Positions 1 through 64,000 of a DNA stretch of 64,000 bases are shown here, in pieces (the first letter of the stretch is position 1; each line of letters begins with the position of its first letter). Under the pieces are notes generated by a model. It saw nothing but the letters and a program-made list of their open reading frames with translations. It ran no database searches and was not told where the DNA came from. A program made the position numbers and the translations under genes. The DNA lies in assembly GCA_024693065.1 (NCBI GenBank), contig JAILLP010000006.1, positions 62,001-126,000 on the forward strand, read 5' to 3'. The DNA comes from Paludibacteraceae bacterium. Lineage in GTDB: Bacteria; Bacteroidota; Bacteroidia; Bacteroidales; Paludibacteraceae.

Positions 1-576
1 GAATTTGTTCCGCAAATAGACGCTTTCGAAGTTCGTGGAATCGTCCACATACGATAATCCCTGCTCCTCTATGTATTCGAGGATATCTTTCTTGGTGAAT
101 CCGAGCAACGGTCTGATGATATCTCCCTGTACTTTTTTGATGCCGGACAATCCTTTGAGTCCAGTACCCCTGGAGAGGTTGATCAGGAAGGTTTCGATGC
201 TGTCGTCCGCATGATGGGCCACCGCAATGTAGTCCGCCTTTACCCTCTCTTTCAGTTCCGCGAACCATTGGTAGCGCAAGTTTCTTGCCGCCATTTCTGT
301 GGATATACTTTTGAGGGTTGCGTATTCGTTTGTGTTGAAATCGATTCGGAAGAAGGGAATTTTTCGCGCATTTGCTTGCGAATGTGCAAATTTAGAGTCA
401 CGATTAGCCTCTTCGTTGCGAATATGGAAGTTACAATGTGCTGCAATGCACATATAGCCTTGTTTGTGCAACGAATCTAATAGCGTGATGGAGTCGGCTC
501 CGCCGCTCAGTCCCACTATTATTTTCGCTCCTTTTGGTATAAGTTCGGCAAAGGAGCATTCCGATATTTTTCCCAT
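1..576 (-). CDS. tilS: tRNA(Ile)-lysidine synthase, N-terminal part (cut by window edge)
   Basis: TilS converts the wobble cytidine of the CAU-anticodon tRNA-Ile to lysidine, using ATP and lysine, so that it reads AUA. The 192 codons visible here are the N-terminal ATP-pyrophosphatase domain. The PP-loop SGGADS lies at residues 24-29, and the TilS signature DDSTN...YLRN is at the window edge. The C-terminal part lies beyond position 1. The start chosen is the ATG at 576, 12 bases after the udp stop, so it is probably cotranscribed with udp. Family assignment is firm; completeness cannot be judged. Confidence 0.93.
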   Translation of the reverse strand, partial: MGKISECSFAELIPKGAKIIVGLSGGADSITLLDSLHKQGYMCIAAHCNFHIRNEEANRDSKFAHSQANARKIPFFRIDFNTNEYATLKSISTEMAARNLRYQWFAELKERVKADYIAVAHHADDSIETFLINLSRGTGLKGLSGIKKVQGDIIRPLLGFTKKDILEYIEEQGLSYVDDSTNFESVYLRNKF

Positions 577-588
577 CTTCTTCTATCT

Positions 589-1461
589 TCAAATTCTTTC
601 CAATACAGTTTTAATGAGACCTTCCATTGTACCCTTGTATGAGGTGTTCATGCTTTTATCGACACGTCCGGCGATGATGCAGCAGACCGTCATGGCTTTA
701 TGTCCCAACAGTTTCGCCATTCCTGCGACGGCGGAGCTTTCCATCTCGTAGTTGGTTATTTTTTCGCCATTGTAGTCGAACGACATGATTTTCTTGTTCA
801 GTTCGGGGTCTGCCAAGGGGATGCGCACATATCTTCCTTGAGGGCCGTAGAAGCCAGGAGCGGAGATGGTCACGCCCATCACCATGTCTTTCCCGATACG
901 GTCGACCAGTTCGTTGTCAGCCGAGACCACGTAAGGAATGCATAGTTTTTTCCTCCAATTGGTGTATTCGCAGAATTTGGACTCGAAATCCTCGTCTGTA
1001 ACGCCTTTCGGGAGGTCGTAGAATCGTAGCATGCCATCGAAGCCTATCGAGCGTTTAGAGACCACGTAAGAGCCCACAGGCGTGAAATCCTGCAGTCCTC
1101 CTGAAGTGCCGATTCTGACCATCGTCAGTGTGGTGTGGTGCTCCTTGACGCATCTGGTCTGGAAATCGATGTTTTTCAGTGCGTCCAGTTCGGTGACCAC
1201 AATGTCGATATTGTCCGTTCCGATGCCATGGGAGACGCAGGATATCCTCTTCCCCTTATGGAGGCCTGTGATCGTGTGGAATTCACGGCTTTGAACGTCA
1301 CATTCGATGCTGTCGAAGAAGGAAGCGACCATACTGACTCTTGTCGGGTCTCCCACCAAAATCACTGTGTCCGCCAGTTGCTCCGGCTTGATGTGAAGGT
1401 GGAATATGGAGCCGTCTTCGTTGATGATCAGTTCGGAAGGTGGTATTATTCTGTTTGGCAT
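589..1461 (-). CDS. udp: Uridine phosphorylase-type nucleoside phosphorylase
   Basis: Member of the PNP/UDP phosphorylase family, which splits nucleosides with phosphate to base and ribose-1-phosphate in cytoplasmic salvage. The 290-residue protein has the N-terminal phosphate-binding stretch VGDPTR, the central GTSGGLQ motif and the C-terminal MESSAVAGMA substrate loop. Its length suits the uridine phosphorylase branch of Bacteroidetes. Uridine is the most likely substrate, but other nucleosides cannot be excluded from sequence alone. It is first in a two-gene unit with tilS and has a consensus-like promoter about 60 bases upstream. Confidence 0.88.
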   Translation of the reverse strand: MPNRIIPPSELIINEDGSIFHLHIKPEQLADTVILVGDPTRVSMVASFFDSIECDVQSREFHTITGLHKGKRISCVSHGIGTDNIDIVVTELDALKNIDFQTRCVKEHHTTLTMVRIGTSGGLQDFTPVGSYVVSKRSIGFDGMLRFYDLPKGVTDEDFESKFCEYTNWRKKLCIPYVVSADNELVDRIGKDMVMGVTISAPGFYGPQGRYVRIPLADPELNKKIMSFDYNGEKITNYEMESSAVAGMAKLLGHKAMTVCCIIAGRVDKSMNTSYKGTMEGLIKTVLERI

Positions 1462-1495
1462 AATCCTCTATTTTATGTTAAACCATTTTGACAAT

Positions 1496-1516
1496 GGTGA
1501 ATTGAAAGAATTCACC
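1496..1516 (-). other. Stem-loop in the udp 5' leader
   Basis: GGTGAATT and AATTCACC form a perfect 8-base stem around a 5-base loop. If the promoter at 1523-1551 is used, this hairpin sits at the very 5' end of the udp-tilS transcript. It could protect the 5' end or act in regulation; no function is shown. Confidence 0.5.
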
Positions 1517-1522
1517 TTCTAC

Positions 1523-1551
1523 CAAAGATAATAAAGATTTTGTTTTTTCAA
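1523..1551 (-). promoter_or_regulatory. Promoter of udp-tilS
   Basis: On the minus strand the -7 octamer TATCTTTG (1523-1530) follows a TTG (1549-1551) with an 18-base spacer. This resembles the Bacteroidetes primary sigma factor consensus. The predicted leader is about 55 bases. Confidence 0.6.
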
Positions 1552-1576
1552 ACGGGAAAGTCTTTTAAGTTATCCA

Positions 1577-1612
1577 CAAAAAAAAAGACACCGCTTCTCA
1601 CGAAGCAGTGTC
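1577..1612 (-). terminator. Intrinsic terminator after aspS
   Basis: Read on the minus strand, an 11-base-pair stem (GACACTGCTTC with GAAGCGGTGTC, one G-U pair) and a 4-base loop is followed by a run of nine T. It lies about 40 bases past the aspS stop. Confidence 0.85.
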
Positions 1613-1649
1613 ACACAAAATAATAAAACTATGAATATATGGAAAATAT

Positions 1650-3401
1650 TTACAAATTTACTTTTAGGCAAAGCTCTTTCAATTGTGCTTCGTCTATTGC
1701 GGAAGGTGAATCTATCATCACATCTCTTCCCGCATTGTTTTTCGGGAAGGCGATGCAGTCGCGGATAGAATCCAATCCTGCCAACATGGATACGACACGG
1801 TCCAATCCGAAGGCAAGTCCTCCGTGAGGTGGCGCACCATATTTGAATGCGTTTATTAGGCAACCGAACTGATCCATTGCTTTTTCTTGGGTAAATCCAA
1901 GCAATTGGAACATCTTGTTCTGCAATTGGGAGTCGTGGATACGGATGGAACCTCCACCCAACTCCACGCCGTTCATCGCCAAGTCATAAGCATTTGCGCG
2001 TACACGTCCCGGGTCGCTGTCCAAGTAAGGAACATCCTCTGTCTTAGGACTGGTGAACGGGTGATGCATCGCATAGAAGCGTTGGTCTTCTTCGCTCCAT
2101 TCGAAAAGAGGAAAATCGATAACCCACAACGGTGCGAACTTGTTTTTATCTCTCAGACCAAGACGGTCACCCATCTCCAGTCTTAGATCGTTCATCTGTT
2201 TGCGAGTCTTATTTTCGTCATCGCCACAAAGAATCAACATCAGATCACCAGGTTTCGCGTTGAAACGATCCGCCCATTTCTTCAAATCCTCTTGCGCATA
2301 GAATTTATCCACGCTGGATTTGAACGATCCGTCCTTTTCGTATTTCACGTAGACGAGACCTTTGGCGCCCACTTGTGGTTTTTTTACGAATTCCGTCAGC
2401 TGATCCAACTGTTTGCGCGTATATTCCGCACAGCCCTCGGCGCATATTCCAACGACGATCTTAGCGTTGTCGAATACGCTGAATCCGTGGCCCTCCGTCA
2501 AGTCTTTCAGTTCGACGAATGTCATGCCGAAACGCATATCAGGCTTATCTGAGCCGTAAAGGCGCATACATTCGTGCCATGTCATACGTGGAAATGGATC
2601 CTTGAAGTCTATTCCTTTCACATATTTGAATATATGCTTTATCATAGCTTCGAAGATGTTCAGCACATCCTCTTGCTCTACGTACGACATCTCACAGTCT
2701 ATCTGAGTGAATTCGGGTTGCCTATCCGCACGCAAGTCTTCGTCCCTGAAGCACTTGACGATTTGGAAGTATCTATCGAAACCAGCCACCATTAACAATT
2801 GCTTGAACTGTTGAGGGGATTGAGGCAAGGCGTAGAACTGTCCCGGATTCATTCTGGAAGGAACGACGAAATCCCTTGCGCCCTCTGGAGTTGACTTAAT
2901 CAACACCGGGGTTTCAACTTCAAGGAAATGTTGCTCGTCCAGGAATCTTCGAACTTCAAAAGCGATTTTGTGCCTTAGTTCGATGTTGGAGCGGACGCAG
3001 TTGCGCCTCAGGTCCAAGTATCTGTATTGCATACGAAGGTCATCGCCTCCGTCTGTGTTATCTTCAATTGTGAAAGGTGGAACTTCCGACGTGTTCAGTA
3101 TTGTGAGTTTCTCCGCGATGATTTCGATCTCACCTGTCGGGATGTTTTTGTTTTTGCTGCTTCTTTCCGCCACTTTGCCGGTTACTTGGATCACCCATTC
3201 CCTACCCAATTTGTTGGCTTGGCCGCATAATTCGGTGTTGATATCCTCGTTAAAAACGATTTGGGTGATGCCATAACGGTCTCGAATGTCGACGAAGGTC
3301 ATACCTCCCATCTTGCGCGCTTTTTGTACCCACCCCGCCAGCGTGACAACTTCGTCCACGTTAGCGATATTCAACTCTCCACAAGTTCTTGTCCTGTACA
3401 T
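1650..3401 (-). CDS. aspS: Aspartyl-tRNA synthetase
   Basis: Class II aminoacyl-tRNA synthetase that charges tRNA-Asp with aspartate. At 583 residues it is the normal bacterial length. The N-terminal OB-fold anticodon-binding domain (about 1-105) is followed by the catalytic core with motif 2 (near [14 protein letters not shown]) and motif 3 (FGLDR, near residue 530). A GAD insert of the bacterial type lies between them. It is preceded by its own -7 box and followed by a strong terminator, so it is probably monocistronic, although the upstream glycosyltransferase ends only 58 bases before it. Confidence 0.97.
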
Positions 3402-3423
3402 ATCGATATACGTTTGTATGATG

Positions 3424-3431
3424 CAAAGTTA
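3424..3431 (-). promoter_or_regulatory. -7 box of aspS
   Basis: TAACTTTG on the minus strand matches TAnnTTTG. It lies 22 bases before the aspS ATG, giving a leader of roughly 15 bases. No clear -33 TTG is seen. Confidence 0.5.
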
Positions 3432-3459
3432 CATTTTTTTGTGATTGAAGGAGTCCTTT

Positions 3460-4305
3460 TTATCTTTTTTTTCTCATCGGGAGTCGAATTTTACGCTTTA
3501 TTATGGCATATTTCTTTAGTCTCACCTTCTTGAAGTAGTGATAAAAACCGCATATCTTCTTCCATGTCAGTTTGGAGAAGAAATTTTGGGTTGTGGTTGT
3601 ATTGTGTTCATATGCATGATGAATGTACACTTGCGGTAAGCAGACCACTTTATAGCCTTCTCTTTTCATCCTGAAACAGAAGTCCGCGTCGTCAAGTCCG
3701 AAAAAGAAATTCTCGTCCCAAAAACCGACGGCGATTTGTGCGCTTCGGCGGATCATATGGCAAGCGCCTATTGTGTAATCCACTTCGAAGGGTTCTGTTT
3801 GGTCCATGTCGTAAAGTGTGTCTTGATAGTCTTTACTGAACAATTCCATGTTGAAACGCAACGAGACGTCGTGGATATATGCTTTGACGATGTGGCGGAT
3901 TCTAGGGAATCTTCTACAGCTTTTTTGCGTTTCTCCGTTTTGACCCTTTAGTTTGCAACTACATAAGCCCACGTCCGGATTTTCATCCATGTAGTTTAAC
4001 ATTGTTTTGTAGGCTATTGGATTGATTTCTGTGTCGGAGTCCAAGAACAGCAGATATTCGCTCGGAAATGCATTGATGATTCCAATGTTTTTTGCGGCGG
4101 CGACCCCCTTGTTATCTGTGCAGCATATCATCCTGATGTTAGGGTATGAATATTCCACGGCAGTCCTTGTCTCATCAGTCGAACCATTGTCGATATACAA
4201 AATTTCCACATCCTTGTCTTCCTTTAGGAATTCAAGTGAGGCGAAATTCTTTTGTAGGTAGTGCCAAGAATTATAGCCGACAATTATGATTGTCACCCTT
4301 TTCAT
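3460..4305 (-). CDS. Family 2 glycosyltransferase
   Basis: GT-A fold glycosyltransferase of 281 residues. The N-terminal VTIIIVGYNS strand, IDNGSTD motif (about residues 36-42) and the metal-binding FLDSDTE motif (near residue 92) are typical of GT2. The later GLDDADFCFRMK stretch recalls the rhamnosyltransferase-like (WbbL) branch. It probably adds a sugar to a lipopolysaccharide or other surface glycan at the inner face of the membrane; the donor and acceptor are unknown. No transmembrane segment is evident. The C-terminal tail is rich in Lys and Arg, which may favour membrane association. No other glycan genes adjoin it. Confidence 0.85.
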   Translation of the reverse strand: MKRVTIIIVGYNSWHYLQKNFASLEFLKEDKDVEILYIDNGSTDETRTAVEYSYPNIRMICCTDNKGVAAAKNIGIINAFPSEYLLFLDSDTEINPIAYKTMLNYMDENPDVGLCSCKLKGQNGETQKSCRRFPRIRHIVKAYIHDVSLRFNMELFSKDYQDTLYDMDQTEPFEVDYTIGACHMIRRSAQIAVGFWDENFFFGLDDADFCFRMKREGYKVVCLPQVYIHHAYEHNTTTTQNFFSKLTWKKICGFYHYFKKVRLKKYAIIKRKIRLPMRKKR

Positions 4306-4372
4306 ATCCGTTCCCTTTTCTAACGAATATAATAAAAGATGATGAATTTTGCAATTTTCAGTGTTTTTTTGT

Positions 4373-4410
4373 GCAAAAAAAAGAAGGCGAATGGTAATAT
4401 CCGCCTTCTT
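4373..4410 (-). terminator. Intrinsic terminator after the gyrA-TPR unit
   Basis: On the minus strand AAGAAGGCGG pairs with CGCCTTCTT across a short A/T-rich loop and is followed by a run of eight T. It lies about 30 bases beyond the TPR gene stop. Confidence 0.85.
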
Positions 4411-4438
4411 GTCGCATAGTTTGAAAAGGTTTCTGAAT

Positions 4439-5668
4439 TTATTTCTTTGCCTTTACTTCCTCATATTTCTTGTTAACTTCCTTGTATTTGTCGTTCATGC
4501 CCAACTTGTAATAGACAGAACGAAGGAATTGGAGGTTCTCCAAATCTTCTTCATTGATTTTGCGTGCGTTTTCGAAGTATGGAAGCGAGTTTTTCAATTC
4601 TGCGGTTCCCTTGCTTCTTTCAGCATTGTATTTCTTGATATCCTTTATGCTGTTAGCTTTATCGATGATTTTCTCACCTTTTTTCTCATAGGCCAAACCG
4701 CACTCGAATTGTGCGTCGAAATCGTTAGGTGCCAATTCTACAGCCTTTGTGAGACTTGCGATTGCCTCTTCGAATTTCTCCTCTCTAAGGTACATGTTAC
4801 CTTTGATTTTGTAATATTGTGCATTGTTCGGATCCTTCGAAATGGCTTCGTCCAAATATTTGACAGCCTCTGTCTTCTTGTCGTTATTCAAATAGTAGTT
4901 GATAAGATTTCCGATGAGGTATTTGTTGGTTGGATACTTCTTCAGACCCTCATTGATCGTCGAAATCATTTTGTCATTTTGTTTCTCTTTGCTGTATGCG
5001 TCACATAACCATTCGTACATGGTCTCATCCTTGAAGGAAATGCTTTTTAGTTCCTCCATGTATTTAATCATGATTGGACGCTTTGCCTCGTCTTGAGCCG
5101 CCAAGTTGACAGCGAGGAACTTAACCTCGTTGTAGTATTCACTTTTGTCTATGCCCTCGTCTTTCATGATGCTGTTAGAAGGCAAACTCAAATATTTCTC
5201 GTACAATTTGAACGCTTTGTCGAATTCAGACTTCTGTTGGTGTTGTTGTCCTTCCGCTAACAAGTAGTTGGCGTATGTGGCAACATTCTTTTTCACATTT
5301 TTCAGATATTTGGTCTTCACTTTTCCTTTTTCATCTGGCAATTGGTCCAATTCTCCGCATTTCAGGTATGCGTCGATTGCTTTAACCAAACTCTCGCTCA
5401 TCAGATCTTGGTTGTACTGCATCTTACCATCTCTCTTGACGGCCTCTGTCTCGTATATCTTGTAGTAAATTTGACCTGCCACATCGTATGTGTATGCCAT
5501 ATTGCTGGACGAAGGGTCTTTCATGGCAGTTTCAATATCTTTAACTGCTTGGTCAAAATTGATAGGTTGCTCGTACAGATATCCTTCTGCGCTTCTTACC
5601 AATTTTTTTTGTGCGAATCCGCTCATGGTCAATGCCATTGCGAAAACCGTGATTGCTATTTTCTTCAT
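4439..5668 (-). CDS. Exported tetratricopeptide-repeat protein
   Basis: 409-residue protein with an N-terminal signal peptide (Lys-Lys then a hydrophobic stretch ending near SGFAQ, residue 20). TPR motifs are clearest at about residues 230-330 (for example DPNNAQYYKIKGNMYLREEK), in a long helical, Lys/Glu-rich context. It probably acts as a periplasmic scaffold. It starts 12 bases after the gyrA stop and shares its terminator, so the two are likely cotranscribed. What it binds is not indicated by the sequence. Confidence 0.8.
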   Translation of the reverse strand: MKKIAITVFAMALTMSGFAQKKLVRSAEGYLYEQPINFDQAVKDIETAMKDPSSSNMAYTYDVAGQIYYKIYETEAVKRDGKMQYNQDLMSESLVKAIDAYLKCGELDQLPDEKGKVKTKYLKNVKKNVATYANYLLAEGQQHQQKSEFDKAFKLYEKYLSLPSNSIMKDEGIDKSEYYNEVKFLAVNLAAQDEAKRPIMIKYMEELKSISFKDETMYEWLCDAYSKEKQNDKMISTINEGLKKYPTNKYLIGNLINYYLNNDKKTEAVKYLDEAISKDPNNAQYYKIKGNMYLREEKFEEAIASLTKAVELAPNDFDAQFECGLAYEKKGEKIIDKANSIKDIKKYNAERSKGTAELKNSLPYFENARKINEEDLENLQFLRSVYYKLGMNDKYKEVNKKYEEVKAKK

Positions 5669-5680
5669 GATATTTAATAA

Positions 5681-8203
5681 TTAGTTTTGTTCGTTAATAT
5701 TGTTCTCATCTCCTAATTCTTGTGGGTTTTCCTCACCCTCCAATTCCTCTTCCTCGTCCGGTTGTGACAGAACCTTGCATACGGATGCTATCTGATCATT
5801 CTTCTTCGTGAGGTTGATGAGACGTACACCTTGTGTGGCGCGGCCCATCACGCGGACGTCGGTCACCTTCAGTCTGATGGTGATGCCTGACTTGTTAATG
5901 ATCATCAGGTCGTTCTCGTCCGTCACGCTCTTGATGGCAACCAAAAGGCCTGTTTTATCCGTGATGTTCATCGTCTTGACACCCTTACCACCCCTATTGG
6001 TGATACGGTAGTCTTCGATGTCGCTGCGTTTTCCGTAGCCTTGCTCGGATACGACCATCACTGTTTCCGTCTGAGGGTCGTTGATGGTGATCATTCCTAC
6101 CACCTCGTCGTCCGGACCATCGAGCGTCATGCCTCGTACACCGGTCGCTGTCCTACCCATTTCCCTCACTTTCGTCTCGTTGAAACGGATGGCGCGTCCG
6201 TTGCGGTTCGCCAAGATGATCTCGCTGTTTCCTGTCGTCTGTCTTACTTGGATGACTTGGTCGTCCTCCCTGATGGTGATGGCGTTGACACCGTTAGCGC
6301 GAGGACGGGAATAAGCCTCTAGAGAGGTCTTCTTCACGATACCTCGTTTAGTGCAGAACATCAAGTAGTGTGACTTGCAGAACTCTTCGTCGTTCAGTGA
6401 CTTGATCTTGATGAATGCGTTCACCTTGTCGTCAGCATCGATGTTGAGCATATTTTGGATGGCGCGGCCTTTGGTCGTCTTGCTTCCCTCAGGGATGTCA
6501 TATACTTTTAACCAGTAGCAACGACCCTTTTGGGTGAAGAACAACATCGTATTGTGCATGGACGCCGGATAGATGTATTCGATGAAGTCCTCGTCGCGCG
6601 AGCTGCTTCCTTTGGAACCCACGCCGCCACGGCCTTGCGCCTTGAACTCGTCGAGCGGAGTACGTTTGATGTAGCCGAGGTGGGAGATGGTGATGACCAT
6701 CTGATCGTCCGAATAGAAGTCCTCAGGATTGAATTCCTCCGAAGTATATTTAATCTCCGTACGTCTTTCGTCGCCGTACTTAGCCTTCACGTCGAGCAAC
6801 TCCTCCTTCACCACCTGCATTTGGAGGTCTTCGCTGGCGAGGATATCCTTCAAGTGGTTGATGAGTTTCATGAGGTCTTCGTATTTAGCCCTCAGGTCGT
6901 CGATGGAGAGTTTTGTCAAAGCACCGAGTCTCATTTCGACGATGGCCTTAGCCTGATCGTCGTCGAACCCAAAGCGTTTCATCAAGCCTTCCTTGGCCGC
7001 ATTCACGTTCTCGGAGGAGCGGATGATGCGGATGACTTCGTCGATGTTGTCCACAGCGACGATCAACGCCTCCAGGATGTGCGCTTTCTTCTCCGCCTCC
7101 GCCAATTCGTAACGTGTCCTACGAACAACGACCTCGTGGCGGTGAGCGATGAATTCTGCGATTAACTCTTTCAGGTTCAGTAATTTCGGTCTTCCGTGAA
7201 CCAATGCGATGTTGTTCACGCTGAAGGAAGACTGAAGTGCCGTGTATTTGTATAGTTTGTTAAGCAACACGTTGGAGTTGGCGTCTCGTTTCACGTCGAT
7301 CACGATACGCATACCCTCGCGGTCCGACTCGTCGTTGATGTTGGAGATTCCCTCCAATTTCTTTTCGGCGACCATGTCGGCGATGTCCTTGATCATTTCG
7401 GCGCGGTTCACCAGGTAAGGTATTTCGCGGACGATGATCTTTTCCCTTCCGTTCTCGTTTTCTATCTCCACTTTAGAGCGGATGACTACACGTCCGCGGC
7501 CTGTCAGGTAGGCGTCGCGCACGCCGGCGTAGCCGTAGATGATACCGCCCGTCGGGAAGTCAGGCGCTTTGATGAGCTTGATCAGGGTCTCTATATCCAC
7601 ATCCTTGTCGTCCACGTAGGCCACGCAGGCGTCGATCGTGTCGGAGAGGTTGTGGGGCGGCATGTTCGTCGCCATACCCACGGCGATACCGGATGCACCG
7701 TTCACCAGCAATTGCGGGATACGGGTTGGCAGAACCGTAGGCTCTTGGTGCTCACCGTCGAAGTTGTCTTGGAAGTCGACAGTGTCTTTGTCCAAATCGA
7801 CCAGAATGTCCTCAGTGATTTTCTGCAGGCGGGCCTCGGTGTAACGCATAGCCGCTGCGGAGTCGCCGTCGATGGAACCGAAGTTACCTTGTCCGTAGAC
7901 GAGCGGATAACGCAAGGTCCAGTCTTGTGCCAAGCGTACCAAGGTCCCATACACGGATGAGTCACCGTGCGGGTGGTACTTTCCTAAGACCTCTCCTACT
8001 ATTCTTGCTGATTTCTTTGTCGGCTTGTTGGATACTAAACCCAATTCGCTCATACCGAATAAGACGCGGCGATGAACTGGCTTAAAGCCATCCCTGACGT
8101 CTGGCAACGCACGGGACACAATCACTGACATTGAATAATCGATGTACGAAGAGCGCATCTCTTTGTCAATGTCGATTTGGATAATTCTGTCTTGATCAAC
8201 CAT
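5681..8203 (-). CDS. gyrA: DNA gyrase subunit A
   Basis: 840-residue catalytic subunit of the type II topoisomerase that introduces negative supercoils. The active-site tyrosine is in [11 protein letters not shown] (near residue 118). The quinolone-determining region HPHGDSSVY lies before it. A C-terminal beta-pinwheel occupies about residues 500-810. The GyrA-box position reads AQGRGGVG, a variant of the classical QRRGGKG. The extreme C-terminus is acidic, as is common in Bacteroidetes. It shares a 200-base divergent intergenic region with clpC. Confidence 0.98.
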
Positions 8204-8350
8204 TATATATTCAACTTTATTCTACTCCGTAAAAATATCGTAAAAGTACAAAAAAAACACTACGGAGCAAAACCATGGAATTATTTTTGCGCTTTTTTGG
8301 TTAAAAAATGAATAACGGGGCTTTTTTCGTCGCATTCCCACCTTTTTATA

Positions 8351-8381
8351 TTGTATGAGTCTGTCCGTTTTCTTATATTTG
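8351..8381 (+). promoter_or_regulatory. Promoter of clpC
   Basis: TTG (8351-8353), a 20-base spacer and TATATTTG (8374-8381) match the Bacteroidetes consensus. The predicted transcription start near 8388 rules out an in-frame upstream ATG at 8355 as translation start. Confidence 0.75.
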
Positions 8382-8402
8382 CCGAATAAACTAGGAAGAA
8401 AA

Positions 8403-10946
8403 ATGGCTCTATATAAATATTCTCAAAACGTAAAGGATGTCTTGTCGTATAGCAGGGAGGAGGCGCAGAGATTGGGTGATTCATGTGTGGCTCCCGAACA
8501 TTTGTTGTTAGGGATTTTGCGTGATGGTACGGGTCCTGCGAATAAACTATTGTCGATGTTGAACGTGGATGTCAAGGTTGTGAAGGACTTTCTGGAGGAT
8601 CGGCTTCGTCAAGTGAATGAAGTGGCTATTGACAGCGATTTGCCTCTTTTGAAATCAACAGAGAAGATACTGAAGTATGCTAGTCTTGAGACGCGTATGC
8701 TTCGTTGTGAAGAGATGGGCACGGACCATATATTGCTTGCCATCATGCGAGAGAATAACAGTTTAGCGGCGGAGGCGCTTCGCCAGCAGAATGTCACCTA
8801 TGAACAGCTCTTTTCATTGTCTAGTCATAGCGATTTCGACTTTAGTAATAAGTTGGATTCTGTGGATGATGACGATAGCGATGATCCGGTGTTCAGTTCT
8901 TCTCGCCCGAGTGGTGGCGCCCGCATGAATGCGGAGGATGCGCCGACGTATACGAAGCGTGATTCCGATTCGGTGGTGACGGGAAACGACACGCCTGTTC
9001 TGAATAATTTCGGTGTTGACCTGACGAAGGCGGCGGAGGAGGGAAAATTGGACCCTGTTGTAGGTCGTGATGATGAGATGGATCGTTTGGCGCAGATTCT
9101 GTGCCGCAGGAAGAAGAACAATCCGATACTGATTGGCGAGCCTGGTGTGGGTAAGACCGCTATTGTAGAAGGGTTAGCCACACGTATAGTGAATAAAAGC
9201 GTTTCGAGGATATTGCATGACAAGCGCCTTGTCTCCCTTGATTTGGGCTCTGTTGTCGCTGGAACGAAGTACAGGGGACAGTTCGAGGAGCGGATCAAGG
9301 CTATTTTGAATGAGTTATCCAAGAATCCAGATATTATTTTGTTCATCGACGAAATACATACGATGGTCGGTGCGGGAGGCACGCAGGGCTCTTTGGACGC
9401 TGCGAATATGCTGAAGCCTGCATTGGCGAGGGGTGAGATTCAATGCATCGGATCCACCACATTGGACGAGTACCGCACGAAGATAGAGAAGGATGGCGCC
9501 TTGGAGCGTCGTTTCCAAAAGATTCTTGTGGAGCCTACATCCCCTGAGGATACGCTTCAGATATTGAAGAATGTGAAGGAACGTTACGAGGATCATCATA
9601 ACGTTTCGTATTCGGATGAGGCGTTGGCGGCGTGTGTGCGCTTGACGGGTCGTTACATAACGGACCGTTGCTTCCCGGACAAGGCGATTGACGCCATGGA
9701 CGAGGTGGGTTCCGCCATGCACATAGCGAATATTTCCGTGCCGGAAAACATTTTGAACCTTGAGGCGGAGATCGAGTCGGTGAAGGGTTTGAAGATGCAG
9801 TATGTGAAGTCGCAGGATTTCGAGTTGGCTGCAGATTATCGAGATAAGGAGAAATCATTGTCTGCCCAATTAGCGGCGGAGCGGAAAGCCTGGCTGGAAG
9901 GTCAGAAGGAGAATCGATTACTGGTATCCGAGGATGATGTGATGAAGGTTGTCTCCAGAATGTCGGGTGTCCCGGTTCAGCGTATGGCGCGTTCGGAGGG
10001 AGAGCAATTGGTGAGGATGAACACGTTGCTTAAGTCGATGATCATTGGTCAGGACGAGGCGGTGGATAAGACCGTGAAGGCGATACAGCGTAACCGTATT
10101 GGTTTGAAGGATCCCAACAGACCGGTTGGTTCGTTCATATTCTTGGGTCCGACCGGTGTGGGAAAAACTTACTTGGCTAAGATGTTGGCGAGGGAGATGT
10201 TCGGCAGTGCGGACGCTCTGATTCGTGTGGACATGAGCGAATACATGGACAAATATTCCGTTTCCAGGCTGAATGGAGCGCCTCCGGGATATGTAGGGTA
10301 TGACGAGGGAGGCCAGCTCACGGAGCAGGTTCGACGTAAGCCCTACTCCATTGTTTTGTTCGATGAGATAGAGAAGGCGCATCCGGACGTGTTCAACATG
10401 TTGTTGCAGGTGTTGGATGAAGGTCGGTTGACGGACAGTACGGGACGTCATATAGATTTCCGCAACACGGTGATTATCATGACTTCCAATGCGGGAACCC
10501 GTCAGTTGAAGGAGTTCGGCAAGGGGATAGGATTCTCCATGTCTAGTCGTGAGGGAGACCGTAAACTGGCTCAGAGCGTGATCATGAAGGCGTTGAACAA
10601 GACCTTCTCCCCTGAGTTTTTGAACAGGGTCGATGACGTGATCATGTTCGACCAGTTGACCAAGGAGTCTATATTTAAAATCATCGATTTGGAGCTTGCC
10701 CATATCTACAAACGGATGGAGGAGTTAGGTTATACCCTCACGTTGGATGAGGAGGCGAAGTCGTTCATAGCGGAGCAGGGATATGATCCGCAGTATGGAG
10801 CGCGACCGATGAAACGAGCGTTGCAGAAGTACATCGAAGATCCAGTGGCGGAAGCCATTTTGGGCAACGCTCCGAAGGCGGGTGATCGGCTATCCATTGT
10901 GATGAACAAGGAAAAAAACTCGACGGAATGTACCATCGAGATCTAA
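8403..10946 (+). CDS. clpC: ATP-dependent Clp protease ATPase subunit ClpC
   Basis: 847-residue Hsp100 unfoldase that feeds substrates to ClpP. The N-terminal repeat domain (about 1-145) starts MALYKYSQNV. The first AAA+ module has Walker A GEPGVGKT (near 245) and Walker B ILFIDEIH. The second has GPTGVGKT (near 585) and the ClpB/C sensor region near the C-terminus. The ATG at 8403 is chosen because it is preceded by AGGAAG and lies downstream of the promoter. The patatin-family gene follows after 12 bases, so they probably form one transcript. Confidence 0.96.
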   Translation: MALYKYSQNVKDVLSYSREEAQRLGDSCVAPEHLLLGILRDGTGPANKLLSMLNVDVKVVKDFLEDRLRQVNEVAIDSDLPLLKSTEKILKYASLETRMLRCEEMGTDHILLAIMRENNSLAAEALRQQNVTYEQLFSLSSHSDFDFSNKLDSVDDDDSDDPVFSSSRPSGGARMNAEDAPTYTKRDSDSVVTGNDTPVLNNFGVDLTKAAEEGKLDPVVGRDDEMDRLAQILCRRKKNNPILIGEPGVGKTAIVEGLATRIVNKSVSRILHDKRLVSLDLGSVVAGTKYRGQFEERIKAILNELSKNPDIILFIDEIHTMVGAGGTQGSLDAANMLKPALARGEIQCIGSTTLDEYRTKIEKDGALERRFQKILVEPTSPEDTLQILKNVKERYEDHHNVSYSDEALAACVRLTGRYITDRCFPDKAIDAMDEVGSAMHIANISVPENILNLEAEIESVKGLKMQYVKSQDFELAADYRDKEKSLSAQLAAERKAWLEGQKENRLLVSEDDVMKVVSRMSGVPVQRMARSEGEQLVRMNTLLKSMIIGQDEAVDKTVKAIQRNRIGLKDPNRPVGSFIFLGPTGVGKTYLAKMLAREMFGSADALIRVDMSEYMDKYSVSRLNGAPPGYVGYDEGGQLTEQVRRKPYSIVLFDEIEKAHPDVFNMLLQVLDEGRLTDSTGRHIDFRNTVIIMTSNAGTRQLKEFGKGIGFSMSSREGDRKLAQSVIMKALNKTFSPEFLNRVDDVIMFDQLTKESIFKIIDLELAHIYKRMEELGYTLTLDEEAKSFIAEQGYDPQYGARPMKRALQKYIEDPVAEAILGNAPKAGDRLSIVMNKEKNSTECTIEI

Positions 10947-10958
10947 TATAAAAGCAGG

Positions 10959-13307
10959 ATGTGTAGAAGTTTTGTTTGTCGAATGATATTTCTATGTCTC
11001 CTCCTTTCGTGGGTGGGACGGATGGATGTGTCCGCCCAGAAGGTTGGTTTGGTCCTTAGCGGAGGTGGCGCCAAGGGGTGTACCCATATTGGTGTGATCC
11101 GAGCTTTGGAGGAGGAAGGCATACCCATAGACTACATAGCCGGAACCTCCATGGGGGCTATTGTCAGCTCCTTGTATGCGATGGGTTATTCGCCCGAGCA
11201 GATGGCCGATTTGATAATGTCCGAAAAATTCATGCGTTGGCAGAGTGGAATCATCGATGAGCGTAACCTGTTTTTCTTCAAGCGGGACGACCCTACCCCT
11301 GATTTCATCAGTTTTAAGGTCAATGTGCGGGACTCCTCCAGTTCGGGAGCTAACTTCCTGATACCGACTAGCGTGTTGCCGTCAGACCAGTTGAACATTG
11401 CGTTCATGGATTTGTTCTCCAAGGCGAACGCAGCGTGCAAGGGTAATTTTGATAGTCTGTTTGTGCCATTCCGTTGCGTGGCATCCGACGTGGCGCACAA
11501 GCGCGCGTACGTCCACAGAAAGGGAGACTTGGGCGATGCGGTGCGCACTTCCATGTCTTTCCCGTTCGTTTTCAGGCCCATACAAGTGGATGGCTTGTTG
11601 ATGTTGGATGGTGGAATATACAATAATTTCCCTGTGGATGTGATGGAGAAGGATTTCCATCCCGACTTCATCATCGGTTGTGCGGTGAGCGACAATCCTT
11701 CGTTAGACGCAGGGAACAAGGCTAGTCCGGTGGCATTGCTAGAAAAACTGATCATGGACGAGACCAATTATGAGATACCGGAGGAGAAGGGAGTGCTGAT
11801 TGATTTCCACTTCACGGATGTCGGATTGTTGGATTTCCATAGGATCAAGGAGTTGGAACAGTTGGGGTATGATTCCACCAAGGCGATGATTCAGCGCATC
11901 AAGAGTCGTGTGGCGCGTCGTGTCAGTCTGGAAGACGTCGGGAAGCGACGGGCGCAATTTGTGAAGAAGGAAAAGGATTTGGTGTTCGGTTCCGTAACCG
12001 TCCGTGGTGTCAACACGATCCAACGCAAGTACCTGATGAACAGTTTCTTGTTGGGGCGGAAAGATTCTGTGTTGGATATCAACAGTTTCCAACGGGTGTA
12101 TTATAAAATGTTGTCGGACGAGAAGATATCTGAGATCATACCACATGCGTATTACAATGACTCGTTAGGGAATTACGACCTCCACCTTGACGTCAAGATG
12201 AACAGTGATTTTGAGGTGTTGTTTGGCGGAAATATCTCTTCGACGGCCGCTAATAATCTGTTTTTGGGAGTGCAAAAGCGAGGAGTCCATCATTTCGGCT
12301 ATAATGTGTCATTGGATGGACAGATAGGTTCTTTGTATAAGGATGTCCACATGCAGGCGCGTTTGGATCGTCCCAGTCGTCTGCCGATAGGTCTGAAGGT
12401 GATAGCGGATTATTGTCACATCAACTATCTCAATAAGCAGGAACCCTTTTATGAGAATGATATAAAAAATAACATATCGACGGAGGCATATACTTCTGAA
12501 TTTTACGGTAAGGTCAAGATGATGGTGCCGTTCAATCTGAAGGGAAAGTTGGACATCGGTTTCGGATATGGCCACAAGGATGACCATTACCACTATCTGC
12601 CGGAAGAAAAGAATAAATGGAACGAGACGAATTATAATTTGGGTATCGCATTGTTGCAGTACAAGCATAATTCATTGTCCCACAAGCAGTATCCTGTGGA
12701 CGGAATGCGCATCAGCATAACTGCCCAATATATTTTTGGAAGTCAGTGGACGAAAAAGTACAAAAAGGATGAAAATGACATCATGGAGTTGAATCGAACT
12801 GCGGCGGAAGGCTTGCATTGGGTTCAGTTTTCCTACAACAGTGACAATTATTTTGATTTAGGGAAACGTTTTTCCTTGGGGGTCTATTTCGATGGGGTCT
12901 TCTCTATGGTCCCGATGATGGATAACTATATGCAGACTTTGTTGATTTCCCCTATGTTCACTCCGTCAAAACACAATAAGTTCGTTTTCAATTCGGCATT
13001 TTGCTCCAGCACCTATTGGGCGGGTGGATTGGGACCTATCTATAAGTTCAACAAAGTGTTTCATTTGAGGTTCGAGAATTATGCGTATTTACCATATAGG
13101 GCGTTTACGCTTACGGGTAGTTACGGCACCGATTATCGTCCGGTTTTGTCCAAACTCTATTTCTTTAATGAATTGACGATTGTGGCTAACTTGAAATTCA
13201 TTTCCGCCGCGTTCTATGTGAATCGGTACTCCTATCCAGAGAAAAACTGGAATGCGGGTCTGAATATCGGCTATTTGTTGTTCCATGATCGTATGATTGA
13301 AAAGTGA
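10959..13307 (+). CDS. Patatin-like phospholipase with outer-membrane beta-barrel
   Basis: 782-residue exported protein. A signal peptide (residues 1-26, ending VSAQ) leads into a patatin domain with oxyanion motif GGGAKG, nucleophile elbow GTSMG and the catalytic Asp in LDGGIYNNFP. A POTRA-like segment follows (about 325-400). The C-terminal half has alternating aromatic beta strands of a 16-stranded barrel of the surface-antigen type. This is the PlpD/type Vd arrangement, in which the lipase is delivered by its own barrel. Its substrate is probably a phospholipid or another acyl ester. It follows clpC by 12 bases. Confidence 0.88.
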   Translation: MCRSFVCRMIFLCLLLSWVGRMDVSAQKVGLVLSGGGAKGCTHIGVIRALEEEGIPIDYIAGTSMGAIVSSLYAMGYSPEQMADLIMSEKFMRWQSGIIDERNLFFFKRDDPTPDFISFKVNVRDSSSSGANFLIPTSVLPSDQLNIAFMDLFSKANAACKGNFDSLFVPFRCVASDVAHKRAYVHRKGDLGDAVRTSMSFPFVFRPIQVDGLLMLDGGIYNNFPVDVMEKDFHPDFIIGCAVSDNPSLDAGNKASPVALLEKLIMDETNYEIPEEKGVLIDFHFTDVGLLDFHRIKELEQLGYDSTKAMIQRIKSRVARRVSLEDVGKRRAQFVKKEKDLVFGSVTVRGVNTIQRKYLMNSFLLGRKDSVLDINSFQRVYYKMLSDEKISEIIPHAYYNDSLGNYDLHLDVKMNSDFEVLFGGNISSTAANNLFLGVQKRGVHHFGYNVSLDGQIGSLYKDVHMQARLDRPSRLPIGLKVIADYCHINYLNKQEPFYENDIKNNISTEAYTSEFYGKVKMMVPFNLKGKLDIGFGYGHKDDHYHYLPEEKNKWNETNYNLGIALLQYKHNSLSHKQYPVDGMRISITAQYIFGSQWTKKYKKDENDIMELNRTAAEGLHWVQFSYNSDNYFDLGKRFSLGVYFDGVFSMVPMMDNYMQTLLISPMFTPSKHNKFVFNSAFCSSTYWAGGLGPIYKFNKVFHLRFENYAYLPYRAFTLTGSYGTDYRPVLSKLYFFNELTIVANLKFISAAFYVNRYSYPEKNWNAGLNIGYLLFHDRMIEK

Positions 13308-13352
13308 CGCATCATTTTTTTCCGCATATTTTCCTCTTTTGTTGAAAATGTT

Positions 13353-13383
13353 TTGGGTATGAATGTTAGATTCTATAATTTTG
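13353..13383 (+). promoter_or_regulatory. Promoter of the 13.4 kb lipoprotein gene
   Basis: TTG (13353-13355), a 20-base spacer and TAATTTTG (13376-13383) match the Bacteroidetes consensus closely. The predicted start near 13390 places the ATG at 13417 about 27 bases downstream. Confidence 0.75.
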
Positions 13384-13416
13384 GAGCAGAAAAATAGGAA
13401 CTTATTTTATAAAAAT

Positions 13417-14292
13417 ATGAGAAACACATTCGTTTTTTTGGCCAGCTTATTGCTTTTGTCCGGTTTCTTTTGTTCATGCGAGAAACAAGAGGGTGAAGGT
13501 GGAGATGGTTCCATCGTTGGTAGGGTTTTCAAAGTTGTGGATGACGGATACATCTATGGTGATGGATCTGTACTTAATGGCAATTCTAAGTTGGTAACGG
13601 ATTTGATGAATGCTATTACGAGGAATAATGCCGCTTTGAATAAAATTTATGGCAATCGGACTCTTTCGGCGTCGGAGTTAGACTCCTTGAACGAAATATG
13701 TAGATATTATAAGATCATCACGAGTCGTATGTTCCATTTCGGAAAGGATACGATCGTCGGATGTGACGAGGATGTGTTTATCATATATGGAAACCATGAA
13801 TACGGCTTCGATGATAAGGTGAAGACCTCCTACGATGGTTCTTATAGATTCGATTACCTGAATGACGGTAATTACAAGATTTTCGCATACAATGACAATG
13901 CGGATGGAAAAAACGCTGTCGTTTATGACGTGAAAGTCGATGGTGGCGAGGTTTATGGTGGCGATTTCTACATAAATGACGGGAAAAATGCCAATTTATG
14001 TGGCGTTGTCGGTTATATGGAAACCTTCTCTTCCAAGGGTATTGAATATTTGCCTGGGGTTGATCAACGTGTATATATCAGAGACGAAAAGTCTCTCTCT
14101 ACGGATGATTGCAGGGTGAACGACAATGGTTTTTATGTATTTTCTAAGTTGAAACCGAATACAGTCTATTATGTTTGGTCGGTAACTGAACCGCAGAAGA
14201 ACGAAGGTGTTTACGCTAACATTAAGACATTTAAGACGGGTGAGGCTGGTACTATTGTTCCTGGACCGATTCTCCAGTCGGATGTGAAATGA
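13417..14292 (+). CDS. Putative lipoprotein with carboxypeptidase-regulatory-like fold
   Basis: 291-residue protein starting MRNTFVFLAS with a hydrophobic export signal ending FFCSC, a plausible but atypical lipobox. The middle contains a segment with the pattern YDGSYRFDYLNDGNYKIFAY (about residues 148-167), typical of beta-sandwich regulatory-like (CarboxypepD_reg/SpaA-like) domains. A second similar segment follows (about residues 240-265). It may sit in the outer membrane facing the cell surface. It has its own promoter and terminator, so it is monocistronic. The function is unknown. Confidence 0.65.
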   Translation: MRNTFVFLASLLLLSGFFCSCEKQEGEGGDGSIVGRVFKVVDDGYIYGDGSVLNGNSKLVTDLMNAITRNNAALNKIYGNRTLSASELDSLNEICRYYKIITSRMFHFGKDTIVGCDEDVFIIYGNHEYGFDDKVKTSYDGSYRFDYLNDGNYKIFAYNDNADGKNAVVYDVKVDGGEVYGGDFYINDGKNANLCGVVGYMETFSSKGIEYLPGVDQRVYIRDEKSLSTDDCRVNDNGFYVFSKLKPNTVYYVWSVTEPQKNEGVYANIKTFKTGEAGTIVPGPILQSDVK

Positions 14293-14316
14293 TTTGTTTC
14301 TGATATAATATATTTG

Positions 14317-14346
14317 AAAAGGGTGAACATCTGTTCTCCCTTTTTT
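14317..14346 (+). terminator. Intrinsic terminator after the lipoprotein gene
   Basis: AAAAGGG and CCCTTTT with inner pairs GAAC/GTTC form a hairpin followed by TTTTTT, 25 bases after the stop codon. Confidence 0.8.
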
Positions 14347-14361
14347 ATTCTCTGGTCCCCT

Positions 14362-14538
14362 AATGAAAAAGCGCATCTGAGAAATTCTGCAGATGCGCTT
14401 AACAATTTAATAACCTTAAAATGAAGAATTTTTTCTGCTCATTAGAACTTTGTATATTTTCTAATCAAAGCAATGACGATCATGTTCAAGCAAACCATTT
14501 TGTCTAATATTTTTATGTTTAACTATCCTTTTGTTTTG
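14362..14538 (-). ncRNA. Candidate small RNA or micro-ORF transcript
   Basis: A consensus promoter (14545-14575) and a strong intrinsic terminator (14366-14400) face each other on the minus strand and bracket about 175 bases with no long open frame. The only candidate coding sequence is an 18-codon ATG frame at 14442-14498, hydrophobic in its middle (MVCLNMIVIALIRKYTKF), without an obvious ribosome-binding site. The product may be a regulatory RNA or a tiny membrane peptide. The signals are seen in the sequence; transcription itself is inferred. Confidence 0.5.
14366..14400 (-). terminator. Intrinsic terminator of a minus-strand small transcript
   Basis: An 11-base-pair perfect stem (AAGCGCATCTG with CAGATGCGCTT) runs into TTTTT when read on the minus strand. 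On the plus strand it is not followed by T. No annotated long gene on the minus strand ends here; see the candidate transcript at 14362-14538. Confidence 0.75.
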
Positions 14539-14544
14539 ATGTTG

Positions 14545-14575
14545 CAAAAATATGTTATAAAACATAATTATGCAA
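14545..14575 (-). promoter_or_regulatory. Promoter of the small minus-strand transcript
   Basis: On the minus strand TTG (14573-14575), an exactly 20-base spacer and TATTTTTG (14545-14552) match the Bacteroidetes consensus. The predicted start is near 14538. Confidence 0.65.
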
Positions 14576-14816
14576 TGACTAAATAGGTATTTAACAATGT
14601 TTAACGTAGTGGGGAATTGTTAGATAAATGATAGTGTTTATGTGTTGATTTATAGTTGATTATGATAAAGTCAAAATGGTTTGGAATAGTTGAAAGTAGC
14701 GGGTTCGGAGAAAAATTCTTTAACGAGCGTTTCAGAGGGGAGTATTTTAGGCTAAAAATGGATGGAAAAACGATTTAAATATGGAGAAAATGTCTATTTC
14801 AATGGTGAACAATTGT

Positions 14817-14824
14817 TACCTTTG
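14817..14824 (+). promoter_or_regulatory. -7 box of the metallophosphoesterase gene
   Basis: TACCTTTG matches TAnnTTTG. Transcription would begin near 14831, which excludes the ATG at 14830 and favours the ATG at 14845 as translation start. Confidence 0.5.
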
Positions 14825-14844
14825 TGTGAATGATGAGAGAGCGT

Positions 14845-15510
14845 ATGAAGTTTACTGTAACATCGGACATACATGGTCATTTGCCGAATATCAGTGCATG
14901 TGACATTGTAATTATCGGGGGGGACGTATTCCCCAAGGAGATGGATAGGGATATCCCTGCGCAGGAAAATTGGTTCTATGACTATTTCGAGCCATGGGTA
15001 CGTGCCCTGCCCTGCAAATATGTTATCTTAGTGCCAGGCAACCATGATTACTATTTCGAGGAGCTCTACAAGGGGAAGCGGCTCACTTCGCTCTCTTCGT
15101 CCAAACTGAAGATATTGTGCAATAATTCGATGACATTGGAAGGCCTTCGTTTCTACGGGACGCCCAATACCCTGCCCCCGAAGCGTAACATCGCCTTCAG
15201 CGAGGAGTCGGCGCAGTTGATGGAGACGTTCCAGAAGATACCCGAAAGGTGTGATGTCCTGATCGCCCACGCCGCACCGTTCGAAATCGGTGGATTGGCG
15301 GGTGTGGAGGATGGTCTGGATGTGGGAAGTCCGGAGCTGACGGCTGCGCTTGAGTCTCGTAAGATACGTTACGTTTTTTGCGGACATATCCACCAAGGCA
15401 ATCATAAAAGGGTGAAATGGAGGGGAATGACCCTCTATAACGTGAGCCGTTGCAATAACATGAAGGAGGTCGCCTACCCTCTTCTGACGCTGGAGATCCC
15501 TTCGAAGTGA
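14845..15510 (+). CDS. Calcineurin-like metallophosphoesterase
   Basis: 221-residue cytoplasmic enzyme of the binuclear metallophosphoesterase superfamily. The ordered metal ligands are visible: DIHGH (residues 8-12), GGD, GNHDYYF, the late AHAAP and CGHIHQ motifs. It could hydrolyse a phosphomonoester, diester or nucleotide; the family does not fix the substrate. The ATG at 14845 is preferred over ATGs at 14830 and 14833 because they lie at or before the predicted transcription start. An epimerase gene follows after 63 bases on the same strand. Confidence 0.8.
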   Translation: MKFTVTSDIHGHLPNISACDIVIIGGDVFPKEMDRDIPAQENWFYDYFEPWVRALPCKYVILVPGNHDYYFEELYKGKRLTSLSSSKLKILCNNSMTLEGLRFYGTPNTLPPKRNIAFSEESAQLMETFQKIPERCDVLIAHAAPFEIGGLAGVEDGLDVGSPELTAALESRKIRYVFCGHIHQGNHKRVKWRGMTLYNVSRCNNMKEVAYPLLTLEIPSK

Positions 15511-15573
15511 TGCGTTTATGTCCGCAATGCGCATCGTATTGAATCTATTCATTATTCTAAAAAATAAGCAGGT

Positions 15574-16521
15574 ATGGAAAAACAAGTTGTAGCGATAACC
15601 GGAGCGGCTGGTAACTTGGGTAGTCTATTGGCTGAGGGGCTCCTCTCCGACGAGGTCGAGTTGCATCTCCTATGGCATAAGAATCCTCTGCCGGAGTCGT
15701 TGCTGAAGCATGAGAAGGTGAAGCCCTTCCAAGTGGATTTGCGGGATGAGAACTCCCTGCTCGATTCACTGAAAGGCGTGGACACGGTGATTCATTTCGC
15801 AGGCATCCTGTTCAAGGGCAATCCTGAGAAGTTTCTCCCGACCACCAACACACAATATTTCTCGAACCTGCTCCGCGCGGCGAAGTCCGCCGGTGTGAAG
15901 AAGGTGATCCTGTTCAGTTTCCCGCATGTGGAGGGGGATACCACCCCTGAGCACCCTGCGACAGGCAGGTTGGACGGCACGCCCAATTCGGTGCATGCGA
16001 AGACCCGCTTGGAGGAGGAGAAACTCTTATTGGCGGAGACTGGCTTTGAAAAAGTGATATTACGTTGCGGGATGGTCTATGGGAAGGGCATCCTGATGAT
16101 AGACGCCGCGCACTGGTTTTCCCGCCATTACTTGTTGGGCATTTGGAAAGAACCGAACTATATCCACTTGATTTCCAAGGAGGATTATGTAGCGGCGACG
16201 AAGGCGGCCATTCTCTCCCCGACCGCATCTGGCATATATCATCTCGGCGACGAAGGGGTACAGACGTTGAAGGAGTTCTTGGACGAGGCGGCTAAGGAAT
16301 GGGGGACCTGCCGTCCGTGGGTGATGCCGATGTGGATGATCCGCACCGCCGCATGGGTGTTCGAGACGGTTTCCAGTCTCACGGGCTGCCGCGCGCCATT
16401 GACGCAGGACTTCATCACCATCGGTAAGGTGCCTTATTATGGGGACACGAGCCGCATGAGGGCGGAACTCCTCCCTCAGCTGAAATATCCGACGTTCAGG
16501 GAGGGAATACATACGTTGTAG
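15574..16521 (+). CDS. NAD(P)-dependent epimerase/dehydratase family protein
   Basis: 315-residue extended short-chain dehydrogenase. The N-terminal dinucleotide-binding motif is TGAAGNLG (residues 9-16), followed by an Asp-rich second strand and VIHFAG near residue 72. The usual catalytic YxxxK is not clear; at the corresponding place the sequence has NSVHAKTRLEEEK, so the protein may be an atypical SDR that binds NAD(P) without classical chemistry. The C-terminal half is divergent. The substrate is unknown. Preceded by the phosphoesterase and followed by trkA. Confidence 0.72.
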   Translation: MEKQVVAITGAAGNLGSLLAEGLLSDEVELHLLWHKNPLPESLLKHEKVKPFQVDLRDENSLLDSLKGVDTVIHFAGILFKGNPEKFLPTTNTQYFSNLLRAAKSAGVKKVILFSFPHVEGDTTPEHPATGRLDGTPNSVHAKTRLEEEKLLLAETGFEKVILRCGMVYGKGILMIDAAHWFSRHYLLGIWKEPNYIHLISKEDYVAATKAAILSPTASGIYHLGDEGVQTLKEFLDEAAKEWGTCRPWVMPMWMIRTAAWVFETVSSLTGCRAPLTQDFITIGKVPYYGDTSRMRAELLPQLKYPTFREGIHTL

Positions 16522-16605
16522 TTTCCCTGAAAAAGCTCTTGTAAACGATTCTATGGTACACCTATCATATTTTTCACTAAATTCGCGGGATACAAATTAG
16601 AATTT

Positions 16606-17937
16606 ATGAAGATAATTATTGCAGGTGCTGGAGAAGTGGGTACTCACTTGGCTAAGATGTTGTCGAGGGAGAACCATGACATCATCCTTTTGGATGATGA
16701 TGAGGAGAAACTGCAAAGGATGGAGTCCAATTATGACCTGATGACGGTCACGGGCTGCACCACGTCCATCAAGGACTTGGAAGAGGCGAATGTTTCCCAG
16801 GCAGATTTGTTTATCGGTGTTACACCTTACGAGAGCCAGAATATCACTTCGTGCATACTGGCCCATAACATGGGCGCTAAGAAGACGGTGGCGCGAATCA
16901 ATAATTACGAATATCTTTCTCCTAAAAATACCGCCAGATTTAAGGATCTGGGTATCGATTCCCTGATTTATCCTGAGGTGCTGGCCGCTAAGGAGATCGT
17001 CAACTCGCTCAGAATGAACTGGGTCCGCCAATGGATGGAGTTCAGCGACGGTGAATTGACCCTGATCGGTATGAAGGTGCGGAGTAACGCTCCTATCATC
17101 AACCAACCGCTGAAGGATTTGAAACACAGCGAGTTCTATCGTGTCGTAGCCATCCGTCGTGACTTGTCCACCATCATCCCTAAGGGTGATGACGAGATCT
17201 TGGCGAACGATATAGTCTACTTCATCACGACGCGCGACTTCATTGCCAATGTGCGTGAACAGGCGGGTAAGGAGGTGATCCAAGTGAAGGATCTGATGAT
17301 CATGGGGGGTGGAAACATCACGCAACGTACCGTCGATATGCTCCATGACGATATCCATGTGAAGGTCCTCGAGAAGGATAAGAGCAAGATCATGAAGCTG
17401 GCGGAGAAGATGGACAACGCCTTGGTTATCTTGGGTGACGCCACGAACTTGGAGCTGTTGCGCGAGGAGGGCATCGAGGATGTGGACGCTTTCGTCGCCT
17501 TGACGGACAACTCGGAGGCTAATATATTGGCTTGCATCTCCGCTAAGAGATTCGGTCTTCGGAAGACTATTTCGGAGGTGGAGAACATAGACTACATACC
17601 GTTGGCGGAGAACTTGGACATCGGTACGGTCATCAACAAGAAACTGATCGCCGCCAGCTATATCTACCAATACACGCTGGACGCCGACGTCAGGAACGTG
17701 AAGGGTCTGACGCACGTGGACGCACAGGTTGTCGAACTGACGCCTAAGGAGGGGGCCTATATCACCAAGGCGGAGATCAAGGGACTCAAGATACCGCGCG
17801 ACATCTTCATCGGTGGCGTGATACGTGACGGCAAGGGGGAAATCGCAAACGGTAATACCCATATCCGGCCGGGCGATGACGTGATCGTCTTCTGTTTGTC
17901 CTCCAGCATACAAAAACTGGATAAGTTATTCAATTAG
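16606..17937 (+). CDS. trkA: Trk potassium uptake regulatory subunit TrkA
   Basis: 443-residue peripheral membrane protein that binds NAD(H) and gates the TrkH/TrkG potassium channel. It contains two tandem RCK units, each with a Rossmann domain (first IIAGAGEVG at residues 3-11, second LMIMGGGN near residue 231) and a TrkA_C domain. This is the full bacterial length. The channel gene trkH, which is often adjacent, is not present in this window on either side. A perfect 6-base hairpin (17941-17958) follows the stop but lacks a T run. Confidence 0.93.
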   Translation: MKIIIAGAGEVGTHLAKMLSRENHDIILLDDDEEKLQRMESNYDLMTVTGCTTSIKDLEEANVSQADLFIGVTPYESQNITSCILAHNMGAKKTVARINNYEYLSPKNTARFKDLGIDSLIYPEVLAAKEIVNSLRMNWVRQWMEFSDGELTLIGMKVRSNAPIINQPLKDLKHSEFYRVVAIRRDLSTIIPKGDDEILANDIVYFITTRDFIANVREQAGKEVIQVKDLMIMGGGNITQRTVDMLHDDIHVKVLEKDKSKIMKLAEKMDNALVILGDATNLELLREEGIEDVDAFVALTDNSEANILACISAKRFGLRKTISEVENIDYIPLAENLDIGTVINKKLIAASYIYQYTLDADVRNVKGLTHVDAQVVELTPKEGAYITKAEIKGLKIPRDIFIGGVIRDGKGEIANGNTHIRPGDDVIVFCLSSSIQKLDKLFN

Positions 17938-18076
17938 GGGATGTCCGAAAAAGGACATTACCCTACTCTATCTCAATATGTTACTTGATTCTTCCGTTGG
18001 CGTTGGATGGGGCATGGCATGGGCTGTCCTTTCCATAAAATTCAGCGAATTCTTCGGCATTTAAGGATTTTTATTT

Positions 18077-18084
18077 TACATTTG
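18077..18084 (+). promoter_or_regulatory. -7 box of the large exported protein gene
   Basis: TACATTTG matches TAnnTTTG. The predicted leader to the ATG at 18154 is about 63 bases. Confidence 0.5.
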
Positions 18085-18153
18085 CGCTATACTGAACGTT
18101 GGGGTGATGCGAGGCCGATGCGTCTTGCGTTTGCCCTTTATATCGCACATATC

Positions 18154-21100
18154 ATGAAAACACGTTTATTATCCATTATTACGTTCTCTTTGGCCTTCTG
18201 CGCTTCGGCGTGGGCTGATATTGACATCTCGGAGTTATATCTGCAGAACTACGGGTTCGACGACTCGGAACACTTTGATTATAAGGCGAATGAGCAAGGG
18301 AACGTGGCGCAGGAGATTCTCCCCGTTTATGGTTGGAGCAAGGATATCGGTGTGGATTACACCGTGACGGGTGTCTATGAGTTGGGGACGGGCAAGACGT
18401 TCAACACCAACGGAAAGGTTCCTTCGTCGGGCTATCAGGGCTCGAAGGGTGGCTGTCTGGTGCTCAGCACGGGCTGGGAGGAGTCTTTGAAGTATTATCA
18501 GAAAATCACCTTGCCGGCTGGTTCGTACAAGCTGCAGGCCGCCTTCTACAACGGTAGCAACTCCACCAATGGATATAGCCTTTTGGGATGGATTCCGGAC
18601 AACGGATCCTCTTCCCTTTCCCGCCTCTCCTCTTTCCCCATGAATTGGACGGTGGATGAGGTCACCTTTACCCTTTCGTCGGAGAAGGAAGGAAAGGTGC
18701 AGATCGGTTTCAAGGGCGTGGCGAACGGTTCGGCTAATTCCGCCAAGGTAGTGGTCGATTTCGTGAGACTCTATCTGGTGGGTGATAATGGCACCTTGAT
18801 CGCCGGGATGCGTTCCACACTGCGGACCACCCTCTCCACCGCCAGCACCACCTATGGTAGCGGTACGGGGAACGGTGCGGCCGATCTGAAGGCTGCGATG
18901 GACGAGGTGCAGCGTGTGTGCGACGATGAGAGCGCTTCCTATGCGGACCTATACAGGGCGGACGAGGCGTTGAGGGCGCAGCTGGAGGTGTATGGTTGGG
19001 CCAACTCCTCCTCGGATCATCCTTCAGACATGACCCGTTTCATCGTGAACCCAAGCTTTGAGGATGGTTTCGAGGGATGGAGCGTGTCAGGCCTACAGAC
19101 GCAGTCTAACACGTCGTTCTCGCTGAAATCAGGCAACTACTATGCGGAGAAATGGGTTTCCGCAGGCTCTAAGGTGGGTAGTGCGAGTGTTGTCCAAGAG
19201 GTTGGTCAGGAAGCTCCCAACGGTGTCTATACGCTGAAGGTGTCGGCGCAGAACACGCAGGACGGAAGGAGTGGTCAGACAGGCGCATGGATCATCGCAG
19301 GCAGTGACAGTGTGGCAGTCTCCGAGAAGAAGGAATATACCCTACAATTCACCCACATGGAGGAGAACTTTTCAATTGGTTTTGTGGCTAAAAACGCTTC
19401 CGGCAACTGGCTGTCGGTAGATAATTTCAGGCTATTGTACAGTGCGGCTAGCATGGACGACTACGAAGCGGAGATCCAGCGACGTGTGGATGTGGCTGAG
19501 AATCTGTTGAGTGGAACGATCTACAAGGCTTACCGTACCCAATTGGAGGGTGAGGTCGCCAAGGCGAAGGAGTGGTTGGGGAATCCGAACGAGAAGGATC
19601 TCTCCTCCATCGCGACACGTCTTCGTCAGTATAGCGAGCTGGCGGGTTCGTCGGCCGCAGCGTTCCAGCGTCTTGCGGATGAGGTCGGCTTGGCTGAGAA
19701 CACCTATCAGGAGGGGAAGAATGGTAGCGCTGAACTGCAGGCGGCCATAGACGAGGCGAAGAGGTATTTAGGCAATGAGTCGATGGGTGTGGATGACCTT
19801 GACGGGTGTGTGAAGCGACTCGACGACGCTATATTCACGTTCCAGGTGGCGAATGCGTCGGGGGATATCCCTACGGTCGTGACGGATCCTCGTCATGCGA
19901 CGGGTGCGACGATGGCCTTCGGACGCGCCACGTTCTCAGGCAATAACATCACGGAGCGGGGCTTCTGCTGGTCCACCTCCTCCAATCCGACGGTGTTGGA
20001 CGACCGCTCTTCCCTATCCTACAGTAACAACGGAACCATCTATGTCATGACAGGGTTGACCCCTTCCACGGTCTATTATATCCGCCCTTATGCGATCACG
20101 AAGTCGAATGCGGTGGGCTATGGCGAGCGCATCAAGATCTGCACCTTGCCGAAGGGTGACATCACCTGGTCGTACAACAATGGAGGCTCCGACGAGGAGA
20201 ACAAGCGTATCAACGAAGCTGTGGCGGACGCGTGTGATGTGTGGAACAACATCACGAGCATCCGTGGCCTGCATCTGACCGTTTCGTACGGGGCGAGCAC
20301 GCAGACAGCTGATTGTAGCTATGGAGGTTGGATGAGGGTCGGACCGAACGCCAGCTACCAGCGTACGGGCACGATCCAGCATGAGATGTGCCACGCTGCG
20401 GGTGTCGGCACGACGGATAATTGGATGAACTCCTCCGTCTACCGTCAGGAGACGACCAAAGGCTTCTGGTTGGGCGAACGCACGGACCAGATCCTGCATT
20501 TCCTGGAGAATGACAACTCCGCCCAATTGAAGGGCGATAACACGCACTTCTGGCCGTATGGTATCAATGGGGCGCATGAGGATGACGGCACACGTATCCT
20601 TTATTACGCCAATGCGCTGATTATCCAAGCGTTGGGCGAGGATAACCTGCCGCCGGTGTCAGGTGCCTTCGCTTCCCCAGCCTACACGTTCACGCAGGAG
20701 GATTACGAGACCTATTACCTTTTGTCCGCTGCTCAGAATGTAAGCACGCCGACCTCTTTACGGTTGGAGAACGGCAATCTTTCGGTGAAGGCCACGGATT
20801 GGAAAACGTTGTTGAAGGAGAACGCCTACGCCTGGAAGATCCATTTCGAGCCTGAAACGCAATTGTATGATTTCCGGAACGTTTCGGAGGATAAATCGCT
20901 CTCCTGCGCCAATTCTAGGCTTTCCTTAGGCTCGCAGGAGAAGTATGGTATTCAGCTGATGGGTTCCCGTCAGAATGTCACGAACCAGTATTTCAATCTG
21001 AAGTCCTATTGGATGGTCTTCGCCGACGGAACGAACCGTCCGATGGCGCTATCCTCCTCGAACAACAATGTTTCCGCCACACGTTTCGATCATCAGAACT

Positions 21101-21384
21101 CGGCGAGCCAGCAAAGGTGGATCATCCTTTCCAAGGCTGAAGTGAAGGCTTTGGCGGGTGATTTGACGGCGGTGGATGAACTGCGGAACGAGACCACTTC
21201 CCTGCTTGTCTACAATGTGGAGGAGGGCTTCTGCTTCGAGACGGTTGGCAAGGCGCAATGGGTGACGGTTTACGATATGCGTGGTCTGTTGGTGGATCAG
21301 TTCTATATGCAGGCCGGTATGCGTGTCGTGAAGCCGATTCAGTCGGGCGTCTATGTGGTGAATGGACAGAAGATTGTTCGATGA
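18154..21384 (+). CDS. Large exported multidomain protein, protease-like, with T9SS-type C-terminus
   Basis: 1076 residues. Signal peptide at 1-22 (MKTRLLSI...ASAWA). Two beta-sandwich, carbohydrate-binding-like segments follow (about 25-205 and 290-430; the second begins NPSFEDGFEGW). A helical FIVAR-like region covers about 430-570. A fibronectin III-like domain (about 575-670) leads into a region with HEMCH at 743-747, a zinc-protease HExxH motif. A ricin-like trefoil may span about 850-1000 (ends QQRW). The end, VTVYDMRG...SGVYVVNGQK, resembles a type A T9SS sorting domain. The start at 18154 gives a clean signal peptide. Protease activity is inference; a full metzincin motif is absent. 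Confidence 0.7.
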   Translation: MKTRLLSIITFSLAFCASAWADIDISELYLQNYGFDDSEHFDYKANEQGNVAQEILPVYGWSKDIGVDYTVTGVYELGTGKTFNTNGKVPSSGYQGSKGGCLVLSTGWEESLKYYQKITLPAGSYKLQAAFYNGSNSTNGYSLLGWIPDNGSSSLSRLSSFPMNWTVDEVTFTLSSEKEGKVQIGFKGVANGSANSAKVVVDFVRLYLVGDNGTLIAGMRSTLRTTLSTASTTYGSGTGNGAADLKAAMDEVQRVCDDESASYADLYRADEALRAQLEVYGWANSSSDHPSDMTRFIVNPSFEDGFEGWSVSGLQTQSNTSFSLKSGNYYAEKWVSAGSKVGSASVVQEVGQEAPNGVYTLKVSAQNTQDGRSGQTGAWIIAGSDSVAVSEKKEYTLQFTHMEENFSIGFVAKNASGNWLSVDNFRLLYSAASMDDYEAEIQRRVDVAENLLSGTIYKAYRTQLEGEVAKAKEWLGNPNEKDLSSIATRLRQYSELAGSSAAAFQRLADEVGLAENTYQEGKNGSAELQAAIDEAKRYLGNESMGVDDLDGCVKRLDDAIFTFQVANASGDIPTVVTDPRHATGATMAFGRATFSGNNITERGFCWSTSSNPTVLDDRSSLSYSNNGTIYVMTGLTPSTVYYIRPYAITKSNAVGYGERIKICTLPKGDITWSYNNGGSDEENKRINEAVADACDVWNNITSIRGLHLTVSYGASTQTADCSYGGWMRVGPNASYQRTGTIQHEMCHAAGVGTTDNWMNSSVYRQETTKGFWLGERTDQILHFLENDNSAQLKGDNTHFWPYGINGAHEDDGTRILYYANALIIQALGEDNLPPVSGAFASPAYTFTQEDYETYYLLSAAQNVSTPTSLRLENGNLSVKATDWKTLLKENAYAWKIHFEPETQLYDFRNVSEDKSLSCANSRLSLGSQEKYGIQLMGSRQNVTNQYFNLKSYWMVFADGTNRPMALSSSNNNVSATRFDHQNSASQQRWIILSKAEVKALAGDLTAVDELRNETTSLLVYNVEEGFCFETVGKAQWVTVYDMRGLLVDQFYMQAGMRVVKPIQSGVYVVNGQKIVR

Positions 21385-21478
21385 TATGTTTTTCAATTGG
21401 CTAAAGGATATTTCGAGAATCCTCGATATCTAAATCAACCAGTTTTTTTGTGGCAGAAGATGGTTCATGAATCTGTTT

Positions 21479-21618
21479 GAGCCTTTCAGGCTCAAGTGTG
21501 ATTGGGGTATATGCCTAACCTATGGCGATGCCATAGGCTATATTTGTATGAGCCTTTCAGGCTCGAGGAGCAATATCACGGGATGTTCAATTTGCCTGCG
21601 TTACCAGCCTGAAAGGCT
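21479..21618. repeat. Cluster of REP-like palindromes
   Basis: Two copies of the 15-base sequence GAGCCTTTCAGGCTC lie at 21479-21493 and 21550-21564. An inverted core AGCCTGAAAGGCT is at 21606-21618. Between them is another palindrome, CCTATGGC-gat-GCCATAGG (21519-21537). This fills much of the 390-base gap after the large exported protein, which contains no gene. Confidence 0.75.
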
Positions 21619-21644
21619 ATGATAGATCATTCAAAGAAGAAAAA

Positions 21645-21755
21645 ATAGATGTATCAATTATGTTTAAAAATGTAGGGGCGAAAAATTTTTCGCCCCTACA
21701 TTTTTCGTCCCTATCTTTCGTCCCTATCTTTCGTCCCTATTTTTCGCCCCTAATT
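21645..21755. repeat. GTAGGGGCG palindromic repeat, downstream copy
   Basis: A perfect 30-base palindrome (21671-21700, TGTAGGGGCG arms meeting in A5T5) is followed by three shorter degenerate units of the form TTTCGTCCCTA. Positions 21645-21681 repeat, in the same orientation and with one base indel, at 23438-23475 on the other side of the transporter gene. Confidence 0.8.
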
Positions 21756-21774
21756 GTATGATTAAATATCTTCC

Positions 21775-23439
21775 CTACAGAATCAAAACCAATATCTGTG
21801 CGGATAGTATGCGCAGGAACATCGTCAACGGATATACCGTGGCGTAGGCGGTGGATTGCGCCTGCACGGGTGCGATGGAGTTGGCATACTCCAAGGCCGG
21901 TGGATTGGTGGTCACGCCAGAGAGGAGTCCGCAGATCTTCAGGTAATTGATCTTCATGATGCGTGCGGTGACCGAGATGAGCATCGCGGGCACGAAGGTG
22001 ATGATCATACCGTAGAGCATCCAAACGTAGCCTCCGTTGGAGAATGTCTCCACAAAATTCGTACCGGAGGAGAGTCCTACGCTACCCAAGAAGAGGATGA
22101 TGCCCAATTCCTTCATCAACGCATTCGCTCCTGGGGTCATGTAGAAATTGATGTCGAACACCCTACCCTTATGTCCGAGGATCAGCGCCACGATGAGTGG
22201 ACCGCCCGCCAAGCCCAATTTGGCCGAGGCTGGAAGCCCTGGAATAGCGAACGGAATGCTTCCCAGCAGGATACCGAGGAAGATGCCTAAGAAGATGGCC
22301 ACGACGTTCGGAACGGCCAATTGTTGGAGCGAGTTGCCTATCTCCTTTTGGATCTCAGGCAACAACGTTTTCTTTCCCACCACGCGCACGGTATCACCCA
22401 GTTCGACCGTGGTATCCAGTGTAGGCAAGATCTCCATGCCAGCGCGGAAAATACGGGTTATATTGGCTTCGTAGCGTCTGTAGATACCGATCTGCTCGAT
22501 GGTCCTTCCCGCGATTTTTCTGTTGGTGACCAACACCTCGAACATGGCCAGTGCCCCGTCTACCTCACGTTTCATGCCCAGCTCCACAGGGCCTACCGCC
22601 ATCTCTAAGCTAGGCACGTAGTCCTTGTTGGAGACACCGAAGAGGACGTCGCCCTCCTGCAGCACATCGTCGTCGTGCAGTATGTCGAAGCGGTCGTTGT
22701 GCAACACGCGGGAGAGCACGAAGTTTTGGCCGAACATGTTTTTGAAGTCGCCTATGGTCCTGCCAATCAGGTTGGTGTTGGTGACCTTCACCTGTACGCT
22801 TTCCAGTTTGCCACGTTTGTTGTTGGCTATTTGCTCGGTATATTTGTCGGCCTCGTCCTTGACCTTCACCTTGAAGATCGCCCTGATGAGGAGCATGGTC
22901 GATATGATACCGATCACGCCGAAAGGATAAGCCATCGCGTAAGCCATACCCGATTGCTCGATGCCCAAGGCGTCCGTGCCGAGAGCCTGTTGCGCGGCGC
23001 CCAAGCTAGGCGTGTTGGTGACGGCTCCGGAGAGGATACCCACGATCACGGATTTGTCCAGCCCCGTCGCGTAGTAGACGCAGATTGTGGCGATCACACC
23101 CGCGACGATGTAGCCGACGGCCAGCAGGTTCAGTTTCATGCCATCGTTCTTGAAAGAGCCCGCGAAGCGAGGACCCACGTCGATACCGATGGAGTAGACG
23201 AAGAGTATCAGTCCGAATTCCTTTACGAAGCCTAATATCTGCGCATCGAGCGGCGTGGAGCCGAAGAATCCCTTGGCGTGGGCCAGGAATATTCCCACGA
23301 ACAGGACGCCAGCGATGCCCAAACGAATGCCCTTGATGGATATCTTGCCTAATGTCAGACCTAAAAAGGCGGTGATACATAGGTAGATCAATGTCGAGGC
23401 AATGTTTGTTCCCGCAAAAAGATTGATGATGAATTCCAT
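21775..23439 (-). CDS. Putative AspT/YidE-family transporter
   Basis: 554-residue inner-membrane protein of the aspartate:alanine exchanger (AAE) family. Two blocks of five or so hydrophobic segments (about 10-185 and 380-554) flank two TrkA_C (RCK_C) domains at about 205-285 and 290-370. The inner repeats GAVTNTPSLGAAQQAL and GVTTNPPALEYA are the family's conserved pore-loop motifs. The substrate is not known; related proteins exchange amino acids or other anions. The gene stands alone and is bracketed by near-identical repeats whose upstream copy begins within the start codon. Confidence 0.85.
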   Translation of the reverse strand: MEFIINLFAGTNIASTLIYLCITAFLGLTLGKISIKGIRLGIAGVLFVGIFLAHAKGFFGSTPLDAQILGFVKEFGLILFVYSIGIDVGPRFAGSFKNDGMKLNLLAVGYIVAGVIATICVYYATGLDKSVIVGILSGAVTNTPSLGAAQQALGTDALGIEQSGMAYAMAYPFGVIGIISTMLLIRAIFKVKVKDEADKYTEQIANNKRGKLESVQVKVTNTNLIGRTIGDFKNMFGQNFVLSRVLHNDRFDILHDDDVLQEGDVLFGVSNKDYVPSLEMAVGPVELGMKREVDGALAMFEVLVTNRKIAGRTIEQIGIYRRYEANITRIFRAGMEILPTLDTTVELGDTVRVVGKKTLLPEIQKEIGNSLQQLAVPNVVAIFLGIFLGILLGSIPFAIPGLPASAKLGLAGGPLIVALILGHKGRVFDINFYMTPGANALMKELGIILFLGSVGLSSGTNFVETFSNGGYVWMLYGMIITFVPAMLISVTARIMKINYLKICGLLSGVTTNPPALEYANSIAPVQAQSTAYATVYPLTMFLRILSAQILVLIL

Positions 23440-23546
23440 AGATGTATCAATTATGTTTAAAAAATGTAGGGGCGAAATATTTTTCGCCCCTACGGTATTT
23501 TATCGAAAAATTTTTCGCCCCTACGAGATGGTATCGTGTCGAAAAA
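23438..23546. repeat. GTAGGGGCG palindromic repeat, upstream copy
   Basis: Direct copy of 21645-21681, then the near-perfect palindrome at 23466-23493 (one mismatch) and a further partial unit at about 23502-23525. It fills the gap between the transporter and purA. Confidence 0.8.
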
Positions 23547-23568
23547 TCTTTCGTTCCAACCGTACCTA

Positions 23569-24846
23569 TTATTCAAAGTCGCGGTATCGGATGATCGTCT
23601 GTTCGCGGTCTGGACCGACGGAGACGATTTTGATAGGCACTTCGAGGTAATCCTCCAAGAAATCGAGGTAAGCGTTGAATTCTTCAGGGAATTCGTTTTC
23701 GCTCTTCATGGCAGACATTTTAGTCTTCCATCCATCCATCTCTTGGTAGATCGGTTCCACCGAGCCTTCCGTCACATCGAAAGGAAACTCGTCGGTCTCG
23801 ACGCCATTCACCTTGTAGGCCACGCAAGCCTTGATTTTATCGAAGCCATCCAACACATCGCTCTTCATCATGATCAGTTTGGTCACACCGTTGATCATGA
23901 CCGCATACTTCAGTGCGACGAGGTCGATCCAACCGCAACGACGCTCACGACCCGTCACTGCTCCGTACTCATGTCCGAGGTCACGGATCGTCTTTCCGGT
24001 CTCGTCGAACAATTCGGTAGGGAACGGACCCGAGCCCACGCGTGTGCAGTAAGCCTTGAAGATACCGAAGACGTCACCGATCTTGTTCGGAGCGACGCCC
24101 AAGCCTGTGCAAGCGCCTGCGCAGATTGTGTTGGAGGAGGTCACGAACGGGTAAGAACCGAAGTCCACGTCCAGCATGGTACCTTGGGCACCCTCCGCAA
24201 GGATGGTCTTGCCTTCGGCGAGCATGCCGTTCAATTCGTATTCGCTGTCGATGAATTGGAACTCCTTCAGTTTTTGTACGCCCTCGAACCAATCCTTCTC
24301 GATCGGAGCCAAGTCGTATTGGAAATCGTAATGGCTTAGGATCTCCTTATGTCTTGAGATAGCCTTGTTGTACTTCTCCTCGAAGTTATTCAGCAGGTCG
24401 CCCACACGGAGACCGTTTCTGCTGATCTTGTCAGTGTAGGTCGGTCCGATGCCCTTGCCGGTGGTGCCGATCTTAGAGGAACCCTTGGCGGATTCGTAGG
24501 CGGCGTCCAACAGACGGTGGGTCGGTAAAATCAAGTGCGCCTTCTTGGAGATGTACAATCTGCTTTTCAGGTCATGGCCGGATTTCTCCAACTCCTCCAC
24601 CTCTTTCTTGAAGAGAGCAGGGTCGAGCACCACACCATTACCGATCACATTCACCTTTCCGCCTTGGAAGATACCAGACGGAATCGAGCGCAACACATAC
24701 TTCTGACCTTCGAATTCGAGAGTATGTCCGGCATTTGGTCCTCCTTGGAAACGAGTAACGACGTCGTAGCTGGGTGTCAACACGTCAACCACTTTTCCCT
24801 TACCCTCGTCTCCCCATTGAAGACCTAACAATACGTCAACTTTCAT
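23569..24846 (-). CDS. purA: Adenylosuccinate synthetase
   Basis: 425-residue GTP-dependent enzyme joining IMP and aspartate to adenylosuccinate, the first committed step to AMP. The N-terminal signature GLQWGDEGKGK (residues 8-18) holds the catalytic Asp, and GPNAGHT follows at about 36. The IMP-binding GTTGKGIGPTY motif is near 125. The length is normal. It begins 17 bases after the rluB-like gene and is likely cotranscribed with it. Confidence 0.97.
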   Translation of the reverse strand: MKVDVLLGLQWGDEGKGKVVDVLTPSYDVVTRFQGGPNAGHTLEFEGQKYVLRSIPSGIFQGGKVNVIGNGVVLDPALFKKEVEELEKSGHDLKSRLYISKKAHLILPTHRLLDAAYESAKGSSKIGTTGKGIGPTYTDKISRNGLRVGDLLNNFEEKYNKAISRHKEILSHYDFQYDLAPIEKDWFEGVQKLKEFQFIDSEYELNGMLAEGKTILAEGAQGTMLDVDFGSYPFVTSSNTICAGACTGLGVAPNKIGDVFGIFKAYCTRVGSGPFPTELFDETGKTIRDLGHEYGAVTGRERRCGWIDLVALKYAVMINGVTKLIMMKSDVLDGFDKIKACVAYKVNGVETDEFPFDVTEGSVEPIYQEMDGWKTKMSAMKSENEFPEEFNAYLDFLEDYLEVPIKIVSVGPDREQTIIRYRDFE

Positions 24847-24863
24847 TTGATATGCAATTTATT

Positions 24864-26156
24864 TTACTCGAATGCGCCCATGCGCAACATATTCACTTCC
24901 TTCTCGGAGAGGAATCTCCATTGTCCGCGTTTGAGGTTCTTCTTCGTCAAACCTGCGAAGTAGACCCTATCCAGGCGAACCACCTTGTAGCCCAAGTGCT
25001 CGAAGATTCTGCGGACGATACGGTTTCTTCCCGAGTGGATCTCGATACCGATCTTTCTGTGCTCGTCCTCGTCCAAGAAGCTGATCTCGTCGGCCTTGAT
25101 CTCTCCGTCCTCCAACATGATGCCCGCCATGATCTTGTCGTAGTCATCCTGCGTAAGGCCCTTGTCCAAGGTTACTTGGTAAATCTTCTTCTTGTTATAC
25201 TTAGGGTGGGTCAATTTGGCAGCCAAGTCACCATCGTTGGTGAGGAGCAACACACCCGTCGTGTTCCTGTCGAGACGACCTACAGGGTAGATACGTTCGT
25301 GGCAAGCGTTCTTCACGATGTCCAACACCGTCAATTTTGCGTATGGATCATCGTTGGAAGTGACGCAATCCTTTGGTTTGTTCAGCAAGAGGTAAATTCT
25401 CTTGTCCGGGGAAACCAATTGGTCGTGGATCATGACTTTGTCGCCACGGAGAATCTTTGTTCCCAATTCGCTGACAGTCACACCGTTAACCGTAACAACA
25501 CCAGCTTGGATCAGTTCGTCAGCCTCACGACGTGAACAGATACCCGCATTGGCGAGGAACTTGTTCAGACGAATCTGCTCGTTCGGATCCTCCACGATGG
25601 AGCGGTATTCGATTGGTCTGGTGATATTCTTGAATTGTTTGTTGTTACCACCTTTCTTGAATCCGCCGCCGCGGTTGTTGTTGTAACCGCCGCCACGGTT
25701 GTTGTTGTAACCGCCGCCACGGTTGTTGTTATATCCGCCGCCACGGTTGTTGTTGTAGCCGCCGCCATTATTGTTGTAGCGGTTGTTCGGACGATATTCA
25801 CCCTCATAATTACCGTTCCCTTGGTTGTCGTTGTCTCGGTAATTGTTGTAATTGCGGTTGTTATACCCACCACCGTTGTTGTCATAACCGCCACCGTTAT
25901 TGTTGTAACGGTTGTTCGGACGATATGGGCGATTGTTTTGATATTCGCCGTCGTTCTCCATGTTGTAACGGGTGGATTCTCCGATCCTTCTTCTTGGACG
26001 TTTCACCGAAGGATCCGCATTGTTTCTCACTACCCGGTTATCATTGCTGAAGTTAGGGTTGAAACTTTTTCTCTCTCGTTGAGGTTCCCCCTCATTGTTC
26101 TCGGCACTGTAGTTCCTCCCGGAATCTTTTTGCCATTCTTCTTCGTTAGGATACAT
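24864..26156 (-). CDS. rluB: rRNA pseudouridine synthase (RsuA/RluB type) with Asn/Gly/Arg-rich N-terminus
   Basis: 430 residues. The C-terminal half is a standard RsuA-family enzyme: an S4 RNA-binding domain (from about 192, RLNKFLANAGICSRREADELI) and the catalytic domain with Asp in GRLDRNTTGVLLLTNDG. It isomerises uridine in rRNA, probably 23S. The N-terminal 180 residues are low-complexity, rich in Asn, Arg, Gly and Tyr, with perfect YNNNRGGG octapeptide repeats that resemble RGG RNA-binding tails. Such tails are known on Bacteroidetes members. The gene symbol is by family only; a different target is possible. Confidence 0.85.
   Translation of the reverse strand: MYPNEEEWQKDSGRNYSAENNEGEPQRERKSFNPNFSNDNRVVRNNADPSVKRPRRRIGESTRYNMENDGEYQNNRPYRPNNRYNNNGGGYDNNGGGYNNRNYNNYRDNDNQGNGNYEGEYRPNNRYNNNGGGYNNNRGGGYNNNRGGGYNNNRGGGYNNNRGGGFKKGGNNKQFKNITRPIEYRSIVEDPNEQIRLNKFLANAGICSRREADELIQAGVVTVNGVTVSELGTKILRGDKVMIHDQLVSPDKRIYLLLNKPKDCVTSNDDPYAKLTVLDIVKNACHERIYPVGRLDRNTTGVLLLTNDGDLAAKLTHPKYNKKKIYQVTLDKGLTQDDYDKIMAGIMLEDGEIKADEISFLDEDEHRKIGIEIHSGRNRIVRRIFEHLGYKVVRLDRVYFAGLTKKNLKRGQWRFLSEKEVNMLRMGAFE
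25663..25758 (-). repeat. Four 24-base tandem repeats inside the pseudouridine synthase gene
   Basis: Four nearly identical 24-base units (25663, 25687, 25711, 25735) encode YNNNRGGG octapeptides, followed by a partial unit. The array keeps frame and could vary in copy number. Confidence 0.9.
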
Positions 26157-26299
26157 AATTAATCTTTAATAAAACAAATAAATACACTCAATGTAATAAT
26201 TTATACTTAGGCTTTTCGTCGGGCTGGCTAATGCGTTTCTCTTTTTCTCGCCGTTCCCGATTTATCGCTAAATTCACTCTCGCTTTTCCACTAGCCCCG

Positions 26300-26307
26300 C
26301 AAATGTA
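26300..26307 (-). promoter_or_regulatory. Possible -7 box of rluB-purA
   Basis: TACATTTG on the minus strand fits TAnnTTTG; it would give a leader of about 135 bases. No -33 match is seen. Confidence 0.35.
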
Positions 26308-26461
26308 CTATTTTTTTAAACACGTGGTACTTTTTGTCGAAAAAAAAATTTCTAAGCCAGTGTTGATTGTGGACTATTTTTCTTTTCGTCTTTATAAATC
26401 GACGGACATGGAGTATCTTCTTCAGGGGATGCGTAGGCGGACATTGTGGAGAAATGTTATG

Positions 26462-26654
26462 GACAAAAAAAAAGGAGTTTCAACAACCCCTCTTTTTTGC
26501 AAACTAACTGAAAAAAATCACAATCAAAGTTTAGTTACGTGGTTTTCTAAAAGTTATTCAATATATAGTTTTCATAAAAATCTTTTATCCGTCATGCCTT
26601 GGGGAAATAGTCCGGAATCGCCTTCCATTCTTTGCTTACATTATTTCCTTATCG
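26462..26654 (-). ncRNA. Candidate small RNA between rluB and a dehydrogenase gene
   Basis: The 640-base gap 26157-26794 has no convincing gene. On the minus strand a TACCTTTG -7 box (26662-26669) is followed about 165 bases later by a terminator-like hairpin, AGGGGTT/AACTCC extended by A/T pairs and a run of nine T (26465-26500). A short transcript of about 190 bases is possible. It may instead be the long 3' end of the dehydrogenase mRNA that starts at 27619. Confidence 0.35.
26465..26500 (-). terminator. Intrinsic terminator in the rluB upstream gap
   Basis: Read on the minus strand, AAAAAAGAGGGGTT pairs with AACTCCTTTTTTTT around a 5-base loop (two G-U pairs) and ends in T. Confidence 0.65.
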
Positions 26655-26794
26655 ACATATGCAAAGGTATGGGAGAAGCGCTTCCCTCATATGTAATATT
26701 TTCCCAAATCCATGGATTATTTTGTCAAATAATATGGATAAAATATATGGATAAAATTGTATTGTACTGATAGTCAGTTATTAATAAATCTGTA

Positions 26795-27619
26795 TTATGA
26801 GTACAACTTATCAACAACGAATAACATGAACTTATTTGGAACCAGTCTAAATGCGAAGGAAATTAATTTGTATTTAATGCCAGGGATAGTGACTGCCGAC
26901 ATCTTTTTCCTGCGAATTTGTGTTAGGATTGCCTTGGAAATTTCTACGGGTTGCATTCCGTTTTGTTCGTCGTGCGCCATGATGCTGACTGCTTTTTTCC
27001 TTTTGGGTGTATAGGCTGATTCTGGCGATTGGGAAGCCTGGGTGAATTTTCTGCTTTGGGTGAATTCCGTCTTTGCGTCGCCGGGCAGCACACAGCAGCA
27101 TTGCACGTTGAACTGCTTCATTTCGATGGAAAGTGCCTGTGTGAATATCTTCACGGCCGCCTTGCTTGCGGAATAGAAGCCTTGGTAAGGGATGGGGATG
27201 AAGCCCGCCACCGAGGAGGTGGTGATGATTTTACCGCTTCCCTGTTTCCTCATGATGGGCAGGACCTCGTGGACGACGTTTACGGTGCCGAAGAAATTGG
27301 TCTCGAACTGGAACTTAGCCTCTTCCGCCGAGGTCTCCTCTATCGCTCCGGCTATGCCGTTCCCCGCGTTGCATATGAGTATATCTATTCTCCCCTCCTT
27401 GTCCATGATTTCTGCGACTGCGGTTTTTATGCTGTTGGGGTCTGTCACATCCATTTGCAGCGGTATGATTTTTCCTTGGTGGGTCGGATCTTCCTGGCGC
27501 TCCGCCAATCTGCGGGAGGCAGAGTAGACTGTGTAGCCGTTTTGCATCAATAGTTCGGCGGTCGCTTTGCCCAGACCGGCGCTTCCTCCCGTCAGGAAGA
27601 TAATGTTTTCTTTGTTCAT
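26795..27619 (-). CDS. Short-chain dehydrogenase/reductase
   Basis: 274-residue classical SDR. The cofactor motif TGGSAGLG is at residues 10-17, NAGNG near 85, catalytic Ser in TTSSVAG and YxxxK in YSASK (about 148-152). The Arg residues after the second strand (ASRRLAER) suggest NADP(H). The alcohol or ketone substrate cannot be deduced. It lies 69 bases after the YycJ-like gene on the same strand and may be the last gene of that unit. Confidence 0.83.
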   Translation of the reverse strand: MNKENIIFLTGGSAGLGKATAELLMQNGYTVYSASRRLAERQEDPTHQGKIIPLQMDVTDPNSIKTAVAEIMDKEGRIDILICNAGNGIAGAIEETSAEEAKFQFETNFFGTVNVVHEVLPIMRKQGSGKIITTSSVAGFIPIPYQGFYSASKAAVKIFTQALSIEMKQFNVQCCCVLPGDAKTEFTQSRKFTQASQSPESAYTPKRKKAVSIMAHDEQNGMQPVEISKAILTQIRRKKMSAVTIPGIKYKLISFAFRLVPNKFMLFVVDKLYS

Positions 27620-27688
27620 ATTATTGTAAATGAATGAATTATACTAATTACACTGATGCGGAACACCCATAGGGGGTCGTCCATGAAA

Positions 27689-28474
27689 CTATCTTAGGTT
27701 GAATAGCATGCCTTCGCTTCGTTTGAGCACGATGACTTCCGTGTTCGTCTTAATAGCTTTTTGTACGGTTGACAAGGCTATTTCAGGGCTGTTATTCGTT
27801 TTGCTGAGGTGGCAGAGGAAGACCTTTTTCAGGAATGGGGAGGCATATTGCGCCACGACATCCGCCGCCTGTTGGTTGTTGAGATGTCCTCCTCCTCCCA
27901 TGATTCGTACCTTCAATTGGGGCGCATATGGTCCTGTCTTGAGCATTTCCTCGTCGTGGTTGGCCTCAATGACCAGATAATCGGATATGGAGATGTAGTT
28001 CCTTAAATCGTCCGTGATGCATCCGATGTCCGTCGCGAGGGTGAACCGTACGTCTCCGTGCTTGATGAAGAAACCGTTGTTATCCTTGCTGTCATGGGGG
28101 ATGGAGAAGGGCGTGATGGAGAATTGCCCGATTTCCAGCGGAACGCCCCTCGTCAGGATCCTTTGGTTCCATGGCGATACTTTTTCCGTGATGCCGTAAT
28201 TGGTGTTGATGCCCATGTGGGAGGCTTCTGTGGCGTAGATTGGTATATGTTGTTTCTCGCTGAAGAAACCGACGGAGCGCACGTGGTCGAAGTGGTCGTG
28301 AGTGACTAATACGGCTTTTATCCGTGTCATGGGCACTCCTATCTGTTCCATTCTTTTTCGGATGGTGCGGAAAGGTATACCCACATCTACCAGGAATCCG
28401 CATTCGGAATCCCCGAAGTAATAGCTATTACCACTGCTTCCTGTGGCCATGCTGTAAAAAATCAAATCACTCAT
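27689..28474 (-). CDS. MBL-fold metallohydrolase, YycJ/WalJ-like
   Basis: 261-residue metallo-beta-lactamase-fold protein. The zinc-binding HDHFDH motif is at about 60-65, with later ligands in the segment ATDIG and CHLSKTNNS. Its full-length similarity is to the YycJ/WalJ group, which has been linked to DNA exonuclease activity and cell-wall control in Firmicutes. Its role in Bacteroidetes is unclear. It sits 31 bases after the MltF-like gene, suggesting cotranscription. Confidence 0.8.
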   Translation of the reverse strand: MSDLIFYSMATGSSGNSYYFGDSECGFLVDVGIPFRTIRKRMEQIGVPMTRIKAVLVTHDHFDHVRSVGFFSEKQHIPIYATEASHMGINTNYGITEKVSPWNQRILTRGVPLEIGQFSITPFSIPHDSKDNNGFFIKHGDVRFTLATDIGCITDDLRNYISISDYLVIEANHDEEMLKTGPYAPQLKVRIMGGGGHLNNQQAADVVAQYASPFLKKVFLCHLSKTNNSPEIALSTVQKAIKTNTEVIVLKRSEGMLFNLR

Positions 28475-28505
28475 TTCATCTAAATCCTATCTAATAGGCA
28501 GTAAA

Positions 28506-29879
28506 TCAATCATTAATCACATCGACATATTCTTGATAACGCACCATTATTTCTTCCACAAAATTATAAACTTCCTCGCCTCTCAGGTATCCGTGGCGGA
28601 CCACTGGGTCATTGAAGAATTCCGGTTTGGCTTTCAGTAACACAAAGATTTTCACATCCGACCATCGGTTGGGGCTTTTACCGTTCTTCTCAGCTAAGGC
28701 CATCGCGTCGCGGATGTGCCCGACGCCTGCGTTGTAGCTGGCCAGGACAAATTTAGTCCTCTCGCTTTTGTCCTCTATGAATTTGAAGATGTTGTCCACC
28801 CTTTTTAGGTAAGTGGCCGCTGTTTTGACGCTCACCTCCGGTTTCCGCATGGATAGACTGTCTGTGCCGAGTTTCTTCGCCGTGCTAGGCATCAATTGCA
28901 TCAATCCGATGGCTCCGGCCCATGATTTGGCGTTAGGATTGAACCGGGACTCTTGGTACGCTACTGATGCTAGCAATTTCCAGTCCCACTCCAAATCTTT
29001 CGAATATTTCTTGAAATATGGATCGTATTCGGATATCTTTTCCTTGCTGAGGTACTTGGGTTTCTCCTTGGAATACTTCTTTTCCTGCTCAAAATACTTA
29101 TGGTGGAGATATTGGCATGTGTAGTCTCCGTTCGTGGCCTCAAACCATTTATTCACAGTGCTTTCCAATTCGTCGGAGTTTTTGCGAAGTACCCATGCTG
29201 ACCGTTGAGTGAAGCTTGTTCGCAGTCCGATGTCTATGTTTCGGAAATAGGTTTTGTTCACTTTGGCGATGTTGTCGTCCGCAATCGTGTAGTCAATCTC
29301 TCCTTGGGATACTTTTTCGATGAGGGACTCTTCATCCTCTTCGTTGGAGACTGTATTGATATTGATTCCGCCGCCAATCTCATCGTCTAGGTTGATAAGT
29401 CTTTTGTGATATTTGGAGTTTTCCACCACCACCACTTCCTTGTCAATCAACTCCACCACATCGTTGATTTGTTCGTATTTATTTTTCTTTTTCCGTTGCA
29501 CCAACACCTGGAATGTGTTGAACGTGTGTTCGACGAAGGTGACTTTTTCTTTGTTCTCGTTGGAGATGATTACTGGATAGGCGACCAAATCCACCTCTTT
29601 ATCAATCAGTTTTTTGATCATTTCCGGCTCGTCTTTCGCTGTGATCACTTTTAGGTTGACTCCTAATGATTGGGCGAACTTCTGTGCCAGCTCGAACTCA
29701 AAGCCCATCTCCTCCCCTTTGTAGTCGAAATATGAGGTGGAGCGTGAGAGCGTGACCACCCGCAATGTGTCTTCCGCTAAGATTTTCTCCAAATCCGAGC
29801 AGCTCGTACCTTTGTCGCTCTTCGAGATACAAGCCAGCAACATTGGTACCAAGATCCATATGATATGGTGTCTTTTCAT
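28506..29879 (-). CDS. mltF: Lytic murein transglycosylase, MltF-like lipoprotein
   Basis: 457-residue envelope enzyme. The lipobox MLLAC is at about residues 13-17. A substrate-binding-protein family 3 domain (about 35-265) precedes a lysozyme-like SLT domain with catalytic Glu in YQESRFNP and the GLMQLMPSTA motif. It cleaves the glycan strand of peptidoglycan with formation of 1,6-anhydro ends, and the N-terminal domain probably senses a muropeptide or amino acid. This domain order is that of MltF. It is the first gene of a three-gene minus-strand set. Confidence 0.88.
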   Translation of the reverse strand: MKRHHIIWILVPMLLACISKSDKGTSCSDLEKILAEDTLRVVTLSRSTSYFDYKGEEMGFEFELAQKFAQSLGVNLKVITAKDEPEMIKKLIDKEVDLVAYPVIISNENKEKVTFVEHTFNTFQVLVQRKKKNKYEQINDVVELIDKEVVVVENSKYHKRLINLDDEIGGGININTVSNEEDEESLIEKVSQGEIDYTIADDNIAKVNKTYFRNIDIGLRTSFTQRSAWVLRKNSDELESTVNKWFEATNGDYTCQYLHHKYFEQEKKYSKEKPKYLSKEKISEYDPYFKKYSKDLEWDWKLLASVAYQESRFNPNAKSWAGAIGLMQLMPSTAKKLGTDSLSMRKPEVSVKTAATYLKRVDNIFKFIEDKSERTKFVLASYNAGVGHIRDAMALAEKNGKSPNRWSDVKIFVLLKAKPEFFNDPVVRHGYLRGEEVYNFVEEIMVRYQEYVDVIND

Positions 29880-29955
29880 CTCATCATTTTTGTCCTACAA
29901 AGAGTCGCATTGGCGAAAAAACAATCATCTCATTTGTTTTTCACGGTTGCACAAA

Positions 29956-29963
29956 CAAAGATA
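29956..29963 (-). promoter_or_regulatory. -7 box of mltF
   Basis: TATCTTTG on the minus strand, about 77 bases before the mltF ATG. The same octamer faces the other way at 29987-29994. Confidence 0.5.
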
Positions 29964-29986
29964 ACACAATTTTTGTTTAAATAGAC

Positions 29987-29994
29987 TATCTTTG
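29987..29994 (+). promoter_or_regulatory. -7 box of the men cluster
   Basis: TATCTTTG on the plus strand, 22 bases before the menF ATG at 30016. An in-frame TTG at 29992 lies inside this box and is therefore not the start. Confidence 0.6.
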
Positions 29995-30015
29995 TGGGGT
30001 AATTTGTGTTTTGAG

Positions 30016-31074
30016 ATGACTTTGAATGAGGTACGAATTTTATTGCGGACGGCTGAAAATTACGCGCTGTTCCGTTTGCCGAACGAAAAGAGGGGGTGTG
30101 TCATCTCCTCTTCCTGTCTGGACGTTCTGGATCATCTTCCCTCTTCATTTGTGCGTTTGAACGATTCGTTTGTGATGTTCCCTTTCTCGACGGATCATCA
30201 TCCGATTTTGGCGATTCCATCGAAGAATTTGGACTTTTTTGAAATGGAGGGGATGCCTATTCGTGTCTCTTCGGAAGCCAAGCGGTCTAGGTCTTTGCCG
30301 GATGAAGCTTATAGCTCCTCTTTCCATAAGTTTGTCGAGGCGGTGCGCGAGAGGCGCTTCGAGAAGCTGGTTTTGTCGCGTACTTCGCATTGCGGCATCC
30401 CTCAGTTGGATCGTCTGGACTTGTTCCGCAAGGCGTGCGCTGAATACCCGGATGCGATGGTCTATCTCTTCCACTCACCCCTTTCGGGCGATTGGTTGGG
30501 CGCCTCGCCTGAACTGCTTCTGACGGGTGACGACGCGCAATTCCGCACGGTGGCCTTAGCGGGTACTATGCGCAACCAAGATGAACATGCCGTGAAGATC
30601 TCCGACTGGGGCGAGAAGGAACGTCTGGAGCAGCGCATCGTGGCGGACTATCTCCGTGAGCGCATCGCTTGTTTCGGCACGTTGAAGGATGAGTGGGGAC
30701 CTTATTCGGTCTCGGCCGGACATGTCTCTCACTTGCGGACGGACTTCTACTTCTTCATGGATAAGGATCGCCGGTCGGAATTCATCTCCGCCATCCACCC
30801 TACTCCGGCGGTGTGCGGTCTTCCGAAGGAGGAGTCCATGCGCTTCATCATGGAGAGCGAAGGGTATGACCGCTCCTACTATTCCGGCTTCCTGGGCTGG
30901 ACGGACGGTAACGGCAAGACGCACCTCTATGTGAATATACGTTGCGTGCGCTTGTCTGATACGGAGGCACAGTTCTTTGCCGGCGGTGGCATCCTCGCCT
31001 CGTCCGACCTCCTCTCCGAATGGAACGAGACGGAGGAGAAAATGACTACCATGAAACGTCTTCTTTTCGATTGA
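30016..31074 (+). CDS. menF: Isochorismate synthase
   Basis: 352-residue chorismate-binding enzyme converting chorismate to isochorismate, the entry to menaquinone. The family motifs are visible: FEKLVLSRT, GASPELLL, ALAGTMRNQD (about 185-194), the HPTPAVCGLP loop and the C-terminal FAGGGI with the Glu-rich SEWNETEEKM end. It could in principle serve siderophore synthesis, but menD starts one base past its stop, which fixes the pathway. The start is the ATG at 30016 just downstream of the promoter. Confidence 0.93.
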   Translation: MTLNEVRILLRTAENYALFRLPNEKRGCVISSSCLDVLDHLPSSFVRLNDSFVMFPFSTDHHPILAIPSKNLDFFEMEGMPIRVSSEAKRSRSLPDEAYSSSFHKFVEAVRERRFEKLVLSRTSHCGIPQLDRLDLFRKACAEYPDAMVYLFHSPLSGDWLGASPELLLTGDDAQFRTVALAGTMRNQDEHAVKISDWGEKERLEQRIVADYLRERIACFGTLKDEWGPYSVSAGHVSHLRTDFYFFMDKDRRSEFISAIHPTPAVCGLPKEESMRFIMESEGYDRSYYSGFLGWTDGNGKTHLYVNIRCVRLSDTEAQFFAGGGILASSDLLSEWNETEEKMTTMKRLLFD

Positions 31075-31075
31075 T

Positions 31076-32719
31076 ATGTATTCTGTAAAGTATAATATTC
31101 GACAGCTTGCGGCCTTGATGTTTCGCCATGGTATCCATGACGTGGTCATCTCCCCCGGCTCGCGTAATATGCCTTTGGCGCAGACGTTCTCGGCCTTGGG
31201 CGGGATGAACTGCCATGCGGTGACGGACGAGCGGAGCGCCGGTTTCTTCGCCTTGGGCATTGCCCAGCGCAAGAACACGGCGGTGGCGGTCTGTGTCACT
31301 TCGGGCTCCGCATTGCTGAATCTGGCCTCTGCGGTTTCGGAGGCTTACTACCAGCAGGTCCCGTTGCTGGTGATCTCGGCGGACCGTCCGCAGGCTTGGA
31401 TCGGTCAGATGGATGGCCAGACATTGCCGCAGACTGGCGTGTTCGGTACGCTGGTGCGTTTCGAGGCGAACTTGTGCGAGCCTTCCGACGAGACGCAACG
31501 ATGGTACAATAATAGGCTGATTAACGAGGCGCTGATCGCCCTCACCGCAGGGGCTAAGGGTCCTGTCCATATCAATGTGCCTATCACGGAACCTTTCTTC
31601 GACTGTTCGGCGACGGACTTGCCGGAGGAGCGTGTGATCCGTTTGCGCAAGGGAGCATTGGATGGTGAGGCGCTGAACCGTGCCTGGCGGGAGGCTAAGG
31701 CTCCTCTGCTGATTGTCGGCCAGCTGGATACCGCTACCGCTGAAGGTCTCTCCGCCTTGTTGTCTGAACTGGACTGCCCTGTTTTGTGCGAATCACTCGC
31801 TAATCTGCGGGGAAAGAACCTGATGCGGAACTTTGACCTGACTCTACTATCGGATGCCAACCGTAGGGCTTTGGCGCCTGATTTTGTGATATATATGGGT
31901 GGCCATCTGGTCTCCAAACGGCTGAAACAATGGCTGCGGACGGTTCGTCCGGAGGTGTGCTGGCGCATCTCCCCGGAGGGTGTCGTGGCGGATACGTTCC
32001 AGTGTCTGACGGATGTGGTGGTGGCGGATGCGGCTACATTCCTGGGCTCGTTGGAGAAATGCGGGTCTGCCGAGCGGCAGTCGTACCTGACGAGGTGGGA
32101 GGAGGCGGAACGCGCGACGGTGTCGAAGCGGAAGGCTCCGTCCCTTTTCTCTTCCATCAGTGTGGCCATGGACTTCTGTTCGAGACTACCCCGCCCTTCC
32201 GTCTTGGTGTTGGCGAACAGCTCGGCGGTGCGTTACGCCCAGCTGGCGGATGTGCCGGAGGGCCTCTCCGTCTATTGCAACCGTGGGGTGAACGGTATCG
32301 ACGGTTCGCTCTCCTCCGCTGTGGGGATCGCTTTGGCGGATCCTTCCCAAGAGGTCTTTTTGCTCATAGGCGATTTGAGCTTCTTCTACGATATGAACGC
32401 TTTGTGGAACAACCAATTGCCCTCGAATCTTCACGTCTTGCTCCTCAACAACGGTGGCGGGGCGATATTCAGGAACCTGAAGGGCTTGGCGGACACGGAG
32501 AGTACCCGCCAGTATGTGATGGCCACGCACCATGCCACGGCCAAGGGCTGGGTGGAGTCGGTCGGTTGTGAATACTTCCCAGTGTTCGACGAGGCCGATT
32601 TACAGAAGGATTTGGAGGCTTTTCTAGGGAAAGGAGAGACTCCTCGTGTGATGGAGGTCTTCACGGACGCCCAGTTGGATGAGCAGGCGCACAAGTACTT
32701 TTATAGTCAATTTGAATGA
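31076..32719 (+). CDS. menD: SEPHCHC synthase
   Basis: 547-residue thiamine-diphosphate enzyme joining isochorismate and 2-oxoglutarate to 2-succinyl-5-enolpyruvyl-6-hydroxy-3-cyclohexene-1-carboxylate. The N-terminal SPGSRNMPL and DERSAGFFALG (catalytic Glu) motifs and the cofactor-binding GDLSFFYDMN...LLNNGGG segment near residues 435-465 are clear. Translation is probably coupled to menF. The menH hydrolase that follows in some genomes is not present between menD and menB. Confidence 0.95.
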   Translation: MYSVKYNIRQLAALMFRHGIHDVVISPGSRNMPLAQTFSALGGMNCHAVTDERSAGFFALGIAQRKNTAVAVCVTSGSALLNLASAVSEAYYQQVPLLVISADRPQAWIGQMDGQTLPQTGVFGTLVRFEANLCEPSDETQRWYNNRLINEALIALTAGAKGPVHINVPITEPFFDCSATDLPEERVIRLRKGALDGEALNRAWREAKAPLLIVGQLDTATAEGLSALLSELDCPVLCESLANLRGKNLMRNFDLTLLSDANRRALAPDFVIYMGGHLVSKRLKQWLRTVRPEVCWRISPEGVVADTFQCLTDVVVADAATFLGSLEKCGSAERQSYLTRWEEAERATVSKRKAPSLFSSISVAMDFCSRLPRPSVLVLANSSAVRYAQLADVPEGLSVYCNRGVNGIDGSLSSAVGIALADPSQEVFLLIGDLSFFYDMNALWNNQLPSNLHVLLLNNGGGAIFRNLKGLADTESTRQYVMATHHATAKGWVESVGCEYFPVFDEADLQKDLEAFLGKGETPRVMEVFTDAQLDEQAHKYFYSQFE

Positions 32720-32744
32720 ATTAAAATTATAGACCATAGATATT

Positions 32745-33566
32745 ATGCAGACAAGAAATTGGGAAACGATCAAGGAGTACAAGGAGATTCTTTTTGATTT
32801 TTATAACGGCATCGCCCGTATCACGATTAACCGTCCTCGTTACAGAAACGCTTTCACGCCTACCACGACGGCGGAGATGAGCGACGCGCTCTTGCGTTGC
32901 AGGGAGGACCAGCGCATCCAGGTGGTGGTCTTCACGGGTGCGGGCGACATGGCCTTCTGCAGCGGTGGTGACATGCACGTGAAGGGACGTGGCGGATATA
33001 TCGACGAGGAGGGTGTGCCTAGGCTTTCCGTCTTGGATGTGCAGAAGCAGATCCGCTCTTTGCCTAAGCCTGTGATCGCCGCGGTGAACGGCTACGCCAT
33101 CGGTGGCGGAAATGTGTTGCAGGTGGTCTGCGACCTGACGATCGCTTCGGAGAACGCTAAGTTCGGTCAGACGGGTCCTAAGGTGGGCAGTTTCGACGCT
33201 GGCTTCGGCTCCTCCTACCTGGCTCGTCTGGTGGGTCAGAAGAAGGCGCGTGAGATATGGTTCCTCTGCAAGCAATATACCGCTCAGGAGGCTTTGGAGA
33301 TGGGTATGATCAACAAGGTGGTGCCTTTCGACCAGCTGGAGGACGAATACGTGGCTTGGTCGGAGAAGATGATGGAGCACTCCCCTCTCGCCCTGCGCAT
33401 GATCAAGCGTGGCTTGAATGCCGAGCTGGACGGTGAGGCGGGTCTGCAGGAGTTCGCAGGCGACATGACCATGCTCTACTACTGTCTGGACGAGGCGCAG
33501 GAGGGCGGCAAGGCCTTCTTGGAGAAGCGTAAGCCTAATTTCAAGGATTACCCTAAATTCCCTTGA
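32745..33566 (+). CDS. menB: 1,4-dihydroxy-2-naphthoyl-CoA synthase
   Basis: 273-residue crotonase-fold enzyme closing the second ring of the menaquinone nucleus from o-succinylbenzoyl-CoA. Family marks are the oxyanion-hole segment [23 protein letters not shown] and the MenB-specific [15 protein letters not shown]. The gene follows menD by 25 bases. A palindromic repeat separates it from menC. Confidence 0.95.
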
Positions 33567-33587
33567 TGGAATGTTAGGGATGCGAGG

Positions 33588-33733
33588 CATAGAGACGCAA
33601 TGCGTTAGGTATGGGATACGTTAGAGACGCAATATGTTGCGTCTCTACAGGACGAACCACGCCCCCCCATTCAAAATTGACTACGTCGAACTATCGTTTC
33701 ATAATTCATAATTCATAATTCTTAATTCAAAAT
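33588..33733. repeat. Palindromic GAGACGCAA repeat and ATTCATA array between menB and menC
   Basis: A perfect 11-base-pair palindrome, TAGAGACGCAA-tatg-TTGCGTCTCTA (33622-33647), has a half copy 32 bases upstream (33590-33600). At 33700-33733 is a short tandem array of ATTCATA-like units just before the menC start. Both occupy the only sizeable gap in the men cluster. Confidence 0.8.
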
Positions 33734-33737
33734 CATC

Positions 33738-34751
33738 TTGTATCACGTAACCATTATTCCCAAAACATTAGTGTTCAAGCAGCCTGCGGGCACTTCCCGC
33801 GGGGTCTATACCGACCATCAGGTTTGGTATCTGCAGATGACCGACACGGACCGTCCCGGCAAGGTCGGTTGGGGCGAATGTGCCCCTTTGGTGAAGCTGA
33901 GCTGTGATGACTTGCCTGATTATGAGACCGTTCTGAAAGGCTTCTGCGAACGGTTCGACGGTACGATCGATTATGAGGCGCTGAAGAATTACCCTTCCAT
34001 GCTCTTCGGCTTGGAGACGGCGCTCCGTGACCTCAATTCGGAGGATGGCGTGATGTGGAAGAGTGATTTCACGGAAGGGACGTCCGGCATTCTGATCAAC
34101 GGGTTGATATGGATGGGCACCTATGAGGAGATGGCCGCACGGATCGAGGAGAAACTGAAGGCTGGATTTTCCTGCATTAAACTGAAAATCGGTTCGTTAC
34201 GATTTGAGGACGAGATGGATCTGCTGAAAAAGATCAGGGGACGATTTTCCAAGGATACCATTACCTTGCGGGTGGATGCGAACGGTGGGTTCAAGCCCGC
34301 CGAGGCCATGGAACGGCTGGAGCGCCTTGCCGCGTTGGACATCCACTCCATCGAGCAGCCTATCATGGCGGGACAGTGGGATGAGATGGCCCGTCTGTGC
34401 GCCCGCACGCCCTTGCCCATCGCATTGGACGAGGAGTTGATCGGTGTGAACGACACGGAGGAGAAGAATCGTCTGTTGGATGTGATACGTCCCCAATATA
34501 TTATCCTGAAACCCTCTTTGCATGGAGGCATAAGGGGCTCGGAGGAGTGGATTTCTTTGGCTCAGCGAAGAAACATCGGCTATTGGATCACCTCCGCCCT
34601 CGAATCGAATGTGGGGCTCAACGCCATCGCCCAATGGGCGGCCACTCTAGGCATAGAGATCCCGCAGGGACTCGGAACGGGCGCATTGTACGTGAACAAC
34701 GTCGAACGGCCGCTTGAGGTGGTTGGGGAAAGGCTTTGGTATAGGCGGTAG
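33738..34751 (+). CDS. menC: o-Succinylbenzoate synthase
   Basis: 337-residue enolase-superfamily dehydratase making o-succinylbenzoate. Catalytic Lys in IKLKIG (about 152), metal ligands in RVDANGG, IEQP and LDEE, and the second Lys in ILKPSL are visible. An in-frame TAA at 33723 precedes the region and no ATG occurs before the conserved QPAGTSRG segment, so TTG at 33738 is the likely start. The stop lies two bases from the stop of a convergent gene. No menE follows. Confidence 0.9.
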   Translation: MYHVTIIPKTLVFKQPAGTSRGVYTDHQVWYLQMTDTDRPGKVGWGECAPLVKLSCDDLPDYETVLKGFCERFDGTIDYEALKNYPSMLFGLETALRDLNSEDGVMWKSDFTEGTSGILINGLIWMGTYEEMAARIEEKLKAGFSCIKLKIGSLRFEDEMDLLKKIRGRFSKDTITLRVDANGGFKPAEAMERLERLAALDIHSIEQPIMAGQWDEMARLCARTPLPIALDEELIGVNDTEEKNRLLDVIRPQYIILKPSLHGGIRGSEEWISLAQRRNIGYWITSALESNVGLNAIAQWAATLGIEIPQGLGTGALYVNNVERPLEVVGERLWYRR

Positions 34752-34753
34752 AC

Positions 34754-35701
34754 TCACTTCTCGATAAACTCCACGTTGTCGATCCATAGGCAATCCCCCA
34801 CCGCACCGACGTAAGCACCCCCGTATCCGGCGGCGAACCTTACCACGATATGGGTCGGCTCGTCGTTCTCGTCGCCCCAGCCGATTTCGTCCACGAAGCG
34901 CATCTCCCCCTTGGAGTTCAGCGCATATTGAGGATATCCCTCATAGTTCAGTTTCATGTAATTTTTGTAGAAAGGTTGGCGGGTGATGTCCCCGTAATGC
35001 AGGTCGAGGGTATAGCCGTTGACCCAATCCTTTGTGCTTTCCGTGATGCGGATATAGGCGGTGGCGATGCGTTTGCTCTTGATGTTGCCATCCTTATCCT
35101 CCCATCGTTTCTGTAGGGACACGCTCACTTCCGCCGCATTTTTCCCTTCCACGTCCACCTTGCTCATGGCGGACGCCTTGATGCGTTTGCCGCCCGTTTT
35201 GGCTTTGTAGTCGAATTTGACTGCCTTCAGTTTTTTGGTGAAGGGAACACCCTGCGACATCTTCTGCATCGGGTCGTTGATGCTCTGTATGGGTTCGATG
35301 AGACGGCCGGTGAACAGACTGCCGGTGGCCAGTGCCGTGACGTGGATGAAACCGAAGACGTAGACTTCCTCCAGGCGGGTCTCCAGGCGTGCGCAGTATC
35401 CTTCGCCTCGCTTCTCCGGGAAGACGGTGCTGCTGACCTTGTCGATGCCCATGACGTGGGCGTATATGCTGGAGGTCTCCCATGGAGAATCCCCCTGTTT
35501 CCATGCCTCCGCCTTGGTGAGGTGAGCGGGCGCCCCCACTTCCCACACGGTTTTCGTCTCCCCGCCGATGAGCCGGCTCTCCTTGATGTCCCGCTGTACC
35601 CAACTGTCCATGTTGTTGTACGAGAAGTTCTTCTCCTGGGCGTTCAGTTGCGGCGCCAGGAGCCAAGCGAGGAGCAGGAGTATGGTGTGCCTTCCGGTCA
35701 T
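34754..35701 (-). CDS. Exported protein of the PCMD (putative carbohydrate metabolism domain) type
   Basis: 315 residues from the ATG at 35701, chosen because it starts a clean signal peptide (MTGRHTILLL...LNAQ). The mature part is beta-rich and matches the pattern of Bacteroidetes PCMD proteins, which are found with surface glycan or adhesin systems; that match is by pattern only. It begins 16 bases after the LEA-like lipoprotein gene and is probably cotranscribed with it. A specific function is not known. Confidence 0.6.
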   Translation of the reverse strand: MTGRHTILLLLAWLLAPQLNAQEKNFSYNNMDSWVQRDIKESRLIGGETKTVWEVGAPAHLTKAEAWKQGDSPWETSSIYAHVMGIDKVSSTVFPEKRGEGYCARLETRLEEVYVFGFIHVTALATGSLFTGRLIEPIQSINDPMQKMSQGVPFTKKLKAVKFDYKAKTGGKRIKASAMSKVDVEGKNAAEVSVSLQKRWEDKDGNIKSKRIATAYIRITESTKDWVNGYTLDLHYGDITRQPFYKNYMKLNYEGYPQYALNSKGEMRFVDEIGWGDENDEPTHIVVRFAAGYGGAYVGAVGDCLWIDNVEFIEK

Positions 35702-35717
35702 TGTCTTGATGGGTTGT

Positions 35718-36320
35718 TTATTTATCTTTCTTAGGCATGATCTTATCCCCTCCAACCGTGATGTAGAAAGGCGTCTTAACCTTCTTGTTGCCTACGTTGA
35801 AGTAGGGTTTCAAGGAGACTTTCATGCGACTGGCGTCTGGGTTGTCAGCGGCGAGTCCGATGGCGAACTCGAGCAATGCGTCCATCGTGGAGAAGGTCGC
35901 CATATTCAGGAGGTTGACGGAGACAGGGATCGACAGCACCTCCGTTTGGTTGGCGCTGATGGATATTTTCTTGTCCATGTTGCCTGTGAGCACCTCCCGC
36001 TCATCGACCCAGACGATGTAGTCCACCCCTTCCAGCTTCGCCTCTTCAGTGTTGGGGTTGGTCACGTTGATGTTCACGTTCATGTTCAGTCCGAGGCTCT
36101 TGTCCTTGAAGGCTGGGATCAGTTGGAGCAGATCGACGTAGCTCAGGTCCTTGGGAGAGCGGATGTGGGAGACATCGATGCTGGCTAAATGGATATTCGT
36201 GACATCCTTATAGTTGAATTGGCAATTCGAGAAGTTTTTCACACCTTGTACGGAGGAGCAGCCTATCAGCAGCGAGAGGCACAAGGCGGGAATCGATAAT
36301 AGAAAAAGAATTTTTTTCAT
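35718..36320 (-). CDS. LEA14-like lipoprotein
   Basis: 200-residue lipoprotein with a lipobox LLIGC at residues 17-21 (Cys acylated). The mature domain contains the pattern NVNINVTNPNTEEAKLEGVDY, followed by alternating strands, as in the LEA2 (water-stress and hypersensitive) fold. Such proteins are common in Bacteroidetes envelopes; their ligands are unknown. First gene of a two-gene unit with the PCMD-like gene. Confidence 0.72.
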   Translation of the reverse strand: MKKILFLLSIPALCLSLLIGCSSVQGVKNFSNCQFNYKDVTNIHLASIDVSHIRSPKDLSYVDLLQLIPAFKDKSLGLNMNVNINVTNPNTEEAKLEGVDYIVWVDEREVLTGNMDKKISISANQTEVLSIPVSVNLLNMATFSTMDALLEFAIGLAADNPDASRMKVSLKPYFNVGNKKVKTPFYITVGGDKIMPKKDK

Positions 36321-36364
36321 CGGTTGTATATTAGTCTTTCCAAGAATTGTTCACAATATTTTTG

Positions 36365-36372
36365 CAAAGGTA
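36365..36372 (-). promoter_or_regulatory. -7 box of the LEA-like/PCMD-like unit
   Basis: TACCTTTG on the minus strand, 45 bases before the ATG at 36320. Confidence 0.5.
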
Positions 36373-36521
36373 AATAAATATCTTGTTTTTCCGTTTTTTA
36401 ATGAGTTCATTCATCAATATTGGTATATCGTATTATGTCGTTTGTATTCTGTAATGTGTTTTTTTAATGGGGTCATATTGGATTTTTTCTCGTCATGAAT
36501 ATAAGATATAGGACGTTTATG

Positions 36522-36529
36522 TAATTTTG
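36522..36529 (+). promoter_or_regulatory. -7 box of the DUF4268-type gene
   Basis: TAATTTTG on the plus strand. Transcription from about 36536 would give a leader of 40-60 bases before the ATGs at 36578 and 36599. Confidence 0.45.
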
Positions 36530-36598
36530 TGGAGGTGTAGGCATATATCTGAGCTTGCGTTGATTCAATTGGTACAAATGCATTCAAAAGAAAGTGTT

Positions 36599-37519
36599 AT
36601 GGATAAATTAGGCAAAATGATAAAATTTACCGACTTAAGATCGGTATGGCCACATGAAGCTAATGATTTCACAAAGTGGCTGGCGTTGGAAGAAAATTTA
36701 GCGTTGTTAGGTGACACGATAGGCATAGACCTTGAATTAGAGGAAAGAGAGTCTTCCGTTGGTAGTTTCAGTGTGGATATTTTTGCAAAAGAAGTTGGTT
36801 CCGACCGTAAAGTCATTATAGAGAATCAGTTGGAAGACACAAACCATGACCATCTTGGAAAACTAATTACTTATGCGTCTGGTAAGGATGCCGAAGTGAT
36901 CGTTTGGGTGGTGAAGCGGGCTCGTGACGAACATAGGCAAGCAATAGAATGGTTGAATCAGCACACAGATAACAATCTTGGTTTCTTCTTATTGGAGATA
37001 GAATTGTGGCAGATTGGTGATTCAGAGAAAGCCCCTCGTTTCAATATTGTGGAAAAGCCTAATGAATGGACAAAGACAATGAAATCAATAGATGGATTGT
37101 CAAATATAGCCTTGTTAAAATTAGATTTCTGGACAGGCTTTAATGATGCGATGGCTGGCAATAGCGATTTTACTCGCAATTTTCATACACGTAAAGCATC
37201 CCCACATTATTGGTACAATTTGAGTATAGGGAGTTCCGCCTATCGTATTGGATTAACAATAAATACTCAAAACCAGAGTATTGGAGCTGGAATTTATATA
37301 TATGACAACAAGGATATTGATCAGTTTAAAAGTCAAATAGATGCAATATCAGGCTTATTGAATAGCGAAGTGGAATGGCGAGAGGCTGAGAAATCTTGTT
37401 CTATTGTCGTTACGACAAATATTAATCCTATGAAGCGTGAATGTTGGGCAAAAGCTTACAGTTGGTTTTTGGAGAAAGCCATTGTGTTTAAGTCTATTGC
37501 TTCCAAATATGGAGGATGA
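36599..37519 (+). CDS. PD-(D/E)XK-like protein with C-terminal DUF4268 region
   Basis: 306 residues. The N-terminal half carries SVDIFAKE (D60), then IIENQLEDTNHDHLGK (E75, Q77), the D...ExQ pattern of restriction-type nucleases. The C-terminal half resembles DUF4268. The ATG at 36599 or the one at 36578 could be used. The gene is clearly richer in A and T than its neighbours and stands alone, with no methyltransferase or toxin partner, which suggests transfer. A role in defence or DNA repair is inference. Confidence 0.6.
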   Translation: MDKLGKMIKFTDLRSVWPHEANDFTKWLALEENLALLGDTIGIDLELEERESSVGSFSVDIFAKEVGSDRKVIIENQLEDTNHDHLGKLITYASGKDAEVIVWVVKRARDEHRQAIEWLNQHTDNNLGFFLLEIELWQIGDSEKAPRFNIVEKPNEWTKTMKSIDGLSNIALLKLDFWTGFNDAMAGNSDFTRNFHTRKASPHYWYNLSIGSSAYRIGLTINTQNQSIGAGIYIYDNKDIDQFKSQIDAISGLLNSEVEWREAEKSCSIVVTTNINPMKRECWAKAYSWFLEKAIVFKSIASKYGG

Positions 37520-37587
37520 TTTTTTACCTCGTACTTCACGAACAGGCAATTAAATAGCCCATTTGTAAAGGTTAGTAATATTTATAG

Positions 37588-38244
37588 ATGAAACGTTCCA
37601 TCATTCGCATACTATTGGGTGGCTTGGCGCTCTTCGCCTTGGTGCTGGGGGTGTTTTATATCATCCATCAATGCAAACGGGTTCCGCCCCGTGGCGGGAG
37701 TGCGGTCTATGCCTCGGCGAAAGGGAAGGCGCATGCGTTGAAAGCCTATGCGGTACGGAATGGTTACGACACCTGCCATTGTTTCTTGGTGGATTATTCC
37801 CTGCCGTCGGGTACACCTAGGTTCTTCATCTGGAACTTCGCGACCGATGAGATTGATTTCGCGGACTTTTGCATGCATGGCGCCGGGAAGGGCAACACGG
37901 AGAGCACCCCTATCTTCAGCAATGATTTGGGGAGCAATTGTTCCTCCTTGGGAAGGTTCGCCGTGCGGAAAAACCAATATGGCAAGGTTTTAGGGGAAAA
38001 ACGGAGCCGGGTGATTGTGGGATTGGACCCCTCCAACAGCAATGCCCTGCGCAGGGGTTTGTTAATCCATGATTCCTATTTCCTTGATGGCCAGTCGCTT
38101 ATCCCTCGCAAACACCTTCCGTTGAACGGCGCCTCCTGCTCGGGTTGCGTCACGATCACCTCCAAGGGCTTCCGGAAGGCCAAGGCGCTCATCGATGGCT
38201 CGCCTAAGGGTATCCTGATGTGGAACTATTGCGGCGGGCGGTGA
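37588..38244 (+). CDS. Murein L,D-transpeptidase-like (YkuD_2 type) protein
   Basis: 218 residues with one N-terminal membrane segment (about 7-27). The catalytic core shows FCMHGAGKGN, LLIHDS and SGCVTI with candidate nucleophile Cys187. This order (His, then SxGC) is that of the L,D-transpeptidase catalytic-domain family, which links peptides in peptidoglycan with 3-3 bonds or attaches proteins to it. It is periplasmic by topology. It stands alone, convergent with a methyltransferase gene. Confidence 0.78.
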   Translation: MKRSIIRILLGGLALFALVLGVFYIIHQCKRVPPRGGSAVYASAKGKAHALKAYAVRNGYDTCHCFLVDYSLPSGTPRFFIWNFATDEIDFADFCMHGAGKGNTESTPIFSNDLGSNCSSLGRFAVRKNQYGKVLGEKRSRVIVGLDPSNSNALRRGLLIHDSYFLDGQSLIPRKHLPLNGASCSGCVTITSKGFRKAKALIDGSPKGILMWNYCGGR

Positions 38245-38258
38245 AGCACGCTGTGGAC

Positions 38259-38924
38259 TCACTTCCCGCACACGCACCAGAGTATCGCATTGTCCGTATG
38301 GATCTCCACCTCCGAATAACGCTCCTCTAGAATCCTCCGAACTTCCTCTTCTGTCTGGAAAGGCGGTGTAAACCAACCTTTCGGGGCCAGTACATGGTTC
38401 ACGACCCAGTCTGTCCGTCGTAATTTGCCACGGACGTAGAAGCTGGCGATGAATTTTCCTCCTTCCTTCAGCACCCGGCAGGTCTCGTCGAAGGCTCTCG
38501 GTTTGTCGGGGAAAGCGTGGAATCCGTTCATGCTCATGACGATATCGACGCTTTGGCTCTCGAAAGGGAGTGCGCCCACGTCTCCTTGGCAAAGTTGGAT
38601 ATGCCTCTCCCCTTCCAGCCGTTGGCCCGCTTGTCGTAGCATGTCATCGCTGTAGTCGAGACAAATGATCTTCGAGTCGTTGAGCTCCTTCCATTTATTG
38701 GAGGTGAAGACCGCAGTGCCGCAGGGGACGTCCAGTATCGTGCCGGAAAAACCCTCCGGAATGTATGACAGCAACTTATGGGCGAGCGCCACGTCGTCCG
38801 TGCCTCCCCAAAAGAATTGTATATAAGCCTTGGCGAATAGGTTTCCCTGCGTCAGGACATCGTCGTAGATGCTCTTGGAGTCATGGTACGCGTCTTTGAT
38901 CTTTTCTTTCCGTATTTCGTTCAT
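38259..38924 (-). CDS. SAM-dependent class I methyltransferase
   Basis: 221 residues with the SAM-binding motif I ILDVPCGTAVF (about 62-72), a downstream acidic residue in ICLDYSD and the motif VDIVMSMNGFHAFPD. The fold is of the Methyltransf_11 type. The methyl acceptor is unknown; similar proteins act on quinones or small molecules, but neighbours give no clue. It has a -7 box (38951-38958) upstream. Confidence 0.78.
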   Translation of the reverse strand: MNEIRKEKIKDAYHDSKSIYDDVLTQGNLFAKAYIQFFWGGTDDVALAHKLLSYIPEGFSGTILDVPCGTAVFTSNKWKELNDSKIICLDYSDDMLRQAGQRLEGERHIQLCQGDVGALPFESQSVDIVMSMNGFHAFPDKPRAFDETCRVLKEGGKFIASFYVRGKLRRTDWVVNHVLAPKGWFTPPFQTEEEVRRILEERYSEVEIHTDNAILWCVCGK

Positions 38925-38950
38925 CTTATAGAGTTTTTATGTTTACGGTA

Positions 38951-38958
38951 CAAATGTA
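38951..38958 (-). promoter_or_regulatory. -7 box of the methyltransferase gene
   Basis: TACATTTG on the minus strand, 27 bases before the ATG at 38924. Confidence 0.5.
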
Positions 38959-39013
38959 GGAAGAGGGTTCTGCAACCGGGTTGCAATGTTCCGTAACGGC
39001 AAAAAAAGACATT

Positions 39014-39087
39014 GGTATTTACTATTTAGCTATTTACGATTTACAATCTAGCTATTTACGATTTAACTATTTACAATTTACCATTTC
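39014..39087. repeat. A/T-rich CTATTTACGATTT array
   Basis: Degenerate units of the form CTATTTACGATTTA repeat five times. The stretch 39016-39044 (29 bases) occurs as a perfect inverted copy at 45390-45418. The rest of the 38925-39243 gap holds promoter signals. Confidence 0.8.
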
Positions 39088-39169
39088 ATAGACGCCTTGC
39101 CTAAATGGATTTTTTGCGGGATTTTCCAATGATTTTAAGGGATAGAGAGTGTTTTTTGGTAAATATGAT

Positions 39170-39177
39170 TAACTTTG
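39170..39177 (+). promoter_or_regulatory. -7 box of the small membrane protein gene
   Basis: TAACTTTG on the plus strand, 66 bases before the ATG at 39244. Confidence 0.5.
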
Positions 39178-39243
39178 TTTAATTTCCCATGGAGAGATTG
39201 GAGTTTTTTTCTTGGGACGAATGTTTAATAAAAATTTACTACG

Positions 39244-39564
39244 ATGAAAATCAAAGGATTAGAAAATTTAACGAACGAGGAGATAAACAAGGAGCTTGAA
39301 TTAGGTGGCAAGTTCGTGGTCTTCCCCTATGCGATATCCATATTGATTATGACGTTTAAGAGGAGTAGTGACATCTACTTCCTGAAATCAAATGAATCGG
39401 CGATAAAGTACGGTTATAAATTCTTGTTGATCAGTCTATTTGTTGGATGGTGGGGAATTCCTTGGGGACCGATTTATACCATACAATCCATCTTTAAGGC
39501 GTTTAGCGGTACAGATGTGACCAAAGAGTTATTGGAGGAGTTGAATAAACCGTTCCATCTGTGA
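39244..39564 (+). CDS. Small membrane protein of unknown function
   Basis: 106 residues. A polar N-terminus (1-22) with a NLTNEEINKEL helix precedes a first hydrophobic stretch (about 23-37) and a stronger one with an aromatic centre, ISLFVGWWGIPWGPIY (about 62-77). The GWWGIPWGP motif is characteristic in appearance and recurs in small Bacteroidetes membrane proteins, but I do not recognise a named family. It has its own -7 box and is 29 bases ahead of the dehydrogenase gene. Confidence 0.6.
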   Translation: MKIKGLENLTNEEINKELELGGKFVVFPYAISILIMTFKRSSDIYFLKSNESAIKYGYKFLLISLFVGWWGIPWGPIYTIQSIFKAFSGTDVTKELLEELNKPFHL

Positions 39565-39593
39565 TTGACTAAAAGAAGAGAGAGGCGATAGGA

Positions 39594-40370
39594 ATGTTAG
39601 CGTTAGTTACAGGGGCCAGTTCGGGTATTGGTGTGCAATACGCCTTCGAATTGGCGAGGAGGGGTCACGATCTGATCATCGTGAGCAATCAGGAAAAGGA
39701 GCTTGGCGAGGTGGCGCGGGAGATCGCGGAGACCCACCATGTGGGTGTGGAGTCGATTTGTATGGACTTGGCGAGGAGCGAGGCCGCGGAGGAGTTGTAC
39801 GGGATGTGCCGATCGGCTGGGAAGAAGGTGGAGATCCTAGTGAACGATGCGGGTGTCTTCTTCTTCAATAGTCTCACGAACACGGACATGAGGCGCATCG
39901 ACGTGATGCTGCAGCTTCATGTTGTGACCGTCACCAAGTTGTGCCGTCTCTTCGGCGAAGATATGAAGCGGGAGCAGCATGGGTATATCCTGAACATGTC
40001 CTCCCTTTCCGCATGGATGATGTTCCCTGGCATCTCCGTCTATGAATCCACCAAAGCCTATCTCCGTTCCTTTTCCGTCGCGCTGTCGTACGAACTGAAT
40101 CCGTTCGGCGTGGGGGTCACCGCAGTGTGTCCCGGAGCGGTGGATACGGGACTCTACAACCTGAGCATGAACCTTCGTCGGCTGGCGGTCCGCCTGGGCG
40201 TATCCATTCCACCGGAGAAATTGGCGAAGAAAGCGATCGCGAAAATGTTCAAAAAGAGGCGTCAGTACATCCCCGGACTCATCAATTATCTGTTTTTGCC
40301 CTTCTGCAAGCATTTGCCCGATTTTCTTATTTCGTTGATAATGAAAAAAATAGAATGCTTCCAAAAATAA
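39594..40370 (+). CDS. Short-chain dehydrogenase/reductase
   Basis: 258-residue SDR with TGASSGIG at residues 6-13, NDAG near 84, MSSLSAW and YESTKAY (catalytic Tyr and Lys). The C-terminal half, including the basic KKRRQYIPGL segment and a hydrophobic end, resembles the membrane-associated DltE/very-long-chain ketoreductase-like group. The substrate is probably a ketoacyl chain or another lipid-like ketone, an inference. Possibly cotranscribed with the small membrane protein. Confidence 0.8.
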   Translation: MLALVTGASSGIGVQYAFELARRGHDLIIVSNQEKELGEVAREIAETHHVGVESICMDLARSEAAEELYGMCRSAGKKVEILVNDAGVFFFNSLTNTDMRRIDVMLQLHVVTVTKLCRLFGEDMKREQHGYILNMSSLSAWMMFPGISVYESTKAYLRSFSVALSYELNPFGVGVTAVCPGAVDTGLYNLSMNLRRLAVRLGVSIPPEKLAKKAIAKMFKKRRQYIPGLINYLFLPFCKHLPDFLISLIMKKIECFQK

Positions 40371-40405
40371 TTTGAAAAAAAGGCGAAAAAAAGTGCTCCA
40401 AAAAT

Positions 40406-40436
40406 TTGGTGGAACATAGCAAAAGCACTACTTTTG
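40406..40436 (+). promoter_or_regulatory. Promoter of the tRNA cluster
   Basis: TTG (40406-40408), a 20-base spacer and TACTTTTG (40429-40436) match the Bacteroidetes consensus. The first tRNA starts 23 bases later. Confidence 0.75.
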
Positions 40437-40459
40437 CAACGTCAAAACGAAAGGACAAT

Positions 40460-40532
40460 GACTCAGTAGCTCAGCTGGTAGAGCAACAGACTCTTAATCT
40501 GTGGGTCCAGGGTTCGATCCCCTGCTGGGTCA
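40460..40532 (+). tRNA. tRNA-Lys (CTT)
   Basis: Cloverleaf of 73 bases: acceptor GACTCAG/CTGGGTC (one G-U pair), D arm GCTCAGCTGGTAGAGC, anticodon loop CTCTTAA with anticodon CTT, and T loop TTCGATC. The 3' CCA is not encoded. Confidence 0.95.
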
Positions 40533-40580
40533 CAAAACAAAGACGAAGAACTTGCGGAGGCGAGTGAGTTTAGAAGATTT

Positions 40581-40665
40581 GGAGAGATGGTAGAGTGGTC
40601 GATTACAGCGGTCTTGAAAACCGCCGTACCGAGAGGTACCGGGGGTTCGAATCCCTCTCTCTCCG
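40581..40665 (+). tRNA. tRNA-Ser (TGA)
   Basis: Class II tRNA of 85 bases with acceptor GGAGAGA/TCTCTCC, anticodon TGA, and a long variable arm (TACCGAGAGGTA). Discriminator base G fits serine. Confidence 0.95.
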
Positions 40666-40668
40666 CGT

Positions 40669-40698
40669 AATCCGAAGAGTGCTTCGGATTTTTTATTT
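40669..40698 (+). terminator. Intrinsic terminator between the two tRNA-Ser genes
   Basis: A perfect 9-base-pair stem AATCCGAAG/CTTCGGATT with a 4-base loop and T4ATTT follows the tRNA-Ser (TGA) gene directly. Confidence 0.85.
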
Positions 40699-40725
40699 TA
40701 AGGGCATACTTAAATCAAATATAAA

Positions 40726-40812
40726 GGAAAGATGCCGGAGTGGTCGATCGGGCCGCACTCGAAATGCGGTGAGCGGGTAACTGTTCCCAGGGTTCGAATC
40801 CCTGTCTTTCCG
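40726..40812 (+). tRNA. tRNA-Ser (CGA)
   Basis: Class II tRNA of 87 bases with acceptor GGAAAGA/TCTTTCC, anticodon CGA and a long variable arm. No clear promoter of its own lies between it and the preceding terminator, so it depends on read-through or on a non-consensus promoter. Confidence 0.95.
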
Positions 40813-40830
40813 CAATTGCCCTGAAAAAAT

Positions 40831-41742
40831 CTATAGGATGATGATGTTGGCTAGACCGATGATGCCGCCTAGCAATGCTCCCAACCAAACGATAGCTTTT
40901 AGTTCCTTATTCAGTACGGAATATGTGATTTTCTCCGTGTCGGACATGTCCATGCCGTTGATGCGGTCCTCCACGATTTTCTTTATGTCGATGGAGTCCA
41001 TCATGGTGGGCAGTTGCTCCGTTATGATGGTTTTGTAGCTGTTGATGGCTATTCCTTTCACCTTCTCCACGATATTATCCTTGTTTTGGATGAATTCGCA
41101 GACAGGCGTGTCCAGGTATGCGGTGATTTCATGGTCCACCAGTTTCGACACGATCTCCCCCGCATTTTCCTTGAGGATATTGTCGAGGTGTTTGCTCAGC
41201 GCCTTCTCGATTGGGTCGGATAGTTTGCCCACCAGCTTATCTGCCTGTAGGAACCCGAGGAATCCTTTCCCTGTCTGTTGCATGGCGTATTCCACCACCT
41301 TGTGCGAGATGCCTTGGCTGAGGTTGTTCTCCTCGATCTTCCCCCCTATCCTGCCGGAGAACTCTTCGGTGACCTTCCTGACCACCGTGTCGAGGTCGTC
41401 GCTAGGAAGGTACTGCGTGATATAGTCGCGTAGATTCTCCTTCTTCTCCTTCAGCTCCGCCACGTAGTCGTCGATGCCCGTCTCGATCTTCGCTATCATA
41501 TCGTCCGACAGGAGGGTTTTGGAGAGCGTGTCTTTGTTCACCAAGTGGTTGCTCACGGTCTCACCGATGGCGGTCGCGATGCGGCTCTTCTCCTTGGGTA
41601 TGATGCCTGGCGTGAAGGGTATCTTATGTCCGAAAAGATATTTGGGCTTGTGCGGACGGAATAGCATCATAAGGGCTAGTTCATTCGTGAAAAAGCCGAT
41701 TATGGCTCCCACAACGGGAGGTATCAAGTAAGTGTACCACAT
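40831..41742 (-). CDS. DUF445 family membrane protein
   Basis: 303 residues with one membrane segment at each end (about 5-25 and 282-302) and a long helical, charged middle. The N-terminal PPVVGAIIGFFTNELALMM and PFTPGIIPKEKSRIA motifs are the hallmarks of DUF445 (YheB-like). The role of the family is not established. It starts 13 bases after the DUF4349 gene and is likely in one transcript with it. Confidence 0.83.
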   Translation of the reverse strand: MWYTYLIPPVVGAIIGFFTNELALMMLFRPHKPKYLFGHKIPFTPGIIPKEKSRIATAIGETVSNHLVNKDTLSKTLLSDDMIAKIETGIDDYVAELKEKKENLRDYITQYLPSDDLDTVVRKVTEEFSGRIGGKIEENNLSQGISHKVVEYAMQQTGKGFLGFLQADKLVGKLSDPIEKALSKHLDNILKENAGEIVSKLVDHEITAYLDTPVCEFIQNKDNIVEKVKGIAINSYKTIITEQLPTMMDSIDIKKIVEDRINGMDMSDTEKITYSVLNKELKAIVWLGALLGGIIGLANIIIL

Positions 41743-41755
41743 GGTCTTTTAATCA

Positions 41756-42748
41756 TTAGAAGAGCTTCTTTTGGTCCTGGATAGGTTTGTTCTTCCTCTT
41801 TTTCCTCCAGATATAGACGATGACTCCGACGAGGATCCACAATGGCCAGATGGTGATGATGCCTAATACGATGGCTTTTATAATATCCCATCCTGTGCAG
41901 AATGCTTCGCCCATATCCTTCCAGAAGCTTGGTTTCTCCTCCTCTACGGTCTGAATTGGTTCTTCCTTCCTTTCTTGATCGATGATGATGTACACCAGAC
42001 TGTAGCTGACGTTGTGGTCGATTACGTTCATCCTGCCCTGCACACGGTCCGTCTCCATCTGTATTTGGTCGATGCGGCTTTGCACCTCCAGCATGTCAGA
42101 GATGTTGGTGGTGTTCCTCAGCATTGTGCGGTAACGTTCCAGCATGGCCTCTTGGGTCTTCCGTCTCGACTCGTTGTCACGGTATTCGGCTGTGCGGTCG
42201 TTCACCGACACGCTCTTCTCCGTGATGGTCCCGTTTATTCCATGCATGCCGGATAGGAACGAATCCAGGGAGGCGGAAGGGACTCTCAGTTTTATGTTGT
42301 ATGATTGGGTGCCGGCGGAGGCGTATTGCTCTTTCTCCACGTAGGCTCCGTATCGGGAGGACAAGCTGTCTGTGAATTTCCTGCATCGGGTGATGTCGGA
42401 TGATTGGATGCATATCCTGGCTTTCTTCTCCAATTTCCTGCCGACAGGGAGGTTCTTGGAATAATCCACGGAGTAGTTCTGACCCTTTGTTGGACTTTCC
42501 GATTGGGATTCGGCGACTTCATTGGCGACGCTCAATGCTCTTCTATTCTGGCTATATCCACTTTCGTAATTCCCCTCCTCGTCGTCCGCGCCAAATGATG
42601 CGGCAGGTTCAGGTTCAGGTTCCGGTTCTTCTTCGTCATTATAGCTTAACTCTATCGACTCCGACTCTGAATTCTTGTTGTTGCTGCAACCTTGAGCGAA
42701 TATGCCTAGTAGGAATAAGGTCGTCGCTAAAAATATGTATTTCCTCAT
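41756..42748 (-). CDS. DUF4349 lipoprotein
   Basis: 330 residues. The lipobox FAQGC (Cys21) is followed by an acidic linker with a Pro-Glu run (about 41-48). The DUF4349 domain (about 105-260) begins ARICIQSSDITRCRKF and contains a coiled-coil stretch (EVQSRIDQIQMETDRVQG). A single C-terminal membrane segment lies at about 290-312, then Lys/Arg. Anchored in the cell envelope; the function is unknown. First gene of the unit with the DUF445 gene. Confidence 0.82.
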   Translation of the reverse strand: MRKYIFLATTLFLLGIFAQGCSNNKNSESESIELSYNDEEEPEPEPEPAASFGADDEEGNYESGYSQNRRALSVANEVAESQSESPTKGQNYSVDYSKNLPVGRKLEKKARICIQSSDITRCRKFTDSLSSRYGAYVEKEQYASAGTQSYNIKLRVPSASLDSFLSGMHGINGTITEKSVSVNDRTAEYRDNESRRKTQEAMLERYRTMLRNTTNISDMLEVQSRIDQIQMETDRVQGRMNVIDHNVSYSLVYIIIDQERKEEPIQTVEEEKPSFWKDMGEAFCTGWDIIKAIVLGIITIWPLWILVGVIVYIWRKKRKNKPIQDQKKLF

Positions 42749-42979
42749 ATCGATTTGTTTTTTTGTTCCTTGGTATATTATTGGTCCAAATGGATGGGAG
42801 TAAAAATAGCAAGAAAAATATAGAAAAAGAAATGCGTGGCGAACAAAATAGAGGGATTTGCGTTAAGAAATGTTACTGCGGTAAGGGCAATGAAACCTTA
42901 TGGGGATGCGTTGTGGCGCATCCCTTCCTTGAAAATTCGGGTCTACCCCACCTCATGGCGGGGAGCCCGTCGGGCGTCA

Positions 42980-44017
42980 TCAGAGGAATTGCCTGATGAA
43001 TTTTGACTTACGTAATAGAAAGCTCATTAGGAAGGAGGTGCAGATGACGAAGAGCAGGATCAGCGTCAGCTTGAGGGGAAAGTAGATTTCCCATGTCTTC
43101 GTGTAGGTCTGCACGTAGTAGAGTAAAGGCACATGGAATATGTATATGCCCAGTGAATTCTCGGATAGCAAAGCGATGAAGCTGGCGCTTTTGTTCAGGT
43201 ATTTATTGAACACCCAAATGGTTATATATGCGTCGAAGATTACGTAGCAAGCCTCCAGAATCGTGAAAAGCCTGCTGCCGATATAGTTGTGTTCATTGAT
43301 AAATAACGCCATCATGACACAGTCAATTGTGAGTATGATGATTGTTCCGATGATAAGCGGTTTCGAAGTCTTCTTAAACCAGCCTAGCCGACGGGCTATC
43401 ACACCGAAAAGGAATGTCAGGATATATTCGGCGAGTCTGGCGGGTTCGCAGTAGAATACTTTGAATAATACAGTGAAATGGTTGACATAGAAAAAATGCC
43501 TGACGAACAGGTTGACGGCGCACAGGATCATGAAACAGCCAAGCAGCACGGGTATCGAGAGCTCAAACTGGTAATCTTCCTTTATCCTCCGTTGTGTCAA
43601 CTTCCTGAAAAGTGCGTATGCTAGGCAAAAGAGAAAGAGCTCCTGAAGGAACCAAATATGGTACATTGGCTCTGGAATAAAAATCATGCTGTATGCCATG
43701 ATAACAGAGGCGGGTATCAACAGACGTTTGGTTTTTTTCCAAATAAAGAGTTTGAATCCTTGCTTGTCGTAGCTCGTCGGGACGAAATAGCCTGCCACGA
43801 TAAAGAAAATGGGCATGCTAATCCACTGATTTATATTGATTAGGATGTTATTCGGAAGACTCTCCCCTGGCAACGATGGGGTGAAATACCAATGTGTGTC
43901 TAGTGGCGTATACGGTAACATGGTATGTACAGTGACCACAATCAGACAAATTGTTAATTTCAAATTGTCCAATCCGTAGTTCCTTGATTTATCGGTCAGT
44001 GTGTTTGCGTCTCTCAT
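42980..44017 (-). CDS. Acyltransferase family 3 membrane protein
   Basis: 345 residues with about ten membrane segments, as in the acyltransferase-3 family that moves acetyl or other acyl groups onto surface sugars. It opens NYGLDNLKLTICLIVVTVH, with the conserved His of the family near residue 31. It is a close paralogue of the next gene upstream (44123-45154): the two share DNLK, GYFVP, the KTKRLLIPA loop and the ISENSLGIY/ISENSMGIY segment. The acceptor is unknown. Confidence 0.83.
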   Translation of the reverse strand: MRDANTLTDKSRNYGLDNLKLTICLIVVTVHTMLPYTPLDTHWYFTPSLPGESLPNNILININQWISMPIFFIVAGYFVPTSYDKQGFKLFIWKKTKRLLIPASVIMAYSMIFIPEPMYHIWFLQELFLFCLAYALFRKLTQRRIKEDYQFELSIPVLLGCFMILCAVNLFVRHFFYVNHFTVLFKVFYCEPARLAEYILTFLFGVIARRLGWFKKTSKPLIIGTIIILTIDCVMMALFINEHNYIGSRLFTILEACYVIFDAYITIWVFNKYLNKSASFIALLSENSLGIYIFHVPLLYYVQTYTKTWEIYFPLKLTLILLFVICTSFLMSFLLRKSKFIRQFL

Positions 44018-44122
44018 CTTTCTGTTATTTGAATGGAAGCATTATCTTTAATTCCTTTGCCATCCTATCAATGCGAATTGATTCGCAAATGATTGTGGCG
44101 TATTGTGTTTGGGTTAATTATA

Positions 44123-45154
44123 TCAAAGGAAGTTCCTGAAAAACTTAAATTTCCGCAATAGAAAACTTATTAGGAAAGCAGCTGCCGAGACGACGACGAT
44201 GATGAGTACTAATTTCAGGGGGAAGTAAATCTCCCACATCTTCGTGTAGGTTTGCACGTAATAGAGTATCGGCAGGTGAAATAGATAGATACCCATGGAA
44301 TTCTCGGAGATTGACTCAACGAAATGGTTGCTTTTGTTTATAAACATGTTGAATATCCATATGATCAGTAATGATTCGAAAAGGCAAAAGCTGGTTTCCA
44401 ATATGGTGGCGAGTCGGCTTCCGATATAATTTTCTTCGGTGATACGTATCTCCTTTATTATGTATGTCAGTATAAACACTACGATAACTTCGACAACTAA
44501 TTTCTTTGATTTTGGAGTGAACCAATCAAAGCGACGGGCCAATACGCCGAAATAAAACACAAGGACGTATTGCGCCATTTTAGCTGGTTCAAAACTAAAT
44601 AGGTTGAACAATAGTACAAATTGGTTGATGTAGTATTTCTGACGAATAATTAGGGTGAAGAAACACATGACTAGAAATATTCCTACCAATAGTGTTATTG
44701 TGAGTTCTAGCTTCTTCCCCTCTTTTATGCGCCATTTTGTGATTAGTCTGAAAAGGGCGTATGCCAGGCAGAAGAGGAAAAGCCATTGAAGGAACCATAT
44801 GTGGTACATCGGGTATGGTGTGCAGAGTATGCAAATCGCCCATACGGCGAATGCGGGAATCAGCAGACGTTTGGTCTTTTTCCATAGGAATGTTTTAAAT
44901 CCTTGTTTGTCGTAACTGATAGGCACGAAATAGCCCGAAATCATGAAGAAGATGGCCATGCCGCAGTTCCTTGAGAATATTATGATTGGATTTAGCGACA
45001 ATGTCTCTTCTGACAATCCCGGTTCAAAATACCATGGTATTCCTATCCTCGTATAGGGGACCATTACATGTAGAATTACGATGATTATACTCAGTAACAA
45101 TTTTAGGTTGTCTAATCCGTAGTTCCGTTGAAGTGCATTATTTTCTGTAACCAT
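44123..45154 (-). CDS. Acyltransferase family 3 membrane protein (paralogue)
   Basis: 343 residues from the ATG at 45154, chosen because NYGLDNLKLLLSI then aligns with the start of the downstream paralogue. About ten membrane segments. It has the same conserved blocks, for example GYFVPISYDKQGFK and KTKRLLIPAF. The two genes are separated by 105 bases and probably arose by tandem duplication. It may modify a surface glycan, but no other glycan gene is adjacent. Confidence 0.82.
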   Translation of the reverse strand: MVTENNALQRNYGLDNLKLLLSIIIVILHVMVPYTRIGIPWYFEPGLSEETLSLNPIIIFSRNCGMAIFFMISGYFVPISYDKQGFKTFLWKKTKRLLIPAFAVWAICILCTPYPMYHIWFLQWLFLFCLAYALFRLITKWRIKEGKKLELTITLLVGIFLVMCFFTLIIRQKYYINQFVLLFNLFSFEPAKMAQYVLVFYFGVLARRFDWFTPKSKKLVVEVIVVFILTYIIKEIRITEENYIGSRLATILETSFCLFESLLIIWIFNMFINKSNHFVESISENSMGIYLFHLPILYYVQTYTKMWEIYFPLKLVLIIVVVSAAAFLISFLLRKFKFFRNFL

Positions 45155-45342
45155 CTCTTTTGTTCTAATTTTTACGTGTCGAAATCTATATTTCGATATT
45201 CTCACATCAGTCATAAGACGAGACGGTGCGAAATTACAAAAAATATTTAATTCTCAAACGGTTATGAAAATTTACAATGAATAATTCACGGCGGCTTCGT
45301 TTAGAGGAGGATCCCTAAAGATTGTGCTCTCCGTGTCTTGAA

Positions 45343-45419
45343 AATAGTAAATCGCAAATAATTAAATAGTAAATAGTGAATGATAAATAGTAAATCGTAA
45401 ATAGCTAAATAGTAAATAT
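45343..45419. repeat. A/T-rich AAATAGTAAATCG array
   Basis: Degenerate units of TAAATAGTAAATCG fill the gap between the paralogous acyltransferase genes and the next gene. The stretch 45390-45418 is a perfect inverted copy of 39016-39044. Confidence 0.8.
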
Positions 45420-46051
45420 CATAGCTTTTCAATCTCTTTCTCGGGCAAATGTATGATGCGGGATATCTTTTCCTGCGATATGCCCAAGGATTTGAGGTCC
45501 TTCGCGTTCTGGACATCGTGCTTGGTGTGGTAGAAGTTGTCGAGGGGCGAGTCCCAAACGGGATGTTCCAGCTCCAGCGACGGATTGTAACGCATCATCT
45601 CCACGCATAGATCCTTCTTGTCGATTTTGAAGTCGTCAAAGTCGATGTAAATGGGTTTCCCTTCTTCCTCCGTATTCTGCTCCTCCTCGTTCTCCTTGGG
45701 CTTGCAGTAAATGTACATGCCCCCCCGGTTCATAGTAATCCGCTCGATATCAGACCATAGTATATCCATCGTGTCTTCCTGGCGGATAAAAATGCCTCTT
45801 TGACTCACAAACATATAGTATTTTCTGGTGTTTTTGCGCCCCTTCCAATAATCTATGAACGCGTAGATAAGGACGAGGCTCATGATAAGGAAGATGATAA
45901 GGGCAAATAATGACTTCTCCTGTGACATTATTGCACAAACAACCATTGTGATGGTGTATAGTATCCCGATTATATGGAATAGGGTGATGAGTATATCAGG
46001 AAGCGTCGGGTATCTTTTCCCCCGCATGTGGTAAAATAGTTCGTGTTTCAT
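45419..46051 (-). CDS. Membrane protein of unknown function with PH-like cytoplasmic domain
   Basis: 210 residues with two membrane segments near the N-terminus (about 21-41 and 47-66). The rest is soluble and begins KYYMFVSQRGIFIRQEDTM, a pattern like bacterial PH-like domains (YcxB type), with an acidic insert at about 122-131 and a C-terminal helix. It starts 6 bases after the J-domain gene, so the two are probably one operon and may work together. I do not recognise a named family. Confidence 0.55.
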   Translation of the reverse strand: MKHELFYHMRGKRYPTLPDILITLFHIIGILYTITMVVCAIMSQEKSLFALIIFLIMSLVLIYAFIDYWKGRKNTRKYYMFVSQRGIFIRQEDTMDILWSDIERITMNRGGMYIYCKPKENEEEQNTEEEGKPIYIDFDDFKIDKKDLCVEMMRYNPSLELEHPVWDSPLDNFYHTKHDVQNAKDLKSLGISQEKISRIIHLPEKEIEKL

Positions 46052-46057
46052 TTTTCC

Positions 46058-46813
46058 CTATCTGTTGGATGGATTGAATATTTCGTTCAAGTAATTATAA
46101 GCTTCGGTGATTTGTCGGAAGAGGGTGGCGGACATCTCCTTCATCTCCTCATCCAGTTCAGCTGGGATAAGGTCTGGGTGGTATTTCTTCGCCAAGTCCC
46201 TGTAGGCGGATTTGATTGCGCTGAGCGGATCGCCCGGTTTCAGTCCGAGGATGGTGTAGGCCACCTCCATCTTGTATTTGTAGGCTTGTTCGAGCGCCTG
46301 TTGTTGCTTCTCCCTGTTGCTGTACTTCCCGCATTCGTACTTGTATTCCAGCGAGGCGAGGTCCCAATCCTGTATGAGCAGGTATTTGGCGATGCCGCGC
46401 AACTGCTCGATTTTATTGTCGTCTATGCCGTTGCAGGTGTACCCGATCTCGAAGAGGACATTGAGCAGTTCAAGGCGGTCGTTGTATTTCAGTACATGGA
46501 GGTTTAGCAGGTCCGTGCAGTAGTCGATGTACCGCTTCAGTTTCTTTCCGTTCAGTTCGTTCAGCATGTTGACCGCCCAGATGAGGTGTCCGTGGAAGTG
46601 GTGGAAGAAGTACTTCCTCGCGATGTTCAGCTCCACCTTGTCCACCACTCCGTTCATCTTCATCACGATGGAGAAGAGCGCGATGATGTCCCGCGCCACC
46701 CTGCCCTCTTTGGTCTTTTCGTAGGAGCGGTTGCTCGACCTGAAATAGACGAAAAGGCATATCCCGAAGAATAGGATGAATATGAAGATCAGCAGTGTAT
46801 TTATGTCCCTCAT
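46058..46813 (-). CDS. Membrane-anchored TerB-like/J-domain co-chaperone
   Basis: 251 residues. An N-terminal membrane segment (about 7-24) is followed by a helical TerB-like region (about 35-165) and a C-terminal J domain (about 182-247) with the HPD motif in KKYHPDL. This resembles DjlA, an inner-membrane DnaK partner, though the linker is not Gly-rich. The J domain would stimulate DnaK ATPase at the cytoplasmic face of the membrane. Followed by the PH-like membrane protein gene after 6 bases. Confidence 0.78.
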   Translation of the reverse strand: MRDINTLLIFIFILFFGICLFVYFRSSNRSYEKTKEGRVARDIIALFSIVMKMNGVVDKVELNIARKYFFHHFHGHLIWAVNMLNELNGKKLKRYIDYCTDLLNLHVLKYNDRLELLNVLFEIGYTCNGIDDNKIEQLRGIAKYLLIQDWDLASLEYKYECGKYSNREKQQQALEQAYKYKMEVAYTILGLKPGDPLSAIKSAYRDLAKKYHPDLIPAELDEEMKEMSATLFRQITEAYNYLNEIFNPSNR

Positions 46814-46826
46814 GCCTTTTTTTTGC

Positions 46827-46834
46827 CAAAGGTA
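46827..46834 (-). promoter_or_regulatory. -7 box of the J-domain operon
   Basis: TACCTTTG on the minus strand, 14 bases before the ATG; the leader would be very short. Confidence 0.45.
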
Positions 46835-46934
46835 AAGATTAAGGTGGGGATTGGAAAATTATTGGGGATGTTTTTTCCTTCGTCGTATGCCTCCCCTGAC
46901 AGTGCATATCGATCGGTTATTTGTTTTTTTGTTG

Positions 46935-46942
46935 TAACTTTG
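46935..46942 (+). promoter_or_regulatory. -7 box of the glycosyltransferase at 46970
   Basis: TAACTTTG on the plus strand, 27 bases before the ATG at 46970. Confidence 0.5.
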
Positions 46943-46969
46943 TGTTGAATATTGTTATGGCTTACTTCT

Positions 46970-47980
46970 ATGAATATTTTATTGGCCACCCAACATTTGG
47001 AAAGAACAGGTGGTACAGAGGCTTTTACGTTCGCGATGGCGACATCCTTGAAAAGGCAAGGATATGATGTGGAGTACTATTGTTTCAAGCGGGGCTGTGT
47101 GTCTGACAGGATTGAGGCGATGGGCATTCCTTTCATGTCTCGCAAGCGTTATGACCTGGTGCTCCTGAACCACAAGCCGATAGCCGACAAACTATGCGGA
47201 AAGGGGGTCCTGCTCCAAACCTGCCATGGTGTTATTCCAGAGATTGAGCAGCCGTCACGTTACGCCGATATCTGGGTGGGTGTGTCTGACGAGGTGAAGG
47301 CGCATGTCGAATCGTTGGGGTTCCCTACTACCACGATATGGAATGGTATTGACTGTGAGCGGTTTAAACCAGTGAACGCATTGCATGAGCGATTGACGAC
47401 CGTTCTGTCACTGTGTCAGTCCGAGAGGGCGCATGCCATGGTCAAGTCCTGCTGTGATAGTCTGAACGTGGAGTTCCTGCGTGCGGATAAATGGTTGGAC
47501 GATGTGTGGGAGGTTGAGTCGATGATGAACAAGGCGGATCTGGTCGTCGGAATCGGTCGGTCTCTCTACGACGCAATGGCGTGCGGTCGTGCGGTCGTGT
47601 CGTTCGATATGCGGGATTACAACGGGCAGACGAGCGGTTATGGTTACCTTTCCTCCGAAAACGTGAACGAGGCGATGGTGGACAATTGCGTGAACAGACA
47701 TACGCGCACGCCTCTTGATGCCGAATCATTGTTACGTGAGATTTCTAAGTACAAAAAGGAAGACGGGGAATTTTTCCGGCAGTTCGCTCTGCAGAACCTG
47801 AACGTCGACGTGCAGTTGCGGCGTTACATCCAACTCTATGACGAATATCTAGCTAGGGAGAAGGCCACTCCGTTATTGGATAAGCTGAAGAGGAGTATTC
47901 CCAAAAAGAAGCATCAGTTCTACGAATGGCAAAAATATTTTTTCAGGGGTAAATCCAGTCAGCGATTTGCCTCTCGGTGA
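46970..47980 (+). CDS. GT-B fold glycosyltransferase (GT4-like)
   Basis: 336 residues. The N-terminal LLATQHLERTGGTE loop is typical of GT4 enzymes. The C-terminal half has GIGRSLYDAMACGRAVVSFD, the position of the usual E-x7-E donor-binding motif, here weakly conserved. It probably uses a nucleotide sugar for a surface glycan. The ATG at 46970 is chosen because the upstream TTG at 46952 lies at the transcription start. Convergent with another glycosyltransferase gene. Confidence 0.75.
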   Translation: MNILLATQHLERTGGTEAFTFAMATSLKRQGYDVEYYCFKRGCVSDRIEAMGIPFMSRKRYDLVLLNHKPIADKLCGKGVLLQTCHGVIPEIEQPSRYADIWVGVSDEVKAHVESLGFPTTTIWNGIDCERFKPVNALHERLTTVLSLCQSERAHAMVKSCCDSLNVEFLRADKWLDDVWEVESMMNKADLVVGIGRSLYDAMACGRAVVSFDMRDYNGQTSGYGYLSSENVNEAMVDNCVNRHTRTPLDAESLLREISKYKKEDGEFFRQFALQNLNVDVQLRRYIQLYDEYLAREKATPLLDKLKRSIPKKKHQFYEWQKYFFRGKSSQRFASR

Positions 47981-48016
47981 CGCTTTGCGTGTCATCTGGA
48001 GTATTGGCGAAGGAAA

Positions 48017-49078
48017 TCATTTCCCCGCCATCAGTTCACGAAATATTTCATTGTATCGGCCGAGGTGTTTCTCATATGAGAAGGATTCGGCGTAGGCTTT
48101 GTTGTCGAGCGCCATCGAAGGGTTGTTTTTAAATTGTTCGATAGCTTCCCGTATCCTTTTCGCCATGTGTTCAGGCTCGAAATTCTCCCAAAAGAAGACG
48201 TGGTCCGCACCGATCTCCTTCAGGGATGTCTTGTCGGATGAGATGACTGGCTTGCCGAAGAACATGGCCTCGATGATAGGCAGTCCGAACCCTTCGAACA
48301 GTGACGGGAAGACAAACGCCTCGCAGTGGTTGTAGAGCCACACTTTTTCCGCATGGAGGATTTCGCCCAGGAGGAACACGTTGGTGATACCCTCGTCGTT
48401 GATCCGTTTCTGTATCATCTTGGCGTATTCGGTGCTGTTTTTCCCCGCTATGATGAGGTTGTACTCCGGCATCAGCTTCATGACGTCCAACAAGGTATGG
48501 AAGTTCTTCTTCGGCAATAGTTGTCCGATGGTGAAGAGGAATTTCTTGTCGTCCGCGCAAGGCAGGTTTGGTTGCTTCTCTGCGGTTGGAGACATGAATT
48601 CCACACCGTTGTATATCACTTCTATAGGATGCTCGATCGGGAAGTTTTGCTCCACGTCGTTCTTGGCGAAGTTGGATATGCAGGTGATTTTGTCCGCTCG
48701 TTTGATCCTTTTGGTGATTTTGCGGATATATTTCTCCTTGGTCTTCCCTTTCTTTTCGTATAGGAAGTTCAAATCATGGATGGTCAGGATGTTGCGGGTC
48801 GACCGACGGGATGGCGTCTGCCTGGCCAGTTGGTGGATGGTGTGCCACACGTCGAAGCGCGGCAGCAGGGAGGGAAAGATTTTGTATATCTCCCGGCTGA
48901 CGTGGTAGTGCACGTCCGGACCGAATGCGTTGACGAATGATTTGGGAAGCAACAAATGGACTTCGTAATCGAGATCCTTCGCATGTGCTTGATAATATTT
49001 CGCATAATTATATGCGACTTGACCCAAGCCGCAGTTGAGGTGTTTTAGGATTGATAAGTCGATAAGTACTTTTCCCAT
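48017..49078 (-). CDS. Family 4 glycosyltransferase
   Basis: 353 residues. The C-terminal donor domain has FTIGQLLPKKNFHTLLD and the E-x7-E motif EGFGLPIIEA (about 272-281). The N-terminal domain begins KVLIDLSILKHLNCGLGQVAYN with the Gly-rich acceptor loop. This is a typical capsule, O-antigen or lipooligosaccharide sugar transferase; its exact linkage is unknown. It lies 37 bases from the convergent GT-B gene at 46970. Confidence 0.87.
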   Translation of the reverse strand: MGKVLIDLSILKHLNCGLGQVAYNYAKYYQAHAKDLDYEVHLLLPKSFVNAFGPDVHYHVSREIYKIFPSLLPRFDVWHTIHQLARQTPSRRSTRNILTIHDLNFLYEKKGKTKEKYIRKITKRIKRADKITCISNFAKNDVEQNFPIEHPIEVIYNGVEFMSPTAEKQPNLPCADDKKFLFTIGQLLPKKNFHTLLDVMKLMPEYNLIIAGKNSTEYAKMIQKRINDEGITNVFLLGEILHAEKVWLYNHCEAFVFPSLFEGFGLPIIEAMFFGKPVISSDKTSLKEIGADHVFFWENFEPEHMAKRIREAIEQFKNNPSMALDNKAYAESFSYEKHLGRYNEIFRELMAGK

Positions 49079-49446
49079 CTAAGCCATTGATTTGGTCGCG
49101 AAGGTAATCATTTTAGCGGTAGAACTAGTCAAAAAGTGCTAAGAAACTTAGTCTGACGTGTTCAAATAATTGTCAAGCGCAATGAACTACGGGCATTGAA
49201 TCGTGTTTTCCCCTGTGCGTTCTTTTATTGGCAGGAATCTTTTTCTCTTTCTTTTTGTATAATATCAAATGATTCTCTTGCGTTTTTTCTTTAAACGTTA
49301 TAATTCAACGGAAAAAATTCATTAATTTTGCGTGAATTTTTGTGATATGTATGCAGTTTATTTTGAGACTGTTTTGTAATCATATCCTTAGCTGTTTTAT
49401 TACTCAAAGATATAATGTTTTACAAATAATATAAGGATTCTGGGTT
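49079..49446. other. Divergent intergenic region with promoter
   Basis: A/T-rich region between two divergent genes. A -7 box TAATTTTG (49323-49330, plus strand) could start the acyl-CoA ligase mRNA with a leader of about 110 bases. A near-match TACCTTCG (49099-49106, minus strand) could serve the glycosyltransferase. No gene or repeat is seen. Confidence 0.5.
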
Positions 49447-51090
49447 ATGTCAAAGCGTTTTATTCAGTATTTAGAGTCGCCTTTCAAAAAGAATTGGGAA
49501 GATCTGTGTATGGTTGACCATGCGAGCAAACGAACTTACGCCTACAAAGATGTTGCTCAAAGGATTGCCATGATGCAAATTCTATTTAAGAAGCTTGATA
49601 TCACGCAGACGGACAAGATAGCCATTGTGGGACCTAATTCGCAGGATTGGTCCATGACCTTATTGTCGATCGTCACATACGGGGCGGTAGCGGTTCCTAT
49701 CCAAGAAGATTTCCACCCGGAGGTTATTGAGGAGATAATCATTCATTCGGAGTCTAAGATATTATTTATTACCGAATCCAATTTGGAACGGCTCAACAAG
49801 GAGCGTTTGTCGGGCTTGGAGTATGTTCTCTCTTTGTCAGACTTAGAGTCCATTCGTCTATTGACTCCAGGGAAACAGGCTGTTGATATGAGTGAAATCC
49901 AAACCATCTACAAGGAGACATACCCGAATGGTTTAAGCAGGGAGGATATAAATTTTACGGATAAGGATGACAAGGAGGTCGCCGTAATCATCTATACCTC
50001 AGGTACTTCTGGATTCACGAAGGGTGTTATGCTGACGGGTGAGGGCTTCGCTTGCGTCTTGGATTTCTTGCAGGATATGGGTGAAAAGGGTGATAAGGTC
50101 ATTTCTTTCCTCCCGCTCGCCCACACGTATGCGTTGATGTACGATCTGTTCTTGCCGATCATGAACGGGTTGGTCATTGTCTATTTGAACAAAGTGCCAA
50201 GCATCAAGGTGCTGATGTCTGCGATACAAGAGGTGAAGCCAGACTGGATCACTACGGTTCCTCTATTTGTCGAAACCACCTACAAGAAGGCGGTCGTTCC
50301 TTACTTCAGCAAACGTTATAGAAGAATATTGTTCCACATTCCATTGATTTCCAATATTATGGGTTCCGTTTTGAAACGTAAGATGATTGATGTGTTTGGC
50401 GGAAAAATGAAGCAGTTGGGCGTTGGAGGAGCTGGACTAAGCCATGAAGTGGAGGCGTTTTTCGAAAAGATCAAGTTCCCTTATGTTGTGGGTTACGGAA
50501 TGACGGAGTGCTCGCCTCTTATCAGTGCGGACTACCATCATTATAGGTCGTATTCCGTGGGAAAGGTTATTCCGAATGTCTCTGTGAGGATTGATTCCTC
50601 CAATCCTACATCCGTGCCAGGTGAAATTCTGGTGAAGGGTCTGAATTTGATGAAGGGCTATTATCGTGATGAGGAGGCCACAAAGCAGGTCTTCACGGAG
50701 GATGGTTGGTTCAAGACCGGTGATGTGGGTCTATTTGATTCCGACGGTTATCTTTACATAAAGGGAAAAACAAAGAATATGCTTCTCACATCGTCCGGAC
50801 AGAATGTCTATCCGGAGGAGATTGAGGCGAAGCTGAACAGCGATCCTATCGTGGAAGATAGTTTGGTTGTTTTGCGGGATGGTAAGAAGTTGGTGGCGCT
50901 GGTTTATCCGAGCTACCCTACTATAGGAGAGAATGTTGATCCGAAGGCGTTGGCGGAGATGATGGAGACCCTGAGGAAAAAGGTTAACCGCAATCTCGCT
51001 TCGTATGAGTATCTTAGTTCCGTGGAGATAATGGCTGAACCGTTTGAGAAGACGGCTAAGAAGAGCATCAAACGGTATTTGTATCAGTGA
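49447..51090 (+). CDS. AMP-binding acyl-CoA ligase (long-chain fatty acid type)
   Basis: 547 residues of the adenylate-forming superfamily. Motifs in order: the phosphate loop YTSGTSGFTKGV (about 182-193), GYGMTECSPL (about 351-360), the GDVG segment and a hinge before a C-terminal domain ending KKSIKRYLYQ (catalytic Lys near the end). It activates a carboxylic acid, most likely a fatty acid, to the CoA ester via the acyl-AMP. It is unlikely to be menE, which is shorter. It stands alone. Confidence 0.87.
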   Translation: MSKRFIQYLESPFKKNWEDLCMVDHASKRTYAYKDVAQRIAMMQILFKKLDITQTDKIAIVGPNSQDWSMTLLSIVTYGAVAVPIQEDFHPEVIEEIIIHSESKILFITESNLERLNKERLSGLEYVLSLSDLESIRLLTPGKQAVDMSEIQTIYKETYPNGLSREDINFTDKDDKEVAVIIYTSGTSGFTKGVMLTGEGFACVLDFLQDMGEKGDKVISFLPLAHTYALMYDLFLPIMNGLVIVYLNKVPSIKVLMSAIQEVKPDWITTVPLFVETTYKKAVVPYFSKRYRRILFHIPLISNIMGSVLKRKMIDVFGGKMKQLGVGGAGLSHEVEAFFEKIKFPYVVGYGMTECSPLISADYHHYRSYSVGKVIPNVSVRIDSSNPTSVPGEILVKGLNLMKGYYRDEEATKQVFTEDGWFKTGDVGLFDSDGYLYIKGKTKNMLLTSSGQNVYPEEIEAKLNSDPIVEDSLVVLRDGKKLVALVYPSYPTIGENVDPKALAEMMETLRKKVNRNLASYEYLSSVEIMAEPFEKTAKKSIKRYLYQ

Positions 51091-51099
51091 TTAGCTTTA

Positions 51100-51215
51100 G
51101 ATTTTTAGACCTTAGATGTCCTGATGTATGTACTTAGACTATAGACATTAGACTTTAGCTTAAAGTCCGTAGACCAAAGTCTAATGCCTAACGTCTAGTG
51201 TCTAGCGTCTATATG
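51100..51215. repeat. Degenerate TAGACTTTAG array
   Basis: About ten loosely related units of the form TTAGACTTTAGA/GTCTAATG occur after the ligase gene, including a small palindrome GACTTTA-gct-TAAAGTC. No gene lies in 51091-51408. Confidence 0.65.
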
Positions 51216-51239
51216 CTTGCCTAAAGGTTCTTTGGTTCC

Positions 51240-51263
51240 CTCTCCGTTTTGCAATGCGGAGAG
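51240..51263 (+). terminator. Possible terminator after the acyl-CoA ligase
   Basis: CTCTCCG/CGGAGAG hairpin with a 10-base loop followed by TATATTT, 150 bases after the stop; the T run is poor. Confidence 0.4.
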
Positions 51264-51408
51264 TATATTTCAATGGACAACTTCACATTCACATCGAACG
51301 CATCAAAGTATATCCCTATCGAAATAGGAATCAGGGGATACCTGAAATTTATTATATGTAGTTTATTAAGGTTAGCGTAAAAATATACCCATAGGCAACT
51401 TCCTTATA

Positions 51409-51891
51409 TTATTTTTTTATGAGATGAAAAGATTTGTTGTCGACCGTGATCACGTATGTGCCGGCTGAGAACCTGTCGCATATCCAGGCATTCCCCTGAT
51501 TGTCGGAGTGAATGCTGTCGCGGAGGCTTCCGTTCTCCGAACTGATGGCGATCTCGCAGGACGGTGGTACGCCGGTCAACTGGATGGATCTGCTCTTGCT
51601 GGAGATGATGCGGATGGCATCGGATAATAACTCTGGAATGGAGGACTTGTTCTCACAGAACTGATAGCCCTTGACATTCTCAACTCTGTATGACCGGTCG
51701 TCTGAACTCTCGACCGTCAAACATCCCTTCCGAATCGAAATCATCGGATTGTCTGTGATCGAAAAAGAAAACTTCTTTCCCGAAAAGGTCTCTATCGTCA
51801 AATATTTGGACTCCGTCGAAATCGTCCTTGACATAGAGGCTAACAGACCTTGAATTGGTTTTAACAACTTACTACAACTTACCATTAGCAT
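51409..51891 (-). CDS. Small orphan protein with T9SS-like C-terminal half
   Basis: 160 residues from the first ATG; ATGs at 51885 and 51834 are also possible. The middle has the pattern YLTIETFSGKKFSFSITDN, seen before the C-terminal domains of many secreted Bacteroidetes proteins. The last 40 residues (ending AGTYVITVDNKSFHLIKK) resemble a type A sorting domain. No ordinary signal peptide is seen at any start. It may be the decayed tail of a larger exported protein or a small standalone one. Confidence 0.5.
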   Translation of the reverse strand: MLMVSCSKLLKPIQGLLASMSRTISTESKYLTIETFSGKKFSFSITDNPMISIRKGCLTVESSDDRSYRVENVKGYQFCENKSSIPELLSDAIRIISSKSRSIQLTGVPPSCEIAISSENGSLRDSIHSDNQGNAWICDRFSAGTYVITVDNKSFHLIKK

Positions 51892-52183
51892 GCAAATAAA
51901 AAATTAATGACACTGAATTTATATATTACCCAAAGTCACTAAATGGTTATTACATCATATACACTTAACTTACATCGTTCCAATTTGTGACCCTTTATTT
52001 GTAATCTTGCATCACACATCAATACGAATATAGCAAACCGTCTTCTGAATTCCAAATTATATTCTTTAAATTTCTATTTGCCACACTTATTTTGTGTCAA
52101 TTGGTTAAATAACTTGATTATATTGATTATTTACAATTCCACACTTTTCCCTTGTTTCCAATTCGTTTCTAAATCGTTGAAAT
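51892..52183. other. A/T-rich gap without a visible gene
   Basis: This 292-base stretch between lpxB and the small orphan gene holds no convincing ORF and no strong terminator or promoter. Confidence 0.6.
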
Positions 52184-53338
52184 TCATGCATTTTTATGTG
52201 CCACTACCCTCTCGTTGATTGCTTCCCACATTGCATTGGCGGCTCTGTCCGAGGCGGATTCGTGTCCTAACAGTTCGATGAGTTCGTCATAGTCGCGTAA
52301 CATCTGTTCTCGGTGGTTCCCCGCACGTAGTTTGTCGATCTCCTCACGTACTTTCTGGACCGTGAAATTCTCGGAAACGAGCTCCTTCACCACCCATTTG
52401 TCCGCGATCAGATTCACCAGGGAGATGTAGGGCACACGGATGAAGAGCTCCAGGAAACGGTGTACCAACCACCCTCCCGATATCATATAGACAACCACCT
52501 GCGGCACGCGCAACAGGGCGGTCTCCAACGTGGCGGTGCCTGAGCAGACGATGGCCAGCTCCGATTGCTGCAACAGCTCGTACGTTTCGTCGTAGATGAT
52601 TTTAGCGTTGTGTTTCTTTATGATGGGGTCGTATACGGACGGTTCGATTGATTTCACGCCTGCGACGACCATCTGGTAGTCCTTGTATTGTGAAGCGGCT
52701 TCCAGCATGATGGGGAGCGAACTCTTGATCTCCTGCACACGGCTACCCGCCAACAGGGCGATGATGGGTTGTGCGCCTACCTTGGTGCGTGCCTCGAACT
52801 CTTCCCTGGATTCGTCCTTGTGTTTCCTCGCCTCCACCGCGTCGACGCACGGATTGCCTACGTATTCGACGGTGTAGCCTCTATCTCCGAACCATTTCAC
52901 CTCGAACGGTAGGATGGAGAAGACCTTGTCCACGTATTTGCGGATGGATTTCAGGCGATACTCCTTCCAAGCCCATAGTTTAGGCGAAATGTAGTAATAC
53001 ACAGGGACGGAAGGCATGTTCTCCTTCACGAACTGCGCCATCTTCAGGTTGAAGCTAGGATAATCGACTAGAATCAGCACGTCTGGTGCATAGTCCAGGA
53101 TAGCCTGCTTGCACTGCTTGATGTTCGCCAGGACGGTACGTGCATGGAGCAACACGGTGATGATGCCCATGAAAGCCATCTCCTTGTAATGTTTCACCAA
53201 TTTTCCTCCTTGCGCCAACATCAGGTCACCGCCAAGGAAACAGAACTCCGCCCCTGCATCTTTCTTCTTGATTGAGGCCATCAGATTGGAGGCGTGCAGG
53301 TCTCCCGACGCCTCACCCGCTATGATGAAGTACTTCAT
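52184..53338 (-). CDS. lpxB: Lipid-A-disaccharide synthase
   Basis: 384-residue GT19 enzyme joining UDP-diacylglucosamine and lipid X to the lipid A disaccharide. The N-terminal GEASGDLHASNL motif (residues 7-18), the SGTATLETAL segment and the AGSRVQEI loop are characteristic. The ATG at 53338 is chosen because it makes an ATGA overlap with the stop of the upstream gene and restores the normal N-terminus. Last gene of a five-gene overlapping operon. Confidence 0.94.
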   Translation of the reverse strand: MKYFIIAGEASGDLHASNLMASIKKKDAGAEFCFLGGDLMLAQGGKLVKHYKEMAFMGIITVLLHARTVLANIKQCKQAILDYAPDVLILVDYPSFNLKMAQFVKENMPSVPVYYYISPKLWAWKEYRLKSIRKYVDKVFSILPFEVKWFGDRGYTVEYVGNPCVDAVEARKHKDESREEFEARTKVGAQPIIALLAGSRVQEIKSSLPIMLEAASQYKDYQMVVAGVKSIEPSVYDPIIKKHNAKIIYDETYELLQQSELAIVCSGTATLETALLRVPQVVVYMISGGWLVHRFLELFIRVPYISLVNLIADKWVVKELVSENFTVQKVREEIDKLRAGNHREQMLRDYDELIELLGHESASDRAANAMWEAINERVVAHKNA

Positions 53339-53760
53339 ACGACGTGCAGGAATAGGAAGGCTGTGATCAATAGGGAGGCTACCACCACACCGTAGTTCGT
53401 CTTCCACCGCTCCAGTTTGTAGAGGATGAAGAATAATATGAGGTTCGGAATCATGGCGGTCATCATGATGGTCTGGAAGCCCTCGCTGTTATAGACTTGC
53501 TTGAGGAGGTCTTTCAGCCCCACGTCGGGTAGTTCGGAGTAGGTCACCAGACGGATGGTGATGATGGAAAGCAGGACGGCGCCGAAGAGCCCCACGAAGA
53601 AGTTGTCGAACGACAGTTTCGGTTTCTTCTCTTCCATCCAGTCCTCGTCGAAATGTTCCTCGACCATGTGTTCGCCGAGCATTTCTTCCTCGAACTCATC
53701 CTCCTCTTCGTCGGAATGGTCCTTGTCCAAGTAATCTTCGTTTAAATTGTTATTTGCCAT
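53335..53760 (-). CDS. Small acidic membrane protein of the surE-lpxB operon
   Basis: 141 residues: a strongly acidic N-terminal 45 residues (Glu/Asp-rich), then three hydrophobic segments (about 52-70, 96-113 and 121-140). It overlaps lpxB by 4 bases and surE by 11, so its translation is probably coupled to both. It has no recognised family. Its place suggests an accessory role in envelope or lipid A synthesis, an inference. Confidence 0.65.
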   Translation of the reverse strand: MANNNLNEDYLDKDHSDEEEDEFEEEMLGEHMVEEHFDEDWMEEKKPKLSFDNFFVGLFGAVLLSIITIRLVTYSELPDVGLKDLLKQVYNSEGFQTIMMTAMIPNLILFFILYKLERWKTNYGVVVASLLITAFLFLHVV

Positions 53761-54511
53761 ATTTGTATTTCAGTTTGTTTAGATAATTATAGTCTGTGTG
53801 GTCCACGAGCATAGGCACTACGGATGCCATGTGGTGCGCAAGCGCCCATTCGTCGGTGTCCTCCGCCTCCGGTTCACGGTTGTGGAACTCTCCTGCCAAG
53901 AGGTACGCGTCGGCGTCGTAGGGCATGTACTCCTCGCTCCAGCGGGCATTGGCTTCACGGCAGAAGCGGATCTCCTTCACCTCTCCCTCCGGGAAGTTCA
54001 CGTTCAGCAAGGTGCCCAACGGCAACGGTGTGCTCAGCACGTCGCTGATCATCTGTGAGATGATGGGCAACGCATCTTCCAAGTCCAGCTTGGCTGCGAA
54101 CTGCACGCTGGAGAAGGCGATAGAGGATATGTTGTTGACGCATCCCTCGATGGCGGCGCCGATCGTTCCGGAATAGACCGCATTCACCGAGGAATTGGAC
54201 CCATGGTTGATGCCTGAGATCACCAGGTCGGGGCGTTTCTCCTTGAAGATGGTGTAGAGGGAGAGCTTCACGCAGTCCACGGGTGTTCCGTTGCAGGAGT
54301 AGACGGTCATCTCTTCGCTTTCGGAGACTAAGGTCATCTTCAGGGGTACGCTATGGGTGATGGCGCATGATTTCCCTGACTGTTGGCAGTCTGGCGCCAC
54401 AATCACCACCTTTCCGTGCTGGCGGGCCACCTCCGACAGCTTGGTGATGCCGTCCGATTGGTAACCATCGTCGTTGGTGATCAGTATGACTGGTTTTTCC
54501 TTCTTCATCAT
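53750..54511 (-). CDS. surE: 5'-nucleotidase SurE
   Basis: 253-residue metal-dependent phosphatase acting on nucleoside monophosphates. The N-terminal ITNDDGYQSDG motif (about residues 11-21, with metal-binding Asp-Asp) and ISGINHGSNS (about 98-107) are clear. It starts with an ATGA overlap at the end of the GH10-like gene and overlaps the membrane protein gene downstream by 11 bases. Confidence 0.94.
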   Translation of the reverse strand: MMKKEKPVILITNDDGYQSDGITKLSEVARQHGKVVIVAPDCQQSGKSCAITHSVPLKMTLVSESEEMTVYSCNGTPVDCVKLSLYTIFKEKRPDLVISGINHGSNSSVNAVYSGTIGAAIEGCVNNISSIAFSSVQFAAKLDLEDALPIISQMISDVLSTPLPLGTLLNVNFPEGEVKEIRFCREANARWSEEYMPYDADAYLLAGEFHNREPEAEDTDEWALAHHMASVVPMLVDHTDYNYLNKLKYKYGK

Positions 54512-56052
54512 TCGTATATTTTAATCATGGTCTGTTTCATTGGCGGTTGTTTCTTCCAATACAGGAAGGTTTCCGGTTCGGACTCGTTTCCGTAGCGGTT
54601 CACTGCCGTGACAACTATGTTATAGATCGTGTCGTTGAGTTTATACTGAGAGAGGTTGACCTCTGCGTCAGGGGTCAAGCACAAGATGTTCTTTGGGTTG
54701 TCGAAGTCGCAGATCTCCGTGTCTTCGAAGGCGTAGACCACATAGTAGGATATCGCTTCTCCCCCTTCCGCCACGACTGGGCTCCAGCGGAGCGTGTCCG
54801 AGTCTATGCGCACATTCAGAGGGAAGAACGCCTCCGCTCCCTTTCCGTGGGCAGGTGGCAAGGCTAGGTAAGGCTGGTACGTTGTCTTTAAGCTATCCAG
54901 CAGGCCTTGCGGGTTGCGCAGGAAGTAGCAGGTGCTGTAGTAAATGACGCCCTCAATATCAACGCATTGCTCGTTGAAACGCAACTGCCGGGCGAGTTCG
55001 TTCGGGGTCTTCCACGCTTTGGTCTTGTTCACAGCGAGGCCCGACGCGTAGAGTCCGAAGTAGAGGTTGCAGTTCTTCACGTTCTCGCGCCACCAAGGAG
55101 CCAACACCGCATAGTCCGCCACGGCCTTGCCCACTTCCCAGTATAATTGTGGGGCGATGTAGTCGATCCATCCCTTGTCCGCCCACAATAGCACGTCGGC
55201 GTAGAGGTCGTCGTAGTTGGTGCATCCCGCCTTTGTGTTGGAACCCTTCGGGTCTTGCGATTTGTTGCGCCACACGCCGAACGGACTGATGCCGAACTGC
55301 ACCCAAGGCTTGGTGTCGAGCAACATTTCATGGATGCGTTTCACGATACGGTTGACGTTGTCGCGGCGCCAGTCGCCTTTATCCTTGAATCCGTGGTTGT
55401 TGGCGCGGAAGGTGGCCTCGTCGGGGAATTCCTTCCCTTTGATGGGGTATGGATAGAAGTAGTCGTCGAGGTGCAGACCGTCGATGTCGTAGCGTGTGAC
55501 GATGTCCTTGAGCACTTTCAGTAGGAACTTCGCGGTCTCTTCCTTTCCCGGGTCGAAATAGATTTTCTCCCCGTAGTTGATGAATAATTCAGGCTTTTTG
55601 TGGTAGATATGGTTGGTGGCGAGTTGTGCGGTCGGCGTGTTGGTCACACGGTAGGGATTGATCCAAGCGTGCAGTTCCATGCACCGTTTGTGGCACTCCT
55701 CCACGGCCACCTGCAGGGGGTCGAAGTCGGTTGACGGGGCTTTTCCTTGCTCCCCCGTCAACCATTCCGACCACGGTTCTATCTTAGACTTATACAGGGC
55801 ATCGGCGGTAGGTCTCACTTGGAACATGATAGCGTTGACACCGCAGTGGTGCAGCGAATCGATCATTTTAACCAATTCCTCTTTCTGCATTTCGGCGGGA
55901 GCTGTTTTGTCCGTCGGCCAGTCTATGTTGGCGACCGTCGCCACCCAAGCGCCGCGCATTTCCCTCTTTTTCTGTGCGGTAGCGTCAGAGAGGAAGGTGA
56001 ATAATAGAAAGAAGATCGCGAATGCCTCTGATATAACTCTTTTATTTTTCAT
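54508..56052 (-). CDS. Glycosyl hydrolase-like 10 (GHL10/YngK-type) exported protein
   Basis: 514 residues. Signal peptide 1-26 (ends DATAQ). The mature protein begins MRGAWVATVANIDWP, the family mark of GHL10, a TIM barrel distantly related to glycoside hydrolases, with DGLHLDDYFYP and HAWINPYR motifs. A fibronectin III-like tail (about 405-500) follows. The natural substrate is uncertain; peptidoglycan or another glycan of the envelope is possible. It overlaps the GH5 gene by 11 bases. Confidence 0.83.
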   Translation of the reverse strand: MKNKRVISEAFAIFFLLFTFLSDATAQKKREMRGAWVATVANIDWPTDKTAPAEMQKEELVKMIDSLHHCGVNAIMFQVRPTADALYKSKIEPWSEWLTGEQGKAPSTDFDPLQVAVEECHKRCMELHAWINPYRVTNTPTAQLATNHIYHKKPELFINYGEKIYFDPGKEETAKFLLKVLKDIVTRYDIDGLHLDDYFYPYPIKGKEFPDEATFRANNHGFKDKGDWRRDNVNRIVKRIHEMLLDTKPWVQFGISPFGVWRNKSQDPKGSNTKAGCTNYDDLYADVLLWADKGWIDYIAPQLYWEVGKAVADYAVLAPWWRENVKNCNLYFGLYASGLAVNKTKAWKTPNELARQLRFNEQCVDIEGVIYYSTCYFLRNPQGLLDSLKTTYQPYLALPPAHGKGAEAFFPLNVRIDSDTLRWSPVVAEGGEAISYYVVYAFEDTEICDFDNPKNILCLTPDAEVNLSQYKLNDTIYNIVVTAVNRYGNESEPETFLYWKKQPPMKQTMIKIYE

Positions 56053-57307
56053 GTAGTTTCTTGTAAATGTATTGGCCCGACTCCGTAAGGATACGTTTGT
56101 CGCAGATCAGGAGGTTACCCTCGTTCCACTTCAGGGTTGCGCTCGCACCACCCTCCGCGCTGAAGCTCCAATTGCACCAGCTGACTTTTTGTCCGCCGAG
56201 GTTGTCACCGTCCAGGATCTTCAACCAACGGTCTGTGATGTCAGGTCTGAAGTTGTTCCAACCGCTTGCGTCAGTCGTTCCGAATTCTGTCACAAAGATA
56301 GGCAAAGTAGCCAAAATACAAGGCGTATGGGAAGCGGAATCTCCCTCACGCAACGGTTTCATGTAGTCATGTCCTCTGTATGGGGAATCTTTGTCTATGC
56401 CGTCGTAGTGGGAAGCTGAGTAGAAGTGGAAGGAGTACATCAGGTTGTCGTAGACGTTACCGTTCTCGTCCTGAGGCTCGTTGCCGATGACCACGTGGGC
56501 GTCCTGGCTCCAGTTAGGCGTACCGCAGATACAGATGACGTCCTTGTCGTAGGAACGGATGATCTTCAGCATATCCTCGCAGTATGGCTTGATGTGGTTA
56601 GGCCAGGTTGTGGCGCCGTTACGAGGGTTCGGTTCGTTGCAGAGCTCGTAGATTATATGTTTCTGGTTCTGGAAACGACGTGCGCAGTAGGTGAAGAAGT
56701 CGCCCGCCAAGTCGATGCCCGACGATGGGTGCTTGCGGTACTGCTTAGCCTCCGGGTTGCCCGGGTTGTGCACGTGCCAGTCGATCAGAAGGTACATACC
56801 GTTCTCTCCGCACCATTTCACCGCATTTTCGAGGTGACGGGAGCGGTGGGTCTCATTGTATGCGTATCCGCCCTCCTCGTCCACGTAGAAGACGATACGG
56901 AAGACGGAGCAGTTCCAGTCGTTGCGTAATGCCTTGATGTTCTCTTCTGTGATGTCCGCCACACCTGCCCATTGCAGTCCGTGCGAGCTCATGCCCTTCA
57001 GTTGGACAGGATTGCCCTTTTCGTCGCAGAGCACGCGCACGCCCTTTTCGTTAGGGGCGACCTTCAGCTTGCCCCATTTGCCTACAGGGGAGTTGGCCGG
57101 ATACTCCATCGGCGGAAGGATCTCCGCATTCAGCGCATCCTCCGTAATCACGCCGATGCCTGACACTTTCTTGGGTTCCTTACTCTCTACACTCTTTCCT
57201 TCACTCTCCTTCGCATCTTTGCCCGCTTGGTCGTTCGTGTTCGAATTTCCGCAAGCCATCATCAAAGTTGCCAAACATGGTATTAGAATACGTTTCAACA
57301 TAAGCAC
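56042..57307 (-). CDS. Family 5 glycoside hydrolase lipoprotein
   Basis: 421 residues. The lipobox MMAC (Cys19) is followed by a Lys/Glu-rich linker to about residue 60. The GH5 barrel has LIDWHVH, acid/base Glu225 in ELCNEPN and nucleophile Glu341 in FVTEFG. The layout is that of endo-beta-1,4-glucanases (GH5_2-like); mannan or mixed-linkage glucan is also possible. It is the first gene of the five-gene operon and has a consensus promoter with a leader of about 20 bases. ATG at 57301 is an alternative start. Confidence 0.87.
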   Translation of the reverse strand: MLMLKRILIPCLATLMMACGNSNTNDQAGKDAKESEGKSVESKEPKKVSGIGVITEDALNAEILPPMEYPANSPVGKWGKLKVAPNEKGVRVLCDEKGNPVQLKGMSSHGLQWAGVADITEENIKALRNDWNCSVFRIVFYVDEEGGYAYNETHRSRHLENAVKWCGENGMYLLIDWHVHNPGNPEAKQYRKHPSSGIDLAGDFFTYCARRFQNQKHIIYELCNEPNPRNGATTWPNHIKPYCEDMLKIIRSYDKDVICICGTPNWSQDAHVVIGNEPQDENGNVYDNLMYSFHFYSASHYDGIDKDSPYRGHDYMKPLREGDSASHTPCILATLPIFVTEFGTTDASGWNNFRPDITDRWLKILDGDNLGGQKVSWCNWSFSAEGGASATLKWNEGNLLICDKRILTESGQYIYKKLHEK

Positions 57308-57333
57308 TGATTTAAAAGTAAAACTTGTTCATA

Positions 57334-57363
57334 CAAATATAAACATTTTTTTCATTCGTGCAA
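57334..57363 (-). promoter_or_regulatory. Promoter of the GH5-lpxB operon
   Basis: On the minus strand TTG (57361-57363), a 19-base spacer and TATATTTG (57334-57341) match the Bacteroidetes consensus. Confidence 0.75.
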
Positions 57364-57400
57364 TAGATGGCGCCGACAATTGTGGCGGGTCTTTATTATT

Positions 57401-57453
57401 AAAAAAGAACCCCGGAAGCGTGAAACCTAAATCGTTTCACGCTTCCAGGGTTC
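57401..57453 (-). terminator. Strong terminator after the giant LRR-GH11 gene
   Basis: On the minus strand GAACCCTGGAAGCGTGAAAC pairs with a nearly perfect 20-base complement across a 7-base loop, then TTTTTT. It separates the giant gene from the GH5 promoter. Confidence 0.9.
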
Positions 57454-57483
57454 AAGCGATTATCGCCGAATCGAACGGTCGGT

Positions 57484-60400
57484 TTACTTCACTACAGTGG
57501 TGAAGGTCTCACCGTTGGTTCTGACGAGATAGATGCCTTTGGCAGGTGCCGTCAGGGTGTGGATATCCGAGGTGGCGATGGAGGTTGAGATGAATCTTCC
57601 GTCCAAGTCATAGAGGGAAACAGCGCCCTCCGCACCACAAACGTAGATCGTATAGTCGCTTGTCCATACGGTTACGCCACTTGCAGTAGTTGTGCTTACA
57701 TTTGTTGATTCAACAAAACTACAACTCAAATCGCCAAGAGAGCTCCTATGTCCTTTCCAAGACATACTTGCGCAAGTGTATTCGATAGAACCAGTTCCCC
57801 CACTTACGTCACAACTAAGCTTACAATCGTAGATGTTACCCAATTCCAATCCCAGATCCTCCCAGTTCTTGAAATGCTCTGTCACATTGATGGCACCACA
57901 TGTCTGCAAGGAAGAACGGACAGCAAAAATTTGTTGGACATTTACTTCCCCTTCGATTGAGGTAGCGTTGGCTCTCTGTCCGACCATCAATTTGTATGTG
58001 ACGCCATCCACCGTATATGTTCCTTTTTCTGTACAACCGTAAATAGAGCCTAATTCTGGATTGAAAGAGTCTTCCAAAATATAGTACTCAATCAAAGGAT
58101 TCTTCATCCATCCGTGAATGCCGATGTAAGAATAGCCTCCAGCTGTTCCGCTCTTTGTGTAGTTGTAGACAGCATAGATGTTGCCTAAATCTGTGTATTT
58201 CTTAGATGCGGTACTATCATGATAGCCCACGCCAGCTATGAAACCATCGGCACGAGTATCGCCCCAACTTGCCTTGAAAGCGCAGTCGGCCTTTCCTCCG
58301 AACACCGTTATGTTTCCTTCGCCTTCTCCAAGGATGAATGTACCTATCTCTGCGGTATAGCCATTGTCAAGAACCTCCAATACGCGATTGCCGCTGTAGT
58401 TTACTCCACCGGAATATGCTGTTGTGTATTCGGAAAGATCGACGCAATCATCGATAATATCCTCTATATATTCCACTCTCCAACCTACAGGGATTCTATC
58501 GACTCCGTATTCAAGTTCCAGTTCTTTTGAACAGATAAAGGTGCCTGTTGGGGCAACGTTTTTCACCCAATCAGTCGTACTATACCAATCCCATTGCGTA
58601 AGACCCACTTCGATTTGGGATAATTTTTTACAACCAGTAAACAGATTTATATAGCAATCATTTGCAATAAATTCCTTAGCTGGCAATTCTGGGGCTCCTG
58701 TCAGATTCGAGCAATTCCTGAACATTTCTCTATAGCATCCTTCTGGTAATGTTGTGGCTGGCAACTCTGGTGCTTGTGTGATGCTTGTACAACCTTCAAA
58801 CATTCCTCTGTAACAACTTCCAGCCAACGTTGTGGCTGGCAACATTGGCGCTTGTGTGAGGTTTTTACAATAATAGAACATCTGACAATAACAAGCTTCT
58901 GCCAATGCCGTAGCTGGCAGTTCAGGTGCCTGCGTTAGATTTGTACAACCATAAAACATTCCAAAATAACACTCTTTAGCCATTGTCGTGGCAGGCAATG
59001 TAGGAGCTTGAGCCAAACTTGTGCAACTTGCGAACATATCGAAATAACAACGATATGCCAATGTGGTGGCTGGCAACTTAGGGGCTTCTGTCAAACTTTT
59101 ACATCCATCAAACATGCCAGTATAACATTTGTCTGTCAACGTCGTAGCTGGCAATTCTGGTGCTTGTGTTAAATTCGAGCAGCCGTAGAACATGCCATTG
59201 TAACAAGATGCCGCTAAAGTTGTCGCTGGTAACTCAGGAGCTTTTTCTAGATTCGAGCAACATTTAAACATATTGTAATAACAGTATTCAGACAATGTCG
59301 TGGCAGGCAATTCAGGAGCTTGTGTCAGACTTGTACATTTTTCGAACAAATGGCAGAAGCCATATGCGTTCGGAATGACGGTGGATTTTCCTCGCTCATC
59401 AATCAGACTCATCACGCTTCCGCTGGCCGCTATCTTACCTGTCATTATAAACTTTATATAATTGTCGGATTCCGACAATCCTTCTGGATTGTAACCCCTC
59501 AGCAACGCTTTATCACCCTTTTTCTTCAGTGTGACCGTCGCCTCCTCCGTCAGATTAATCCACGTTTTTCCTCCGTCTATAGAATACTGTATGTCAGGGT
59601 TGTAATTTCTTAATCCAGCCTCAGAGCCTTCATTAAGTATAGCAAAAGTGGATGATTCCTCTTCCGCAGTGAAGGTCAGATAGTTAGGAGTCATATCCTC
59701 TATATATTTCAATATCCAACCTTTTGGTATTCTATCTGATCCTGTTTCCTCGGCAAGTGCTTTCGGGCAAATAAAATAACCGATAGGAGCCACTCCATAT
59801 ACCCACTCAGCCGTTGAGGTTTCATTCCATTCTGTAAAGTTCACTTTTATCTGCATCAGATTCTCGCAATTTATGAACATTCCATCGTAGCAACCCTCAG
59901 CCAAAGTGGTGGCTGGCAACTCTGGGGCTTTCGTGAATGTGCACCCTCCGAACATTTTATAATAGCAATAATCGGCTAATGTAGTGGCTGGCAATTCTGG
60001 GGCTTTAATGATTCCATCGCATCCACCGAACATCTGAGAATAGCAATAATCAGCCAACGTTGTGGCAGGCAATTCCGGTGCGACTCTGATTTTCGGGCAT
60101 CTGATGAACATTCCCTTGTAACACTCGGCTGCCAATGTCTTGGCTGGCAATGCTGGTGCTTCGACAAGGCTTGTACAATCGCTGAACATATATTCATAGC
60201 AATTGCTTGTCATCTTTTGGGCAGGCAATTCAGGTGCATGGGTCAGACCCGTGCAAAACTCGAACAAATGGGTGAAGCAAAAATCGTTCGGGATGGCGGT
60301 GGTCTCTCCTGATCCATCAATCAAGCTCATCACGCTTCCGCTGGCCGCGATCTTACCGGTCATCAAGAATCTTGTGTATAGATAGTATGCTTTAGAGAAT

Positions 60401-62376
60401 CCTTCTGGATTGGTTCCCCTAAGCAGCGCCTGGTCTCCCTTGCTTGCCAATGTGATTGCGGTATCCGCTTTCAAATCGAACCATGTCTCTCCTCCATCCA
60501 AAGAGTACTGTAGGTCAGGGATATTATCTCCGTGGTTTTCAATACCAAACGTGACGCTATCCTCCTCTGCCGTGAATGTCAGGTAATTGATATGATGCTT
60601 CAATATCCATCCTTTAGGAATTCTATTTACTCCAGTTTCCTCGGCAAGTGCCTTCGGGCAAATGAAATAACCGATAGGAGCCACTCCATATACCCACTCA
60701 GACGTTGAGGTTTCATTCCATTCTGTAAAGTTCACTTTAATTTGACTCAGATTCTCGCAACCCGAGAACATTCCGCTGTAGCAACCGTCAACCAATGTGG
60801 TGGCTGGCAACTCAGGTGCTTTCGTGAATGTGCAACCTGAGAACATGTTGTAATAGCAATGATCGGCTAATGTCTTGGCTGGCAATGCAGGCGCATTAAT
60901 GATACCCTTGCAAGCCGCAAACATATTATAATAACAATAATCAGCCAACGTCGTGGCAGGCAACTCCGGTGCGACTATGATTTTTGAGCATCTGATGAAC
61001 ATTCCCTCGTAACATTCTGCCGCCAATGCCTTGGCTGGCAATTCAGGTGCTTGGGCAAGGTTTGTACAACCGCTGAACATATACTCATAGCAGTTGTTCG
61101 TCAACCTCTTCGCTGGCAATGCAGGAGCTTGGATAAGGCTTGCGCAATCCTCGAACAAATGGGTGAAGCAAAAACCATTCGGGATCTCGGTGGTCTCTCC
61201 GGATCCATCAATCAGGCTCATCACGCTTCCGCTCGCCGCTATCTTACCGGTCATCGTGAATTTTGTATATAGACTTTCTGCTATAGAGAATCCATCAGGA
61301 TTTGTTCCCCTGATCAACGCTTGGTCTCCCTTGCTCTTCAATGTGATCGCGCTTTCCGCTTTCAGATCGATCCATGTCTTTCCTCCATCCAAGGAGTACT
61401 GTAGGTTAGGGGTATTTTCACCATGGCTTTCAACACCAAACGTAGAGTTATCCTCCTCTGCGGTGAATGTCAGATAATTAGCATACTCATCCTTTAAGGA
61501 TTTCACTATCCATGTCTGGGGGATTCGATCCACTCCATATTCGAGAGGCAACGACTCAGGACAGACAAATATGCCTCCTTGGGTGTTTACATCAGTGACC
61601 CAACCGCTGGTATTCGAGTCGAATACACCTTCTCTGACTTCATAATCTTCTCCCCAATCCGGGATGTTCACCGATATTTTCTTTAAAGATCTACATTTCC
61701 CGAACATGCCTCCATAACATGGCAAGAATCTGGATGCGTCTCCACTATAATCCTTGAAGAATTTAGTAGCTGGCAAATATGGGGATTCTATCAAATTCTC
61801 ACAGAAATAGAACATAAACATATAACATCCTGGGAACAACGTTGTCGCCGGCAATTCAGGAGCTTGTGTGAGGCTCGTGCAATCATAGAACATCTCCTGA
61901 TAACATTGGTTCCTCAATGTCGTGGCTGGCAACTCGGGAGCCTTGGTTAAAGCTATACAGGTGTTGAATAATCTGTAAAAACAACCATTGGAAGGAATAG
62001 TGGTAGAGGTTCCCTCTCCGTCTACCAGACTCATCACACTTCCGCTTGCAGCGATCTTGCCAGTCATTATAAACTGGGTGAAATCGTAATAATATTCACC
62101 GTCTTGTTCAAAGGCAGTGCTGAATCCATCGGGGTTGTTGCCCTTTAGCAATGCCTTGTCTCCGATGTTTTTCAGTTCTACACGCTCTTTCGGATGTAGG
62201 ACTATCCACGTTTTTCCATCGTCTAGCGAATACTGCACGTCAGGCTCATTGTCCTCGCTATTGAGAATTCCGAACTTCGACCCTGCCTCTTCGGCGGTGA
62301 AAGTCAGATAGTTGGCTGCGAATGCGATACTGATGGCGCATTGCAATAGGATAAGAGTTAGTAATTTTTTAATCAT
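57484..62376 (-). CDS. Giant exported protein: four LRR modules, GH11 xylanase-like domain, T9SS-type C-terminus
   Basis: 1630 residues from the ATG at 62376, which gives a clean signal peptide (MIKKLLTLIL...AFAA). Four modules begin NYLTFTAEE at residues 22, 300, 597 and 898, each followed by BspA-like leucine-rich repeats (LTQAPELPATTL...CYxxMF). Residues about 1340-1540 match GH11: YSYIGIHGWMKNPLIEYYI, with nucleophile Glu1430. The acid/base position (SCDVSGGTGS) has Asp1523 where GH11 enzymes have Glu. The end, VSLYDLDG...KGIYLVRT, resembles a T9SS type A sorting domain. GH11 enzymes cut beta-1,4-xylan. Confidence 0.8.
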   Translation of the reverse strand: MIKKLLTLILLQCAISIAFAANYLTFTAEEAGSKFGILNSEDNEPDVQYSLDDGKTWIVLHPKERVELKNIGDKALLKGNNPDGFSTAFEQDGEYYYDFTQFIMTGKIAASGSVMSLVDGEGTSTTIPSNGCFYRLFNTCIALTKAPELPATTLRNQCYQEMFYDCTSLTQAPELPATTLFPGCYMFMFYFCENLIESPYLPATKFFKDYSGDASRFLPCYGGMFGKCRSLKKISVNIPDWGEDYEVREGVFDSNTSGWVTDVNTQGGIFVCPESLPLEYGVDRIPQTWIVKSLKDEYANYLTFTAEEDNSTFGVESHGENTPNLQYSLDGGKTWIDLKAESAITLKSKGDQALIRGTNPDGFSIAESLYTKFTMTGKIAASGSVMSLIDGSGETTEIPNGFCFTHLFEDCASLIQAPALPAKRLTNNCYEYMFSGCTNLAQAPELPAKALAAECYEGMFIRCSKIIVAPELPATTLADYCYYNMFAACKGIINAPALPAKTLADHCYYNMFSGCTFTKAPELPATTLVDGCYSGMFSGCENLSQIKVNFTEWNETSTSEWVYGVAPIGYFICPKALAEETGVNRIPKGWILKHHINYLTFTAEEDSVTFGIENHGDNIPDLQYSLDGGETWFDLKADTAITLASKGDQALLRGTNPEGFSKAYYLYTRFLMTGKIAASGSVMSLIDGSGETTAIPNDFCFTHLFEFCTGLTHAPELPAQKMTSNCYEYMFSDCTSLVEAPALPAKTLAAECYKGMFIRCPKIRVAPELPATTLADYCYSQMFGGCDGIIKAPELPATTLADYCYYKMFGGCTFTKAPELPATTLAEGCYDGMFINCENLMQIKVNFTEWNETSTAEWVYGVAPIGYFICPKALAEETGSDRIPKGWILKYIEDMTPNYLTFTAEEESSTFAILNEGSEAGLRNYNPDIQYSIDGGKTWINLTEEATVTLKKKGDKALLRGYNPEGLSESDNYIKFIMTGKIAASGSVMSLIDERGKSTVIPNAYGFCHLFEKCTSLTQAPELPATTLSEYCYYNMFKCCSNLEKAPELPATTLAASCYNGMFYGCSNLTQAPELPATTLTDKCYTGMFDGCKSLTEAPKLPATTLAYRCYFDMFASCTSLAQAPTLPATTMAKECYFGMFYGCTNLTQAPELPATALAEACYCQMFYYCKNLTQAPMLPATTLAGSCYRGMFEGCTSITQAPELPATTLPEGCYREMFRNCSNLTGAPELPAKEFIANDCYINLFTGCKKLSQIEVGLTQWDWYSTTDWVKNVAPTGTFICSKELELEYGVDRIPVGWRVEYIEDIIDDCVDLSEYTTAYSGGVNYSGNRVLEVLDNGYTAEIGTFILGEGEGNITVFGGKADCAFKASWGDTRADGFIAGVGYHDSTASKKYTDLGNIYAVYNYTKSGTAGGYSYIGIHGWMKNPLIEYYILEDSFNPELGSIYGCTEKGTYTVDGVTYKLMVGQRANATSIEGEVNVQQIFAVRSSLQTCGAINVTEHFKNWEDLGLELGNIYDCKLSCDVSGGTGSIEYTCASMSWKGHRSSLGDLSCSFVESTNVSTTTASGVTVWTSDYTIYVCGAEGAVSLYDLDGRFISTSIATSDIHTLTAPAKGIYLVRTNGETFTTVVK
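58660..59345 (-). repeat. 78-base tandem repeats (26-residue LRR units)
   Basis: About nine direct repeats of 26 codons encode C-x-x-L-T-x-APELPATTL-x-x-x-CY-x-x-MF-x-x in module four. Shorter runs of the same unit occur in modules one to three. Confidence 0.85.
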
Positions 62377-62447
62377 AACATAAGATTTATTATTCAATAA
62401 ACAACATAATTATATTCCTTAAAGGGTCCATTAGAAATAAACAGGCG

Positions 62448-62455
62448 CAAATTTA
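62448..62455 (-). promoter_or_regulatory. -7 box of the giant LRR-GH11 gene
   Basis: TAAATTTG on the minus strand, about 72 bases before the chosen ATG, giving a leader of roughly 65 bases. The rest of 62377-62630 is A/T-rich with no gene. Confidence 0.45.
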
Positions 62456-62630
62456 TTGATTATTTATGTATGTGTAAAAAATTTCATCTAAAATTATTTA
62501 ACATTATTTGTTTTAATTGATGAATGGTCGTATGGCATATAACTCCTGATGAGCCGACAAATGTGTCTTGATCATCGGATAATTTGGACAGGCATATTTT
62601 TATCATTACACATCGATTTCACCGTTGGTC

Positions 62631-63500
62631 TCACTTCCCCTTCGCACTCGTTTTTTTCTTGTTTTTTGTGCTTTTCGGCTTTGTTGTTTTTGGGGATGAT
62701 TCCTTCGTTTTCTCCTTTTTATCGTTTTTTTTCAGCTTTACGGGTCCGATCTGTTTCATCAGGCGGAGGATTTTTTGTTGCCTGCTGCGTATGTATGCGG
62801 TGGGGTTGGCTGGGTTGTACCTGCGGGGTGCAGGCAGTGACGCCGCGATGAGGGCGGCTTGCTCTTGGGTTAGCTTGTTGGCGCTTTTTTGGTAGTAGTG
62901 CTTGCTGGCTGCCTCGACGCCGTAGATGCCGTTGCCTGTCTCCGCCACGTTCAGGTAGACTTCCATGATGCGCTCCTTGGTCCAGAAGAGTTCGATCAGC
63001 ACGGTGAAGTAGCATTCCAGTCCTTTCCTCACCCATGTGCGGCTGGGCCATAGGAAGACGTTCTTGGCGGTCTGTTGCGAGATGGTGCTCGCTCCGTATA
63101 CCTTCTTCCCTTTCTCGTTCATCTTCTTGGCCTTGGAGATGGCGTCGAAGTCGAAGCCCCAATGGCTCATGAAGAGGTTGTCCTCGGAGGCGACGACCGC
63201 ATTGACCATCTCGGGGGATATCTTCTCGATGGGTACCCATTGCTTCTTGAGTTGGACGACCTTCCCGTCTGTCAGCTGTTCCATGGAGCGTATCAGCATG
63301 AGCGGTGTGATGGGCACGGGCACGAAACGATACAGGAGGGTCATGAAGATGCTGGATGCGAAAAAAATGAGCAATACGCGCTTCAACACATATTTCAGGA
63401 CCCCTTTCCAACCCTTCAAGTCCGGTTTTTGTGTGAATATCTTCAGTATGTTAACATTTTTTTTGATTACACCCATATTTTTTTCGTTTTGCACTTTCAA
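62631..63500 (-). CDS. mtgA: Monofunctional peptidoglycan glycosyltransferase
   Basis: 289-residue GT51 enzyme polymerising lipid II into glycan strands. A membrane anchor lies at about 39-62. Motif 1, VVASEDNLFMSHWGFD (catalytic Glu near 109), then GASTISQQTAKN, ELFWTKERIMEVYLN and ALIAASLPAPRRYNP follow in order. The C-terminal 40 residues are a Lys-rich tail. There is no transpeptidase domain. It lies just beyond the panB terminator. The ATG at 63476 is an alternative start. Confidence 0.94.
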   Translation of the reverse strand: MKVQNEKNMGVIKKNVNILKIFTQKPDLKGWKGVLKYVLKRVLLIFFASSIFMTLLYRFVPVPITPLMLIRSMEQLTDGKVVQLKKQWVPIEKISPEMVNAVVASEDNLFMSHWGFDFDAISKAKKMNEKGKKVYGASTISQQTAKNVFLWPSRTWVRKGLECYFTVLIELFWTKERIMEVYLNVAETGNGIYGVEAASKHYYQKSANKLTQEQAALIAASLPAPRRYNPANPTAYIRSRQQKILRLMKQIGPVKLKKNDKKEKTKESSPKTTKPKSTKNKKKTSAKGK

Positions 63501-63580
63501 ATATCATAAAAATATGGGAACTTTACAAATGCATAAACATATTATATTTTCTTAGTTATGGTTTAGGTTAAATAAAGTAG

Positions 63581-63610
63581 AAAAGGGGAGTCTGTGAAGA
63601 TTCCCCTTTT
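63581..63610 (-). terminator. Intrinsic terminator after panB
   Basis: AAAAGGGGA and TCCCCTTTT form a 9-base-pair stem with T-rich ends on both sides; it lies 30 bases after the panB stop and could act in both directions. Confidence 0.75.
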
Positions 63611-63640
63611 TTCTGTCGTATGTTTTTATGTGCCTATGAA

Positions 63641-64000
63641 TCAATAGGATTCGTTCTCGTTCGGGAAGTCTCCCGATTTCACATCAGAGATGTAGTGTTG
63701 CAAAGCTTCCGTCATCACGTCGAAGAGGTTGGCGTAGCGGCGGAGGAACTTAGGCGAGAAACCTTTGTTGATGCCCAGCATATCGTGCATGACGAGCACT
63801 TGTCCGTCCACTCCGTTGCCGGCGCCGATACCGATGACTGGTATATGGAGCTGTGAGGCCACCTTCTTGGCGAGCGCCGCAGGTATCTTCTCGAGGACGA
63901 GGGAGCAACATCCCGCTTTCTCGAGCAACAGGGCGTCGTTGATGAGCTTCTGTGCCTCCGCGTCGTCATTGGCGCGCAGGGCGTAGGAGCCGTATTGGTT
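63641..64000 (-). CDS. panB: 3-Methyl-2-oxobutanoate hydroxymethyltransferase, C-terminal part (cut by window edge)
   Basis: The visible 119 codons are the end of PanB, which adds a hydroxymethyl group from methylene-tetrahydrofolate to 2-oxoisovalerate in pantothenate synthesis. Characteristic are LEKAGCCSLVLEKIP, the IPVIGIGAG motif and the C-terminal GQVLVMHDMLGINKGFSPKFLR segment. The frame is open through position 64000, so the N-terminal part lies outside. Followed by a terminator. Confidence 0.93.
   Translation of the reverse strand, partial: NQYGSYALRANDDAEAQKLINDALLLEKAGCCSLVLEKIPAALAKKVASQLHIPVIGIGAGNGVDGQVLVMHDMLGINKGFSPKFLRRYANLFDVMTEALQHYISDVKSGDFPNENESY

What the first reader, a model, noticed from the sequence alone, without database searches (positions are those of the whole stretch)
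57484..62376. LRR protein fused to a GH11 xylanase-like domain with Asp at the acid/base position
Residues about 1340-1540 align with GH11: the segment ending NPLIEYYI carries nucleophile Glu1430, and the HFKNWEDLGLELG stretch matches the end of the fold. Where GH11 enzymes of gut and rumen origin have Glu before a GGGTGS-like loop, this protein has Asp1523 (SCDVSGGTGS). The domain sits after four BspA-like LRR modules and before a T9SS-type tail. It could be a slow enzyme, a xylan-binding domain, or an enzyme with altered pH response. LRR-GH11-T9SS is an unusual architecture.
Basis: partly seen in the sequence, partly recalled or inferred. Interest (0 to 1): 0.78.

Follow-up and report, generated by a model that had tools for sequence, protein, structure and literature searches.

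The report
Probably dead xylanase on surface protein
A bacterium of a gut-dwelling group carries a giant surface-type protein of leucine-rich repeats into which a xylan-cutting enzyme domain has been spliced, but that domain has lost several of its working residues and probably no longer cuts.

Summary
The minus-strand gene 57484-62376 encodes 1630 aa: probable signal peptide, four BspA-type LRR modules, a GH11 domain (PF00457, E 1e-30) and a T9SS-type tail. Asp1523 sits at the GH11 acid/base position; Glu1430 (nucleophile) is kept. The domain has also lost the cleft Trp (BcX W9 -> Gly1345) and Tyr69 (-> His1421). A full-length syntenic ortholog in Bacteroidales bacterium UBA1181 shares both losses and has Asn, not Asp, at the acid/base. 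Of 117 aligned domains with a residue there, 113 have Glu and 2 are alignment shifts; only this pair deviates. Between the two species the domain's dN/dS is 0.31, against 0.02 for one Glu-bearing GH11 of the same genomes, yet clearly below 1. Of 86 GH11 host ORFs examined only these 2 have LRR modules; none of 44 other LRR-module ORFs has GH11. Best reading: a GH11-derived pseudoenzyme module captured by an expanded LRR surface-protein family and kept as a folded, possibly glycan-binding domain. Activity and binding could not be tested here.

The parts
57484..62376 (-). whole gene, 1630 aa: probable signal peptide, 4 LRR modules, GH11-like domain, C-terminal sorting tail
62317..62376 (-). probable signal peptide, residues 1-20
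   Evidence: read by eye from the sequence; no signal-peptide program was run
61480..62313 (-). LRR module 1 (residues 22-299)
60589..61479 (-). LRR module 2 (residues 300-596)
59686..60588 (-). LRR module 3 (residues 597-897)
58450..59685 (-). LRR module 4 (residues 898-1309)
57721..58449 (-). GH11-like domain (residues 1310-1552)
58342..58344 (-). Gly1345 (GGT) at the cleft Trp position (W9 of B. circulans xylanase); Gly also in the ortholog
58243..58245 (-). Gly1378 (GGT) aligned to the residue-35 position, next to a two-residue insertion, so the pairing is uncertain (an Asp precedes it); the ortholog has Asp here
58114..58116 (-). His1421 (CAC) at the Tyr69 position; His also in the ortholog
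58087..58089 (-). Glu1430 (GAG), nucleophile position, kept
57808..57810 (-). Asp1523 (GAC) at the acid/base position; Asn (AAC) in the ortholog
57487..57720 (-). C-terminal tail (residues 1553-1630): DUF6383 / T9SS type A sorting domain, resembling the tails of other LRR-module proteins
56042..57307 (-). neighbouring GH5 protein (lipoprotein signal by eye), syntenic in the ortholog locus; association by position only

Best explanation
A GH11 xylanase domain from the Paludibacteraceae multi-domain xylanases was inserted between the LRR modules and the sorting tail of a member of an expanded BspA-type LRR surface-protein family. It then lost part of its catalytic machinery (acid/base Glu to Asp or Asn, cleft Trp to Gly, Tyr69 to His, altered residue-35 loop) while keeping fold, nucleophile and most conserved residues. 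Shown: domain, architecture, losses, ortholog, rates. Inferred: no useful xylan hydrolysis (about 80% likely); export and surface display by T9SS; a remaining role as a folded surface module, most likely weak glycan binding or extension of the LRR adhesin's ligand surface (about 40%).
For: Acid/base column: 113 Glu, 1 Asp (window), 1 Asn (ortholog L036) and 2 Thr that are alignment shifts, of 117 domains with a residue; 3 of 120 are gaps. W9 position: Trp in 110 of 113, Gly in window and ortholog, Tyr in degenerate L070. Tyr69 position: Tyr in 109 of 115, His in 5 including window and ortholog. Sites at least 95% conserved in the other domains: 60 of 77 non-redundant domains break none, the window 6 of 23, the ortholog 2 of 23. 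dN/dS of the pair 0.31 against 0.023 for a Glu-bearing GH11 of the same two species; difference counts differ, Fisher P 9e-9. pN is below pS, P 1e-9, so it is not neutral debris. The tree pairs the two (100/100) inside a 21-row supported clade whose other 19 rows carry Glu; stem 0.29, nearest tips L038 and L041 0.03. Of 86 GH11 host ORFs only these 2 have LRR modules; 0 of 44 other LRR-module ORFs has GH11. SprA is in the genome. Passages read: Tyr69 'critical for activity' (PMC12078400); residue 35 hydrogen-bonds Glu172 (PMC4498622); conserved substrate-binding Trp and Tyr that I map to W9 and Tyr69 by numbering offset (PMC10576002).
Against: Only two sequences define the group. Asp can in principle act as a general acid, and the nucleophile, Tyr80, Arg112, Gln127 and Trp71 equivalents are kept. 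His at Tyr69 also occurs in two Glu-bearing domains, L053 and L054, so it need not abolish activity. The ortholog's 2 broken sites are not unusual in number (6 other domains also break 2; L070 breaks 10 and 7, and L090-L092, distant canonical types, 4-5). The LRR part and tail also have raised dN/dS (0.17-0.36), so the rate is not specific to enzyme loss; 3 of 249 pairs, more distant ones, have higher dN/dS; the same-genome control is a single pair. Other stems in the clade reach 0.22. Losing two binding residues argues against strong xylan binding in the old cleft. No model coordinates were available, so side-chain geometry was not seen.
Confidence: 0.6

Rival explanations
1. Decaying passenger: the GH11 domain was captured by recombination and is drifting with no role beyond not disrupting the LRR protein.
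For: Conserved sites lost; dN/dS raised to about the level of LRR module 4 (0.31 against 0.36); Asp against Asn at the acid/base; the window has lost more conserved sites than its ortholog (6 against 2 of 23).
Against: Open in both species with no stop inside; dN/dS well below 1 (P 1e-9); dS 0.57, close to a neighbouring gene's 0.62, implies retention since the species split; 17 of 23 conserved sites kept by both; the model folds well.
Confidence: 0.25
2. Altered enzyme: Asp serves as a shortened acid/base, giving a slow or differently tuned hydrolase, perhaps with a new substrate because of Gly1345 and His1421.
For: Nucleophile and several cleft residues kept; His at Tyr69 occurs in two Glu-bearing relatives; Asp is chemically competent; recalled, not read here: E172D of B. 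circulans xylanase keeps some activity (one search found no paper).
Against: Asn in the ortholog; W9 and Tyr69 equivalents replaced in both; weak constraint compared with a Glu-bearing paralog.
Confidence: 0.12
3. Assembly or sequencing artefact.
For: The ortholog's genome is a MAG, the window's genome is an unnamed 37-contig assembly, and LRR modules are repetitive.
Against: A second assembly (DBYR01000004.1) has the same architecture, gene order and two of the same losses; the LRR-GH11 junction lies in one open frame in both.
Confidence: 0.03

Closest known systems
GH11 endo-1,4-beta-xylanases (PF00457; nearest solved 5gv1/5gya 'ENZbleach' xylanase)
   Same: Fold, nucleophile Glu, Tyr80, Arg112, Gln127 and Trp71 equivalents
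   Different: Acid/base Glu replaced by Asp (Asn in the ortholog); cleft Trp and Tyr69 replaced; no activity shown
Paludibacteraceae multi-domain xylanases (L038, L043: SASA esterase - GH11 - CBM6 - glucuronoyl esterase - Por_Secre_tail)
   Same: 67-68% identical GH11 domain in the same family of organisms, sorting tail
   Different: Those keep the catalytic residues and sit among esterases and a CBM, not LRRs
BspA-type LRR-module proteins (PF13306) of the same genus
   Same: Module sequence, similar tail and so likely the same secretion route
   Different: None of the 44 others examined has a GH11 domain
Glycoside hydrolase pseudoenzymes: beetle GH28 (PMC6549527, abstract seen); Cel5C_C of a rumen T9SS cellulase with a suspected active-site mutation (PMC5831590, passages seen)
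   Same: Catalytic family member with lost or very low activity retained in a plant-fibre degrader
   Different: Other families (GH28, GH5); no LRR fusion described in what I saw

Membership tests
GH11 (by sequence and fold) | PF00457 match over the curated cut-off | tested here: met
   107.1 bits against 27
GH11 (by sequence and fold) | fold closest to GH11 structures | tested here: met
   AlphaFold2 model; Foldseek ranks 1-14 are GH11 xylanases
GH11 (as active retaining xylanase) | Glu nucleophile | tested here: met
   Glu1430; Glu in 115 of 115 domains with a residue
GH11 (as active retaining xylanase) | Glu general acid/base | tested here: not met
   Asp1523; Asn in the ortholog
GH11 (as active retaining xylanase) | Trp (W9) and Tyr69 in the glycone subsites | tested here: not met
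   Gly1345 and His1421, both also in the ortholog
GH11 (as active retaining xylanase) | hydrolysis of xylan | not testable with these tools
   needs an assay
BspA-type LRR protein | LRR_5 over cut-off, repeated units | tested here: met
   38.7 against 27.7 bits for the whole protein; 22 units
T9SS cargo | C-terminal sorting domain | tested here: inconclusive
   19.6 bits, below the cut-off of 23; 25.5 bits, above it; tail like those of other LRR-module proteins
T9SS cargo | T9SS translocon in the genome | tested here: met
   SprA, 2408.7 bits; other components not searched
T9SS cargo | N-terminal signal peptide | not tested
   read by eye only
Carbohydrate-binding module | binds a glycan without cleaving it | not testable with these tools
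   needs binding assays

The most novel reading that the evidence does not exclude
A GH11 fold turned into a non-catalytic surface recognition module, of which the searches made here found no report: a xylanase captured by an LRR adhesin that kept part of its cleft to hold plant glycan (or another ligand) while losing the ability to cut it, giving fibre attachment rather than digestion.
Probability: 0.35. Interest if true: 0.66.

Novelty: new variant of a known kind. Interest (0 to 1): 0.5.

Why it matters
If true, it shows how a lineage rich in xylanases recycles an enzyme domain into a surface protein, offers a natural GH11 'dead' domain for studying which residues binding and catalysis need, and warns that GH11 counts from HMM searches can include non-enzymes. 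How uncultured rumen Bacteroidales attach to fibre is poorly known (general knowledge), and this makes one candidate testable.

Tried and rejected
Rejected: assembly artefact (second genome). Rejected: another residue taking the acid/base place through misalignment; the flanking stretch from 'CK' to 'SIEY' aligns without gaps to 13 Glu-bearing relatives, and by eye no new acidic residue shared by both orthologs lies near it. Two further 'non-Glu' rows (L091, L092) are one-column alignment shifts, since their sequence reads TEGY. Among 21 domains from the order-wide search (17 of 393 genomes with a match), 20 read Glu at the place by eye and L164 does not; L164 and L165 are so divergent (end branches over 2) that their alignment is unsure.

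Led nowhere: E172D literature (no paper); GH11 plus LRR plus type IX secretion (no paper). No title or abstract start in the listings pointed to such a fusion; some searches listed 12 of 17, 12 of 39 and 10 of 15 papers. All cover open-licence full texts only.

Limits: dN/dS used Nei-Gojobori with Jukes-Cantor, two sequences at a time; no branch model was run. The GH11 slice is residues 1314-1546. The 249 pairs are those with at least 120 codons and dS between 0.2 and 1.2; other pairs were dropped. One search used 110 domains of at least 200 aa reduced to 77 at 95% identity. The tree used 90 of 141 domains (at least 190 aa, under 93% identity). Not every GH11 match was fetched; among those left out are G003:C93, G110:C39, G085:C33, G133:C114, G065, G075, G093, G119, G121, G038, G209, G048:C25 and G110:C41. 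Several of the 86 host ORFs are cut by contig ends. The first LRR-unit count printed 0 because of a wrong pattern; the 22 units are. Gene names MtgA, SurE and LpxB and the lipoprotein label of GH5 are recalled from sequence and come from no call. B. circulans residue numbers were mapped by motif from recall.

Full report
WHAT IS THERE. The minus-strand gene 57484-62376 encodes 1630 aa. Pfam finds BspA-type LRR_5 and GH11 (PF00457, residues 1352-1529, E 1.1e-30), with DUF6383 at the C-terminus. Four modules begin at residues 22, 300, 597 and 898 and carry 22 'xPxLPA' units, mostly 26 residues apart; the GH11 unit runs from about 1310 to 1552. The tail scores 19.6 bits against the T9SS sorting model in a single-protein scan (cut-off 23) and 25.5 bits in the genome scan, which has 78 matches. 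The genome has the T9SS translocon SprA (2408.7 bits). A GH5 protein and a GHL10 protein lie downstream on the same strand.

THE ACTIVE SITE. Asp1523 aligns with the acid/base Glu of the nearest solved xylanase (5gv1); Glu1430 is the nucleophile. I extracted 120 GH11 domains from loci of the same bacterial family and aligned them. Of 117 with a residue at the acid/base column, 113 have Glu, the window has Asp, its ortholog has Asn, and two Thr are alignment shifts. The cleft Trp (W9 in Bacillus circulans numbering, mapped by motif from recall) is Trp in 110 of 113; Gly in window and ortholog, Tyr in the degenerate L070. Tyr69 is Tyr in 109 of 115 and His in five: window, ortholog, L053, L054 and L070. 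L053 and L054 keep their Glu, so His alone need not mean a dead enzyme. At the residue-35 position the window has Gly beside a two-residue insertion, so the pairing is uncertain; the ortholog has Asp. Tyr80, Arg112, Gln127 and Trp71 equivalents are kept. From passages read: Tyr69 is described as critical for activity (PMC12078400); residue 35 hydrogen-bonds the acid/base Glu172 (PMC4498622); a Trp and a Tyr that map to W9 and Tyr69 are among the conserved substrate-binding residues (PMC10576002).

THE ORTHOLOG. L036 (genome G027; contig of the same length, 128,943 bases, as DBYR01000004.1 of Bacteroidales bacterium UBA1181) has a 1635-aa protein of the same architecture with the same neighbours, which I name MtgA, GH5, GHL10, SurE and LpxB, all but GH5 and GHL10 from recall. 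Codons at the acid/base are GAC (window), AAC (ortholog) and GAG or GAA (relatives), which fits Glu to Asp to Asn, an inference. All 16 held genomes of the genus were searched with an LRR module and all 358 held genomes of the family with the GH11 domain; 43 of 358 have a GH11-like match.

RATES. Between the two species dN/dS is 0.31 for the GH11 slice; 0.17, 0.24, 0.19 and 0.36 for the four LRR slices; 0.27 for the tail; 0.05 for GH5; and 0.12-0.15 for GHL10, SurE, LpxB and MtgA. A Glu-bearing GH11 shared by the same two genomes has dN 0.0066 and dS 0.287, ratio 0.023, and its counts differ from the window pair at P 9e-9. This is one control pair, the only full-length one found between these genomes. 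Over 249 pairs with dS 0.2-1.2 the median is 0.154 and the 95th percentile 0.23; the window pair is fourth highest, below three more distant pairs. Yet pN is below pS at P 1e-9, so the domain is still constrained, about as much as its LRR host. dS is uneven: 0.05-0.28 in the LRR part, 0.14 in the tail and GH5 and 0.28 in GHL10, against 0.57 in GH11 and 0.62-0.89 in MtgA, LpxB and SurE, which suggests recent exchange or homogenisation.

ORIGIN. In the tree (90 domains) window and ortholog are sisters (100/100) with a stem of 0.29, inside a supported 21-row clade (100/97) whose nearest tips, L038 and L041, have branches near 0.03 and keep the catalytic residues; other stems in the clade reach 0.22. 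L038 is a SASA esterase - GH11 - CBM6 - glucuronoyl esterase protein with a sorting tail. LRR modules are expanded in the genus, unevenly: 15 of 16 genomes match, 11 with 46-175 matches (121 in the window's genome) and the other 5 with 0-9. In 20 stretches fetched from six genomes (one of only 86 bases) 44 other LRR-module ORFs of at least 250 codons were found; 25 of them end in a tail of about 70 aa like the window's, 2 end in a longer unmatched stretch, and the rest showed no separate tail, some being cut by the stretch; none has GH11. Of 86 GH11 host ORFs, some cut by contig ends, LRR modules occur only in these two. So the parsimonious history is insertion of a GH11 domain between LRR modules and tail, followed by loss of the catalytic set.

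MECHANISM. Best supported: secreted and displayed by T9SS (inferred); LRR modules act as the adhesin body (inferred from the family name, no binding data); the GH11-derived domain is a folded, non-hydrolytic module. Whether it binds glycan is open: part of the cleft is kept, two binding residues are gone. The fold is supported by the model (pLDDT 84.3; a Glu-bearing relative gave 85.7) and by Foldseek, but the stretch after Gly1345 is poorly modelled and side-chain geometry could not be inspected.

NOVELTY. Glycoside hydrolase pseudoenzymes are known (PMC6549527, abstract; a nearly inactive GH5 domain in a rumen T9SS cellulase, PMC5831590, passages). No paper combining GH11, leucine-rich repeat and type IX secretion was found, in open-licence texts only. 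I rate it a new variant of a known kind.

Noticed in passing
L070 4301-6073 (-), genome G155: A second, independent degenerate GH11 protein: 591 aa with two GH11 domains that break 10 of 26 and 7 of 25 conserved sites, with a sorting-tail match below cut-off and no LRR.
   Followed up: partly
L042 4927-9150, L045 732-5048, L041 3751-7992: Proteins with four tandem GH11 domains, all with Glu at the acid/base; L042 also carries a BD-FAE (feruloyl-esterase-type) domain and a sorting tail.
   Followed up: partly
genus of the window: Expansion of BspA-type LRR modules: over 100 matches in 4 of 16 genomes, with open frames up to 3489 codons among the matches listed.
   Followed up: partly
window 54508-62376 against L036: Synonymous divergence from UBA1181 is 0.05-0.28 across the LRR part, tail, GH5 and GHL10 while GH11, MtgA, LpxB and SurE stay at 0.57-0.89, suggesting recombination or gene conversion between species.
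   Followed up: no
genome G000 contigs C5, C9, C18, C23 (L005, L003, L001, L002): Four other GH11 pieces of the same genome lie near or at contig ends, three of them broken there, perhaps because near-identical GH11 copies stopped the assembly.
   Followed up: no
L164 (G681) and L165 (G655): Highly divergent GH11-like domains in other families of the order; L164 also reads His at the Tyr69 position and no clear acid/base Glu.
   Followed up: no
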